The notes below the pieces were generated by a model. The model searched no databases. It was given only the letters and a program-made list of their open reading frames with translations, and was not told where the DNA came from. From Argentina anserina (lineage: Eukaryota > Streptophyta > Magnoliopsida > Rosales > Rosaceae), in contig NC_065875.1 in assembly GCF_933775445.1 (NCBI RefSeq), forward strand, positions 4,105,001 through 4,169,000: a stretch of 64,000 bases of DNA, given 5' to 3'. Every line of letters begins with the position of its first letter. Positions within the stretch are counted from its first letter, which is position 1. Shown here one piece after another: positions 1 through 64,000 of the stretch. Both the position numbers and the translations under genes were made by a program.

Positions 1-994
1 TACCACTTTTAATCAACACAAACTGAACCTACTTAGGGCATGATTCGATTTTGTGTCAATATGGTTGATGAAACTAGCACTCAAATACAATCTTAAGAAC
101 TGCATCCAAGCACTAAATTCATATGCACATATCTAAAAATTATCTAAAAATATGAGAAAGATAATTAGAACACAACAATAGAAATACAAACTCATTAATT
201 ATAGGAAATCATCAATTCGGCAAAGATCCAAAAATCCAATAAAACAATCTGAAAATTTTGATTCTTAATACAAAACAATAATCTCACACAAACATCATAC
301 TACAATCTTTATAGACAAAATATTGTAGAAAATCAAAAACGAACAAACTTGTGGAGAAGGGTTGCGAGAATCACACGTTGTAGGAACCGCAGAAGTGTGT
401 CTTGATTTCGGTGGAGATGGAACTTGTATATGGGGGAGAATGACTTGCTGTTTTGGTGAAAAATGTTTGAGGTAGTATTTTAGTAGAGTTTTGGCTCTTG
501 AATGTAAAGGAGAAGTGATGTTATTTGAGAGGTGAAACAATGTATATATAGAGGAAAGATGGAGGGTATGCTTGGTTTGAACTTACCTCTTTCTTCTTAT
601 TATAATGTCATGTTTTAATCTCCTTAAATCATGTCATATTTTATTCCATAAATCATGTCATGTTTTATGCCTTTAATGATCATATTCTATTTAATTTGTT
701 GCATGACTTGGCTTCATCTCTTTTTCTTTAATTATCTCTTCAATCCAATCTGAAAATAATAAAATAAAATCATAAGTAAGAAATAATTAGTTTCAAAACC
801 TAACAAGAATTCCTAGTCAAACTAGGACTCTAGATCAATTATGCGTTTTTAACTCATATAAGCACAAAAATGCATCTAATACCGCTCAAGACTCTTACTA
901 CGACTCAATGACTCAATAGTACAACAATAAGGGCTAAGCAAATTACAAATTGAGGTAAAAACATGTTAAGAACGTCGCACAAAGTGCTCATATC
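1..994 (-). mobile_element. Probable 3' LTR (partial) of a Gypsy-type retrotransposon
   Basis: Non-coding and AT-rich. Reading the minus strand from 994, the sequence starts TGATATGAGCAC and is preceded by a G-rich tract (complement of ACTACCCCACAC at 995-1006), as expected for a polypurine tract followed by an LTR start. A minus-strand TATA-like box lies at about 543-550. A related GTTCTTAA / GAGCAC block recurs at 37630-37664. The other end of the LTR is outside the window, so length and TSD cannot be checked. Assignment to Gypsy is inference. Confidence 0.4.
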
Positions 995-2250
995 AACTAC
1001 CCCACACTTGACTTTTGCTAGTCCCTTAGCAAAACAAAACTAAATAAGACACTATTGCCCCTAGATGATTGTCTCAAATTCTCAAAACACATAGCTTTCA
1101 AGTTTAAGCATTTGAATGTAAGCACATAAATTCCAAGTTTCATAAACATGCTTCATAGTATGAATAAGTCAGATATGAGACAATAAGCATTTAACATGTT
1201 TAGTCAATCAAATCCTCCTCACAATGCATACTCTCTTCTTTTCACTCAGATTCATGGTTATCATTCACACACAAGTGTATGCAAGAGAAATGATATTAAG
1301 ACATCAAATAAGTTGCATATTTCAACAAATGAAAACACTTTGTGAATAACATAGGAAAACCTCATTTAGCAACTAAGTGCACAAATGGACCAAAACCATA
1401 TGCTCAACTCTTGTTATCATCTCCACAAACCAAAATTTGCTCGTTTTAAGAATCATTAGGATCATTAGATAAGGTAACTGTTTAGACTTAGCTAAAGGAA
1501 TGGAATATCACGGAATCACAAAGGTAATCTATAGACTTAGTAGAGTAAATATCATCCTAATGATACCACAGATCATCAGTGGCCGAATATAATAAGTTGG
1601 GCACAATCATCATTCTAACCACAAAGTGAACATGGGCAAAGGTCAAGTAAAATTTTTTAGATTTTCAATTACAACTCAACTCCAAATCACAAATGGAAGA
1701 CAACACAGCATTTTTCTTTTCTTTTTCATTTCTTGCCGAGTTCATCATTCATTTTTTTTCTTTTTCTTGTTTTTTTTTTCTTTTTCGGAAATGCTTGCTT
1801 AGAAGCTTGTTTATTCTTTTTTCAAATGTCTTCCACCCCACACTTATTTCATGCATCATCACAACATCATCTCTATAGGACAAGGTAGATGTAATTATAC
1901 TAAGCATAGAGATAACATAGGTGATGAAGAAAATGCTCAATATAGACTCAAATGAGGTTCAACAAAGGGGTCTCAAACATGGCACATATAGGGATACATG
2001 GTTGTTTGGCTAAAGTGTTGGTATTCCTAGAAATGATCCATAAATCCTTTTCAAAATCAGAGTATTTTATGACTTAAAAGTTTCAACAATCACAAAAGTG
2101 AGTTCTAGTAAATTCTAGAGTCCATTAAAAGCTATGACACATAGTTATTGAATATGCAAAGAATAGTGAGGTTCATGAACAACCACGAAATTTCATATTA
2201 CATCTCATGAAGAAAGTACATATAGGCTCAAAAACTCACAGGTTGTTATG
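995..2250 (-). mobile_element. Non-coding internal region of the same retrotransposon
   Basis: Begins with the polypurine-tract complement next to the putative LTR. No domain-bearing frame is present. It holds T-rich tracts near 1740-1790 and many stops. In many plant Gypsy elements a long non-coding spacer lies between integrase and the 3' LTR, and this stretch is consistent with that. No right-hand boundary is visible. Confidence 0.3.
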
Positions 2251-2270
2251 GAACTCACACACACGCGCGT

Positions 2271-2272
<2 letters not shown>

Positions 2273-2306
<34 letters not shown>
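2273..2306. repeat. (TA)n microsatellite
   Basis: An uninterrupted run of alternating T and A of about 30 bases, followed by a short CATACA-rich stretch. Confidence 0.9.
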
Positions 2307-2308
<2 letters not shown>

Positions 2309-2309
2309 T

Positions 2310-3450
2310 GCATGCGCACATACATACACATATATATCTATATATTTCAAGCATACTTTCTATATATCATTTTTATTACATTTTAAAAGCATTTTGAAAA
2401 AAATAAATGATATAAAAAAGAACTACAAATTTTTTTACAATAATCTAGTGCCATTGGATTAACAAGGATAATATTGTATTTTCATTCAAAATGACATTTT
2501 ATGATTATTGTAATTGCTGACATAACAAGGTGATATGACATGTCACGTGGGATTGCGGCGCCGGATCTGGCGCCATATTATGGCGCTAGAACATTTTCCT
2601 TTAAATTTTAACACATACATAGTTTAGCTAGAATTATTTTATCTCTATTTTCTAGCTATATATAGCTAGAGTTTCTATCTAAATATAAATCTAACATATA
2701 AATAACTAGTTTGATGAAGATCAAAATTATTATAAATTTTGTCAAAAAACTAAATTTTTTCATAATAGTTAGTCTCTTGGAGATGCCCTTATGTAGAGGA
2801 TTTGGGATAAACCGATCAGTGAGATATCAACAACTGAGAACTATTTTTTGTTTGTTTTGTTTCTCTAACAGTTTTTTACGGCTATCTGTTAGGTCATTGA
2901 AGTTCGAGTAGTATAGATAGTTACTTAGTAACAGCAATCTCTTGTATGTTTGGGGTTGATAAAACCAGATTCTATTTTCTTCTGATCAGTTTTAAGCATT
3001 TGGATGCAGCTTAAGTGTATCCAGGCCATATGGATATCCCCATATTAAGTTGATTTCCTTAATTTGGTAACCTTACTAATATGCATGGCATGAAATATTT
3101 AACTGGATTGCTGGAGCACGGGAGACGCTAGTTCTCTAGCTTCTATGGGCGTTGTTTTTACCTGTTTAATATCAATGCATAAAGTCTAGTAGATGCATAT
3201 AGTTAGTATTTTTAGTGGCAACTTCAAATGACTAATATATTGTGTAGTAGTTGTTTTTGACTATGGTAGGAGATTATCGAGTAATTTAAAGAGCATTACG
3301 TAACTAACCGCATAAAACCTAAATTTGCTTCTTATGTTGAAGAATTAGTGAAGTGATTGTTCATTAATAAAATAGTTTTTAAAATAATGTACATTTTATC
3401 CAACTCCAGGTAAATAAGTATAACTTACTAATATACAGAAAAATTGAGAA
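2310..3450. other. Intergenic, no gene seen
   Basis: AT-rich with no credible coding frame. A GC-rich patch at about 2550-2590 contains GGCGCC twice. The TTGGAGATGCCC at about 2776 resembles the end of PIF/Harbinger-type MITEs, but no matching inverted end was found, so no element is called. Confidence 0.5.
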
Positions 3451-3454
3451 CGCG

Positions 3455-4490
3455 CTTACGCGTGCTTGGGCATAAAGTAAGGATTTCGATATCCTGTCCA
3501 ACGGCGAGCTCTATCGTCGTGGTTGGATGGGCAGTGTGGGTTTAGTGTGGGCCAGTCCTCTCGTTCTGAGGATGGATTGAATTGTTAGAGGTTGCTAGCA
3601 AGGGAGGAAGATCAGATTGGGGGTTGTGTTTGATTTCTTGCCTTGTTGAGCCGATCGCTGGAGGGAGTATGCAATGCTTGTACGGGGGCATCTTGGTCAT
3701 GTTGAATCCATGGAGGTGTGATATGGATTGGATCGTTTTGATCCGATTTAGGTTATGTGATATGGGATCGGTTAGCGATGGGGCGGCGAGTATCTTTGTA
3801 GCGGCATGGATGACATTACGAGGATGGTGGCGACCCAGCAAAAGAATGTGGACGATGCTAATAATGGTTCACCGGTGGTGGTTGCAGCGGGGAAGGATCA
3901 GGCGTGGCTACCGGCGCAGTCTTCTGGTGTCTGAGAATAAGGTTAGGGTTTGGGCCCATTTGGGCCTTGACCCAAGTTCTTTATCTAATGTTTTTTGTTT
4001 TGTTGTTAATTGGCGCCTTTTGTGCGTAATAAGTTCCTACAATAGTGATGTAGGAGTAGTTGGGTTACGAGTTTGTGTGTGCATTCAATATGCCTTGTCT
4101 GCTCTAGGTAGGGGTAAGTTCCTTAGATCGTCAAATGGTCGTTGCCGCCTAATGGCAAGATGAGACTAAGTGTCGTCGGATTGACTTCCGGCCGCAGCAT
4201 AGTTGGAGAGTTGATTTATTAGACATTAAGATATGTAACTGCTGCTTCATTATTGTTAAGGTCTCATATCTATTGCTCTTTTTCAGTATGTCACCATTTT
4301 TCAAAACAAATAGAGTCATCATTAGAGTAATACTCTTTGTTAGGTGGTGCTTTATTGAGTACTTATTTGTAGAGATCTCTGATTTCAAATTTTTGTAATT
4401 ATGAGTTTAGCCTTCACGTCCCCCCTTGTATTCGGTAGTTTCATTAACGAGGCTTGAGGATAGCCGCACAAACCATCCATTTAAAAAATA
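3455..4490 (+). mobile_element. Possible LINE-like 3' remnant
   Basis: A block richer in G and T than its surroundings, ending in an A-rich simple tail (AAAAAATAATAATAATG near 4483). The layout suits a retroposed 3' end on the plus strand. A 193-codon open frame at 3582-4163 has no recognisable domain and looks fortuitous. No TSD or reverse-transcriptase motif was found, so the call is weak. Confidence 0.25.
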
Positions 4491-6159
4491 ATAATAATGT
4501 ATATTTTAGTAATTATACAACTCCAAAACACTTTTAACATATAACTTATCAAACACTCAAAATTAATTTACGGTCTCACATCAATTTTTAAAATAATTTA
4601 CCAAACATGAAAATCATCTTACAAAAGTTTCAAAAGTAATTTTGATTTAAGTGCCAAACTAAAACTAAGCCTTAATCCGGCTTGGAAGCTTCCAACGTTG
4701 GCGAAACCATAAGTTGCTCTACGCTGCAATTGCGGAGGTTTTTAATCACATACGAGATCTCCCGGGAGAGTCACGTGCGACGTGTGAGAGAGCAGAGATT
4801 CCCACAAATTCAAAAATAGTAAAAACTAATTGTACCAGGTGGTGCTCTCACATTGGTTTCATGACGTGTCCTTCTTGAATTGGGAGATTAGGCTTTGGTC
4901 ACGTCGTCGGCAACCCCAACTACGTCTCACAAGTTACACCCACCTCCTTTCCTCTCTCCTATCATCCATTTATTCTCGTCAAGCTTCATATCCATACTTG
5001 CCCCAATTTTCATTTTTCCTAATAGTTATGGATTTGCTTCATCAACTATTTTTTTCTTCTTCTATAAAGCATCATAATATTTTCACTAGGCATTCTAGGT
5101 TAGACTCGACTCACGTAACAATTCAACTTTATAACATTGAAATAAAACACTCAATATATAATGTTTACAGTATTTTGATAAGAGTATTGTTAAATATACC
5201 AAATAAATTTCTATGTATACTCAACAAAATTTAATAAAGTAGAAAAAATATAATTAAATCAGTAAGTTGCCCAACTATCCATTTACTTGAACCTAGCAAA
5301 TTGAACGTTGTCAAAAAAATTCCAACGTTAGGGTCTTGTTCTCAAACTTAACTTATGTGTTTTTCTTTTCGATATAAGATCTCGACTTCACTTGGACCTC
5401 TCATCTCCGCATAAATTCAATTTGTGGGATACAATGATGATAAGAAGGGAGGAATTCATGCAATTGAAATATTGTTGTTGCATGCAAAAAATATGATGAG
5501 GTTCAAAAGTAAGTAATGGTATATAATGATAGAATATAGGGTTATCTTCCCCTTTGATCTTCCAATCGAGCCAAGAATATAATAAGAAAATCTAATTTGT
5601 CGCCTGGTTTGGAGTTCGTTGCTAAGTTTGCCGAGTCAAAAATAAGGATACTTTGAGAACTTAATTAATTTAATTTAATTTATTTATATATAAATAAATT
5701 TATGAAGTATAGGTAAAAATTTATTGGATACATTTAGCGGCAATCATTCGATAAAACTTGAATATTGTAACCCACGACTTTAGAAAGATACGTACTTTCC
5801 ACGTCTCTACTATTTACCATACAACGCTACATTCTCACCCATCACCGTACAATCAATTCATTGCATCAGCCCACGTTTCCAGGATACATGTTACGGATTC
5901 CAAACAATCTTAAGTACGAGCTACCATCTAAATTCACGTTCCCCGATGAATTTGTTTCCCTTTTTCACTCTAGTACGTTACCATACATGTGAAAATATAA
6001 AATATAAAATATAAGCAAAAAAGGGGAATTATTGAAAAAGGTTGAGAGACAGAGGAAATTTCCCAGCCCCTCATTCCCATCAAACTGCTCGAATTCGAAA
6101 GCCACCATCCCCATCGTGAATACGATAATACAGGAAAAACTCACACTCTTTTTCCCTTC

Positions 6160-6160
<1 letters not shown>
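4491..6160. other. Intergenic / upstream of the first GATA gene
   Basis: No coding signal. A CACGTG core lies near 4772. TATA-like AAATATAAAATATAAAAT repeats lie around 5994-6015, some 230 bp before the GATA start codon; they could serve as core promoter, but this is not demonstrated. Confidence 0.4.

Positions 6161-6165
<5 letters not shown>

Positions 6166-6203
<38 letters not shown>
6166..6203 (+). repeat. (CT)n microsatellite in the 5' leader of the GATA gene
   Basis: About 18 CT units immediately upstream (about 40 bp) of the start codon at 6243. Pyrimidine-rich leaders are common in plant genes. A shorter CT run occupies the same place before the paralogue at 9623, supporting common descent of the two leaders. 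Confidence 0.85.
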
Positions 6204-6204
<1 letters not shown>

Positions 6205-6242
6205 AAACCCCCAAACCCCTCCTTCACTTTCTCTCTCTAGAA

Positions 6243-7491
6243 ATGGTACCACTTGACCCCTCGGCCTGCCTCGTCGACGACCTCCGCCACTTCCTCTCCG
6301 ACGTCGCCGACCACGACGCCCGCCCCGAAGATCCCTCCCGCCCTCTAATCCCAACTGTAAGTCCCCCACCCCTTTTTTGTCCGGTTTTGCTTTCAGGGTT
6401 TTAGATACCCGAACCGGGTCGGGCTCTTAAACCCGGCCGGCGTATGTTTCGTGGCTGCCGGCGCGGTCGGGTTCGGGCCGATTGACTGTTGGGTCCAAAG
6501 TCCTGGTGTTGTTCTGGTCGCCGGCTTTTCCTGATTGGTGCAGGCCGTGCGTCTGCGGAACTGGTTTTCCTAATGACGGTTTTGCCCCCATTGAAATCGG
6601 GTGGTGTGGTATAGGAGACAGGGGTAGTTATGGTAATAAAAAAAATCGTGCGGATTGGTCTTTATCATAGTGAGCTGGTGCCGTTACAGATTCCACCCAA
6701 ATGACCCAATTTGCTAACGCCCACCTCAGGGGTGTGAAAAGACAGTCTTATCCCAATTTAGATATTATTTGTCTGAACACCTGCCCACGCAGACGTGGCG
6801 GCTTTTTAGTAATTTTGTCCTCTTTTGTTTTTGCTGTTGCCGCCGCTGAACACTGAGTTAACTCTAAAACCCCGCACCGAGTTGACTCACTGGGCTCATA
6901 TTTCTGTAGGAGGAAGCAGAAGAAGAGCTGGAGTGGATATCGAACAAGGACGCATTCCCGGCGGTGGAGACGTTCATCCTTTCGGAGCAGGTAAGCGGCA
7001 TTGCGAAGAACCAGAGCCCGGTGTCGGTGCTGGAGAACAGCAGCACAAACAGCAGCAGCGCCTGTCTTATGAGCTCGTGCGGGGGGCTAAAACCGCCGCA
7101 CCGAGCGCGAACCAAAGGCCGACGCAGGCGGAGCGAGATTCCGCCGCAGCAGCTCTTTTGGAACCAGGCTCCCATTGAGAGCAGCAAACCCAGCAGCAGG
7201 AGTGGTGGCAGTGGCAGTGGCAGTGCCAGCAAGCTGGATATGGGGAGGAAATGCATGCATTGCGGGACGGATCAGACCCCGCAGTGGCGGATGGGTCCAC
7301 ACGGGCCTAAAACGTTGTGTAATGCGTGTGGGGTGAGGTACAAGTCGGGGCGGCTGTGCCCCGAGTACCGCCCTGCGAGTAGCCCGACGTTCTTGAGCGA
7401 GATGCATTCGAATTCCCACAGGAAGGTGTTGGAGATGAGGAAGCAGAAGTATGGTGTGGGGATGGTTGTGAAGCCTGAGGACAAAGGTTAG
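6243..7491 (+). CDS. GATA1-like transcription factor (class A plant GATA), two exons
   Basis: Model: exon 1 6243-6356, intron 6357-6909 (GTAAGT...TGTAG, phase 0), exon 2 6910-7491; 231 residues. Residues 39-58 carry the acidic motif [18 protein letters not shown], typical of the N-terminal part of Arabidopsis GATA1-type proteins. It is followed by QSPVSVLE and a basic [10 protein letters not shown] stretch, a likely nuclear-localisation signal. The single zinc finger (about residues 153-178) is CMHC, an 18-residue loop containing TPQWRMGP, then CNAC, followed by the conserved VRYKSGRL and YRPASSPTF tail. The 18-residue loop is the plant class A form, expected to bind WGATAR sites as a nuclear regulator. 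Start chosen because MVPLDP opens the only upstream frame that splices in phase and matches MVSLDP of the paralogue at 9623. All signature residues are present, so the gene looks functional. It is the likely unexpanded model for the neighbouring array. Confidence 0.93.
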
Positions 7492-9510
7492 GCTCTTGTG
7501 TAATAGTTATTTTCCGTTTTTTTGCTTGTTTAGTTTTTACTGCTAATTTTAGTGTAGTTGTAGGAGGTAGTAGGATTGTTGTAGCGGTGGGGGGTTAGGA
7601 TTACTTAGATTGTTAGAAGAAGAACTTTGTTTTGTTGAATAGATCACTGCTAGAGGGTTTTTTTTTTGAAGTTATTGTGTTTTTGTTGTTATGTAGACCT
7701 AACCATATCTTTGAATTTTTCGCCAAATTTTGATTCTTTTTGCTCTGTTTCCTGAATTTGGATGTGATGGATTTGAGAAGAATGTGGATCAATAGATTAA
7801 CGGGATTGGGGAACTTGGTCGTTTTGCTTTTCGACAATGCTTAGATCTTTCTTTACTAACAGCTCAACCCAAATGTATAGTGCTTGAAGTGAAAGCTGAA
7901 TATGATGACACATTTTCTTTTAGTTACATATATAAAATTACAAAGAAATCTCCCTGGAATGTCATACGGTAGTTTGTCAATGATGTAACAGAGCTCATAG
8001 TTAGTTAATATATCAAACACAATTCTGATCATAATTGCTTCATAGTGATGCAACTTATCTGTAAGGTGCTTCTCGATAAACATGAGAATAAAAGGGATGG
8101 ATCAACTTAGCTTCGAGGTGATGCCTAACTAATTTTTATGGACAAGTGCAATAAGCTATCTTGCTGTAGAACTTGTACAAATTTGATTCAGAATCCCCCT
8201 AAAATAACTTTAAGAATGGGGAAGAAGTGATGGCAAGGTGATAGTTTAGCTAAGCAGGGTTCATCGCTTCAAGCTATTATTACAGCACACAATTTCAGAA
8301 TTGAAATCCATCTATAAAATTATTAGAGCTGGTGCAGGTAACACAATTAAAGAGAGAGAGGAAGATGTAGATGATAAGAGGGAGTCCAATGTATTGAACT
8401 TCTGCAGCTCAGGATGGCACAATTGCTGTGGACTCGACCTTCATATAGGGGTGTGTCAGTTCACCTTTTCATTGCAGCGCAGCATACCAACTGATATTGG
8501 TTTTCTTTCTTTTCGAAGAAACTCTTGATATTGGTTAGTTTTTCAAAACCATCCATGCCGACTCTTCTTGCATTAGTGGGCAACCCCTGAAAGGTTCAGG
8601 AAGTACCGTCTTTTGAACCCCATTCCAACTACGGCGTTGCTCCTCGTCGACATAATTTTTACCGCATTTCTTGAGCAACTGCACAAGCTACAAAAGTCTA
8701 CATTACATTGCTCCAGATGCAGCAATTCAAATGAAACTGAAACTGGAATAACTCTTTAAGATTAAGTGGCAGCAATTTGGTTGGATTGCGACAGGCCTGA
8801 AGCAGATTTATCAACATACCATCCCTTAACCTCGAATTTGTTGACCTTGAACAAAAAAATTCAAGGTTTAAAAGTTTCTGGATTCCACTCTTCGTGAACG
8901 GGTCATCATGACTCCAAGCTCTTGCAGCAGTTCAACAATTCAAATCCAACGCCTTTGATTCCGGACCTGTTCTGCAAGACTGTCCATTCTTTGAAGACAA
9001 ACATCATACAGGTAGCTGTCATTGCCAATGTGTTGAAAGAACTGCACAAACAATTTGGATAGAAGACAACAAATGCAATGCTATTGCAGCACACCGGACT
9101 CTTCCCAATTTAGATACTAGTCCAATCAGAAATCACATCACACAATTTTTTTTGACTGGTAAAAGTAATCAGACATAGATATAGCAAAGGCAACAAGCAA
9201 CAAGCAGCAACCATAATAGTGAATAGTCTAACCAGTATCCCTAATTCACACAACAATATCATCAAGACATCAGAAACATTCCAATTCCATCTCAAGTTTC
9301 AAACTCCGCAACACTAGTTCAATCTTGCTCAACCAATCCTTCTCCAAACCCACAAACTAAACTAAGCAAGACATAACCACCCTCTCCAATCACATAATCA
9401 AGTTCTAAACTTCCAACACCAATATCACTAAAGATTTAACCTTTCCTCAACTGCTTAAGTTCCCATTACACTTGGAAGTCTGCTTCTGATTCTCACTTGG
9501 AGGAAAACAA
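7492..9510. other. 3' flank of first GATA gene and intergenic
   Basis: The first 300-350 bp include blocks such as TAGTAGGATTGTTGTA and GATTTGAGAAGAATGTGGAT. These recur, diverged, in the introns of the downstream GATA array, marking this as the ancestral 3' UTR/flank. Beyond about 7850 no gene was found. Short frames at 8301-8528 and 8906-9295 lack any recognisable domain. Confidence 0.5.
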
Positions 9511-9512
9511 AC

Positions 9513-9529
9513 CACGTGCTCGTCACGTG
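9513..9529 (+). promoter_or_regulatory. Twin G-boxes upstream of the second GATA gene
   Basis: CACGTG occurs at 9513-9518 and again at 9524-9529, 11 bp apart, about one helical turn, and about 95 bp before the start codon at 9623. G-boxes are bound by bZIP and bHLH factors in plants (light and ABA regulation). Function here is inferred from motif and position only. Confidence 0.55.
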
Positions 9530-9622
9530 AGAGTAGAAGATAAAACCCCAGCCTGAGTTTCATTCTCTCCAACCATAAACCCTTCCTTCCTCATTTGCTC
9601 TCTCTCTCTCTGGATTCTGGAA

Positions 9623-10600
9623 ATGGTGTCACTTGACCCAGATGACTTCTTGGCCGACCTCGCCGACCTCTCGGACCATCCCAGCCGTCCGTTTCCCGTA
9701 AGTTCATCTCCACCACCGTTATGGGTTTTACTTAGGGTTTTAGCCACCCCCTTGTTCACTACTTGGCTGTACTTGAGTCTCTGTTTTTCATTTTGTTAAA
9801 TTACAAAGAAATAGCCTCTTTCCTCTTTTGGGTTTGTCTAACTCGACTGAAATTATGTACTACAATCCAAAGTTGGGAACTTTTTTGGTTTTTGAATTTT
9901 TGTGGTGCAGGAGAAGCTTCCTGAGGAAGAAGAGCTTGAATGGATATCCAATATAGACGCTTTTCCGGCCGTAGAAACCTGCATGCTGCCGGAGGACCCG
10001 CTGGCGCAGCAGAAGACTGTTCCCAATGCCATGCAGGGGAATGGAGCTCTGTCATTGCCGCCAATGCCGGGCAGGAAACCAAATGAGGACAGTGGCAAAG
10101 GCAAGAGTATGAGAGGTTGCGCATTTTGCGGGGTTATGCAGGGCAAGGAGGGTCCCTCGGGGATGTGTAATGCGTGCGGGTTTAGCTACAAGGCTGGTAG
10201 GCATTGCGCTGAAGAAGTAGAGGATCCTGAAGAGCCGAGCATTAAGAGTGACAAGGTGAAGAAGAGAACTAAGAGTGATAAGGTGAAGAAGAGCATTAAG
10301 GGTGATGAGGTGAAGAAGAGCATTGAGAGTGGTGAGGTGAAGAAAATTGGGAGACAGTGTACACATTGTGGGATTACAAAGACTCCGCAGTGGCGGATGG
10401 GTCCTCTTGGACTTCAAACCCTGTGTAATGCTTGTGGGGTTAGGTACAAGTCAGGGCGCCTTTGCCCCGAGTACCGCCCTGCAAATAGCCCTACGTTCTT
10501 GCCGGAGTTGCATTCGAATTTGCACAGGAAGGTAATTCAGATGAGGAATCAAACATATGGGATTGAGGGAACGATGGCAAAACCTGTGGATAATTGGTAG
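9623..10600 (+). CDS. GATA1-like factor, short form, with a degenerate plus a canonical finger
   Basis: Exon 1 9623-9697, intron 9698-9910 (GTAAGT...GTGCAG, phase 0), exon 2 9911-10600; 254 residues. MVSLDP and the acidic [19 protein letters not shown] motif match the gene at 6243. A first finger-like motif (about residues 95-114) has CAFC and CNAC separated by only 12 residues instead of 18 and lacks the TPQWR core, so it probably does not bind DNA. Four 9-residue charged repeats (KSDKVKK type, DNA 10244-10351) follow. Next comes a canonical finger (about residues 175-200; [12 protein letters not shown]) with the [18 protein letters not shown] tail. The stop is TGGTAG at 10595-10600. That same GGTAGG can act as a splice donor, which would extend the protein into exons 3-6 to 15834. 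This short form is what results if the donor is not used. Confidence 0.85.
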
Positions 10601-13600
10601 GCATTTTTCTGCTTTTTCCATCTTATGTTTTATGTTGGTTAGGACTAGGAGCAGAGTAGGATAGGGTAGTGGGCGTTAAGATAATCGGATGGGAATGGAA
10701 TTGATAGCTTTGATGAGAATGTGGATTGGTGGATTGATGATGATATTGGTCCTTTCATTGTTGTTACAAATTTTCATAAGGCATTTCTTTTTCAATTGAC
10801 TAAGAATTTGATAATATTTCTTTTTTCCAATGTATTATCTTTCTTGACTAACTTGAGCCAAATCGATAGTATGTTTGGAGTTATAAACTGAAAATCATTG
10901 TCCTGTTTCTTGAATTTGGATTTGATGGACTACAAATGACTTAGGATTACTTGATGGAAAATTTCTGTATTGTTTAATGTTCTGCATCATCTCTGTTGAT
11001 AATTTTTCTCTAACGCACAGTGTTTATAAAAATGTAGTTCTTTCTTCTTAAATTTGGATTGATTTACATATTTAGATAAATAATGATAATGGGGGTTCTA
11101 GGAATTTCTTTTCATAATATTTTGTAGATTATCGTACTATGCATCTTCCTAACTGATCTTAACCTCATTTGATTGTTATAATGGATTATCATAAATCCTA
11201 TATCGTTCTGTGAAACAGCACAAACAGTGCTGCGACCACGGCAATAGTGAATATTTTGGAGCGGCCAAGAAGAAAGGTCATTGCTGAGAAGCAGAGCCCT
11301 GTTTCTGTGCTTGAAGACAACACAAAAAGCAGCTCCACCCTGGAGTCCCACCAACCCCCAAGCAAATTTTTGGGGCAGCAGCAGCAGTTGGTCAGTAACC
11401 AACTTAACAACAAGCACAACCCAGAAGACACTGCCAAAGTGGAAGTTGAGACAAACACCACCACCCTCATGAATTCCCATGGGACCATCAAGCTGTCCTA
11501 TAAAGTGCCAAGCAGAATTTTAGAGCAGCAGCAGCTGTTTAGTTGCCAACCTACCAACAAACGCAGAAAGAAAAACACTGTCAAATTGAAGAATGAGGGA
11601 GCCGTTGCTACTCTCACGAGTTCTTGTGCGAACCTTGAGTCGCCAAATGAATTTCTGGAGCGGCAACAGCTGTTTAATGATCAACCTAACAATAACTGCA
11701 ACAAGAAGCATACTGCCATAGTGGAGGTGACCGTGAAAGCTGTGGATATATGGTATGTTTTTTTTTGTCTTTGCCTGGTTACTTTAGTGTGGTTAGGAGT
11801 TAGCAAGGTTGTTGTAATGGGCCTAGGATTGATCAGATGGTAAAGGACTAAAGGTAACTTCTTTGTTTGGTCAGTAAGCCAATGGAATTTTAAACTTGGC
11901 ATGCAATGCTTTATACTTGAAATTCATGTTGTTCTGTGATTCAAATCTTAATTTTACTCCTCTGCTGCTTGAAATTGGATTTGAGGGATATGAGGAAAGA
12001 TAATTTATATTAATGCATTGAATGATGTGGTCTTCTTTTGTCCTTTGAAATATATTATACTGTGCATAATCTTTCTTGACTAAAGGTAATTTCTTTGTTT
12101 TGGCCAGTAAGCCAATGAAATTTTAAACATGGCATGCAATGCTTTATACTTGAAATTCATGTTGTTTTGTGATTCAAGTCTTAATTTTATTCCTCTGCTG
12201 CTTGAAATTGGATTTGAGGGATATGAGGAAAGATAATTTATATTAATGCATTGAATGATGTGGTCTTCTTTTGTCCTTTGAAAATATTATACTGTTTATA
12301 ATCTTTCTCGACTAGCAACAGCTCAACTGAATAGCGTTTGGATATGGTCCAAGACTCTAACTTTAAGTTTCTGCTGCCTGAAATTGGACTTGATGGATTT
12401 GGGAGAATGTGGATCGACTTATTTATTTATTTCTTTCTTTCTTTTGTATGGGTTTTTCTGCTGACAAGCTTAGTTCTTTGCTATCTTGAATGTACACTTG
12501 AGTATGGAGATTTAAGGAGATTATGCATAGATGGATTTTGGGTTCTGGTAGTTCTTAATTGAGAGAATTGTTTCATGTGCATTATCTTTCTTGACCAAAT
12601 TCATTCCTAGTAGATAGTATTTTCGTAGAATTGTTTATGTTTCTGTGACTCCGTTTATCGTCCATTTTGAATATTATTACTTGATCAACTTTACACGTAA
12701 TGGAAAGTATACATGAGATTCAGAGATTCTAGTTTTTTCTTCTGTTTCTTGAATTTGGATTGATAACTTTGAATATATTCTTGAATTCAATAATTGTGGG
12801 ATATTATAATGTTTTTGAATATATTGACGAGGGATTTGGGAGTTCATGTTTTATGCATCTTTTTTTTTACTGAACTGATCCTTACTGATAACTATATTGA
12901 CAGCAGCCCCACTCTCATGAAGTCTAAGAAAGATTCATTGCCTGCTGTTGAAACATCAAATATCTTGGATCATTCAAGAGGCCATATTATTGCTGAACAG
13001 CGGATCCCTGTCTTGGTGCTTCAAAACAACACTAACAACAGTGCCACCCTCATGAGGGGTGCCTGTGAGACTGTTGAGCTGCCCCACCAGTCCTCAAGCA
13101 AAATTTTCAGGGAGCAGATGCTGTTTTATAACCCAGCTAACGACAACCCTGACAAAATAGACACTGCCACAGTGGAGATCGAGGGAAACATCACTTCCAC
13201 AATGAGCTCCTGTACAACACCCACGCTGGCCAGCCAAGCGCCAAACGAATTCTCCAGTCAGCAGGAGCTGTTCTTTAACTATCCTAATATCAACTGCAAC
13301 AAGAAAGACACTGCCATAGTGGAGATTGAGACAAAATGCCAGAACTGTGGGGCTAAACAGAGCTCCCAACAGTGGGAGGGTCCCATTGGACCCAAAATCT
13401 TGTGTCTTTCATGTGGGCTAGCCGGCATGGCCCAGAACACTGCTAGGCGGAAAAGAAGTACGCCTTTAGCTTCTTACAAAAGGTGCAAAAAGGAAGACAT
13501 TGCCAAAGTGAAGATGGCAGTGAAACTTGGTGATAAATGGTATGTTTTTCTTTGTCTTTGCCTTGCCGTGTCATAAGTGTGGTCAGGAGCTAGTAGGATT

Positions 13601-15834
13601 GTTGTAATGGGATCTAGGATAGTCAAGCTATGGATGAGTTCTTTGTTTTGTTAAATAAGTTCATGCTATGCTTATTGAACACTTTTGTATTGATATTATT
13701 AGATTTTCTTTTGTTGATTTTTGCAAATCTGAATTCTTTGCTGTACTGTGTTTCTGTTGTGACCTTGTTATCCAAAGATTGAATCATCTGTCTTGAACAA
13801 CTGTAGTTCAACAGTTGCATTCATTATGGTCATACATTAACTTTCTGCTTTGTTACTTGAATTGGATTTGATGGTTTAGTGGACTGTTGATTTGGTCTTT
13901 CAGTAGGATATCCTTAGTAGTTAAGGTTTTGTTTCTAACTTACTGTTTGCTATTTTTATTTTCCATTTGAGGATGATTATGGAGGATTTTGAAATCACAG
14001 GATCGAGTGTTTGCAGTTTTTTTTTTTAAAAAAACTTCCCTGAGATAATCTCTTTATCTTTTCTGGATACTGCATTTGAAGATATTAAATATATACTTTG
14101 TTTCCCTCTTGCTTGAGTTTTCATTTGGTGGACTCAAGGTGATTGGGTTAATGGATTAATGTTCTATCTTTTAATCATCTCTCTTAGTTCTAATTCCCTT
14201 TTTTTTTATCTGTATCACTAAATGTGGCAAAGCATGTCAGTATATGGATGGGTTTTGGTTCTTTTTATTGACTCTAGCTCTGACAGTTGTTTGTGATTTC
14301 CAGCACAAACGGCACTGCTGCCCTCATGAACTCCAAGAAAGACCCCTTTATCGATACATTAAATATCTCAGAGAAACCAAATGTCGTTGTCATTGCCGAG
14401 GAGCAGACCCCTGCCTCTGTGTTTGGATACAGCAGCATGCCCCTCATGAGCTCTACTCCGACCATCAACCCCCTCAACCAAGCCCCAAGCGAATTTCTGG
14501 GCCAGCAGAACCAGTTATGTGACCATAAGAATCACAAAGAGAAAGATGCTGCCACTGTGGAGACTGAGGGAAACAGCTCTACCCTCATGAGGTCCTCTGG
14601 GACCCTTGAGTTGCCCAACCAAGACCTAAACGAAATTTTGGAGCAGCAGCAGCTGCTCTGTAAGAAAGCTAAGAACATCCCCAACAAGAAAGACACTGCT
14701 AGAGTGGAGATCAAGGAAAACAGCACCACCCTCATGATCCCTTGTGGGACTTCCAAGGCGCCCTACCAATCACTGAGTGAATTTCTGGGACAACAACAGC
14801 TTATTTGTAACCGAGATAACAATGATACAAACAAGGAAAATGCTGTCAATATGGAGAATGAGGGTAAGTGCCAAAATTGTGGGGAAGAACAGAACCCACG
14901 ATGGTTGGGAAGTTGCCTTGGACCAAAAACCCTATGTCATGTCTGTGGGCTGGCTAAGTTCACAGCCCTGCAGCAAAGCAGTATTGCTATGGAAATGCCC
15001 TGTCCATTACCTGCCACTGTAAGTTTTGGACAAACATGTATGGTCTTATGAATTAAGAGTTTGGAGTTACCTATTCGGCTTATGTGTTTGTGACTTAAGC
15101 TTATTCGGGTTCATTTACTGATTCCACTGACATTTTTCAATATCTGTATGTCGCAGAAACCAAGTGTTATAGCCAATGGCGAGCACCAAAAACTTTTCTC
15201 AGCTCAGGAAAATAGCACAAAGAACAGCACAGACCTCATGAGCTCCTGCAGGATAACGATACCCCACCGCGCCCGAAGCAAGGGTCACTGTAGAAGAAGA
15301 AGCACAATTCCAAGCCAGCAAGTTGGGATTGGAGAAAAATGTGTGCAATGCGGAAAACAGACAAATAGGTGGCGGATGGGTCCCCTCGGACCCACAACCC
15401 TGTGTAATGCCTGTGGAAATAAGTACCTGCCCTTGTGGGGAATAAGCGAAGTGACAGTGGACATCACCAAGTGTCAGCATTGCGGGTCTAGAGAGGCGAC
15501 ACAATTGCTAATGAGTGCCCTTGGAGCCAAAACCCTATGTGCTGTATGTTATCATTGGATTAAGTATGGGCGGCAGCAGTTATGTAACCAAACTAACAAC
15601 AATTCAGACAGGAAAGCCATTAGTAAAGTGGTTACTGGAAGAAAATGCCATCATTGCGGAGTTGAGGAAACCGCACTTTGGCGGTCAGGTCCTATGGGTT
15701 CCAAAACACTATGTAATGCATGTGGGCTCCGGTGGTACAAATTCGGGGATTTTTGCCGTGACTGCTGTGCTAGTATATCAATGCCTTCGATTTGTCACAG
15801 GAAAGTGCCGACATGTAGAAGCAAGAAATTGTAG
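9623..15834 (+). CDS. Long-form model: six-exon fused poly-finger GATA protein
   Basis: Joining 9623-9697, 9911-10596, 11219-11752, 12904-13539, 14304-15018 and 15157-15834 gives one uninterrupted frame of 1107 codons plus stop. Every junction has GT-AG borders and matching phase: 0, 2, 2, 2, 0. Predicted fingers lie at about residues 95-114 (shortened), 175-200 (canonical), 577-602, 833-858, 944-968, 988-1013 and 1046-1071. A 47-55 residue repeat rich in Gln and Asn separates them. No in-phase ATG exon of the MVSLDP type precedes exons 3-6, so they are best explained as extensions of this gene. Open frames and compatible phases across about 5 kb argue against simple decay, but several fingers have lost key residues. 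Alternatives are a short 254-residue product plus untranslated remnants, or a mixture by alternative splicing. Transcript data would decide. Confidence 0.55.
10244..10351 (+). repeat. 27-bp coding minisatellite (4 units)
   Basis: Four tandem 27-bp units encode nine-residue blocks of the type K-S-D-K-V-K-K-S-I between the degenerate and canonical fingers. The units differ by a few substitutions and keep frame. They form a highly charged, probably disordered or helical spacer. The simple GATA gene at 6243 has none. Confidence 0.85.
11219..11752 (+). CDS. GATA array exon 3: linker repeats, no finger
   Basis: Acceptor AAACAG at 11213-11218, donor GTATGT at 11753, phase 2 at both ends. The exon begins CACAAACAGTGCTGC, close to the DNA of the simple GATA gene (STNSSSA), then encodes [11 protein letters not shown], the motif seen before the basic region there. 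Three diverged linker units follow, each with a Thr-Leu-(Met) opening, an (E/K)FLGQQQL-type centre and an N-N-x-x-N-K-K-D-T-A end. No zinc finger is present: the finger-encoding part was not duplicated or was lost here. The repeat appears to descend from the linker in front of the finger (PPQQLFWNQ in the simple gene). Exon status is inferred from splice sites and the open frame. Confidence 0.55.
11848..12312 (+). repeat. 232-bp tandem duplication inside GATA intron 3
   Basis: Two adjacent copies (about 11848-12079 and 12080-12312) share long blocks such as GGCATGCAATGCTTTATACT and AATGCATTGAATGATGTGGT with few differences. They contain no coding sequence. Their similarity is higher than between the surrounding GATA exons, so this duplication is younger than the exon duplications. 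Confidence 0.85.
12904..13539 (+). CDS. GATA array exon 4: linker repeats plus altered finger
   Basis: Acceptor TTGACAG ending 12903, donor GTATGT at 13540, phase 2 at both ends. It opens with [19 protein letters not shown], recalling the [12 protein letters not shown] block of the simple GATA gene, then an [12 protein letters not shown] form of the SPVSVLE motif. Two linker units follow. The finger (long-model residues 577-602) is CQNC, 18 residues, then CLSC. The four cysteines and the tryptophan are kept, but the usual WRMGP is WEGP and the CNAC asparagine is replaced, and the basic YKSGRL tail is missing. It may fold around zinc, but sequence-specific DNA binding is doubtful. The exon is preceded by about 1.15 kb of intron that resembles the 3' flank of a GATA gene. 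Confidence 0.6.
14304..15018 (+). CDS. GATA array exon 5: three linker repeats plus altered finger
   Basis: Acceptor TTTCCAG ending 14303, phase 2; donor GTAAGT at 15019, phase 0. It begins with the same CACAAACGGCACTGCTGCC-type start as exon 3. [12 protein letters not shown] is a diverged PAVET-type block and [10 protein letters not shown] a diverged SPVSVLE. Three linker units follow, the best-preserved series in the array. The finger (long-model residues 833-858) is CQNC, 18 residues, then CHVC. It keeps tryptophan and GPKTLC, but the WRMGP core reads WLGSC and the CNAC asparagine is histidine. A strong internal donor-like GGGTAAGTG at about 14862-14870 sits just before the finger and could give a finger-less splice form. 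Confidence 0.6.
15157..15834 (+). CDS. GATA array exon 6: terminal exon with three fingers
   Basis: Acceptor GTCGCAG ending 15156, phase 0; stop TAG at 15832-15834. It resembles the simple GATA gene more than the middle exons do: [27 protein letters not shown] and STIPSQQ match its linker and basic stretch. Three fingers follow. The first (residues 944-968 of the long model) is CVQC...CNAC with a 17-residue loop retaining WRMGP. The second (988-1013) is CQHC...CAVC, which has lost the tryptophan (QLLMSA). The third (1046-1071) is CHHC...CNAC with WRSGP and 18 residues, the best candidate here for DNA binding. The YRPASSPTF tail is missing and ends as a Cys-rich stretch and CHRKVPTC. The 3' flank again carries a TAGTAGGATTAG block like the other copies. 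Confidence 0.65.
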
Positions 15835-18800
15835 GAATGGGAGTAAGAGCCTGCAAATAGAAACAACACTATTGGTGAGTAACCATTTCCTTTTTCTCTG
15901 CAGTGTAGTTAGTAGCTAGTAGGATTAGCGGAACTGTTGATATATGGTAGTTGGCTTGGCTGCTTGAATTTGCATTTGATCAATGAATCAAGGGTGAATA
16001 TGGAATTGTGGATTAAGATTTGAATTGTCCTTTCTCGACTTACTTACCCCTGATTAATAGCGGTAGAAGTGAATATTAGTTCATTGCAAGTAGCATCACT
16101 CTTTAGGTTGCATCTTCTGGTGAAAATCTCCTATGAATATATATGAATTACAGCAAGGGATATTGTAGTTGTGTCACATGTTTGTTTCTTTGTTTTGGAT
16201 GTATGGAATTTCCTTGTTACTTTGTGGAAGCCCTGATGAGCTCTCTTCTCAAATATGGATCTTGGGCTTGTAAACTGTAATGAGAACTGGACTCAAGCAA
16301 CTGGGAAATGCTGATGCACTATTTCTTGTCCTCTGAAACACAGACTATATACATTTAAGTTTAACCTAGACACTAAACTCAAAGATTTGGTAAAAAGCCG
16401 ATGCTCCGATCTCTTTATGATCTTGCTCAGAATTCAGAAGCACTTTAGTTTTGTTTAATTTCATAACTTGTTAAGGGTGAAGATTTGTCTGCTGTAAAGT
16501 ACTGTTTCGTGAGGCAGATGTAGTGTTTGAATGCATATGGGATGGAATGTCTTTCAGCACATCCATTTTTTTTTTTGGTCTAATTTTAGCAGACTTGGAC
16601 TTGATGAATTATTTTGGTTGCAGTAAACTTTTTTGTCCCTCATTCTTCGGAAAAAAGCAATTCAAGACTTACATTCGCGTTATCGCCAAGTCTTTTTCTT
16701 CTTTTGCCCCCTTTTCTTCTTGCATTTCTATGTTCATCAGTTTTTATGATGACATGTGATATCCCAGATTACCAGTTACAGTAAACAGGCCAGATTCAGG
16801 GTTGTTAAAAGATGATGCAGCATTTGCGCTCAAATTTTTTTTTGGACCAAGTGCTCTTATATTTTGAATGTTTTTTTTTTTGGAAATGTTATATTTTGAA
16901 TGTTAAAGAGCTGTGATTGTGTTCTTATGCCTTGTTCTCTGGTCATAAAAGATGTCATCCCAGTATACATGGTTAATGCTCCTCTGAATCTGGTTAGGAT
17001 TTCAGGTCCTCTATGGTACGAGGATGTATACCATACAAATATTTACAACTGAATAAATAAAATTACCACATTAACAACAATTTCATTAAACTAAATTATG
17101 ACATTGACAACAAATTATCACTTTACACATTTACATATAATTGAACAAAATTACTATTATTATAACAATTTGTTTAAAAACTTGTAAAATATTGTAAATG
17201 AAGTAATTATCTATAATAAAACTATATTACTTAAATAGTTATTTATTTTACCACAATGACGACAAATTTATAGTCATATTTGTAAATGTGGGTACCATAT
17301 ATATGCTGGTGTGTACCTAAGAAAATTCCGGATCTGAGAACATATTAGCCAAAAAGAAGCAAGTCTATCATTTTAGTGTTGCTTTAGATTGTAAACTCTT
17401 GCAACCATACTCCATGTCAGTACATAGACCTTTTCTTTAAGTGATGATGAATCAATTTAACTATTTCTCCACAACTTGTTCACGTTCTTCACCTCAGCAA
17501 ATCCACATATAGCTTTGCCATCTTTCCTATCAGAAAATCACAGTATTCACGGACGAAGATAATCTCATTTTTTCTAAAGGATGCCTATTTCTATTTCTCG
17601 ATCTCAATTACATTCGAAGCAAAACTTTAGCCAAAGAAGAGGTGTACAACGAGCTCATGAACAAAAGACATAATTCAAGATATAACATCATTAACATGAG
17701 TCCGAAAAATTGATAATCTATCTCTTTCAATACCAAGTATAACATATACAAACAACACAACAGAGAGGAAGATAAAGAATTCGACAAATGACGCAAAGCT
17801 ATACACAGCATGCATGCATCATCTATTACGTTAATGAGATTCAAAGTGGAGATGTGAAATTTCTTTCATTAATAGTTTCTATTGTTTTACATCTCAAAAT
17901 TTTATTTCATTTGATAAAGGATCTTTGACGGTGGAGTTAATTAACATTGGCAGGAATGGCAGATGAGGCTCCTAACTTCAAGATCAATGCTCATTAAGTA
18001 AATATTAAACCCCTAAAAACTAGAGTTTTCTGTCTAACTAAGATTAGAGAGGCTCTGAAACCCATAAAGCAGCAGTGCTTCCAATCAAAGCAGAAACCGA
18101 TCTTGTTTACCTTGTGTTGGAAAATATTGTTTCTTTTTCTTTTCCCAGTTTAAATATGAAGCTCTCAAATTGAAGAATTGAATAAGGGATTCTATATTTC
18201 TATTGCAGAATGGTATAAAGGAAGGCATCATTGATGTTGGTCCTCATTGCAATGATAGATTATGGCCAAGGCATGTGCGCAGTAGGAAAGAAATGCTGAT
18301 ATAGAGAAGACTAATTAAGCTCATATAAAGGGAGCTAGGTAGTGGGAATGGTATGTATGTATCATTAAAAACAATAAAAAGATCAAAGATCAAAGATTCA
18401 CGATTTAGCTATGAACAAGATGGTAATTCATAATGTAGATTAAATGTTTTATGAAAATCGCTTTAGTGGTGGACAATTAGCCGATAAGTTCGAAATTTAG
18501 GGGCTCCATGTCCCCCTTGTTGTAAGTTTTTAGTTGATAAGGTCCTGTAATTTGAGATAGAAACATGCATGATTGAAGAATAAGACAATTTCTTGGTGAT
18601 CATTTTTGGCAAATACTTTAAGGACTTTTTATGAAAACCTAAGCCAGTGTGTTATTCAACAAATTACGCTCTGAAATGAATGAAGTAAACTTTGAGGTTT
18701 GAATGCATATATCGCACACGAATTTTGAAAATTATTGATGGAAAGATCGAGCAACACAAAGTCATACTTAGATGTTCATCAGATACATCAGGCACTGAAT

Positions 18801-20180
18801 TTAGTGAATTATATTCCTTATATTTGAAGTTACTCCTTTGAACCGAAGACCTGCGAGAATGGCAATTAAGAGCAAACATTAATATCATCATCATAAGCAA
18901 AAGAAACAAAGAGATGGGGTTCATTTTCCCAATTGATCCTCAATATTGTACCTACCAAAACTTGATGGTGACTTTAGTGGAGATGAGCCAATCCTCAACA
19001 TCTTCATCCATCCAACTCAAGCCTTTGCCCTCTTCTGCATGTTATGCTCTAATAGTCATCAACATGTTGTGTGTATTTTCTCATATTCTTGAATTATCTT
19101 GTGGGACTCTTGGAGTCACTTTTCAAGATTGAATGATTTAGTAGTCGGACTCATAAACCATAGCAATGGACCAATTTGATATAGACGTAAAGCCGATAGT
19201 GCCTAGTGGCCGGTTTGGCAGCTTAGAGAGCTTTTTATACCTATATGAATTTACAAGGTCCGTATCCTTGAGATTTGTGGACCATGTACACACACTGCCT
19301 AATTCGTAGTTTCATTTCCCTCATGTCTATTTTCACCGAATTAGCCGAAAGTGAGATGTGCTATGAAGTAGGACTGAGAACGATCATCCAATAGACTTCA
19401 AGTTACTCATTCACATTAGTGAAATGCAAAATGAAGCTTACAAGTTGAAGTCACTTGCACCTTTTTCTTTCTTTTGTGAAAGGAGTTGCCACACATCTGG
19501 TATAACAAGGCTAAGCAAATCTGAGGCTTCTGAAAGACCCCAAGCTCCCAGGAAGTGTAGGAAGATGTCGCAGAAAATTGAGTAGGAGGACAAACTCTCT
19601 CTACGTATGGTGGTCATGTAAATTAGGTTAAACTTTCAATTGTTCGGATAACCTAATAGTATGAAGTTACTGTTGTTTTTGGAGCTTTCTGTAGGGTAGT
19701 TTTACTTAGGCAGCTTAATTTATGGCTATTTAGACACTGATACAATTATGTTTTGCCCTCCACAGATGGTCATTGTGTAACAACCTACATTTACGTTAGA
19801 TGGATTAGCACAGAACTAAGATGTTAATTTTTTTGTTAGAATTAAGCTAGATACTCTCTAATGTAACAAAAATAACAAAGAGATGTTCCTCAAGAAATAA
19901 TTGAGTTTACCGCAAAACTGCAATCTAAATTATGTAATTTGACAACCGATGTGACATCACCTGAGATTTAGGCATTTAGCCTGAGATAAACAAGTGAAAA
20001 ATACTTTGCATTAGCCTAGCACATAAAACAATATAATAGTGAAGACAAACACTGATACAAAACAGAATCTTGCTTAAGTGCCTAACCAACCAACTCAGAT
20101 CAACAAAATCCCAGAAAGCCTTTTGAGTTTTTCTTCCTTTCTCCCAAAAACTCACAAACAATAAAAGAATTCAAACTTTT
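15835..20180. other. Intergenic between GATA block and receptor kinase
   Basis: No gene is supported. The first 250 bp are the 3' flank of the GATA array. At about 17030-17330 lies an AT-rich block with repeated ACCACA(A/T)(T/G)(A/G)AC motifs that may be a decayed MITE. A minus-strand frame at 18664-18924 starts with a hydrophobic segment (FLLLMMMILMFAL) that could be a signal peptide, but the rest matches no family I recognise. Confidence 0.45.
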
Positions 20181-20229
20181 TTGTTGCCAAAAAAGATTGC
20201 CACAGTTCCCCTCCCTACTTTTCCAAAAG

Positions 20230-21230
20230 GCACTTCAAAAATTGAGAGTCCCCACAACTCTCTTCTTCTTCTTCTTCTCCTTCCCAGCTTCTCTTCTCTT
20301 CTCTTCTCTACACAGGGAGCTCACATCAGAGTGACAGCAGCATCACCAAAGCATGCTTTGTCGGCCATTAAAGCTTCACCCAAAAGCTCTGCCACCTTCA
20401 TTTTCCTAATTCATTCACACCCATCATTCCTAAAGATTAAACCTTTATCAATTTTGGGTTCATGGGTTTATTGCTATTTGGTGCAATATAATATACCCAG
20501 CAAGATCTCTATCTCTTTTGGTTCTGTTTCACACTTTGCATTCTTGAAAAAGGTGCGGCCTTTTTTGCTTCAATCTTGGCCCTTTTGGGTTTTTTTTGGG
20601 GTTCATGATTCCTTGGCTTTCAGCTTGTCATTTCAGCCGACTCAGTTGCCCAAGTGGTGGTGGCCTCTTGCATTTTCTTTCTGTTTTCGATGAAGTGATC
20701 ATGGAGTTTGAGAGGTATGATGCTTAAAGCTTCAGTCTCTGCAGTCATTGGTTTGTTTTCAGTTTCACTTGTTCTCGGGTTCATGAAAAAATTGATGGAT
20801 CACTCTTTTCTATTATGTTGGTTTCAGTTTCACTAGTTTAATCAGTTCATCAGTTTTGTGTCATTTGGTTCCTCTCATTTCTGAAACGTTTAGTTTATCT
20901 ATTATTCTTGTGTTTATTGTGCTGTTCTTTCTGTTTAGCAGTGTGAATTTAACTTAAAGGTGCTCTATGTTGCTTATCTATTTTAGGTTGTATTGATATG
21001 TATATGGTGAAGTTTGTTTTGTCAAATTGAATTGATCTCTTGAATGTGTTTGGATCTTATATTCCGAGACTGGCAAGAATTTTATTCATTGTGTAAATAA
21101 ACAGTATTGTAGATGATGCTAGGGAATCGATTTGGTTATACTGCATTGTGATCTGAAGTAGCCATCGATTTGCAGGTGCTAAAATATCATAGTTATGAGG
21201 TAGTTGTGATCCTGATTGAGGGTTACTAAG
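20230..21230 (+). promoter_or_regulatory. Probable 5' leader of the receptor kinase, with a leader intron
   Basis: A pyrimidine-rich stretch (TCTTCTTC repeats, about 20250-20310) is typical of plant transcript starts. A candidate leader intron runs from GTATGA at 20715 to TTGCAG at 21175, leaving a short exon before the start codon at 21231. The 170-codon frame at 20181-20693 overlaps this leader and has no domain, so it is not called as a gene. Leader structure is inference. Confidence 0.45.
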
Positions 21231-24200
21231 ATGTCCAGAAAGTTTGTATCTCGGAGGGCTTTGGAAGTTGACTTTGTGGGAATCTTGCTTGCTGTCTTAT
21301 TACTTGTTTGCACTTCGGAGGGATTGAACTCTGAAGGCCTTTACCTTTTAGAGCTGAAGAAGAGTATTTTGGATGAATCAAATAATTTGGGAAGTTGGAA
21401 CTCTGCTGATCAAACACCGTGTGGATGGATGGGTGTGAATTGCACTTCTGGTTATGATCCAGTGGTTCAAGGTCTTCATTTGAAATCCATGAATCTATCA
21501 GGAACCCTGACCCCTATTATTGGTGGTTTGCTTCACCTAACTTCGCTTGATCTGTCATCAAATGGTTTCTCTGGAGGCATACCCAAGGAGATTGGAAACT
21601 GCTCTAGTTTGGAAAACCTGTATCTGAATGATAACAAGTTTACTGGCGAAATACCTGCTGAATTGGGTAATCTGTCTAAATTAAGAAGTTTGAATGTCTG
21701 CAACAACAAAATCTCTGGCACCCTTCCAGAGGAACTTGGGAACTTGTCTTCACTTGTTGAGTTTGTGGCATACACCAACAATATTACTGGCTCAATACCT
21801 TCTTCTTTTGGGAATCTAAAAAATCTGGTAACTTTTCGTGCTGGGCAGAATGCTATTTCTGGTAGCATACCAGCTGAAATAGGTGGATGTCAGAACTTGA
21901 AAGTGCTTGGTCTTGCTCAAAATGTTATAGGAGGGGAGTTACCTAAAGAGCTTGGGATGCTTAGGAGCATGACAGATCTGGTTCTGTGGGATAATCAGGT
22001 TTCAGGGTTTATTCCTAAGGAGCTTGGTAATTGCAGTAGTCTCGAGACAATTGCTCTATATCAGAACCAACTTATGGGGGCTATACCTCCAGAAATTGGG
22101 AACCTCAAGTCATTGAGGAGATTGTACCTCTACAGGAATGGTTTGAATGGAACCATTCCCAGGGAAATTGGAAATCTTTCGTATGCTGCTGAGATTGATT
22201 TTTCTGAGAACTATTTGATGGGTGAGATACCTTATGAGATAAGTAAGATTAGTGGTCTAAGCTTACTGTACCTTTTCCAGAACCAGCTCTCGGGTGTGAT
22301 TCCAAATGAGCTAAGTAACTTGAAGAAATTATTAAAGCTTGACCTTTCAATCAATCAACTTGAAGGTCTTATTCCAGATGGGTTTCAATATTTGACCGAA
22401 TTGAGCCAGTTGCAGTTGTTCGATAACTCTCTAAGGGGGAGCATACCTCTGTGGCTTGGTAGTCACAGCCGACTTTGGGTTGTTGATCTTTCAGATAACT
22501 TACTAACAGGGAGGATACCTCCTTACCTTTGTCAGCGTTCCAATCTAATCTCGTTGAACCTGGACTCTAATGATCTTTATGGAACTATCCCGACTGGAGT
22601 TTTGAACTGTGAATCATTGGTGCAGCTTCGCCTCGTTGGAAACAGGCTTACTGGCAGCTTTCCTTCAGAGCTATGCAATTTGGCAAACCTTTCTGCGATT
22701 GACTTGGACAGGAACAAGTTCACTGGATCAATTCCTCCAGAGATTAAAAAGTGCCAAAAGTTGCAAAGGCTTCACATTTCAGACAATTACTTCACATCCG
22801 AGTTGCCTAAGGAAATAGGATATCTATCTCAACTGGTAACTTTCAACTTATCATCTAATTTTCTCACTGGGCAGATTCCTCCTGAAATTGTAAACTGCAA
22901 GATGCTTCAACGACTAGACCTCAGTCGGAATAGATTCAAAGGTGCTTTGCCAAATGAGCTGGGAACGCTTTTGCAGTTGGAGCTTCTGAGACTTTCAGAA
23001 AACAGTTTTACCGGAAATATACCAGCAGCATTAGGAAACCTTTCACATTTGACAGAGTTGCAGATGGGTGACAACTTGTTTTCAGGTGAAATACCACCTG
23101 AATTGGGTTCTCTTTCAAGCTTGCAGATTGCGATGAATCTCAGTTTTAATAATTTAAGCGGGAGAATACCACCAGCACTTGGAAATCTTATTTTACTTGA
23201 ATTTCTTCTGCTCAATAACAATAATTTGACTGGTGAAATTCCCAGCACGTTTGAAAACTTGTCAAGCTTAATGGGTTGCAACTTCTCTTACAATGACCTT
23301 TCGGGATCTTTACCTCCCATCCCACTTTTTCAGAACATGGCAATAAGCAGCTTTGTTGCGAACAAAGGTCTTTGTGGTGGGCCTCTCGGTGTTTGCGGTG
23401 TAAATTCATCTCCAAATTCTGTTCCATCTCTGAACAGATTGAATACTTCTCGCAGTAAAATCATTACAATAATTGCAGCTGTTGTGGGCGGTATTTCTCT
23501 TATCTTAATTGCTGTTCTCTTATATTTCATGAGACGTCCAGGTCAAATGGTTCCCTCCATGCAAGAAAAGTATTGTTTGCCTCCTGATACAGATATTTAC
23601 CTACCTCCAAAGGAGGGGATCACGTTCCAAGACCTGGTTGAGGCGACAAATAACTTTGATGAGAGCTTTGCTATTGGAAGAGGAGCTTGTGGAACAGTTT
23701 ATAAAGCAGTAATGCGATCTGGACTTATTATTGCTGTTAAGAAGCTTTCAGCTAACCGGGAGGGCAATAACATTGAAAACAGTTTCCAGGCTGAGATTTT
23801 AACTCTGGGAAATATTAGGCATAGGAATATTGTGAAGCTCTATGGATTTTGTTATCACAAGGGTTCCAACCTACTTCTTTATGAGTACATGGAAAAGGGT
23901 AGCTTGGGTGAAGTTCTTCATGGTGAATCTTGCAGCTTGGACTGGCCAACTCGTTTCATGATTGCTCTTGGAGCTGCTGAAGGTCTTGCTTACTTACATC
24001 ATGACTGCAAACCGAGGATTGTCCACCGTGATATAAAGTCCAATAATATTTTGCTAGATGAGAAGTTCGAAGCCCATGTTGGTGATTTTGGTTTGGCAAA
24101 AGTGATTGATATGCCTCATTCCAAATCAATGTCAGCAGTTGCAGGATCATATGGATATATTGCTCCTGGTAAGCTTTACTTTTTGTTCTTTTTATGTGAT

Positions 24201-25024
24201 TATTATTGGCATGGATCACTATATTCATTGGAATCCCAAAGATCAGCGGTTTAATTTAGTCTCTCTAAAATTCATAGTTACTGATACACAGTTGATATAC
24301 TCTTGAAAAAATTAGGATACATTTAACCTCAGGACGCAAATGGGGCATGAGTTAAGAACAGAGGCTGTGCACAAAATAAAAGAAAATGAAGTCTTGGAAT
24401 TTCTAAGGAGCTCTTTTTTTTTCTTGATGAATGCATAGTGGTCATCTACTAAATCCCCCCCCCCCCTGCCTAGCTGTCAATCATTGAACGCATGCATTTT
24501 GAGCTTTCATTAGTTTAGTAGACTTATCTCTGCAGTTGCTTTGTTCTTCATTGTTTTTTCTTTTAGAAATCAATGATTTATGGAATGATTGATTGATATT
24601 ATGACTCTTCCTCATGGCAGAGTATGCGTACACCATGAAGGTTACAGAAAAATGTGACATATATAGCTACGGGGTTGTTCTATTGGAACTGCTAACCGGA
24701 AGAACTCCCGTACAATCACTGGATCAAGGAGGTGATCTTGTCACTTGGGTTAGGCACTATATCCGAGACCATTCTTTGACAGCTGGAATACTCGACGGCC
24801 GGTTGAATCTTCAAGACAAATGTATGGTTGATCACATGCTTACTGTCCTGAAAATTGCTCTGATGTGCACCAGTACGTCTCCGTTTGACCGACCATCAAT
24901 TCGAGAAGTTGTGTTGATGCTTATCGAGTCTAATGAGCAAGAAGGAGACTATGTTCCATCTCCAACTTATGATCTCCCATTGAAAGGTGATTCAGATCTT
25001 CCATTGAAAGATGATACTCGGTAA
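21231..25024 (+). CDS. LRR receptor-like serine/threonine kinase (LRR-XI type), two exons
   Basis: Exon 1 21231-24168, intron 24169-24620 (GTAAGC...GGCAG, phase 1), exon 2 24621-25024; 1113 residues. Order: signal peptide (about residues 10-30), LRR N-terminal cap with CGWMGVNC (about 63-70), more than twenty 24-residue leucine-rich repeats of the LxxLxxLxLxxNxLxGxIP type, a juxtamembrane cysteine pair (GLCGGPLGVCG, about 713), one membrane segment (about 743-766), and a cytosolic kinase from about 805. Kinase motifs are intact: GRGACGTVYKA glycine loop, AVKKL lysine, HRDIKSNN (an RD kinase), DFGLAK, and APE, whose glutamate codon is split by the intron. It should sit in the plasma membrane and relay an extracellular peptide signal. 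It resembles Arabidopsis At2g33170/At5g63930-type receptors; the ligand is unknown. The ATG at 21231 is chosen over an in-frame upstream TTG because it gives a normal signal peptide start. Confidence 0.96.
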
Positions 25025-25974
25025 CAGTACATGACAGATAGCTAGATTATAAACTCAGATGATTTTTTGAGGGTGCCGATTCTTCCTCATTATTTCCAAC
25101 AACCGAATGGTAATATGCTGTACATGTTTGAAGTTGATTTTGTCCCTATAAATATGAACTCTTTCTCGATCAAACTCTATTTTGTTCTGCATTGTATACA
25201 AGACACAGTATAGTAAAAACAAAAACCAGTGTACAGTTGGTAGTTTACTGCTTGTGCTCATTTCTAATTGTCAAGTAATGTTTCTCGTTAGCTCATAACC
25301 AGGTGAGTAAATTAGTAATTGCATTTCAACATATGTTTGAGTTGAGCCATCTCCGTTTTCCTATTCCTTTGTGAGGTATACTGCCGATTTTCAGATATGT
25401 GAGGTACGCTGTACTCAGTGTACTGTATCTTTGTGAGCAATCTACATTGGCGGATTTCTTTGTGATGTACGCAGTTAATGGTCACATTTCGACATGTTTT
25501 GAAGAAGTTAATTTAGTTCAGATATGTGAAGCTGTGCAAATACAATCTGAAATGCCACACCGATCAAGTTTCAGTGATTTAGCAAAGGACTGCTAACTGG
25601 AAACACTGATTTCTAAATCTGTGTCAAACTGATTGAAACTTTTGCATCCGGACATTAGTAGTCCATCACATTCCTAGCCAATGTGATGGTCTTTGAGGGG
25701 TTTGGCCATTGAAAACACTTCCAACCAAAAGAACAAAGGCCAAGAAAATATACAATTATCCTTGCTTGCTTCGTTGATACGGTAGGAATGAACTTTAAAG
25801 CTGCAAATGAGGTACTTACTCACCCTTAACTCAAAGCTCTCCCCGGAGTGGAATTACTTAACCAGTAAGTAGATTATGAGACTTGTCCTTGTCTAAACAA
25901 AAGATTGTGAACCTTGCAACGACCCTTTTCTACCAATATCACATGATGGCAGCCTATATTTCAATAAGTTCAAA
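25025..25974. other. 3' flank of receptor kinase, no gene
   Basis: Holds the probable 3' UTR (to about 25260) and AT-rich sequence. The frame at 25399-25596 has no recognisable domain. Confidence 0.5.
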
Positions 25975-26304
25975 CTAGGTGTGTTGCTTCTACAAATCAT
26001 TACAGCCAAACCACCAATTGGATTGACGCATCACGTAGAGCGAGCCCTCGAGGAAGGAAGAATCAATGATATGCTTGATCCTGCTGTTCCTGATTGGCCA
26101 GTTGAGGAAACCATGAAGTTTGCAAGGCTTTCTTTACAGTGTGCTGACATGAGGAAGAAAGACCGACCGGATCTTGGGATGGTTGTACTGCCTGAGCTTA
26201 ACAGATTAAGAGCCATCGCTGAAGATAGCTTGCAATGTTTTATGTTGGCGGAGCTGGATCAGTACTCTCACCAAATCAAAGCTCAAATTCTACATCACAA
26301 GTGA
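25975..26304 (+). pseudogene. C-terminal fragment of a U-box/kinase (PUB-type) protein
   Basis: About 108 codons matching the end of plant U-box domain-containing receptor-like cytoplasmic kinases: LLLQIITAKPPIGLTHHVE, then MLDPAVPDWPVEE and RKKDRPDLG with VLPELNRLR. This is the last part of the kinase domain and the tail. The USP-like domain, U-box, glycine loop, HRD and DFG are absent, and no upstream exon encoding them was seen in the preceding kilobase. The frame is open to a stop at 26302-26304. It is most likely a truncated duplicate left downstream of the receptor kinase, not a working kinase. Confidence 0.8.
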
Positions 26305-26877
26305 GTTGCATATCACGAAGCTATAAACTATAGTATCTGTAAACCTCGAAATATATATATTTTAATTATTATGTATGCATTCAAATGTATACTAGTCTCT
26401 TTATACGTTTTACGTGCGTATTAATTTACTTTCAAATAAATTAATAAAAGAAGAGAAACATGATAGATGACCTGTGGTTAGAAGCAGTGGGCAAAAAGTG
26501 GGTTGTGGGTAGTGGATAACTAAGAGAGAGGGAGGAATTTATCTAATTTCTTTTTAACTTTTCTATATTTTTTATTTTTTGATGTTCAATTCTAAACATT
26601 TTCTAATATTATAAACTATTTTGGAGCTTTAATCTATAAACGGTAATTATGGTATTTTTCGGTTTGACGGTTCCATAAGAAGAATTGCTTTAATTAATAA
26701 AGATTCCACACTGTTAATTCTAAAGAAAAAGTTTAATATTTGGTACTAAAAACGATCAATAAGAAACCTATTACACAACACCCGGTTTACTCTTTTGGTC
26801 TCTTTGAACCATTTATGGGTGTGCTTATTTAAATGAAGATAGGAATGCTATTTTGCAATTAGCTATGAAATATTTGA
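26305..26877. other. AT-rich intergenic, nothing recognised
   Basis: No coding frame or clear repeat. Confidence 0.5.
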
Positions 26878-27283
26878 TTATGCAATTTCACGTACAATCG
26901 ATGAAGAATTTACGTCGGGAGGGTTCCATTCATAACATATATCATACTTCTGAGTTTTGTAATTGAACATGCAAGGACCTTTCACTGTTATGCTCCATAT
27001 GCACACATTGCAGAACTTCATATCCCTATTTTCTATGTAAATGTCGAAATAATGGAACGTGTATTTCCATTCCATACTTCACCAGTATTGTGTACGGGAT
27101 CTCGTGGGTGCCTACCTCTTTTGTTTTGGATTTGCAGTGAATTTTGAGGTTCAGGTCAGGGCGTAAGTTATTGATGATACGAACATGTGCCTTGGGTATC
27201 TTCAAACCGGCCTCACTTGCAGAAACGAGGAAGGAGAGCAAGAACAGCAGGTGTAGCAACACATGCCTCGTTAATTCGCTCAT
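26878..27283 (-). pseudogene. S-protein homologue (SPH), frameshifted with an internal gap
   Basis: Minus strand from ATG at 27283. A signal peptide (MSELTRHVLLHLLFLLSFLV, then SASEA) leads to VRIINNL and LKIHCKSKTKEVGTHEIPY, the start of the plant self-incompatibility S1 fold. The frame then changes near 27060-27075, and a second frame continues with FDIYIENRD, CNVC, VKGPC and YDICYEWN, the S1 C-terminal half. The central W-x-F...TLF-x-C strand expected between these is missing. So the gene has lost roughly a dozen codons and its frame. SPH proteins are small, secreted, intronless and disulphide-bonded; in poppy a relative is the stigma self-incompatibility signal, while most members have no known role. 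Confidence 0.75.
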
Positions 27284-28062
27284 CTTTGTACGTGATTGAG
27301 GTTTAAATGTTTAATTTGTGGTGAGCTATTACCAATATATGTTGTATATTCCCCCTGATCAATAATCTGACTTTGCTTTATCAAAGTGATTGAAGAATTC
27401 ATATCATTCAGTCATTCAGATATATATGCCATAAGTATTTGTCATCTTGTTTCAATGAAATATGGCGTCCATGCACGTAACTAGAATTTGATCGATATAT
27501 GCGAGCACTTTACTGGATTTTGAAGGCGTAAAATTCAATTTTCTTAGGAAAATACTGGATCCGTACCAGTATAGACGTGTGCGTCCAAACTCCTTTTATT
27601 TATATACATTTGGTAGTTTGAATATAAAATTTTAACCGTTCAAAAGTTTTTTTAATCAATAAATATCAGTTTTGTAAAAAATCAATGAAAACAAATATCA
27701 TTTGCTTAGTCAATTATATCAAACAAACAGACGGTTGATTATGAGACTACTAACTTTCACAAGTACCGTTCATTTTTTTGATGTAATCGACTTAGGAAAT
27801 AATTTTGTTTTAATTCATATTTTATAGAGATGATCCCTATTAATCGATTAAACTTTTGAACGATTAATATTATGAAATCACACTACTAAAAGTAGAAAAA
27901 TAAGAGAGGGTATGGACGCACATGTCCATAATGGTATGGACAAGTATTTTCCATTTTCTTATTTATTATGCATATAAAAGGAACAGCTATATATAGATTT
28001 CAGATCTCATGTCCTTAAAGGCTTAAACACTGAAGATGCTAATATGTAATAAATAAAATATA

Positions 28063-28316
28063 TACTCCCTCCGATTTTTAATATAGGTCGTTTTAGGTTT
28101 TGTTTTTCGATTTTTAATATAAGTCGTTTTAGCTTAAAATCTATAGTATTTCCTAATTTATCCCTGAGCCACAATAATGACATGTATAAAATTATACAGT
28201 AATGAGTAGTAATTGAGATTAATGAAGTCTTAAATAGGGTTAAATTATTATTAGAATTGTTTCTTAATTTGTGTGCAAACTCCTAAAACGATCTATATTA
28301 AAAGTCGGAAGGAGTA
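28063..28316. mobile_element. Stowaway-type MITE
   Basis: 254 bp with inverted ends CTCCCTCCGATTTTTAATAT and (right end, complemented) CTCCTTCCGACTTTTAATAT, flanked by TA on both sides. This is the classic Tc1/Mariner Stowaway signature. The left arm carries a second partial copy of its end (CGATTTTTAATATAAGTCG at about 28108). No coding capacity. Confidence 0.88.
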
Positions 28317-28566
28317 TGTTGTAGGTGATGCATAATATGGATAATACTATTGTACCTAGAGCTTTTCTGATTCAAATTAACCCAAACACTTAACGTTAAA
28401 TTGGACATTATCGATGGTATGATGCAATGGTGAGTTAAGCCACACTTGTCATTATTGAATAACTACAGCAAGAACATTTTACTACTAATTAGCTGGAGAC
28501 AGTATTATTGATAATACAAAGAGGAACTACAATCATTATCGGTAAATTGATCCGGAGACTAAACTT

Positions 28567-28955
28567 TCACTCGCGCCACAAATAACATTGCTCTTCCTTT
28601 TTGCCCTGCAAACAAGGGCCAACTTCTCTCAAAGTCCAAGTGCAGGCAGTACAATCATCCCTCTGATTGTCATTGACATGAAAATATTTCAATTTTCCAT
28701 TCCACTGAAAATTGCAGAAGAACAACGTAGAGCCAATCCAGGTTACCCCAAACCTAAATCAGTAGCTGTTCCCGGGGTGGAGCAGGTGTTCTCCAAGATC
28801 ATCGTCCTTAGATTTACAGTGGACCCTAAGATCCGGTAGCTGGGAAGAGTGTTTGTGATTGTGACTGTTATTTTCCCCTCGAATGGTGTTGTAACATAAA
28901 CTACTAGCAGCATCATGAGCGCAATAAGAACATGAGAGATGGATAGTGAACTCAT
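28567..28955 (-). pseudogene. S-protein homologue (SPH) with frameshift and in-frame stop
   Basis: Minus strand from ATG at 28955. A signal peptide (MSSLSISHVLIALMMLLVVY) and ITVTITNTLPS lead into the S1 fold. A one-base shift near 28835 moves the rest to another frame, where LRVHCKSKDDDLGEHLLHPG, WIGSTLFFCNFQW, CTACTW, VGPC and CYLW can be read. A TGA lies in this frame at the position where the family usually has tryptophan (SY*F). Two lesions make a functional product unlikely, although all six family cysteines survive, so inactivation seems recent. Confidence 0.82.
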
Positions 28956-29405
28956 TTTCGCCGGTGAATGTGAGAAATTCAGGTGAAATGTATCTCTTAT
29001 ATTAGTTATATATAATCCGGTTATTTAGAATCATTCCCTAAGAAAATTTAGAATCAAAAGTGGACTAAGAAAATTTAATTGTCTAACTTAGCCAATCCAT
29101 AATACTGATACATTAATTCATTAGTAGGTTTCCAAATATGCATCTTATTCATGCTTGACCTTTAAACGTTTTCATTTCTTGTATTATTGTAAGGTTTTAT
29201 ATCATTCATATATTGTATGGTAGGTTTTAATTTGATTAGGTGCGGAGATTACGTAAGGTTTTATATCATTCTGTGATTTCTAAACACTGTGATTTAGCAA
29301 AGGACTGTGCTGACGAAGTAAATACCAATATACCATTGCAGTGGTATAAATAATCCTATAGCTAAGCACGCTTTGCGTTGCAGAAAGAAAACTTGAGTCA
29401 GAAAT

Positions 29406-29733
29406 ATGGTGAAGGGAAAAACAGTGTTTCTTGCTCTTCGTTTCCTTTGCCATTGTCCCAAGTATGTGTACAGTTATTCCTTTCATAAAGCACTATGTTC
29501 GCCTTGCTAACAGATTAAACAACGAACAACTAGACTACCATTGCCACTCCAATAAGGATGATCTTGGTCATCGTACCCTACCCTCCAATAGGGAATGCGA
29601 GTTTGAATTTCGGGTATTTTACGGTACGAAATTCAACTGTAAAGCGTGGCATTCAAATTTCAATTGCTATGTCAATTTCACGGCGTATGAAATGACCGAT
29701 GCTTATGATGATGCCTGTGGTGGAAGACATTGA
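29406..29733 (+). pseudogene. S-protein homologue (SPH), frameshift in signal peptide
   Basis: Plus strand, divergent from the SPH at 28567-28955. ATG at 29406 opens MVKGKTVFL, then the frame is lost. One base over, LLFVSFAIVPSMCTVI continues the signal peptide, followed by VRLANRLNNEQLDYHCHSN, KDDLG, ECEFEFRV, GTKFNC and a truncated tail ending GGRH. The C-x-x-C-x-W, GPC and CY-x-W parts are missing or unrecognisable. The frame from 29431 has no ATG at its start. It is probably a pseudogene, or a sequence error if a single base was miscalled near 29430. Confidence 0.7.
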
Positions 29734-30460
29734 TGATGAATTTTGTAGAGGATGGAGTTTATGATGATGAACTTACTCTTTTTGCTTCTTTAAACTAATT
29801 TTTCACTTATTTCAATCCAACATACATCAAACAATAAATTATGTTAACATAGACATTTTTAAGAGAATAATTTAGCTATATGAGAGAGAGATAACATGTT
29901 AAGAACGGGCATGTTTCGTTGGTTATTATAAGCTTCTATTAAATTATGTATTATAAGCTTCTATTAATTATATCTTAATGGTTATTAGTGTCATCACAAT
30001 CGAATTAATAACCAACTTTTTATCCAATTTTACTTATATGTTTTTTCTTTAAGAGCGCATGTTCATCCATCAATCGATCGAAATAGAGAGTACAACAAAA
30101 TACAACCCACCTAAAGTGGCCTGGATACGACAAAATCGAACCATGCGAAATTACCTAGGTACCACCTAAGCAATTTCAATGTTGTAAACTAGCATTAAAT
30201 CACATCGACTAACCAAGAATTGCTAGACAAAGCTAACATTCAAAGTGCGTAGGACCACCCTAAGCAAAGGAGGCACCCAGGACACCCGAAATCCGACATC
30301 TTAGGTCCTACATTCGAGTCCACCACTGAGGGTTCGTAAGAGCCAAAAACGAAAACATAGATATGCCCACACCAACCCAAACCCACTGATGGATGTCCAA
30401 AACTGCCCCCAGCCTAAAGTTCAATAGCCAACTCCTCCACTCGAGGACCACAGTGACCCG
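29734..30460. other. Intergenic, nothing recognised
   Basis: AT-rich at first. A GC-richer stretch at about 30240-30450 lacks a recognisable frame. Confidence 0.45.
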
Positions 30461-30469
30461 AGCCCTGTT

Positions 30470-31140
30470 GGTAGTGAAATATTGATTGTTGAGAGGATTG
30501 TGTTGCATTTTATATAGAATAAAATAATGGTCACTACTCTAATTTTTAATAACTCGACAGTTTACTCTTTTAAGATTCAATTTCGACTAATCACTCCTTA
30601 TATTTTCTAAATTCGAATAATCTGGTTCTTCCGTCATCTTTTAATCAAATTTGAGTGTTAAGTTATTTTTTGGGTAAAAAAAAATTGGATGGACTTAACA
30701 CTCAAATTGGATGGAAAAATGGTGGAATGACCAGATTGCTCGAATTTGAAAAGTATAAGGAATAATCAGTTGAAATTGAAACTTGAATGAGTAAACTGTC
30801 GAGTTTGTGAAACTGTGAGGAGTGATCAATATGTTATCTTTTTATATACTACCAGGGGCATGCTTATATAGCCGGCCATGGCCTAGTTTTGTATCTAATT
30901 ATAATTGAACATTGCACTCTTGATCTTCTTCCTATTATGGATAACATCTCCTACATTTTTATCTGAAAGTTGTGGGTTATTTGGATTCTTTGGTGTTTAG
31001 CTATATATGTTGGGTTTACTTTGTTGAGTGAGTATGGTGTGGGGTGAGGTTGTCCATAGATAACTCAATCTTGACCTTTTTCTTCGAGTATGGCGTGGGA
31101 AAAAATTGTCGGCTTACCGCCTTAAAGTCATTGAGTTTGG
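30470..31140. repeat. Diverged copy of the upstream region of the SPH at 50.5 kb
   Basis: Blocks such as GTGAAATATTG/GAGAGGATTGTG (30474-30505), GCCTAGTTTTGTATCTA, TTGAACATTGCAC and TCTTCCTATTATGGA (30880-30945), and GAGTATGGTGTGGG with TTGTCGGCTTACCGCCTT (31030-31125) recur in the same order at 50570-50780 and 51880-51960. Here they are interrupted by a Mutator-like MITE; at the other place by a solo LTR. The SPH coding part is not present next to this copy. Confidence 0.7.
30517..30839. mobile_element. Foldback Mutator-like MITE with 9-bp TSD
   Basis: 323 bp consisting of two inverted arms of about 145 bp and a short loop (near 30660-30690). Matching blocks include AACTCGACAGTTTACTC on the left against the complement of GAGTAAACTGTCGAGTTT on the right, and TTTGAGTGTTAAGT against ACTTAACACTCAAA. 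Flanks are the direct repeat TTTTATATA at 30508-30516 and 30840-30848. Long TIRs with a 9-bp duplication point to the Mutator superfamily. It is non-coding. Confidence 0.8.
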
Positions 31141-31488
31141 GCATATTTGTAAATTTGCTTTCGACATTGTATCTAGAGTTCAATCTTATAGCTCGTTGCA
31201 GCGTGTATATAGTACACTTTTTTTTCCTTTGTGCAAATTGTTCTCGTATTAAATTTGGACTAATCTTTACATGTGATATATGGTCAGTAAGACATTAATA
31301 TTGGTACGAAGATGAATTAAGGCATCATTAGATACATTATTTAATACATAAGAAATTAAGAAAAATAATCGACAGAAGAGAGTGAGAACACAAACTAAAA
31401 ATTATATATTAGCAAACATGACCAATGTAAAGCTTATAATTTTGCTCCCACAGTCTCACGGAAAGCTTATAATTTTGGCAATGTGTAG

Positions 31489-31743
31489 CGGCTGTTTTTG
31501 GTGGAACTATGGAAGCAGGGCCAGGCTAAGGGCAAGACAAACAAGGCACAGGACTTAAGCCACAATTAATTAACGGCTGTTTTTGGTGGAACTATGGAAG
31601 CAGGGCCAGGCTAAGGGCAAGGCAAACAAGGCACAGGACTTAAGCCACAATTAATTAACGGCTGTTTTTGGTGGAACTATGGAAGCAGGGCCAGGCTAAG
31701 GGCAAGGCAAACAAGGCACAGGACTTAAGCCACAATTAATTAA
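31489..31743 (+). repeat. 85-bp tandem repeat, three units
   Basis: Three head-to-tail units start at 31489, 31574 and 31659 with CGGCTGTTTTTGGTGG and end TTAATTAA. They are nearly identical (for example one A/G difference in GGGCAAGACAAAC), so the array is young. There is no coding sequence or similarity to flanking elements. Confidence 0.95.
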
Positions 31744-31766
31744 AAGTCATCTTCTCTCTACATCTC

Positions 31767-31768
<2 letters not shown>

Positions 31769-31801
<33 letters not shown>

Positions 31802-32175
31802 ATATAAAACACACACACGAAGCGGATTAGGAGCGGACGTCCGCAAGTGCGGATCTCCTGATTTTGGCGACGGCGAGGTGATGCGGACCGGCACAGGCGG
31901 ACTCAGGACAGTGGGGCGATCCCTTATGTGTTGGCCATAGCTCCATTGACGGCTGAAATAGCAAAGTCGCCGGAATAAACCCAGAATTTGTTTTTTGCCG
32001 ATTTCGGTCGCCGTGGGTCTTCGATGAAGCTCCGGCCGGCATAAACAGGATTGCCGGAAGATAGGTAGTGTGCCTGTGCCGGTCCACCGCACCGCTGCGC
32101 CTCACCATCACCGGAATTGGGACGTCCACACTTTAACGGCAGTTACGGACGTCCGTTCTTGATTGGGCTTATGTA

Positions 32176-32206
<31 letters not shown>
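31769..32206. repeat. GC-rich element bounded by TA microsatellites
   Basis: Two (TA)n tracts (about 31769-31806 and 32180-32206) enclose about 350 bp of unusually GC-rich sequence. Related GGACGTCCG motifs lie near each end (about 31835 and 32146), in palindromic form. Overlapping minus-strand frames have no recognisable domain. It looks like a non-autonomous repeat of unknown class that was inserted into, or carries, TA repeats. Confidence 0.5.
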
Positions 32207-33519
32207 TAATTAGGGCACAAAAGAAAATAATCATAAATATACGAGAACAAGAAGTCATTTTCTATTCATAATATTTTAGTTTCTCAATCTAGGATTAGCA
32301 GAAAGAAAAAGCCTCAATAGTTTCCTCAGTCTCTCACTAATTTGGGAATAAAACGACTCTAAGCTCTCAAGCCAAACGACAACATCTTGGTTCCAAATTC
32401 ATATTCGTACAAGCTATTGAGGCCTCAAGTTTCATATTTTATAGCTATTGTATTGTTCTCATATAGTTGTTTTAACATGTTTATATTATATGATTCTTAA
32501 ATGTTATTACGTAGTGTAATTTATTTATTCTCTATGCAACATTTAATACATATTGCTTTGTAATATTTGTGAAATAAAAAAATCATTTTTATTTTTCTAA
32601 TAGCTTATCTTAATTTTTGTCTTAAGCCTCATTTAGTCATGTGATCGGTTCGATTACTCGAGATCAATATTAACCATGTAAGCATCGTTAGTAGTATAAA
32701 GCAAGAGGGTATCGTTCACAAACCGGGGATCCAACCAGGGTAAAAAATCACAAACATTTAACAACGAATTCATAAGAGTTTAAAAGATTTGAGATATATT
32801 TTGGATCAAACAGAAAATAAACGTAAACTAATATATACATGTGATCAACCAACCAACACATAAGTAATTACCAAACAAATAACATAAGAATAAAGGGAAC
32901 GAAATCTAATCTCATTTAAGTTCATGCCGTAAAGTTCATTATACATCCTAAAATCGGTAATGTAGTTAAGTTCCTCCCAAGGTTCCTAACTCAATGACAC
33001 TTTAACACATTCGAACTCAGCCCCAGCCTCATTCGAAATCTAACATACCAATTCATCATGCAATTACGTATCACATAAAGAAATTAACATATTCAAAGGC
33101 ACAAGTCTAATCAATCCTAGGCAATAACCGGTGAACGTGACAAAAAACAAATAATTAATCAACTCCCAAGTATCAAAATTATTTATAACTTTGGATTATT
33201 ACACATGCAACGTCAACTTCCGGATATCAATCACACACGTAAGTAAGAACACATCGAAAATCATTTAAATAAATAAACAGAAACTCATGGCATAAAACCT
33301 AAAATCATTGAATAAAAATCGAAATCTTTAATTCATCATGTCATTCGAAAATTACAAATATGTCATAGACAAGAATAAAAATAACTTTAACAAAACCTAA
33401 ACATAAATCATCCAAGAACAAAAACATAAAAACACAAAAACTAAACATGAAGATCATAGGGTTACACTTTATAATTCTCCTCCCAAGGTTCCTTACAAAG
33501 GTAGCACGCAATCTTCAAG

Positions 33520-36415
33520 TGTAATAACCCGAAATTTCGGAACTAATTATCGAGTAATTTCAATTTTTTAAATTTGTGAAATTACTTCAATATGACAATT
33601 GGTGGTTCGCGACTTTTCGAAATGAAAACGAAAACGTTCTCGGAACGTTTAATTAGAAAAACGTTATGTTTCCGTAACGTATATATCGACTTTTATTTCG
33701 TCGCTCGGTTGCGAAAACTTCCTTCACGAAAGTTGTAGGGCTCGTCGATACGAGTTCGTGGACGCATCACGCGTTTGAATCGGACGTCGGACGTGAAAGT
33801 TATTAACGATAGAAGTTAATTTCCGATTTAGAAAGGGGTATAAAAGGAAAACTTATCAGTTTAGGGTTTCCAAAATTGGAAACCCCCTTCTCTCTCTCCA
33901 AACCGCGCCTCCCTCGAGCTCTCTCTCCCTCCGAATGACCCCGTCGGCGATCTCGCCCTTCAGCCCTCCGTGGCTCGCACCGCCTAGCTCAGAAGGATCG
34001 CGCGACCTTCCTATCCAAACCCCGAGCTCGCGACGCTCTAGCTCGCCGCCGAGACCCTTCTCTCTCTCCCCGAGCCTTTCTCTGCATCGCACCGCGATCT
34101 CCGCCTCCAAGCCGCCGTGTCTTTCACCGCCGGTCCCTGGAGCACCGCATGACCCTCCGCTACAACCCTCAAGCTCACTGAGCCCCGCACCCGCTCGCCA
34201 CTGCTCGAATCGACGTCGCCGGTCTCTCGCATCACCGACGACGAATCGAAACCTCCACCATTCGATTTAGGTAAGGATTGATGAAATTGATTGTTGTGTG
34301 TGATTGTGTGATGTTTGGGATTGATTGGGAGGATTGTGGATCGATTGGGAGGATTTTTGGAGGAGGATCGGAGCTGTAGATGGAGAATGGAACATCGCCG
34401 CTTAGGCGGCGCGTGTGAGTGCGTGAGGAGGTCTGGAGGTGGCCTTGGGCCGTGCAGGGGCGGAGGAGAAGGAGAGGGGGAGAAATGGGGCGGCGGTGGC
34501 GTGATACGCGCCTTGTTTGGTGTCGGCGCGTGTGCCCCACGCGCGGCCTGCCGGAGGTGGCGCGTGTACCGCACGTGCGGCGGCGCGTGCACAGTAATTT
34601 CAAATAGTAAATGGTAAAATTTATTTGTATGACGGTGAATGTAAAAAGGTGATTTACGTACGGTAAATGTAAATTTTATTTTTACGTACTGTAAATGTAA
34701 ATGTAAATTACATTCAGTAAATGTAAAAAGGAATTTTAGAAGGGTAATTCAGTAATTATTATTTACTGAGACAGTATGTACATTTTAAATAGTATTTATA
34801 CGTATGGAAATACATAAATAGTATGTACTCGTACAGAGATGCGTAATGGATGGGCATTTGTACAGTAATACATGAATAGTAAATACGTGAATAGTACTCA
34901 GTGAACAGTAAATTCGTAAAACCAGAAATTGCTGAACAGTAACAGATTATTACTGTTTTGGTATTTAAAGGTTTACGAAACGTTTCTAAATTATTTTCTT
35001 ATTTTTTCAAGATGACGAATAAATCAAGGAAAAGAATTATCTTCGGAAATTGTGGAATTACGCTCGAGTCGATAAGGTGAGTAAAATCTCACATATTTAC
35101 GAATCTACCCTTGCGGAGATTCAAGATTTTGCAAGAGTTTTAAATATTGAAATACGACATGATAATGGAATATATATATATTTGTATAAATGGTAAATAA
35201 ATACATATATATATAGTTTGCTATATTATATACTGTTATGAATTCATTGTGAATATGATCACAGTGGTGATGAGAATTATATATTGAGCATGTGATGCGA
35301 TTTGTACAAATAATGAGTAAATTATTGTACGTGGTTTTAACGTTAAAAATTGTTAAAACGTTTTGTCTTCGGACGTGTTTATGAAATATGACATGTATAT
35401 AATAAAGTGGATTATATATATATATATTGTATAAATGGTAAATAGGTACATATATATATAGTTTGCTATATTATATACTGTTAGAATTCATTTGTGAATA
35501 TGATCACGGTGGTGATGAGAATTATATATTGAGCATGTTGATGCGATTTGTACAAATAATGAGTAGATTATTGTACGTGTTTATGTCTTCGGACCAGTCT
35601 TCGGACGTGTTTGGCATGTCGGAACCTAGCCTTTGGCCGGACGAAAGTTACGATACAGTTAGAGCTCTAGTCTGTCTGCCGGAGTACTGCATGTGAGGTA
35701 ACAGATGGGTTATCGGCTCATGAGTACTCATATTTTTGGACGTTGGGTAGCGAGGAGGTTGCCCAATGTCGGCGGTGTACTACTTGAGGGGTAACAGAGG
35801 TGTACCAGTGCTCATTAGTACCCGTATTATAAATGCATTTAGGTAAACAGAGGGGTTGCCCAATTTCTCATGAGTACTTTGATTTTCATATTTTTGGGAC
35901 AACCAGATGGGCCGTCCATTGACTCATGAGTGCATTTATATTTGTTGTTTTGTGGATTGTCGTATATATTGAGATGCGAATTATAATTGTTTTATTTTAC
36001 TCATACGAGCTGTAAAACTTACCGGGTTTGTGTTTACAATCCCGGTGTACCAATTCAATGGTGTAGGGGATACTACTGCAGGTGTCGATTAGTGGGAATC
36101 GAAGGACAACTCTAGGGACTCGAAGTCGTTCATTATCCTGCTTGTGGTGAGGTTTCTATTATGGGTTTGTGTGAGGACTTGTGAGGATTTATTTGTGGGT
36201 TATCTGAGAGATTGTGAGGATTATTACATTTCCATTTTTATGTAATATTGAATTATAAATTTGGTTTGTAATAATTGGTTTGTCTGAGTTGTATTGAGAA
36301 CTCAGTAATGATCCGCTGTGGCATTTAAAATGATTTCGATTCATTGAGATTGTTTTGGTGTTTCACGACTTTGAAATATTTGAGTTTTTATACTCGAAAT
36401 TTTGGGGTCGTTACA
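33520..36415 (+). mobile_element. Solo LTR, 2.9 kb, TSD TCAAG
   Basis: Starts TGTAATAACCCGAAATTTCG and ends CGAAATTTTGGGGTCGTTACA, so the termini are short inverted repeats with TG...CA ends. TCAAG flanks it exactly at 33515-33519 and 36416-36420. No internal domains, PBS or second LTR are present, so it is a recombined solo LTR of a large Gypsy family with TGTAAC-type LTR ends. A TATAAAAGG box at about 33839 and a GC-rich transcript-like segment (33900-34580) fit the LTR promoter and R region. Frames inside it are not genes. Confidence 0.9.
35165..35590 (+). repeat. 245-bp tandem duplication inside the solo LTR
   Basis: GTTTGCTATATTATATACTG at 35216 recurs at 35461. Flanking blocks (GTATAAATGGTAAATA, GAGAATTATATATTGAGCAT, TTTGTACAAATAATGAGTA) recur with the same spacing and a few substitutions. 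Confidence 0.88.
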
Positions 36416-37664
36416 TCAAGAGTATAGTATCCTAGGCTCCCAAGCATTGGACAGAAAATATGGTGAATGGTGGTGAATTCGGATTCTATGGTTCTTGGTG
36501 AATTAAAGTGTTTGGGCAAAGCTTTAGCTATACTTGTGTGCAAGGTTGATGATCATTTTCTGTGAAAATGAGGTGCTATATATAGAGGAAGAAACCCAAG
36601 TGAGGCTGGCCACAAAGTCCACAAAGTTGAAACCAAATTGGTTGAGGTTTCCAAGATTTTCTCAATTCGGCAGATATGACATTTGTGCCTTGTTCTGACC
36701 ATAACTTTCTCTAGAAAATAGATATTGAGCTGATTCCAATGACATTTGAAAATAGACTCACATAGCTTTGCATCCATATATCATTGTGAGCTGTCTAGGG
36801 GAGCCCGTCAAAGTTGGATGACCTGCACTGCCAGAATTCTGATTTCTATAAGGATTGGACATTAATTGCATATATTCTTCCTCCTTTAATGCTGATTTCT
36901 TTTACACAAATTTCTTCCTTTGAATTAGGGAGCCAGCAAGAATCTTAATTGTTGCAGCCATGTTTGATTTTTGTTACTTCTTCTCATTAATTTGCTGCAT
37001 GCCTTCTTTGATATTCTTTGGTGTATGAATTTATGGTGATTCTGATATATATATTCATGCCTCTATACATAGAAGAAACAAGGTCCCAACTTTCCCTCAC
37101 AGCCCTTGGATCAAGAGCAAATAATGGCTGAGATAATTCCGCCTAGTTCACTGGACCTCCGAGTAATGATTCGGTCATATCTCCTTGTATGAATAAGATA
37201 TTAATTTGATTCCAAATCCTACAGAAACTAGACTCACACAGCTTTCTATCCATAAATTCTAATTCGATCGGAGCTATCCAGGAGACCCCGTCGAAGTTGG
37301 ACTACGAATCTTGATAGTATTTTGATTCTTGCATGGATTGGGCTTTTAAGTGCATATCTTCTTCTCTTTCCTTGTGGAACTAGAATTGATTTCCTTCTCC
37401 AACATGGATTTATATTTCCTAATAAGAATAAGTACGTTAGAAACAAAGAAATAGGAAAGGATAAATCCTACTCGAACAAGGAATCATATCTCAACAAGGA
37501 CTCTTAACACTTAGTACGATTTCATCATCAATTCACTCATAATCGATATAAACTCTACCTAGACAATTATTCATATAAAAAAATTAAAACATACTAAATA
37601 AGAGGTAACAAAGAGTAAGAATATGGCATAAACGCATTAAGAACGTCACACTTTGTGCTCATAT

Positions 37665-38880
37665 TATTATGGGACGACAATGTATGGAAGAGACATAGAG
37701 ATGAATAAAAGGTGATTTGACATGGAAGTAAAAACATTTTCTTTAATTTTTTAAGCCTCTAAAACCAGTCATACTCACTCATTATTTCTAGTTCCGCCCC
37801 TGCTTTGTGTAGTGAGTTGTTTCAAGATACGCAGCTTTGGACCGCGTTAGTTATGTGACTTATGTCATAAGATGGTTCCATGGTAATTGCAGATGGTTCA
37901 AGTTCTTTGGTGGCAAGGACTATTGAGAGGTCCCAGAGAGCAAGAAGAAAGAGGAAGGGAGGAGGAGTAGAGAAAGGCAAGGTGTTAATCTAGGTTTAAA
38001 TAAAAATAAAAATTCATTTTTCTTTTCAAATTGACTAATAGAGGAAGACAATAATTGTCTTTCAATTACATGTCACGTGTGTCACCCGTGCTTGGCATGC
38101 CATCATTTTAAATAAGCATTAACAGAAATTGGACAGAAGTATCATATGTGGAAATAACATGTTGATTTTTCTCTTGTTAATATTGCATCTAAATAAGAGT
38201 TAGGTATATATGTCCTAGTTCTCATATATATGAGAGTTATTTTAATTGGAAGTATTGAATAAACGACATAAAATATTTGGTAATGTATACATATTATATT
38301 ATGTAGAAGGAATGTATTAAATTAAAAAAAATATATGATAAATTAATTAATTTTTTTAATTGAGCTATGTAGATTGCTGAAAGAGCTTTGAAAATGGAGT
38401 GAGCTCTGCTTTGCTATGATTTTCGGCCTCCGTGCTCCATGAGGCTATAGAAACTAGTTATAGATGTTAGTATGGGAATGCTCCTATGAGAGTCACCCTT
38501 TGATGTCCTCTCTTTAATGTATCCTTATTGATAAATAAATATGAATTTCAATAAATAAAACGATAATGTAAAGTTATAATAGAGTCTGATGCAGCTCTTA
38601 TTTTTCGTGAAAAGCTGAACATACTCTTTAAAATAGTAAACAAAATAATAATATAGAATCTGATAAAAAAAACTTAAATAGCCGGAGATTTAACTAATAA
38701 TGCTTTTCTTAATTAGAAGATGACGATCTCTTATTGTTACTAAACAAATAAAACTATTGCACAATTGCAAATGTTTATCTTCTAATTAGAAGATGACAAT
38801 TTCTCTTATTGTTCCTAATCTAAATAACATAACTTTCCATCAACATTATTTGGTTACATGAAAACATGATCAATTAATTG
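37665..38880. other. Intergenic, nothing recognised
   Basis: AT-rich with no coding frame. GAAGATGACGATCTCTTATTG near 38718 is repeated as GAAGATGACAATTTCTCTTATTG near 38790. Confidence 0.45.
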
Positions 38881-38881
38881 A

Positions 38882-39277
38882 TCATTTTGACCAAGAATAA
38901 CAAAAAAGAGCATGAGCATCGAAGTTGTGCATGCATGGCCCTGGTGGAGTAATGATCCACGAACAATTTTTACACGTATCTTTGTTGTGATCAAATATTT
39001 TATACCAGTGAAGATTACCTGTCCACTCAAAACTGCATGTGAATTTTGTATCGATAACAAAGTGATGTCGAAAACTGAATTCAAAGGAGGCATGAAGGGG
39101 GAGGACTCGGACACCTAGATCATCGTCTCTGGAATAACAATGAGCATTAAGGACCAAATCTCTACCCAACTCATTAGCAATTGTAACATGGATTTTGCTA
39201 AAGTATGAAGCTGCACAGGTACTTAGGAATAAGTAAATCAGTGCTAGAAGAACACAAATCCTAATGCACGAAGCCAT
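38882..39277 (-). CDS. S-protein homologue (SPH), intact secreted protein
   Basis: 131 residues, intronless, start ATG at 39277. A signal peptide of about 23 residues (ICVLLALIYLFLSTCAAS) is followed by an S1-family domain: VTIANELG, NAHCYSRDDDLGVRVL, FEFSFRHHF, FTCSFEW, then CKNCSW, PPGPC and FCYSW near the C-terminus. Six cysteines sit at family positions. The protein should be secreted to the apoplast as a small disulphide-bonded beta-sandwich. Poppy PrsS, a relative, signals self-incompatibility, but most SPH genes in self-compatible and unrelated plants have no defined role, so none is assigned. It stands apart from other genes, flanked by AT-rich DNA and repeats. Confidence 0.9.
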   Translation of the reverse strand: MASCIRICVLLALIYLFLSTCAASYFSKIHVTIANELGRDLVLNAHCYSRDDDLGVRVLPLHASFEFSFRHHFVIDTKFTCSFEWTGNLHWYKIFDHNKDTCKNCSWIITPPGPCMHNFDAHALFCYSWSK

Positions 39278-40335
39278 ATTTGTCTTAGAAGCAGTCGCTT
39301 CCTCTTATCTAGAGGATTGCACATTCAATATATATTTTACCACTCATTTAGTACATTTGTTTAATAAAATATATTTTTGATGAGGTTCATTGCAACAAGA
39401 GTGTTATGAACGTAGATTTTTTGCAGGAGATTCATATAGGCCTTTAATTAGTTACTATATATATTAATAAGGACCAATTAAATGGTCATTGGATCAGTTA
39501 TATTACATCATCCTATATATGGATGTACAATAATGTTGATAATGTTAGTTTTTTGACCAAGGAAGTTATTGTATATCTACATTCTACAGTAGGGTATTCT
39601 AGTTTTTTAATAAATGAAGAACTTAATTATAGGGTAAACAAAGAGATTGGTTAGGGTGGCAATAGCCGCACCCTATAAAATATCACAATTCATGCTTTTA
39701 TTTTATTGTCGGATAATCCATAGATATGTAACATTGCAATTTGAACTCATCGGAGAATCTTATATAGACTAGCCTTCCTACATGCGCGTGCGGAAGGACG
39801 TGGTCTCGCGTGCATAATGTTTGTTTCATATTCGGCTTCCGCATATTTGGTGCCCGCTAGCAATTCAGTTGAGAACAATGGTGAAGGTGTGTTCTAGTTT
39901 TCATCTCCCATGTTTTTAATCTTTTCTCATTTTTCTATTTTGTTTTTCAGTTACACTAGATTAACTCTTGTAAATATTATTTATTTGTTCCTATTATTTC
40001 TTTAACATGGGCATTCTAAGAATTAATTAATTTTTTGTGAAATTGTTGACATCAAGTGCGACTTTTCAATTATAATTGTGGAGATATGACATACATGTCA
40101 CTTGGTTAGGGCCTAGGGCCTAGGGCCTGAAAAGAAATAGGAGCTTTTTTACATGTAAATATAAAATTGAAATGTAATTAATTAATAGGTTCAATATAAC
40201 TCTTTCTTCCCATATTCTTCATTTATTTATTGAAAAATTTAATAGGTACTCCAATTACCAGATTTTGTGGGCTAAATCATGAATTTAATAGGTATTTCAT
40301 TTATTTATTGTTTTTTCTATTTTTATAAATCTAAT
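39278..40335. other. Intergenic, nothing recognised
   Basis: AT-rich. A short GGGCCTA triplet repeat lies at about 40109-40130. No gene found. Confidence 0.5.
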
Positions 40336-40345
40336 TTAATATTCG

Positions 40346-41389
40346 ACTTTTTTTTTGAATGAAACAAAAAAATATTGAGAACAACTAGGCCAAAAAGCCA
40401 CTGAGGTCATTAGGAATAGTCTCATACCAATGATAAGAACATTAGACTGGAAAGCCAAATTAGCAAGTTTATGAGCTAAAGTATTGGCATCACGCGAAAT
40501 GTGAGAAATCATAGAAGACTGTAAAGAAACTAATAAAGACCTAATGTCCCCAATAACTGCACCAAGAGCCGAATCATCATCCTCACTCTGAATTGCCTTC
40601 ACTACCATCAAACAATCCGACTCAAAAGATAAAGGAGCCAAACTAAACTCGACCCCTAACTACATTGCTGCACGACCAACCATAACCTCAACCATCTCCG
40701 CCTCTGTGACATGACTAACCGGAAAACACACACCACCCACCACAGAGGACTCTGCATCCCAGTTCACAACCCCAACTCCTCCTGTCTAACTAACCCGATC
40801 AAAAGCTCCGTCTAAGTTAGCTTTGAGCCAGCCCAACGACAGAGGCACCCACGGTCGGACCACGTGGCCTTGGACCCGAGCAAGAGGCCGACATATCTTC
40901 TGTAAACCCATAAAACTATGAATCTGGTAAAAGAGCTGAGAACAAGAAAGTTGTTCTCATTCCTCTCGTTCCAACCCCACTAAATCACAAAAAGAAGGAG
41001 ATCAAAACTCTCTTTATTAAGCATCACAAAACACGCTGCTATGCAGTCAATCAAAGACATTGGGTGCACTAGAACTATAAACACACACCTCAACTCAGGA
41101 AAACTTTTCAACAGTTCCTTATAAACCAACAATCCCTATAAATATGCTCCAACATCTCATTCTCCTCATTACAAAACATACAACTCTGATCAATATACAC
41201 CCTCCTAGGACGTAAAGCTACAACAGTAGGCAATATAGAGGAACATACTCTCCACACATGCACTTTTGCCTTCCCTGGGATCCTAGTGAACCACACCTTC
41301 TTCCAAAACCCTGAATCAACAGTTTCAACAGAACCAGTATCATTGCTCAACTGTCAAGCTAAAATATTGGCTGATTTCGTTGAAAACCT
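40346..41389 (-). pseudogene. LINE remnant: zinc-binding RT tail and RNase H, truncated
   Basis: Minus strand. From 41350 a zf-RVT-type segment reads GFWKKVWFTRIPGKAKVHVW, CMFCNEENEMLEHI and DCWF. Further down, WLKANLDGAFD (about 40830) and FESDCLMVVKAI with ISRDANTLAHKLANLA (40641-40440) are the RNase H domain of plant non-LTR retrotransposons. Stops and frame changes interrupt it. A T run at about 40350 reads as a poly-A tail on this strand, marking the 3' end. The upstream part, including the reverse-transcriptase core, is missing: the Copia LTR at 41390 cuts it off, and it does not resume after that array. Confidence 0.78.
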
Positions 41390-42389
41390 TGTTGGAAAAT
41401 GGTTGGAAAAACCATTTAAAATCAAATTTTAATTGATTAATTAAATTAAGTTAAACTTATAATTAATCAAAGATGAACATAGATTTGAGTTCTCCATAAT
41501 GAGGGCTACAAGATCATATGTTTGTTTGTGTAATTTGGTTTGTGGGTGAATAAGAAATTATCATTCAAAGATGGCTACTTAGAATGAGGGAAATGTAATT
41601 GTCCCGCATTGGAAAAGAGAAGTGTTGAAAAGCCTTTATATAAAATCCATTTTGTATGGATTGTAAAGTGTGTAAGTCCCCTTATACCCTCTCGCGCACG
41701 CGCAGGAGGGGGTGCAAATCCTAGGTCGCAAGGGAAACCCGTGCGACCTGCGGACACGAATGCAACACCGAATTGAGGGTCGGAACGCAGATTCTTTTTA
41801 CATTTCCGAAAATTCAGTTTTGACTTTTCAAATTCTCTTGACTGTTCAAATTCTTCTTTTGTAACAACTGAGTTATTGTGTGTTATGGAGAATCATAACA
41901 GAATTGAAATCAATGTTTGTAACATATGTAACTCATATATGTTATGATTTTTTGATTTCTATAACAGCCATCTTATTAACCATCTTATTAATTGCTTATT
42001 GCAAATCCTCACAGTATAAATAGCCACAATCCTTTCATTGTAAGATTATCCCATTCGAAACACATTTCTCTCCCACTCTCAAAGTTCTTAGTTCTTCTCT
42101 GGTGATAGATAGAGGTATCTTTCGAGTTCGTTGAGGGTTCTAGTTAGTAGTGCAACTTTCTAGAATTGTTTAGTCGTTATATCCTGGGAGACAAGCGCCA
42201 AACATCCTTGCACCGGTAGAGGAGGCGTAAACGTCTTAAGGACAGTGTGGTATCACACACGTCTCGACTATCTTCCATCACAAATCGTTCGGTATTTTTG
42301 TTGAATTTCTTTTCGTGTTCTTCATTTCTGATTATTTATAATTCAGCTTATTAAATTATATATGCAATATATCACTGTTTCTTACAACA
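41390..42389 (+). repeat. Copia LTR 1 (1000 bp)
   Basis: Begins TGTTGGAAAATGG and ends TTACAACA. It is nearly identical to the LTR at 46781-47780 and more distant from the solo LTR at 50822-51773; the three alignments define the borders. A TATAAATAG box at about 42015 and a downstream CT-rich start region lie in the right half. Confidence 0.9.
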
Positions 42390-42497
42390 ATCTTAAGACG
42401 TTTAATTTTGATATTGCTTATATAATTTGTATTCGATATTTATCTGAATCTTTTCAAGTAAACTTACACCTTGTGTGTGTGCTTCAGTTTCTAAAAA

Positions 42498-43526
42498 ATG
42501 ACTAACGGAGAAAATTCTGGAAATGGCAAGGGACTTTTGGTGCCAACTGTGCCTACTGCTCCCGTTGTACCTGTCTCAGTATCCCATGGGGAAAAACCTG
42601 AGAAGTTCAACGGTTTGCATTTCAAGAGGTGGCAACAAAAGATTATGTTTTATCTGACCACTCTGAATCTGGCAAGATTTTTGACGGAGAATGCTCCTGA
42701 GTTAAAGGAAGATGACCATGGCGATCAAGCAAAGATTGCTGCTGTGAATGCATGGAATAATTCTGACTACTTATGTAGGAATTATATCATGAATGGTCTA
42801 GCCGACTCATTGTACAATGTGTACATTAGCATGGGAACGGCAAAGGAGCTATGGGAATCCTTGGAGAAAAAATATAAAACCGAGGATGCCGGCGCCAAGA
42901 AGTTTATCTTGGGCCGGTTCCTTGATTATAAAATGGTGGATTCCAAAACTGTGATGAGTCAATTCTCTGAGATTCAGCTAATCCTGCATGAGATTCACGC
43001 TGAAGGAATGCAACTAGGTGAAAGTTTTCAAGTGGCATGTGCTATTGATAAGTTACCACCTGCTTGGAATGACTTCAAGAATTATTTGAAGCACAAGCGA
43101 AAGGAAATGACCATGGAGGATCTAGAGGTTAGACTTCGCATTGAGGAAGACAACCGAGGATCCGAAAAGAAAGCATGGATCAATGATGTCTCTGTCAAGG
43201 CAAACATGATGGAACATGGTCAAGGTTCCAAAAACAAGAAAGGCAAGTATCATGGGTCCAAACTGGGGCCGAAAAGAGGCATCTCCAAGAAGCCAAGGTT
43301 TGAAGGCAAGTGCTACAACTGTGACAAGACTGGTCACAACTCTGTGGACTGCAACAAACTAAAGAGGAACAAAAAGAGAGAGGCAAACCTGATTGAAGCC
43401 GTCACTCAGGAGGTTGCAGACATGAACCTCTGTTGTATGATATCAGATGATAGCATGAAAAAATTCAGTGATTATGACTGGGGACTAAATGACTTAGAGC
43501 TATGGTATGACCAAGCCAAGTTTTAG
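42498..43526 (+). CDS. Copia gag (copy 1)
   Basis: 342 codons. It contains a UBN2/gag-type capsid region ([14 protein letters not shown] near residue 35) and one CCHC knuckle, [14 protein letters not shown] (about residue 273), that binds RNA. It ends where the protease would be expected: [10 protein letters not shown] then stop, without a D-S/T-G-A motif. Gag forms the cytoplasmic particle. This frame is complete and could be made even though pol is broken, so the element may persist by using proteins of a relative. Confidence 0.88.
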   Translation: MTNGENSGNGKGLLVPTVPTAPVVPVSVSHGEKPEKFNGLHFKRWQQKIMFYLTTLNLARFLTENAPELKEDDHGDQAKIAAVNAWNNSDYLCRNYIMNGLADSLYNVYISMGTAKELWESLEKKYKTEDAGAKKFILGRFLDYKMVDSKTVMSQFSEIQLILHEIHAEGMQLGESFQVACAIDKLPPAWNDFKNYLKHKRKEMTMEDLEVRLRIEEDNRGSEKKAWINDVSVKANMMEHGQGSKNKKGKYHGSKLGPKRGISKKPRFEGKCYNCDKTGHNSVDCNKLKRNKKREANLIEAVTQEVADMNLCCMISDDSMKKFSDYDWGLNDLELWYDQAKF

Positions 43527-43799
43527 GATTGATCTGTAGAACAGAACTGAAATTATCGAATAAATTGATGTATGTTCTTAAGGGTTTTATGAGTATAAAA
43601 CTCCGTGTTGACAAATGTGTTTTGTCTGAAATTGACATAGAGCCATGGGTGGTGGATTGTTTATTGTCAAAAACTAGTTATTACACCTATATGAGTCTTC
43701 CTAATTTATGGTAGTGAAGAATATAGTATATGTCAATTAACATGCACAAGTGTGAACTTGTGTAGAGACAAAACTGATTAGATCATCTTCCAAAGTATT

Positions 43800-46201
43800 G
43801 AAAGAAACAATGAACCCCTTGATCTGATTCATACAGATGTGTGTGATTTAAAATCAACGGTATCTAGAGGGAATAATAAATATTTTATTACCTTCATAGA
43901 TGATAGCACAAAATATTGCTATGTGTATTTGCTAAAATGCAAAAGTGAGGCCATAGAGAAGTTCATTCTCTATAAAAAGGTTGAGAACCAACTCAACAAG
44001 AAAATTAAGGCACTAAGAAGTGACCGAGGGGGTGAGTATAAATCGTCATTTGCTGAGACTTGTGCTCAGAATGGAATTATACATCAAAGGACTGCTCCAT
44101 ACTCACCACAATCAAATGGTGTAGCAAAACACAAAAATCATACTCTAAAGGATATGATGAATGTTATGCTACTCAGTTTTGAGATGCCACCCAACATGTG
44201 GGGAGACGCGATTCTCACGGAAAATTACCTTTTAAATAAGGTGCCCAAAAGGAAAGAAGAGAAAAACTCCGTATGAGTTATGGAAATGGAGAAAACCATC
44301 CTACAAATACTTAGAAGTATGGTGATGTTTGGCAAAAGTGAAAATTCCTAAACCTAAAAAGGTGAAGAATTGGCCTAAAACAGTGATTGCATCTTTATTG
44401 GATATGCACATAACAGTTCGGCTTATCGATTCCTAGCCCACGATTCGAATATTCCTGAAATTCATAAGGATACGATAATGGAATCGAGAAATGCATCTTT
44501 CTTTGAAAATGTAATTCCACGAAAGTCTAGAGAGGAATTTAATTCTTCTAAACGGGCACGTGAAGACAACCGAGCCGAAACTGATGATGTTCAGGGTCAA
44601 GAATCTGAGTCTGAGGTTGGACCTAGACGAAGTAAAAGGGCAAGGACCGCAAAGTCCTATGGACCTGACTTCTTGTCATATATGGTTGAAGGTGATCCCC
44701 GTACCTTCAAAGAGACAGTGAGCTCTATTGATGGTCCTCTATGGAAAGAAGCAATCAAAAGTGAGGTTGACTCCATCATGCAAAATCACACTTGGGAATT
44801 AGTGGATTTGCCACCTGGATGTAAGCCTTTGACTTCCAAGTGGATTTTCAAAACGAAATTAAAAGTTGATGGGTCAATAGACAAGTACAAGGCTAGACTT
44901 GTTATTAAAGGCTATAGGCAAAATGAGGGTTTGGTTTATTTTGACACTTATTCTCCTGTGACGAGAATAACATCCATACGGATGGTACTTGCAAGTGCAG
45001 CGTTGCACAAACTTGAAGTACACCAAATGGATGTAAAGACGGCTTTCCTAAATGGAGATGTAGAAGAAGAAATCTACATGGAACAGCCAGAAGGTTTTTC
45101 TGCTCCTTCTCAGAGTAAGAAGGTGTGCAGATTGGTTAAGTCATTATATGGCTTCAAACAAGCACCAAAACAATGGCATGAGAAATTTGATAATGCCATG
45201 ATCACCAGTGAATTTAGAATAAATGAAGGTGATAAGTGTGTATATATCAAAGACACTGAAAATGGATATATCATTTTATGTCTGTATGTGGATGATATGC
45301 TTATCGTTGGGAGCAACGATAAGATGATCAAGTCTACTAAAGACATGTTGAATTCTAAGTTTGACATGAAAGACTTGGGACTTGCTGATGTCATTTTTAA
45401 ATTAGGAGAACATCAGAAGGGCTAGTGTTGAGTCAAACACACTATGTGGACAATATTCTTGGGAATTTTGTGGACAATATTCTTGGGAATTTTGACAAGG
45501 AAGGTTCTGGAATTGTCAGAACTCCTGTAGATTTGAATCTACATTTGTCCAAGAATAAAGGTGAAAGTGTTTCTCAATTAGAGTATTCAAGAATAATTGG
45601 GAGTCTAATGTACTTAACAAGTAATCCTGCAGCTATGCATTGGCAAGCGATTGGAAGAGTACTCAAATACCTAAGGTATACTCGTACCTACGGGTTGCAC
45701 TACACATCATACCCAGCTGTTATAGAAGGGTTCACTGATGCGAACTGGATATCTGACATGAAAGACTCAAAGTCTACTAGCGGATATGTATTTACACTAG
45801 TGGGTGCAGCCGTGTCCTGGAAGTCCTCAAAACAAACAGTTATAACTAGATCCACAATGGAGTCTGAGTTTGTAGCACTAGACAAATGTGGGGAGGAAGC
45901 AGAATGGCTACACCAGTTCATAGAGGACATTCCTAGATGGACAAAACTTGTGCCTGCGATTAGTATACATTGTGATAGTCAATCTGCAATTAGCAGGGCA
46001 TAGAGTAAGATGTATAATGGTAAGTCTAGACACATTCGTCAAAGACATAATACAATTAGACAACTACTCTCAACTGGAGTTATCTCTATAGACTATGTAA
46101 AGTCTAAGGATAATGTTGCTGATCCTTTAACTAAAGGGTTAAACCGAGAGTTAGTTGAAAAATCATCGAAGGGAATGGGACTAAAGCCCATTGGAAATTA
46201 A
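43800..46201 (+). pseudogene. Copia pol remnant (integrase, RT, RNase H), copy 1
   Basis: Broken into frames 43839-44276, 44478-45425, 45425-46003 and 46010-46201. Integrase keeps HTDVCD and SDRGGEYKS, but the third catalytic position reads GVAKHKN where Copia elements usually have GVAERKN, so the glutamate is lysine. RT has KWIFKTKLK, MDVKTAFLNGD and CLYVDDM. RNase H has [15 protein letters not shown] and SEFVALDKC, then VKSKDNVADPLTKGL. A 27-bp direct duplication (VDNILGNF twice, about 45440-45496) lies at the RT/RNase H border. No protease is seen. Not a working polyprotein. Confidence 0.88.
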
Positions 46202-46780
46202 AAATCACTACAGTGGATACCCAACCTAGCTGACTGGAGATCCCAAGATCTAGGTTCAAAAGGGAAAACCAAACTGTAGAGATTAGTTCGGATCACTGTG
46301 GGGAGTTCCCCAAGTCCATTCCTATGATAAAAAACCAGTGATACCCGTAAGGATGAGGTTAAGCTAAAACTTTTAATGATTCTTATGCGTCGAGAAATCG
46401 AGCAGAGTAATGCGGGCTACTCTTAATTAAGAGATCACCTATGCAAGAGAGAAGTGGGGCCGCTTCTAGGGGAGTTAATAAGGGCATAACTCTTATCAAA
46501 CTACTTGCAGAACCAGGCGTGTGTTCCATGGCCAAAATGGGCACAAAAATGAGAACCGAAGTGTACCAGGGAGACTCCTGTATAAAGTATGTTATCATTT
46601 ACACAAATGACGAATAGTTCAAAGACATCGCGTCTACTATTTAGTTAGTAAAATAAGCATACTTTTATAAGGGAAGGTTCAAAGGGTCAAACCTACCTAT
46701 CCTATGCAGGTTTCAACCGTAGAAATCTATCACCAAATTCTATCAAGTCTTTGGTGGCCAATTTCATTCATGTGGGGAAT

Positions 46781-47780
46781 TGTTGGAAAATGGTTGGAAA
46801 AACCATTTAAAACCAAATTTTAATTGATTAATTAAATTAAGTTAAACTTATAATTAATCAAAGATGAACATAGATTTAAGTTCTCCATAATGAGGGCTAC
46901 AAGATCATATGTTTGTTTGTGTAATTTGGTTTGTGGGTGAATAAGAAATTGTCATTCAAAGATGGCTACTTAGAATGAGGGAAATGTAATTCTCCCACAT
47001 TGGAAAAGAGAAGTGTTGAAAAGCCTTTATATAGAATCCATTGTGTATGGATTGTAAAGTGTGTAAGCCCCCTTATACCCTCTCGCGCACGCGCAGGAGG
47101 GGGTGCAAATCCTAGGTCGCAAGGGAAACCCGTGCGACATGCGGACACGAATGCAACACCGAATTGAGGGTCGGAACGCAGATTCTTTTTACATTTCTGA
47201 AAATTCGGTTTTGACTTTTCAAATTCTCTTGACTGTTCAAATTCTTCTTTTGTAACAACTGAGTTATTGTGTGTTATGGAGAATTATAACAGAATTGAAA
47301 TCAATGTTTGTAACATATGTAACTCATATATGTTATGATTTTTTTATTTCTATAACAGCCATCTTATTAACCATCTTATTAATTGCTGATTGCAAATCCT
47401 CACAGTATAAATAGCCACCATCCTTTCATTGTAAGATTATCCCATTCGAAACACATTTCTCTCATACTCTCAAAGTTCTTAGTTCTTCTCTGGTGATAGA
47501 TAGAGGTACCTTTCGAGTTCGTTGAGGGTTCTAGTTAGTAGTGCAACTTTCTAGAATTGTTTAGTCGTTATATCCTGGGAGACAAGCGCCAAACATCCTT
47601 GCACCGGTAGAGGAGGCGTAAACGTCTTAAGGACAGTGTGGTATCACACACGTCTCGACTATCTTCCATCATAAATCGTTCGGTATTTTTGTTGAATTTC
47701 TTTTCGTGTTCTTCATTTCTAATTATTTATAATTCAGCTTATTAAATTATATATGCAATATATCACTGTTTCTTACAACA
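46781..47780 (+). repeat. Copia LTR 2 (1000 bp, shared)
   Basis: TGTTGGAAAATGG to TTACAACA, preceded by a short purine-rich tract (GTGGGGAAT) as a polypurine primer. It serves as the 3' LTR of copy 1 and the 5' LTR of copy 2. Few differences from LTR 1 are visible, implying recent origin. Confidence 0.9.
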
Positions 47781-47888
47781 ATCTTAAGACGTTTAATTTT
47801 GATATTGCTTATATAATTTGTATTCGATATTTATCTGAATCTTTTCAAGTAAACTTACACCTTGTGTGTGTGCTTCAGTTTCTAAAAA

Positions 47889-48917
47889 ATGACTAACGGA
47901 GAAAATTCTGGAAATGGCAAGGGACTTTTGGTGCCAACTGTGCCTACTGCTCCCGTTGTACCTGTCTCAGTATCCCATGGGGAAAAACCTGAGAAGTTCA
48001 ACGGTTTGCATTTCAAGAGATGGCAACAAAAGATGATGTTTTATCTGACCACTCTGAATCTGGCAAGATTTTTGACGGAGAATGCTCCTGAGTTAAAGGA
48101 AGATGACCATGGCGATCAAGCAAAGATTGCTGCTGTGAATGCATGGAATAATTCTGACTACTTATGTAGGAATTATATCATGAATGGTCTAGCCGATTCA
48201 TTTTACAATGTGTACATTAGCATGGGAACGGCAAAGGAGCTATGGGAATCTTTGGAGAAAAAATATAAAACCGAGGATGCCGGCGCCAAGAAGTTTATCG
48301 TGGGCCGGTTCCTTGATTATAAAATGGTGGATTCCAAAACTGTGATGAGTCAATTCTCTGAGATTCAGCTAATCCTGCATGAGATTCACGCTGAAGGAAT
48401 GCAACTAGGTGAAAGTTTTCAAGTGGCATGTGCTATTGATAAGTTACCACCTGCTTGGAAGGACTTCAAGAATTATTTGAAGCACAAGCGAAAGGAAATG
48501 ACCATGGAGGATCTAGAGGTTAGACTTCGCATTGAGGAAGACAACCGAGGATCCGAAAAGAAAGCATGGATCAATGATGTCTCTGCCAAGGCAAACATGA
48601 TGGAACATGGTCAAGGTTCCAAAAACAAGAAAAGCAAGTATCATGGGTCCAAACTGGGGCCGAAAGGAGGTATCTCCAAGAAGCCAAGGTTTGAAGGCAA
48701 GTGCTACAACTGTGACAAGACTGGTCAGAAGTCTGTGGACTGCAACAAACCAAAGAGGAACAAAAAGAGAGAGGCAAACCTGATTGAAGCCGTTACTCAG
48801 GAGGTTGCAGACATGAACCTCTGTTGTATGATATCAGATGATAGCATGGAAAAAGTCAGTGATTATGACTGGGGACTAAATGACTTAGAGCTATGGTATG
48901 ACCAAGCCAAGTTTTAG
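47889..48917 (+). CDS. Copia gag (copy 2)
   Basis: Same 342-codon frame as copy 1 with about a dozen substitutions (for example the knuckle reads [14 protein letters not shown]). In the CCHC motif the histidine is replaced by glutamine, which should weaken zinc binding, so this copy looks less likely to work than copy 1. It ends at the same stop before the missing protease. Confidence 0.85.
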
Positions 48918-49190
48918 GATTAATCTGTAGAACAGAACTGAAATTATCGAATAAATTGATGTATGTTCTTAAGGGTTTTATGAGTATAAAACTCCGTGTT
49001 GACAAATGTGTTTTGTCTGAAATTGACATAGAGCCATGGGTGGTGGATTGTTTATTGTCAAAAACTAGTTATTACACCTATATGAGTCTTCCTAATTTAT
49101 GGTAGTGAAGAATATAGTATATGTCAATTAACATGCACAAGTGTGAACTTGTGTAGAGACAAAACTGATTAGATCATCTTCCAAAGTATT

Positions 49191-50279
49191 GAAAGAAACA
49201 ATGAACCCCTTGATCTGATTCATACAGATGTGTGTGATTTAAAATCAACGGTATCTAGAGGGAATAATAAATACTTTATTACCTTCATAGATGATAGCAC
49301 AAAATATTGCTATGTGTATTTGCTAAAATGCAAAAGTGAGGCCATAGAGAAGTTCATTCTTTATAAAAAGGTTGAGAACCAACTCAACAAGAAAATTAAG
49401 GCACTAAGAAGTGACCGAGGGGGTGAGTATAAATCGCCATTTGCTGAGACTTGTGCTCAGAATGGAATTATACATCAAAGGACTGCTCCATACTCACCAC
49501 AATCAAATGGTGTAGCAAAACACAAAAATCATACTCTAAAGGATATGATGAATGTTATGCTACTCAGTTTTGAGATGCCACCCAACATGTGGGGAGACGC
49601 GATTCTAACGGCAAATTACCTTTTAAATAAGGTGCCCAAAAGGAAAGAAGAGAAAAACTCCGTATGAGTTATGGAAATGGAGAAAACCATCCTACAAATA
49701 CTTAGAAGTATGGGGATGTTTGGCAAAAGTGAAAATTCTTAAACCTAAAAAGGTGAAGAATTGGCCTAAAACAGTGATTGCATCTTTATTGGATATGCAC
49801 ATAACAGTTCGGCTTATCGATTCCTAGCCCACGATTCGAATATTCCTGAAATTCATAAGGATACGATAATGGAATCGAGAAATGCATCTTTCTTTGAAAA
49901 TGTATTTCCACGGAAGTCTAGCGAGGAATTTAATTCTTCTAAACGGGCACGTGAAGACAACCGAGCCGAAACTGATGATGCTCAGGATCAAGAATATGAG
50001 TCGAAGTCCGAATCTGAGTCTGAGGTTGGACCTAGACGAAGTAAAAGGGCAAGGACCGCAAAGTCCTATGGACCTGACTTCTTGTCATATATGGTTGAAG
50101 GTGATCCCCGTACTTTCAAAGAGACAGTGAGTTCTATTGATGGTCCTCTATGGAAAGAAGCAATCAAAAGTGAGGTTGACTCCATCATGCAAAATCACAC
50201 TTGGGAATTAGTGGATTTGCCACCTGGATGTAAGCCTTTGACTTCCAAGTGGATTTTCAAAACGAAATTAAAAGTGGAT
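49191..50279 (+). pseudogene. Copia pol remnant, copy 2, cut inside RT
   Basis: Integrase frame 49230-49667 with the same GVAKHKN change as copy 1, then a frame from 49869 that reads the start of RT (LWKEAIKSEVDSIMQNHTWE, then KWIFKTKLKVD). Homology to copy 1 stops at about 50279 and the frame continues only by chance into antisense SPH sequence. A 24-bp insertion relative to copy 1 adds an acidic stretch (YESKSESES) near 49995. Confidence 0.85.
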
Positions 50280-50594
50280 TGTCAGCCATGTTTTTTCCAC
50301 AAAACTATATCCGTACTTGTAGAAGTTGATTTTTGTTCATCCGAATTTGCATTGAAAAGTACACCAGAAAAGCGTTGTTCCCCATAAATAATCTCCGAAG
50401 CTAAAATCGTAATGAGCTCCATTCGGTATGACGTCATCGCCAAGGTTGTCGTCCTCGGATTCACAGTGGACTTTGAGTTCTTGCACATCAGGTAAATTGT
50501 TTTCGATCCAAACTTCCTTAGCGGTTGTAATCATCTCAAAATAAGCTATGAACATGGTCATCAGCAAGGCTTGGTAGCGAAATATTGCCCCCAT
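50280..50594 (-). pseudogene. S-protein homologue (SPH), 3' end cut by Copia junction
   Basis: Minus strand from ATG at 50594. A signal segment (MGAIFRYQALLMTMFIAYFE) leads to VWIENNLP, LKVHCESEDDNLGDDVIPNG, YDFSF and WGTTLFWCTFQC. Then a stop follows unless the frame is shifted by one, where NSDEQKSTSTSTDIVLWKKHG continues the fold. The C-terminal part with C-x-x-C, GPC and CY-x-W is missing because Copia sequence begins at 50279. Both truncation and frameshift make it a pseudogene. Confidence 0.82.
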
Positions 50595-50821
50595 AATCGA
50601 ACGTCGAGAGGATTATTGTATATACGGTTGCAAATGTGGACGGTTTTAACTTTAACTAATACCCGAGGCATAATTTTTATAGCCAACAGTGAGCAGTGAG
50701 CGGTGAGCAGTGAACAGTGGCTTAGTTTTGGATCTACTTTAAATTGAACATTGCACACTAGATCCTCTTCCTATTGTGGACAAAATTCCTTGAGCTTTCT
50801 TTTAAAAGAGATGGGATGAAT

Positions 50822-51773
50822 TGTTGGAAAAATGGTTTATTAAATTTTAACTGATTAATTAAATTAAGTTAAATTTATAATTAATCAAAGATGAACATAG
50901 ATTTGAGTTCTCCATAATGAGGGCTACAAGATCATATGTTTGTTTGTGTAATTTGGTTGTGGGTGAATAAGAAATTGTCACTCAAAGATGACAACTTAGA
51001 ATGAGGGAAAAGTATTTGTCCCACATTTGAAAAGAGAAGTGTTGAAAATATTTTATATAGAATCCATTGTGTATGGATTGTAAAGTGTGTAAGCCCCCTT
51101 ATACCCTCTCGCGCACGTGCAGGGGGGGTGCAAATCCCAGGTCACAAGGGAAACTCGTGTATGCCCATGCGACCTGCGGACACGAATGCAGCACCGAATT
51201 GAGGGTAGGAACGCAGATTCTTTTTGCATTTCAAATTCTTCTTTTGTAACAACTGTGTGTTATGGAGAATTATAACAGAATTGACAGAATTGAAATCAGT
51301 GCTTGTAACATATGTAACTCATATATGTTATGATTTTTTGATTTCTATAACAGCCATCTTATTCATTGCTGATTGCAAATCCTCACTGTATAAATAGCCA
51401 TCAGCATTTCATTGTAAATCATTCCATTCGAAACACAATCCTCTCATACTCTCTGGTGATAGAAAGAGGTACATTTCGAATTCGTTGAAGGTTCTAGTTA
51501 GTAGTGCAACTTCCTAGAATTGTTTAGTCGTTATATCGTGGGAGACAAGCACCAAGCATCCTTGCACCACTAGAGGAGGCGTAAACGTCTTAAGGACAGT
51601 GTGGTATCACACACGTCTCGATTAGTTCTTCCATCAGCAATCGTTCGGTATTTTGGTTGAATTTATTTTTTGTGTTCTTCGTTATTAGAACTACACGTTT
51701 TGATTATGTTTTATTATTTTTATAATTCATTTTATTAAATTATATATGCAATATATCACTATTTGCTATAACA
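50822..51773 (+). mobile_element. Solo Copia LTR, 952 bp, TSD TGAAT
   Basis: Same family as the LTRs at 41390 and 46781 (TGTTGGAAAAATGG to GCTATAACA) but clearly more diverged and with small deletions. TGAAT flanks it exactly at 50817-50821 and 51774-51778, proving a separate insertion that recombined to a solo LTR rather than the 3' LTR of the adjacent array. It lies about 230 bp upstream of the SPH at 50594. Confidence 0.93.
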
Positions 51774-52009
51774 TGAATTACTTGCATCAGTACTTTCTTA
51801 TCTTTGTAAAAAAAAAAATTATTATCATGTTATATTACTCTTTTTTCGATTAATGTTTTATTACTTTATTTGTTCGGTGTTTAGCTATTTTGGGGTTATG
51901 TTTTTGTACGAGTATGGTGCGGGAATGAAGTTGTCGGCTTGTCGCCTTGATGTCATTTTAAGAGTCTACCAACATGCCAATAATTGACTACAAATATCCC
52001 ACCTACCAT

Positions 52010-53040
52010 ATTAGGCCTTTTCCAACTAAAAAGACTATTTGTAGCGATTTGGCTTTATTGTGTCGCACTAACTCAATGCCATTTATTGATTTAACATCAA
52101 TCCAATCTTTCCAATTCAAGTGTGCTATTTAAAATGTTATTTTGAATGTGTTTTATACATTTTAATTTATAGACTATTATTTAATTACAATATTACTCTA
52201 ATAAATTATAAATTTAATAAATGAAAATTTAAAACTTGAAATTTTATTTCATATAAATTAAAATTACATAAAATTTAATTAATTTAAGTTACATAAATTA
52301 TAATTAAGTGGTTGGAAAATACTAGTATTCATGATCATTTGGTGTATTAGTTGACATTTTTTAATAATAATCATCATCAGATGACGGGAATAATTCACGT
52401 TGCCTAAATTTTTGCATTATTTTCTTTTCTCTCCGTCATAATACTCTTTACTTGTTGGAGTAAAATTGATGGTTTGTATCGCTATGATTACCTCCTCTAG
52501 TACGCTCTCTTTGCTCCTTCCTATTTTTTCTCTAAGAATTTTTTCCTCTTGGGCCTTCATCATAGATTCTCTTATGCCGCGTATGTGTTTGGCTAGTTCT
52601 ATCTATAATTAGGGGTTATTGAACCACTAGTTCTGTATTTTTTATAATTATATAGCCAAAAGATTATGAAAACTAAAACTAATTAAAATTAAAATTATCT
52701 TTTAATGAACGATTTCCTATTATTTTATTTCATACAAATTAAAATTAAAATTACATGACAACTTAACTAGTTTAGTATTATAGTATATTTTTTCAATGTT
52801 GAAATATATAGTTTTTATTTTTTTCAAATAATGAAATATATATATTCACTAAAAAATATTAATATATATTTATGAAATTATTCACCAAAACAACAATAAA
52901 AAATAATTTTTAAAACTAGATCCACGTGTACTACTATGCCACAAAAGTGTGCCAAGAAGGGCTACTTCTGGCCCTTTAGGGCTACTTGTGACACATTTTT
53001 ATAGCACATTAGGCCTGTATTGGAGATGGAGTGTACCACA
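52010..53040 (-). mobile_element. Possible PIF/Harbinger-like remnant
   Basis: On the minus strand about 52380-52610 reads ELAKHIRGIRESMMKAQEEK ... EEVIIAIQTINFTPTSKEYY, and after a frame change IMQKFRQRELFPSSDDDYY. The charged coiled stretch followed by a T-x-x-S-x-E-Y-Y-motif resembles the C-terminus of the ORF1 protein of plant Harbinger-type transposons. GGCCT(G/T)...TTGGAGAT at the right side recalls their ends. No transposase or clear TSD was found. The flanks contain only AT-rich DNA. Confidence 0.3.
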
Positions 53041-55560
53041 ATGTGTGAATTGTGGCAGATAGAGAGTTGGAGAATGCATTAGGACAAAAACTTACAAATC
53101 AAGTCGTGAAGACATTTATGAAAATTTCAGTAAGGAAAATAACTTTCTACCTTGAATCTTTTCCAAATCGCTAGCTATCTGACTTGAAAACTTAAAATTG
53201 CTGAAAATAACTATAAAAAAATTAGGAGACATAAACATATTAGTTAGTGGAATGGCAACATAATAAGTTAAACAAAATTAGTGGTATATTATGAACATTT
53301 CAGCCTCAATTACAATTTGGGACAACTCTCATGTTCTTTGTTTAAAAATGATTAAAACTGAGTTTTGTATGTTTCTAAATTTGGTTAAGCGTTATGATGT
53401 AATTCTTAATTTATTTTTTCTTTGTTATTCTCTTTTCTAACATTGTTGTATAAAATTTGATCTTGTATCTTATTACAACACAGTCTAGTGAGTTTTTTTG
53501 TGCAAATTGCTACAATTTAGTGGATTTACGGGGATTATGTTGAGTTTATCTTCTCATCGACATCTCCAATAGCTCATGCATGAATTTTCTATTTTTGCAT
53601 GGTTTTATTAATTTGACAAAACCCTAGAGAGTGTGTCATGTTTTATGTTGATGTACCTATTTTTTCTATCAATGGAAAATCGTCGTTCATTTAATAAAGA
53701 AAAAAGATTGGTACATTATCTTTCAAAATAATCAAAACAGTACATGAACTTCAAATCTAGACCCAAGATACGTACATTTGGTTAGGATTTTGTGTGTTTG
53801 CGCAAAACTTTGGGGGCAAAGCGGTCACTCTATAATTCCTTTTATCTAATATAATTCTTTTGTTTTTTGAGAAGTCTGTTCGAAAGGAGAAAGATGTTTT
53901 CATGTTCTCTCTCTCGTCCCCATTCAAATTAACCCAGCCAAGGAGGAAATTCCTTCTGCCTTTTCATATAATGCTCAAAATTTTAAATTTTAAATTCATT
54001 ACGATATATGTAGGGATCCTTGTTTCTGGGATTGGTTTTTGTAAATTTCAATACATCTCAAAGATAATCTTAGAGACTAGTGAGATTTTTGAAGGTAGGT
54101 GGGTGGGTTGTTAGTTGCTCAAGGACTTAGCTTCATCTATACATTATGTGATAAAATATGTATGGTAGAGATGTGGAAATGTGATAAAAAAATGAGTCAA
54201 ATAATGGACTTTACTCTTTAATTTCAAAGTAAATATTTGCTCTTTAGATAGTAACTATATATATATATAACGCTAAAATAACAATTGTTATCCCCTCATC
54301 TCGGCCGCATTCAACCCCTTTTTCTCATTTCTGGTTCTTTACACTGTACCCTCCCAATCTCTATAACTACCCATTTCTAATTAGGTCCTTCAAACATCAT
54401 TATTCTGAATATTCTCAACTCATTCTTTCATTCAGGTTGGGTTATTTTAATCTCGGCAAAAGTCATCATATTAGCTCGTTTCTTGTTTGCATAACAGTGA
54501 ATATAAGAATGAATATGTATGAAATGATGGATAATTTTTTTTGAAGTTTCTTTATATTTTGTTGCGAGCTCCAAAATCGGGCCTTTTTTTTAAATATAAG
54601 GTAGGAAACAAAAGTCGAAAAAGGCCTATCTGAATTTTTGGCCCACTAGATTTTTTGGCACATTTAATTTACAGTTTACTGCGATTTGGATTTTAAGCCA
54701 ACCGATTACTACGGGTCGAACTCGGGTTGAGTCCCATAACCGAGTCGATCTGACCCGTCCCCACCTCTACAACTTAACAACGTCATTGACGTCCTGTATT
54801 GAAAGTGTTTTGGGTTTGGAATGTCATGTACTGATATGATTTTTTTTTTTAAAAGATAATGTACCAATCTTCTTACTCGGCCAATTCTAGTTAATCGTCA
54901 GTTAGTATAGACCTTTACATTCCCAGCTGCTACAAATGATGGGCAGATAAACCGTTTTTGTTACTATAGTGGGTACCTACCTACATAGACAATAGAGAAA
55001 CTGCCACGTTTTGTAGAGGACCAAACTTCATTTTTTGGTACTACTCTAGAGAGTAGAGACGCTAGTACATCAGGTTTAGGTTATTAAATACAAGGAATTA
55101 TTTCATTTATTTGTAATAGATAAAACGACAACATAGAGTGATAGAGATATGTTTAGACAAGAGCAATGATACCAATTCGAAATTGCAAGTTCTAATCTAG
55201 AACTATGACACCTAAAAAAAACACGAGACCCAACAAGCTATATGGGGCCAGTCCACCATCTTCATCCCACGGTCGTACGACTTTTCGGTAACGATCCGAC
55301 AACCCAGCATGCACCACCACATTTTTAATGGACAAGTGACTAGTTTAGGGCGAGTGCACTCCGCACTAGACAATGACTAATTGAAATCTTACTCATCTAA
55401 TTCACGAGGATATTAGTAACTACATTATCTACCAATGATACATTTATAAATTATTCAATCTCCGCAATTTCTAATTGAAAAAACTAACCAGATCGAGCGA
55501 CTTATTTATTTGTACCAAATTACATAAACACATACTCTGAGTGCCTAGGTAGCTCATACA
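53041..55560. other. Intergenic, nothing recognised
   Basis: About 2.5 kb of AT-rich sequence. The frame at 53860-54114 has no known domain. A short TA run lies at about 54258. Confidence 0.5.
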
Positions 55561-55613
55561 AGTTGAGCTAGAGCTTATTTATTTTATTCTTACGTAAATT
55601 TTTTAATTTTTTT

Positions 55614-56027
55614 TTACTTTGATGGTCGTTGCCACCTATATAAAAGGTCGTACTCATTGTTGTCTTGACTGAAGCCATGCAGGCTGTTCTTCTGAGCTGC
55701 CCAATTGCACTCACGACATCTAGCTGTATCTCTATGAGCTCTGTATATGTCATATACTCCTGATCCGTCTTGCCAATCAAATCCGCAAAAGAAAAGTGTC
55801 GTTCTCCAGAAGTTGACTCTGAAACGCCATGAATAGCTACCACCATCTGGTATGATGTGAATGCCAAGATCATCGTCTCTAGACTTACAGTGAACAGTGA
55901 GGTTCAGCCCGTCACCCAGATTGTTGTTGATCGTGACAGTGGTTTTGCAGGTGACCATTGCTGGTGCCACACATAAAGCTAGGAACAATACCAGGAGTAT
56001 AACTTGTTTGCAAAGCTGAAGACCCAT
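55614..56027 (-). CDS. S-protein homologue (SPH), intact, atypical cysteines
   Basis: 137 residues, intronless, start ATG at 56027. A signal peptide (VILLVLFLALCVAPAMV) precedes KTTVTINNNLGDGLNLTVHC, KSRDDDLGIHII, SYSWRFRVNFW and TTLFFCGFDW, then VYDIYRAHRD and CRECNW. The last part, where the family has GPC and CY-x-W, reads SLHGFSQ and LLYRW, so two C-terminal cysteines are absent while the fold signature otherwise holds. The protein is expected in the apoplast. Its closest pattern in the window is the set with DDDLG (28.6, 38.9, 50.5 kb). Function unknown. Confidence 0.9.
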   Translation of the reverse strand: MGLQLCKQVILLVLFLALCVAPAMVTCKTTVTINNNLGDGLNLTVHCKSRDDDLGIHIIPDGGSYSWRFRVNFWRTTLFFCGFDWQDGSGVYDIYRAHRDTARCRECNWAAQKNSLHGFSQDNNEYDLLYRWQRPSK

Positions 56028-56693
56028 GATTCACAAGGATAACGATATGTGCTTATATTTCGTACTAGTACTTGATGTCTTCCTTGTTATATATACTACA
56101 AGAAATAGAGAGTTATAGGAAGTCATCAAATCAGGTTTATCAAAGGCTCTAGAAATGATGAGATTATTTTCTAATATATACAGATTTTATCCATAAAACA
56201 CTTGTTTAAGATAGGAAACATTTTTACCACCCTGCATCAGCTAATACCTTTTATAACAATTACCCCGGAAGTGTCTTAAAAGACTCGTACTTTTTAGGAT
56301 TTATATCATCAACAAATCTAGTGCATGCTTTTATAAGAAGGAATTCATAGCTTAAATTCCCCAATTGAATTCCTTACAAAATATGTGTCATTTACAAATT
56401 CATTTCCAGTGTCTAATTATCTTTTAATTTTTTTTATATATTTCACCTCTTTAATTTATTTTAAACTTTCTTAATCTATCACAAACTTCAAATTCCACAT
56501 AAATATAACTAAAAAAATAGAATTCACAATTAATGAATTTCAGATTAATGGATTTTAAGATGCCATCATTTATAAACTCCTATGAATTTTACAATTTCTT
56601 CATTCAAACACACCATTATTGTAATTTTATTTTACTGATATATATATATATATTTATTCTTTTCTAAAAAAAAACAAAGAATGTAACATGTTC

Positions 56694-57449
56694 GAGAAAT
56701 TTTAAATACACACCCCAAACTTCTTAATACACACCCATCCTCAATACACCACCAATTTAAATTCTCATTCTAATACTTTTACTAAATACACCACATAAAA
56801 TACCTAAAATACCCTTGAATGAAAAATCCTAAAATACCTCATATACTCATTATTTGACTATATAAGGCTACTTTTTAGTGCGATTAGTATATTAATTAAT
56901 ATATATTTATTGACATCTTATAAATGTTCATGTTGTTTCTTGAATTGTTTGTTCTTAAAATTCATTATAGATTCCAATTGTTCTTTTCAAGTTCTTTAAA
57001 CTTGAAAATAATAAACAAAATGAAGAATATATGTATATATATATATATAAGAAAAGTTAAAGAAGATGAACATTTCTTTTTTTAAGAACGTAAGAAGATG
57101 AAATTTAATGAAATGAAAATAATTTCTTTTTATTGATTATCTTGTTTGAAACTCTAAAAATAGAAATGATATTTGTTAAAATTAAAGAATGAATGAATTA
57201 TTTAAATTTCCCACTTATTTTCCATTAAAATATATGCTAATTTAAATTTCCTTGTAAATTTTCTTATTTTCTTAGTTTAATAGTTTTCCAAAAATAAATT
57301 CTCCTTTTTTATAATTTAATTTGTTCTTTATTGTCTTAATTATCACACGTACTTATTTTGGTCATTTAACAAACATGCAAAATCTCATTTGAATTATAAA
57401 TAATAGGAGTGTGTATTAAGTGTTTATGAGTATGTATTTAAAACTTCTC
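56694..57449. mobile_element. Mutator-like MITE, 756 bp, near-perfect 9-bp TSD
   Basis: Inverted ends: GAGAAATTTTAAATACACAC on the left and, complemented, GAGAAGTTTTAAATACATAC on the right, with further matching CTTAATACACAC inside. Flanks are AACATGTTC (56685-56693) and AACGTGTTC (57450-57458), a 9-bp duplication with one mismatch. Very AT-rich and without coding capacity. Confidence 0.8.
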
Positions 57450-57669
57450 AACGTGTTCTGTTACAGACTTCTACAATACAACCTACCCAAATGGAAGGAG
57501 CAATTGCATCGGATTTCCTTGTACGTCACTGGGCAAAAGTTTATGCGAGCCTATAAGAGAAGATATGAAAGTAGTTGTAGTTTCAAATCCTAATGGATTG
57601 AATCAAAGCAATGCCCTTCTCATAGGATTCTGTTCGATCGATCTCTGCTTCTCTCTGCTACATACATAT

Positions 57670-58177
57670 CAGTGTTTTCAAAGGCGACGCCGAGGCGTCG
57701 CTGGTACGAGCTTTGGTGCGGGGCGACGGCAAAACACCTCGCTTGTCCAAACCTGGGGGAGCTGTTGGAAAAGCGAACGAAAAAGCAACGGGGCGGTTGT
57801 TTTTGGAGAAGGCGACGGCTGATGCGGCGGGAGACGGAAGATCATCTTCTACTTTTCTGGGTTTTTTTCAATCTTTTGGTCAACACCGATGTCAAACGAC
57901 ATCTTTTCTATTTAAACTCTCTTTTGGGCCAATTCAAACATCTTGTGGGCTTATCTCATGGGTTTTTTTTTTGGGCTAGGTTTTTTCCCCAAATTTTCAT
58001 TCAAATTACACCATATTTTAAATAAAAAATACCATGTATATATGTTAAATTACATTTCTATATATTTTATAAAAATAATCATTGTTGAAAAGGCGGTCGC
58101 CTTATCGCCTTGAGTTTTCACCTTAGCGAGGCAACCCCTAGTCGCCTTCGCCTTCGCTTTCGTCTTTCAAAACATTG
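57670..58177. mobile_element. Non-autonomous hAT element, 508 bp, 8-bp TSD
   Basis: Ends CAGTGTTTTCAAAGGCGA on the left and, complemented, CAATGTTTTGAAAGACGAA on the right. The direct repeat ATACATAT flanks it exactly at 57662-57669 and 58178-58185. The 8-bp TSD and CA(G/A)TGTTTT ends define the hAT superfamily. GC-rich subterminal regions (GGCGACGCCGAGGCG; GGCGGTCGCCTTATCGCC) surround an interior with no transposase. Frames inside are not genes. Confidence 0.88.
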
Positions 58178-58437
58178 ATACATATATATAGACTGCATCA
58201 TCTTCAATTTCCCCATTGTGGTCTGTTAAGTGCATGCAGCTACATATCAACTACTCGTCTACTCATAAATTGATTAAATTCATAATAGAGGAATGACTAA
58301 TTTGAATTTTGGATACCGGGGCTGGATTAATTATACAAGAAATTAAAGCCATACATTTAATTTACTTGGGAGAAAAACCTATTTCCAAATCGTTGTTCGT
58401 ATTACTCATACATTTCAGCTCGATTTATCCAAACAAA

Positions 58438-58857
58438 TTACTCATGTTCCCATTCATGCTCTCTCGTCCATCTAGATTTATCCAAGCTCCGATAAAAACC
58501 ATCGTCTTTAGCCAACCAGAACACCAAGTCATTGCCGGAGTCTTCACCAGGCTGATAAACTTTCCAATATGCAAACTGATTTCCCCACAGTGCATCGCAG
58601 CTGTAACCAACGTTCTTGTTGATGCTCCATCTGTCCTGCGCACCATTTTTAAGATACGCATGGTGTTCGTTAGTGCTCTGATTCCCGCATCTGAGCTCCC
58701 ACGGCTCCGAGTTTCTCGGCAATGCATTAATGAAATTAATCACCGGAAGTCGGCCACTGTTGGAAAGTCTTGCTGGAGAAGAAGAACCGATGGAAATGGT
58801 AAGGGCGACGAAGATCACATGGATTTTTAGGATCAAGCGGTCACCATAACCAAACAT
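58438..58857 (-). CDS. S-protein homologue (SPH), intact, two-cysteine subtype
   Basis: 139 residues, intronless, start ATG at 58857. A hydrophobic N-terminus (LILKIHVIFVALTISIG) should act as signal peptide. The domain runs VINFINALPRNSEPWELRCG, RWSINKNVGYSCDALWG, FAYWKVYQ, LVFWLAKDDGFYRSLD, RWTREHEWE. Only the first two family cysteines are present; C-x-x-C, GPC and CY-x-W are replaced by tryptophan-rich sequence. The same pattern (NALP-x-NSEP, FWL, GFF-x-S-x-D) occurs in the neighbour at 59492-59900, so the two are tandem duplicates of a divergent subgroup. Assignment to S1/SPH rests on overall layout and is slightly less certain than for the others. Confidence 0.82.
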   Translation of the reverse strand: MFGYGDRLILKIHVIFVALTISIGSSSPARLSNSGRLPVINFINALPRNSEPWELRCGNQSTNEHHAYLKNGAQDRWSINKNVGYSCDALWGNQFAYWKVYQPGEDSGNDLVFWLAKDDGFYRSLDKSRWTREHEWEHE

Positions 58858-59490
58858 GTTGAATTCGATAAGGTGACTCTTACCAATTCGATGTTGAGAA
58901 ATCTGTTCACAACTGATTTAAAGGGAGATGAGAAACCTTTTAATTAGAAACTTACTTTTGGCACAAGTATATATTTTCGAAAGAAAACTGAATCCACGAA
59001 GCCTTTCATGGAGCCTTCACAATTGGAAAATAAAAAACCATTCACACGTATCCTCTTCTGACCTAATCTCCTTCTATACGTAATTATTTTGTAATTATTC
59101 GAAAGGAAATGCTGGTGATCACATTGTTGGTGACCCTCTGTTTGGATCTTTAACCAATTCAATCATATCATCCATACCGTCGGGACAGTAATATTAGTAG
59201 GAAATCTCAAGATTACATTAATTAATTTTTAGGCGGATTTGTGCCAACTGATTCGGCTTGCATGCACACCTTATATTGTCTTTGATAAGGAAATCTATAT
59301 TCATGATCTTATAATTCAGATGGCAGGCACCGGTTACATGAACTGTAAATTTATCCTCATGCTGTTTAGAGGATTCATATATTAACAAACCATGAAGAAA
59401 ATGTAAATTGGATTAGACTATTGCAAGAGTAGATTAGCTAGTCGGGTACGACAAACCATGAAGTAAAAAAAAAATTGCAAATACATATCG
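58858..59490. other. Spacer between tandem SPH copies
   Basis: Upstream region of the SPH at 58438. No coding signal. Confidence 0.5.
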
Positions 59491-59491
59491 A

Positions 59492-59900
59492 TCACTCGGT
59501 TTCCCAAACAGATTTTTTCACCCAAGTAGAATTATCCCAACTAAGAAAGAACCCAAGTTCATTCACCAGCCAAAATACTGCTGCTTTACCAATATCTCGC
59601 TTAGGCTGAAGTGCATGCCAGGATGCGAAAAACCTACCCCAGAATGCTCGACAGTAATACAGAGAGCTTTCCCTGGCCTTCCATGTGAAGTCCTCACCAA
59701 CATTCAGGTCGCGTTCACCAATGTATGTATTTCTCGACTTGCATTCAATATTCGCAGGCTCCGAATTCTGAGGCAGGGCATTGCTGTTATGAACTCTGGG
59801 GTAAGTGTTTATATTCAAGCTCTGCAGATGAGCCTAACAACGAAGTGATCAATGAGAACAATGGAATGAGAAGGAAGAAACAGTGGATCCGAGAAAGCAT
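59492..59900 (-). pseudogene. S-protein homologue (SPH), two-cysteine subtype, frameshifted
   Basis: Minus strand from ATG at 59900. The signal peptide (MLSRIHCFFLLIPLFSLITS, then LLGSSAELEY) is in one frame. A one-base shift inside CTTACCCCAGAG (about 59800) moves the rest to the frame that reads VHNSNALPQNSEPANIECKS, FTWKARESSLYYCRAFWG, VFWLVNELGFFLSWD and WVKKSVWETE. A separate ATG at 59818 in the second frame would give a protein without a signal peptide. A Copia LTR lies 18 bp upstream of the ATG, so its native promoter is displaced. Probably inactive; a single sequencing error would also explain the shift. Confidence 0.78.
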
Positions 59901-59918
59901 GATCGGTCCTAAGGGTAG

Positions 59919-60708
59919 TGTTATTGAAAATACAAGATAGAACAATAACGAGTAATAGCAGCGGAATATGTAGAAGAATTTTACTTTTCTATTGAATAAA
60001 CGATATTAATTACAATGATTACACCTTAATCAATAATAATGTTATTCTCAAAAGTAAAAATACTTCTTACTTGATAGTCACAATCAAGCATGAAACAACC
60101 TCACTAAGATCGTTACTTCAAGTGTCGATACAACCTCACTAAGATCGTTGTAGTCACACGGATGATCAACCTCACTAAGAACGTTGATGTTGCCACTAAG
60201 GTCTTCAATGGAGTCACAAAGATCTCCTAGCACTAAGCTTCCCTTTTTGTGAATTTTCTTCTCTTTGGTTTCACCTTCTTTCTCCTCTTTTTTTTTCTTG
60301 TTCGTGTATCTCCTAGAGGCCACCCAACCTACTGCCTATATACATCATATATATAGTAGCCACATGTATTCCCTAACCCTAGGAATTAAACCTAACTTCC
60401 CTTCCTAATACATCTCACATAGAAAAGGAAAAAATCCATATGAATATGGAATACACCTTTTATTTTGAATCCTTTTCTATAACAATTCTCAAACACCATT
60501 TAACTAAATATATATTCCCAAATATATATCAATCTACCCATAATCAAATCGGTGGAGACTTCTTTGGTAGGAAAAATAAACCATAATCTTTTTCTAGTCC
60601 AATTAGGAAACAACTTCAATTCTCCTTTTGCATATCAAATCTTCATGACTTGTCCTCCACACCTTTGGATCTTCATCAACTATATGGAGGCCAATATATG
60701 TACCTTCA
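59919..60708 (-). repeat. 3' LTR of a minus-strand Copia element (790 bp)
   Basis: Plus-strand ends TGTTATTG and CCTTCA. Next to the right end, the minus strand reads AAAGGGGGAGAT, a textbook Copia polypurine tract, which fixes strand and border. The 5 bp outside are GGTAG; the matching copy would be beyond the window. It contains tandem CCTCACTAAGATCGTT-type motifs near 60100-60190. Confidence 0.78.
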
Positions 60709-61110
60709 ATCTCCCCCTTTGGCCTTCCATGCAACTTTCACCATCAAGTACCTACAAGACCACCATGAACAATGTAAGTACAATTTTTTCGATAAACAAA
60801 CCTCAAACATAAACACTAATGTCGTAGGGACTTAATTTAATGTCGTAAGTTGATGAAGCCAAAGGAGGAGAAAGTAATCTGAACATCATCCTCTTCTATC
60901 TCATGACGAGTGCTCCTTGCTCCACTCATGATAAAAGACTGCACACTTAACACACTATAAGGAGAACAAAAGAGATAGCAATATAAGCTTCAGGTTTTAT
61001 TTCCTTGACTAAAAGATATACACGCAAGAGAGTCCAAAAAGGGGTAGGAAATGTAACGCATAAGGGAAGAAAACATGAAGATCTCAAGCTGTAAGGAACT
61101 GTGCAATGAA

Positions 61111-61155
<45 letters not shown>

Positions 61156-62520
61156 CCGAGAGGAAATGAGGTGCACCATATGGTTATCTCGAAATAAACA
61201 TGACATATGTGATGATATCTTTCCATATAGATAAGCATGCATATGATGAGAATATTTCCCGGAGAATCCTTCTAACAAATAGCACTGCATGCAAACTCAT
61301 ATAAACTACTGCACGGCTACAAATAATCTAGAGAAAATATATAATGATAATCATAATTACCACAAACTCATGCATGCAGCCAATTAATACTCACGCAAAA
61401 AGTATGGCACACAATACATGATTTTTTAAATAGACCTGTGTATGCAAAACAAGGATAAGCTAGAACCCAACACCTATTACTACACTAGAATAGATCAAGA
61501 ATTTTTGCACATGAAGAATTTGAAACTACACAGTACCAATAAGCAGACCACTCTAAGGATAGAAACCATTTTAAGACCTTACATGCACTTAGCTCTCAAC
61601 ACTACTTGTAGGGGCAGGACAGAGACCATAATGACACAGTAACACAAACATGTCCAAGCATATCATACAACCATAGTAAGAGTTAATACAATGACCTGAA
61701 CATTCTTGTTGAGCAAGACAATACACTTTATCAACCACACAAACAAGCATCATCGAGTAATATGCATGATTATTAGCCAATAGTAAGATGTGATGTGCAT
61801 TGAGTATACTTCATAATGGGAATGAAAATGAGGAGTGATTAAATGTGCAAGCCAACTTAAACGACACTCCCCTTATCTCTCCATAAAATCACCTTGTAAC
61901 ACCATAATTTGTATTATATATATTTTTTCATGATAATGATAATATATGCTCAGTACATTGCTGAGACAATTTTGCAACCACCGTGGAGACCAAGCCAGCC
62001 CATTCCAACAGGTATCGAGTAGTTAGTCAATCCCTGGAGAGGAGAGCTAGCCTGGCCTAAAAATATCATATCCTCCGAGGAGACCAAACCAGTCCATTCC
62101 TCTAGGAGTCGAGTAGTTAGTCAACTCCTGGAGATGTAGAACTAGCCTGGCCTAAGACTGCATGGACAAATTCCTTACAATTTTTTTTTCATGCAGTCAT
62201 AATCTATAACATGTATTCAACTACATCGGCTCCTGATTAGGTGACTCAACTCAGAGTTGTCCACCACTATGAAGTATGTGTACGTGAGAATCAAACATAA
62301 AGGCTAATGATCATGAATAATATCCGAGAACATTGGATGGGTGATCCAAAGTAACAATGTCAAGAGCCCTAAAGAACTAACAGGTAAAATGCAGTAACTC
62401 ATCTATAGTAAGATAAGATCAAGGACAAGGAAATGTTACCTTGACATATGTACTCACCAAAGCTGTTATTTGTCAATATTGAGAGCAAATGCCAATGGCA
62501 TTATGTAAGGTCAGAAAGCG
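60709..62520 (-). mobile_element. Spacer between RNase H and 3' LTR of the Copia element
   Basis: No coding frame. Holds a (TA)n microsatellite (about 61113-61152) and a 94-bp imperfect tandem duplication (starting 61985 and 62079: GGAGACCAA(G/A)CCAG, CGAGTAGTTAGTCAA, CTAGCCTGGCCTAA). Confidence 0.6.
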
Positions 62521-62925
62521 TTATGTATCCAGTGGTTTGGTAAACAAGTCTGTCCATTGATAATTTGTAGAAACAAATTCTAATGATAGAATATTCTTAT
62601 CAACAAGTTCATGAATGAAATGATAACATATATCAATGTGGTTAGTTCTAGTATGTTGAACAAGATTCTTGGAAATACCAATAACACTTGTATTATCAGA
62701 GAATACAATAAGCTTTCCTTGCGGAATACCATAATCCATAAGCATATTGTTCAACCAAAGCATTTGTGTACAACAACTACATGGATCAACATATTCAACT
62801 TCTGTTATAGACAATGAGTGCAGATTTATTTCTAACTATGTCATGCAACTAAATTCTTACCAACGAATACACAACCACCACTAGTACTTTTCCAATCTTG
62901 CAGATTACCTCTTCAATCAGCATCA
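62521..62925 (-). pseudogene. Copia RNase H remnant
   Basis: Reads YSDADWRG-type start (about 62925-62915), KSTSGG, then SITEVEYVDPCSCCTQMLWL, FSDNTSVIGISKN and HIDICYHFI with DLFTKPLD, the usual end of a Copia RNase H. A stop and a frame change separate the first part from the rest, so it is inactive. Confidence 0.8.
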
Positions 62926-64000
62926 GAATAACCTGTAATTTCAACGTTAGTTCCTTTAACGTTCTTTTTAATAAAACTTACTAGAGCTTTGTTAATTTCC
63001 ACATTTTCAGTGTTGGAGCTTTCTGCGTTTTCTCCTTTGTGTGACGCAATTTCCATTATCCTTCCTCTGGTCCGAACGCCTTTTCCAATGACATCTCTAG
63101 TTGAATGATCTTTTTGAACCTGTTTAAAAACTGTACGAAATTTTGTTGCATGTTGTAAACTTTTATCAACTTCTCTTGATTCTCCCTGTGACTGCACATT
63201 TGTATGATTAGTTCTTGGTAACCCATCATCAGATAATTCAGACAAATCCACATAATGATCAGCAGTTACATTTATAGAGTCAATTACAGTTCTTGTTTCT
63301 TTATCATCAGATTCATAATCTATATCAATACAACACATATTACAATAAGCTTCTATGTGACTCTGGTCTTCCTTTTTCCTCCAGACTTTCTTACCTGGAT
63401 ATCTCTGAGTCTTTTTCACATCCTGCTTAGTTTCTTTATAAGATTTAGATAAACCAACACAGTGAGAAATATCACGTAAAAGCTGACTATGTTCTTTCAA
63501 CTTACTTCGAATATCTTTAATATCTTTCTCATATATGTCATTCGACTTGATCACTTTTGAATTGAAAGAAGTCTGAATATTCTCAGTTTTTTCATGCTTT
63601 CCAACATATGTGTCACTTGCCTTTGAACCTGTTTGTTCACGAACAAAGTTAGTAGAGAAATTAAAATTTCTATTTGAGCTAGACTTACCAGTATATCCAA
63701 GTCCGGTTCTATCATTGTAGCTCTTCCCTGAACTCAAAATGTCAGATAACGATTTCGAACTATTTTGAAATTTTTCAACCTTGTTATATGTTCCATCAAG
63801 CAAAATCTGCAACTTGCTAAGTTTAGAATAAATCAATTAGATTGTCTTTTTCGATTACCTCATCCTGGAGCATTTGAATCTTTGCTAGAAGACGTTTTCT
63901 TTCAAGCACATGATCACCATTGTCACTTTTCTTTCTCAGGTTCAGTTTCTCAACTTCCCATTCAATTTTTTCACCTTCCAGCTTCTCCACTTGTTGCTTT
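62913..64000 (-). pseudogene. Copia gag region joined directly to RNase H (internal deletion)
   Basis: A 307-codon frame (63836-62913) rich in Lys, Ser and Asp begins like the coiled, charged C-terminal part of a Copia gag (ILSSGKSYNDRTGLGYTGKS). It ends VEITGYSDAD, the start of RNase H. Upstream, 64000-63840 continues the coiled coil (KLEGEKIEWEVEKLNLRKK) in a frame shifted by one. Protease, integrase and RT are absent between gag and RNase H, so most of pol was deleted. The element runs past the end of the window. Confidence 0.7.

Follow-up and report, generated by a model that had tools for sequence, protein, structure and literature searches.

A predicted seven-finger GATA-type factor gene of Argentina anserina and its probable origin by repeated terminal-exon duplication

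The stretch of Argentina anserina DNA analysed here (64,000 nucleotides, hereafter the window, to which all positions refer) contains six forward-strand exons that join into one open frame with seven GATA-type fingers. This chain probably represents a functional, conserved and putatively nuclear GATA-type factor gene of Rosoideae, derived from a class A gene by repeated duplication of its terminal exon. It is very probably one real, joined gene and not a two-finger gene trailed by decaying copies, because the seven fingers, the full set of 28 zinc-ligand cysteines and the conservation of exons 3–6 are common to three genera.

GT/AG combinations were tried around the borders given in an initial annotation of this DNA, which had described a six-exon chain with one open frame of 1107 codons and phases 0, 2, 2, 2, 0. 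Six combinations near those borders produce a complete open frame; one of them contains every border named in the annotation and reproduces the phases, and the remaining five vary solely in the acceptors of exon 2 (9914, 9917) and exon 4 (12907). The chosen model comprises exon 1 (9623–9697; 25 codons, phase 0), exon 2 (9911–10596), exon 3 (11219–11752), exon 4 (12904–13539, with adjacent acceptors at 12904 and 12907), exon 5 (14304–15018) and exon 6 (15157–15834, including the stop), and encodes 1107 aa. A protein deposited at NCBI for this species, LOC126790757 isoform X2 [Argentina (Potentilla) anserina, ‘uncharacterized protein’], implies identical borders, starting at Met50 and using 12907, the second of the two adjacent exon 4 acceptors.

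The absence of interrupting stops, also claimed initially, does not reflect chance: exons 2–6 were each open in 0 of 2000 letter shuffles, and exon 1, which is too short for this test, stayed open in 1185 of 2000. Exons are richer in GC (47–61%) than introns (31–38%). Under simulated drift, a mean of 6.4 stops is expected at 0.05 substitutions per site, with one of 300 copies remaining open, and a mean of 11.4 at 0.10 substitutions per site, with none of 300 open.

Counting of Cys4 motifs (C-x2-C...C-x2-C) in the joined frame confirmed seven GATA-type fingers, distributed over exons 2, 4, 5 and 6. Exon 2 encodes an acidic N-terminal region followed by F1 (10118–10177), which is altered and has a short loop of 12 residues, and F2 (10358–10435), a canonical CX2CX18CX2C finger with a basic tail. 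Exon 4 carries F3 (13337–13414) and exon 5 carries F4 (14869–14946), both altered with an 18-residue loop; exon 6 carries F5 (15340–15414; 17 residues), the altered F6 (15472–15549; 18 residues) and F7 (15646–15723; 18 residues). The class A loop CX2CX18CX2C is thus present in F2, F3, F4, F6 and F7. Against the Pfam GATA profile (PF00320) the protein scores 133 bits over six stretches (curated cut-off 26.8), placing it in this domain family and, with more than one GATA domain, among multi-finger plant GATA factors. The earlier description of the fingers as partly altered holds for F1, F3, F4 and F6, and DNA-contact residues are retained in F2 and F7 and nearly so in F5. F2 and F7 match solved structures of animal GATA factors at the level of the single finger. 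Relative to the finger region of the neighbouring single-finger gene described below, F2 shows dN 0.17 and dS 0.97.

Between the fingers lie linker modules, three in exon 3, which has no finger (11319–11450, 11457–11597 and 11607–11729), two in exon 4 (13040–13183 and 13193–13330) and three in exon 5 (14434–14568, 14575–14715 and 14722–14862). The Gln/Asn richness ascribed to the linkers was borne out as some enrichment, which is mild (N 8.7% and Q 6.1%, against S 9.1%, K 8.7% and T 8.1%). Compared as paralogues, the modules give a mean pS of 0.51 and pN of 0.34, indicating relaxed constraint; dN/dS exceeded 1 in 4 of the 26 unsaturated pairs, the other 2 of 28 pairs being saturated at synonymous sites. 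AlphaFold predictions were uninformative both for the whole protein (three sequences; mean pLDDT 26.7) and for exon 6 (four sequences; mean pLDDT 36.0), where short hairpins prove nothing.

A GATA1-like gene of the presumed parent type lies 2 kb upstream on the same strand (6243–7491; exon 1 6243–6356, intron 6357–6909, exon 2 6910–7491, stop TAG 7489–7491). It encodes 231 aa, with one finger (7252–7329) and the linker module present once; other acceptors within a few bases fit too. The plant class A GATA factor of the GATA1 type normally has one finger near the C terminus and a two-exon gene. The upstream gene conforms to this type, unlike the chain with its seven fingers and six exons. The two are nevertheless alike in exon 1, the start of exon 2, the linker motif, F2 and its tail. 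Homology of chain exons 1 and 2 to this neighbour, together with the presence of GATA transcription factor 1 among the matches listed, suggests class A descent. In a protein search of the species' own genome, at least 18 matches were obtained; among the best candidates, which were scored, matches to linker exons were confined to this locus and those on other contigs were finger regions.

The exon borders preserve more specific traces of the parent type. The end of chain exon 2 is 79% identical to the parent gene over 223 nt, the homology extends through the parent stop codon, and the ends of exons 2–4 all align at that codon. Introns 3 (11753–12903, with an internal tandem duplication) and 4 (13540–14303) have a GTATGT donor at the parent stop position, and their starts match the parent 3′UTR beyond 500 shuffles each. 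The frames of exons 3–5 continue past their GT borders with no stop there. Intron 2 (10597–11218) has the donor GTAGGC overlapping an in-frame TAG (10598–10600); if it were retained, the protein would stop after F2 at 254 aa. On a rough matrix this donor scores lowest among the five, and introns 2 and 3 have acceptors of ordinary score. For the 160 bases of intron 2 that follow the TAG, 104 of 500 shuffles reached the score against the parent 3′UTR, which weakens the idea that this intron visibly starts as 3′UTR, as introns 3 and 4 do. A 24-mer of the 3′ flank, derived by eye from its own copies, occurs six times in the window at up to five mismatches, always in the parent flank or in introns 2–4, with two of the six belonging to one recent duplication; 40 shuffles gave one match in total.

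From these alignments a stepwise origin can be proposed. A class A GATA1-like two-exon ancestor would have duplicated its terminal exon with the 3′ flank in tandem, repeatedly; in the internal copies the old stop region would have become a splice donor and the old 3′UTR an intron, possibly in intron 2 as well, so that one frame came to run through all the exon copies. The resulting protein would string zinc fingers along flexible linkers, and binding to GAT-core DNA is expected of F2 and F7 and probably of F5. F1, F3, F4 and F6 have kept their zinc ligands and lost either residues that usually contact DNA or the usual length of the loop; these four are most likely zinc-held folds for partner contacts or for weak, altered DNA contacts. 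Such a chain would bind clustered sites multivalently.

The exon chain, for which a search of related genomes had been suggested, was recovered as proteins of Fragaria (strawberry; 1267 aa) and Rosa (1024 aa), both with seven fingers in identical order. None of the 28 zinc-ligand cysteines varies among Argentina, Fragaria and Rosa, against invariance at 92 of the 147 remaining finger positions and at 13 of the 18 remaining cysteines (Fisher p 1e-5 and 0.006, respectively). In 56 of 60 cross-species comparisons, a finger had its best match in the finger of the same number. Across the three genera, 544 of 886 gap-free columns are invariant, and exons 3–6 are conserved in these columns to the same degree as exons 1–2: 110/189 (58%) for exons 1–2, 110/175 (63%) for exon 3, 63/106 (59%) for exon 4, 137/228 (60%) for exon 5 and 124/188 (66%) for exon 6. 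The number of linker modules varies (8 in Argentina, 11 in Fragaria, 6 in Rosa), and the Rosa protein is missing 102 residues of exon 4 and carries a 20-residue insertion where exons 5 and 6 meet. The Rubus argutus array is split among four deposited gene models; of its two N-terminal pieces, one reads the finger 1–2 region out of frame and the second is without that region. The ligand cysteines of exon 6 are invariant in four genera (12/12). Argentina F1, F3, F4 and F6 score below their Rosa counterparts against the parent finger, a pattern resembling slow decay; because Rubus F6 keeps CNAC, the change in F6 is not old everywhere.

A first alternative, which we regard as possible and the less probable outcome, is that short and long products are both made, intron 2 retention or early polyadenylation within intron 2 giving two fingers and splicing giving seven. 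The overlap of the intron 2 donor with the parent stop position, the in-frame TAG it retains and the name ‘isoform X2’, which implies at least two predicted transcripts, whatever their difference, are all in its favour. This alternative is compatible with the main reading, and the gene would then hold a built-in switch.

It is unlikely that only exons 1 and 2 make up the functional gene, with a two-finger product of 254 aa that terminates at TAG 10598–10600, and that gene finders have strung decaying copies (exons 3–6) onto it. The TAG where exon 2 meets intron 2, the weakest of the five donors, the altered fingers and the fragmented Rubus models fit that view, but drifting copies would be expected to contain stops, whereas exons 3–6 are open, match exons 1–2 in gap-free conservation across three genera and keep every ligand cysteine. 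A second start exon is likewise missing from introns 2–5, where a search found no exon resembling exon 1, the known exons 1 matching each other at E 4e-7. Separate tandem GATA genes with their own starts, mis-joined in the initial annotation and by NCBI, are suggested by the evident tandem duplication and the split Rubus models, but this reading is very improbable and was rejected on that absence of an exon-1-like exon, and it also conflicts with exon 3–5 frames that pass their GT borders and with models of three species that join the same borders, if not fully independently since annotation pipelines use homology.

The single joined gene was initially proposed as a possible new architecture. 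A novelty in kind is not supported, since the gene model is already deposited and multi-finger plant GATA factors are in print, namely rice OsGATA24, OsGATA25 and OsGATA26 and Setaria SiGATA26 (PMC4401516, PMC5693882, PMC9347092). As far as the accessible portions of these papers go, the grass proteins resemble the chain in carrying several GATA-type fingers, some altered or truncated, but have at most four; OsGATA24 has four, of which one is truncated according to one paper. The accessible portion of a plant GATA survey (5,335) reports one to five GATA domains per protein (PMC11608367), so that the chain is an extreme case within an already known kind. Among the matches listed, grass proteins cover 16–26% (Oryza) or 13–48% (other grasses, Leersia among them) of the query, in alignments that were not individually inspected. 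We infer an origin independent of the grass multi-finger GATA factors. The chain also differs from the animal two-finger GATA factors (GATA-1 type), which have two neighbouring fingers.

The proposed mechanism resembles a case from potato, in the part of that account available, in that a duplication spans a splice border and the donor comes from what had been exonic sequence in the upstream copy. The Argentina gene would differ in that donors lie at the old stop codon, former 3′UTR has become intron and the step is repeated within one gene. Among the paper titles listed in literature searches, none concerned the Argentina chain gene.

A bolder composite reading, to which we give rather little credence, holds that the count of seven fingers is kept in Argentina, Fragaria and Rosa while linkers come and go, that four of the fingers, having lost their DNA contacts, serve as zinc-held folds that form new partner-binding modules, and that the ancestral stop within the intron 2 donor acts as a switch between two- and seven-finger products. 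For the single joined gene itself, the seven fingers stand against a maximum of five per plant protein in one large survey, as far as its accessible portion shows (PMC11608367). The locus may make visible, with a parent-type gene still adjoining, a route from a single-finger to a many-finger regulator through tandem duplication of last exons and the conversion of stop codons to splice donors and of 3′UTR to intron. The strawberry and rose group would offer a natural experiment on the role of additional and altered GATA fingers in plants.

Rebuilt from the sequence with the borders of the initial annotation, the long GATA gene (9623..15834, forward strand) comprises six exons and 1107 codons with intron phases 0,2,2,2,0 and a single terminal stop. 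Its protein carries seven in-frame C-x2-C...C-x2-C motifs (F1 to F7), upholding the proposal of one open frame with seven finger motifs, and the Pfam GATA profile matches it at 133 bits in six stretches. Base composition separates exons (47–61% GC) from introns (31–38% GC, 41–45% T), and the open frame of each of exons 2–6 individually was retained in 0/2000 shuffles, a test for which exon 1 is too short. The closest protein match is the NCBI entry 'uncharacterized protein LOC126790757 isoform X2 [Argentina anserina]' (1057 aa; 100% identity over 96% of the query), which begins at Met50 of the rebuilt protein and lacks one serine, fitting use of the second adjacent acceptor at 12907 instead of 12904. 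Both the Fragaria and Rosa models start, as here, at the exon 1 methionine. Overall, a real and conserved gene is very probable.

The same chain was recovered in related genomes, as the initial annotation had proposed checking: seven fingers are present both in the 1267-aa protein P0002 of Fragaria vesca and in the 1024-aa protein P0003 of Rosa sericea. By motif count among the 100 matches listed, seven motifs occurred only in the Argentina, F. vesca and R. sericea proteins, and five in two Alopecurus proteins. The 107 further proteins drawn from the best 120 of 4357 matches contained four (2 proteins), three (18), two (54), one (32) or no motifs (1); from a further search (best 120 of 160 matches), the sequences examined were P0208, P0209, P0210 and P0215. 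The best cross-species match of a finger was its same-numbered counterpart in 56/60 comparisons, the exceptions being Rosa F1 (twice), Rubus F4 and Rubus F6. Argentina, Fragaria and Rosa therefore most likely inherited the seven-finger layout from a shared ancestor.

Alignment of the three proteins left 544 invariant columns among 886 free of gaps, distributed over exons 1–2 (110/189), exon 3 (110/175), exon 4 (63/106, a count covering half of this exon, where Rosa lacks 102 residues), exon 5 (137/228) and exon 6 (124/188). All 28 zinc-ligand cysteines are invariant in the three genera, against 92/147 other finger positions and 13/18 other cysteines, and the 12 ligand cysteines of exon 6 are also kept in Rubus. 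Non-coding, decayed copies would look different, since simulated drift without selection introduced a mean of 6.4 stops at 0.05 and 11.4 at 0.10 substitutions per site, while the proteins differ at 25–32% of aligned residues. The divergence of the altered fingers from the finger of the upstream GATA1-like gene, greater in Argentina than in Rosa, counts against a conserved, working seven-finger gene.

The linkers vary between the genera. A profile made from these same proteins for a 47-aa linker module identified eight full-size copies in Argentina, 11 in Fragaria, six in Rosa and one in the upstream gene, in addition to half-copies and weak matches; Fragaria has an additional 181-residue block between exons 3 and 4, and Rosa lacks two modules in exon 4 and has 20 inserted residues where exons 5 and 6 meet. 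Linker number changes while finger number stays constant in the three genera. Comparison of the upstream gene with the F2 region gave dN 0.17 and dS 0.97, and linker modules compared pairwise gave mean pS 0.51 and mean pN 0.34 (2/28 pairs saturated; the other 26 ratios 0.14–1.37, four of them above 1). Purifying selection acts on the F2 region and is weak on the linkers.

The upstream gene, hereafter the parent (6243-7491, forward strand), lies 2.1 kb upstream; it is GATA1-like, has two exons and encodes 231 aa with one finger. The end of its exon 2 matches the end of long-gene exon 2 at 79% over 223 nt, with homology continuing through the stop codon, and exons 3–6 match piecewise to one another and to the parent. 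At the aligned ends, the sequence is GGTTAGG in the parent (stop TAG), TGGTAGGC in exon 2 and TGGTATGT in exons 3 and 4. Over the next 160 bases, the parent 3′UTR matches intron 3 (11753..12903), intron 4 (13540..14303) and the long gene's own 3′UTR better than all 500 shuffles in each case, and introns 3 and 4 strongly match each other; intron 2 (10597..11218) showed no excess match to these 160 bases, its score being reached by 104/500 shuffles. A 24-mer from the 3′ flank of the parent, composed by eye, recurs in the window only in introns 2, 3 and 4, with six matches at ≤5 mismatches (two inside one recent duplication) against one in total over 40 shuffles. Intron 3 also contains a ~232 bp tandem duplication (11846-12314; 95% identical), recent relative to the rest of the locus. 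From the exon-end alignment, the 3′UTR matches and the flank 24-mer, donors 3 and 4 lie at the old stop codon position, and introns 3 and 4 begin as old 3′UTR. The same origin is indicated for intron 2 by its stop position and flank motif, but not by its first bases. Its donor GTAGGC (10597-10602) retains an in-frame TAG where the parent's stop lies, and a retained intron 2 would therefore yield a clean 254-residue two-finger protein. An exon-1-like start exon was not found in introns 2–5. Intron gain by tandem duplication is a model already published (PMC4974935), and the duplication and splice pattern of the long gene extends it.

Two other GATA finger loci lie 7 kb apart on A. anserina contig 5 (25150263 and 25157015), possibly another tandem pair. 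Elsewhere in the window are a leucine-rich-repeat receptor kinase (21216-24251; open stretch of 1012 codons) and a copia-type retroelement region in two adjacent copies (42495-46000 and 47886-50384), with gag_2 in both and a reverse transcriptase found in the first.

In Rubus argutus the array is deposited as four near-numbered models, M0R45_018627 (P0114), 018628 (P0210), 018631 (P0102) and 018633 (P0208). The finger 2 region of 018627 is in the wrong frame, 60 residues aligning with the +1 frame of exon 2 at 70% identity; F1 and F2 are absent from 018631, F3 is found in 018628 and 018631, and F4–F7 in 018633. This fragmentation, which likewise counts against a conserved, working chain, may reflect mis-annotation or real loss, and model numbers and content indicate that the array may comprise two tandem copies of the chain. 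The tail of a 308-aa GATA1-like protein of Malus domestica (P0215) resembles the F2 region translated in the wrong frame (E 7e-7, small comparison), which suggests, as a lead only, that apple also has an out-of-frame second copy behind its GATA1 gene.

As a kind, the architecture that the initial annotation thought might be new is already known: OsGATA24 has four GATA domains (three plus one truncated in another paper) and OsGATA25/26 two each (PMC4401516, PMC5693882), and SiGATA26 has three (PMC9347092). A survey of 5,335 plant GATA factors reports one to five domains, 97.17% having a single one; its longest eudicot entry (1,392 aa; PMC11608367) comes from Fragaria x ananassa and is possibly the strawberry copy of the long gene. 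A Rosaceae survey (pear, peach, cherry, apricot) reports proteins of 119–548 aa (PMC8618624). Multi-finger plant GATA factors are thus already known, and a count of seven was not met in the plant GATA papers examined. None of the titles listed from the open-licence literature concerned the long gene.

The fingers themselves differ in character, bearing out the description of the chain as partly altered. F2 is canonical (TPQWR, LCNAC and a basic tail), F7 retains WR and LCNAC, and F5 retains WR with an X17 loop and LCNAC in Argentina and Rosa or LCNVC in Fragaria; F2 and F7 also have sequence matches among solved GATA structures. Loop or contact-site residues are changed in F1 (shortened loop, X15 in Rosa), F3 (CLSC, WE), F4 (CHAC or CHVC, WL) and F6 (CAVC, CTSC or CAAC; LL or WL). 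In known GATA structures, the residues changed in F3, F4 and F6 touch DNA. The F3 and F4 changes are old, because CLSC of F3 occurs in Rubus as well as in Argentina, Fragaria and Rosa, and the latter three share CH.C with WL in F4; Rubus F4 reads CVAC, and Rubus F6 still has CNAC. Structure prediction of the protein gave no support for or against four zinc-held modules. On the best reading, the four altered fingers would be zinc-held modules with another use, and the long-gene protein would putatively bind DNA multivalently through two or three working fingers.
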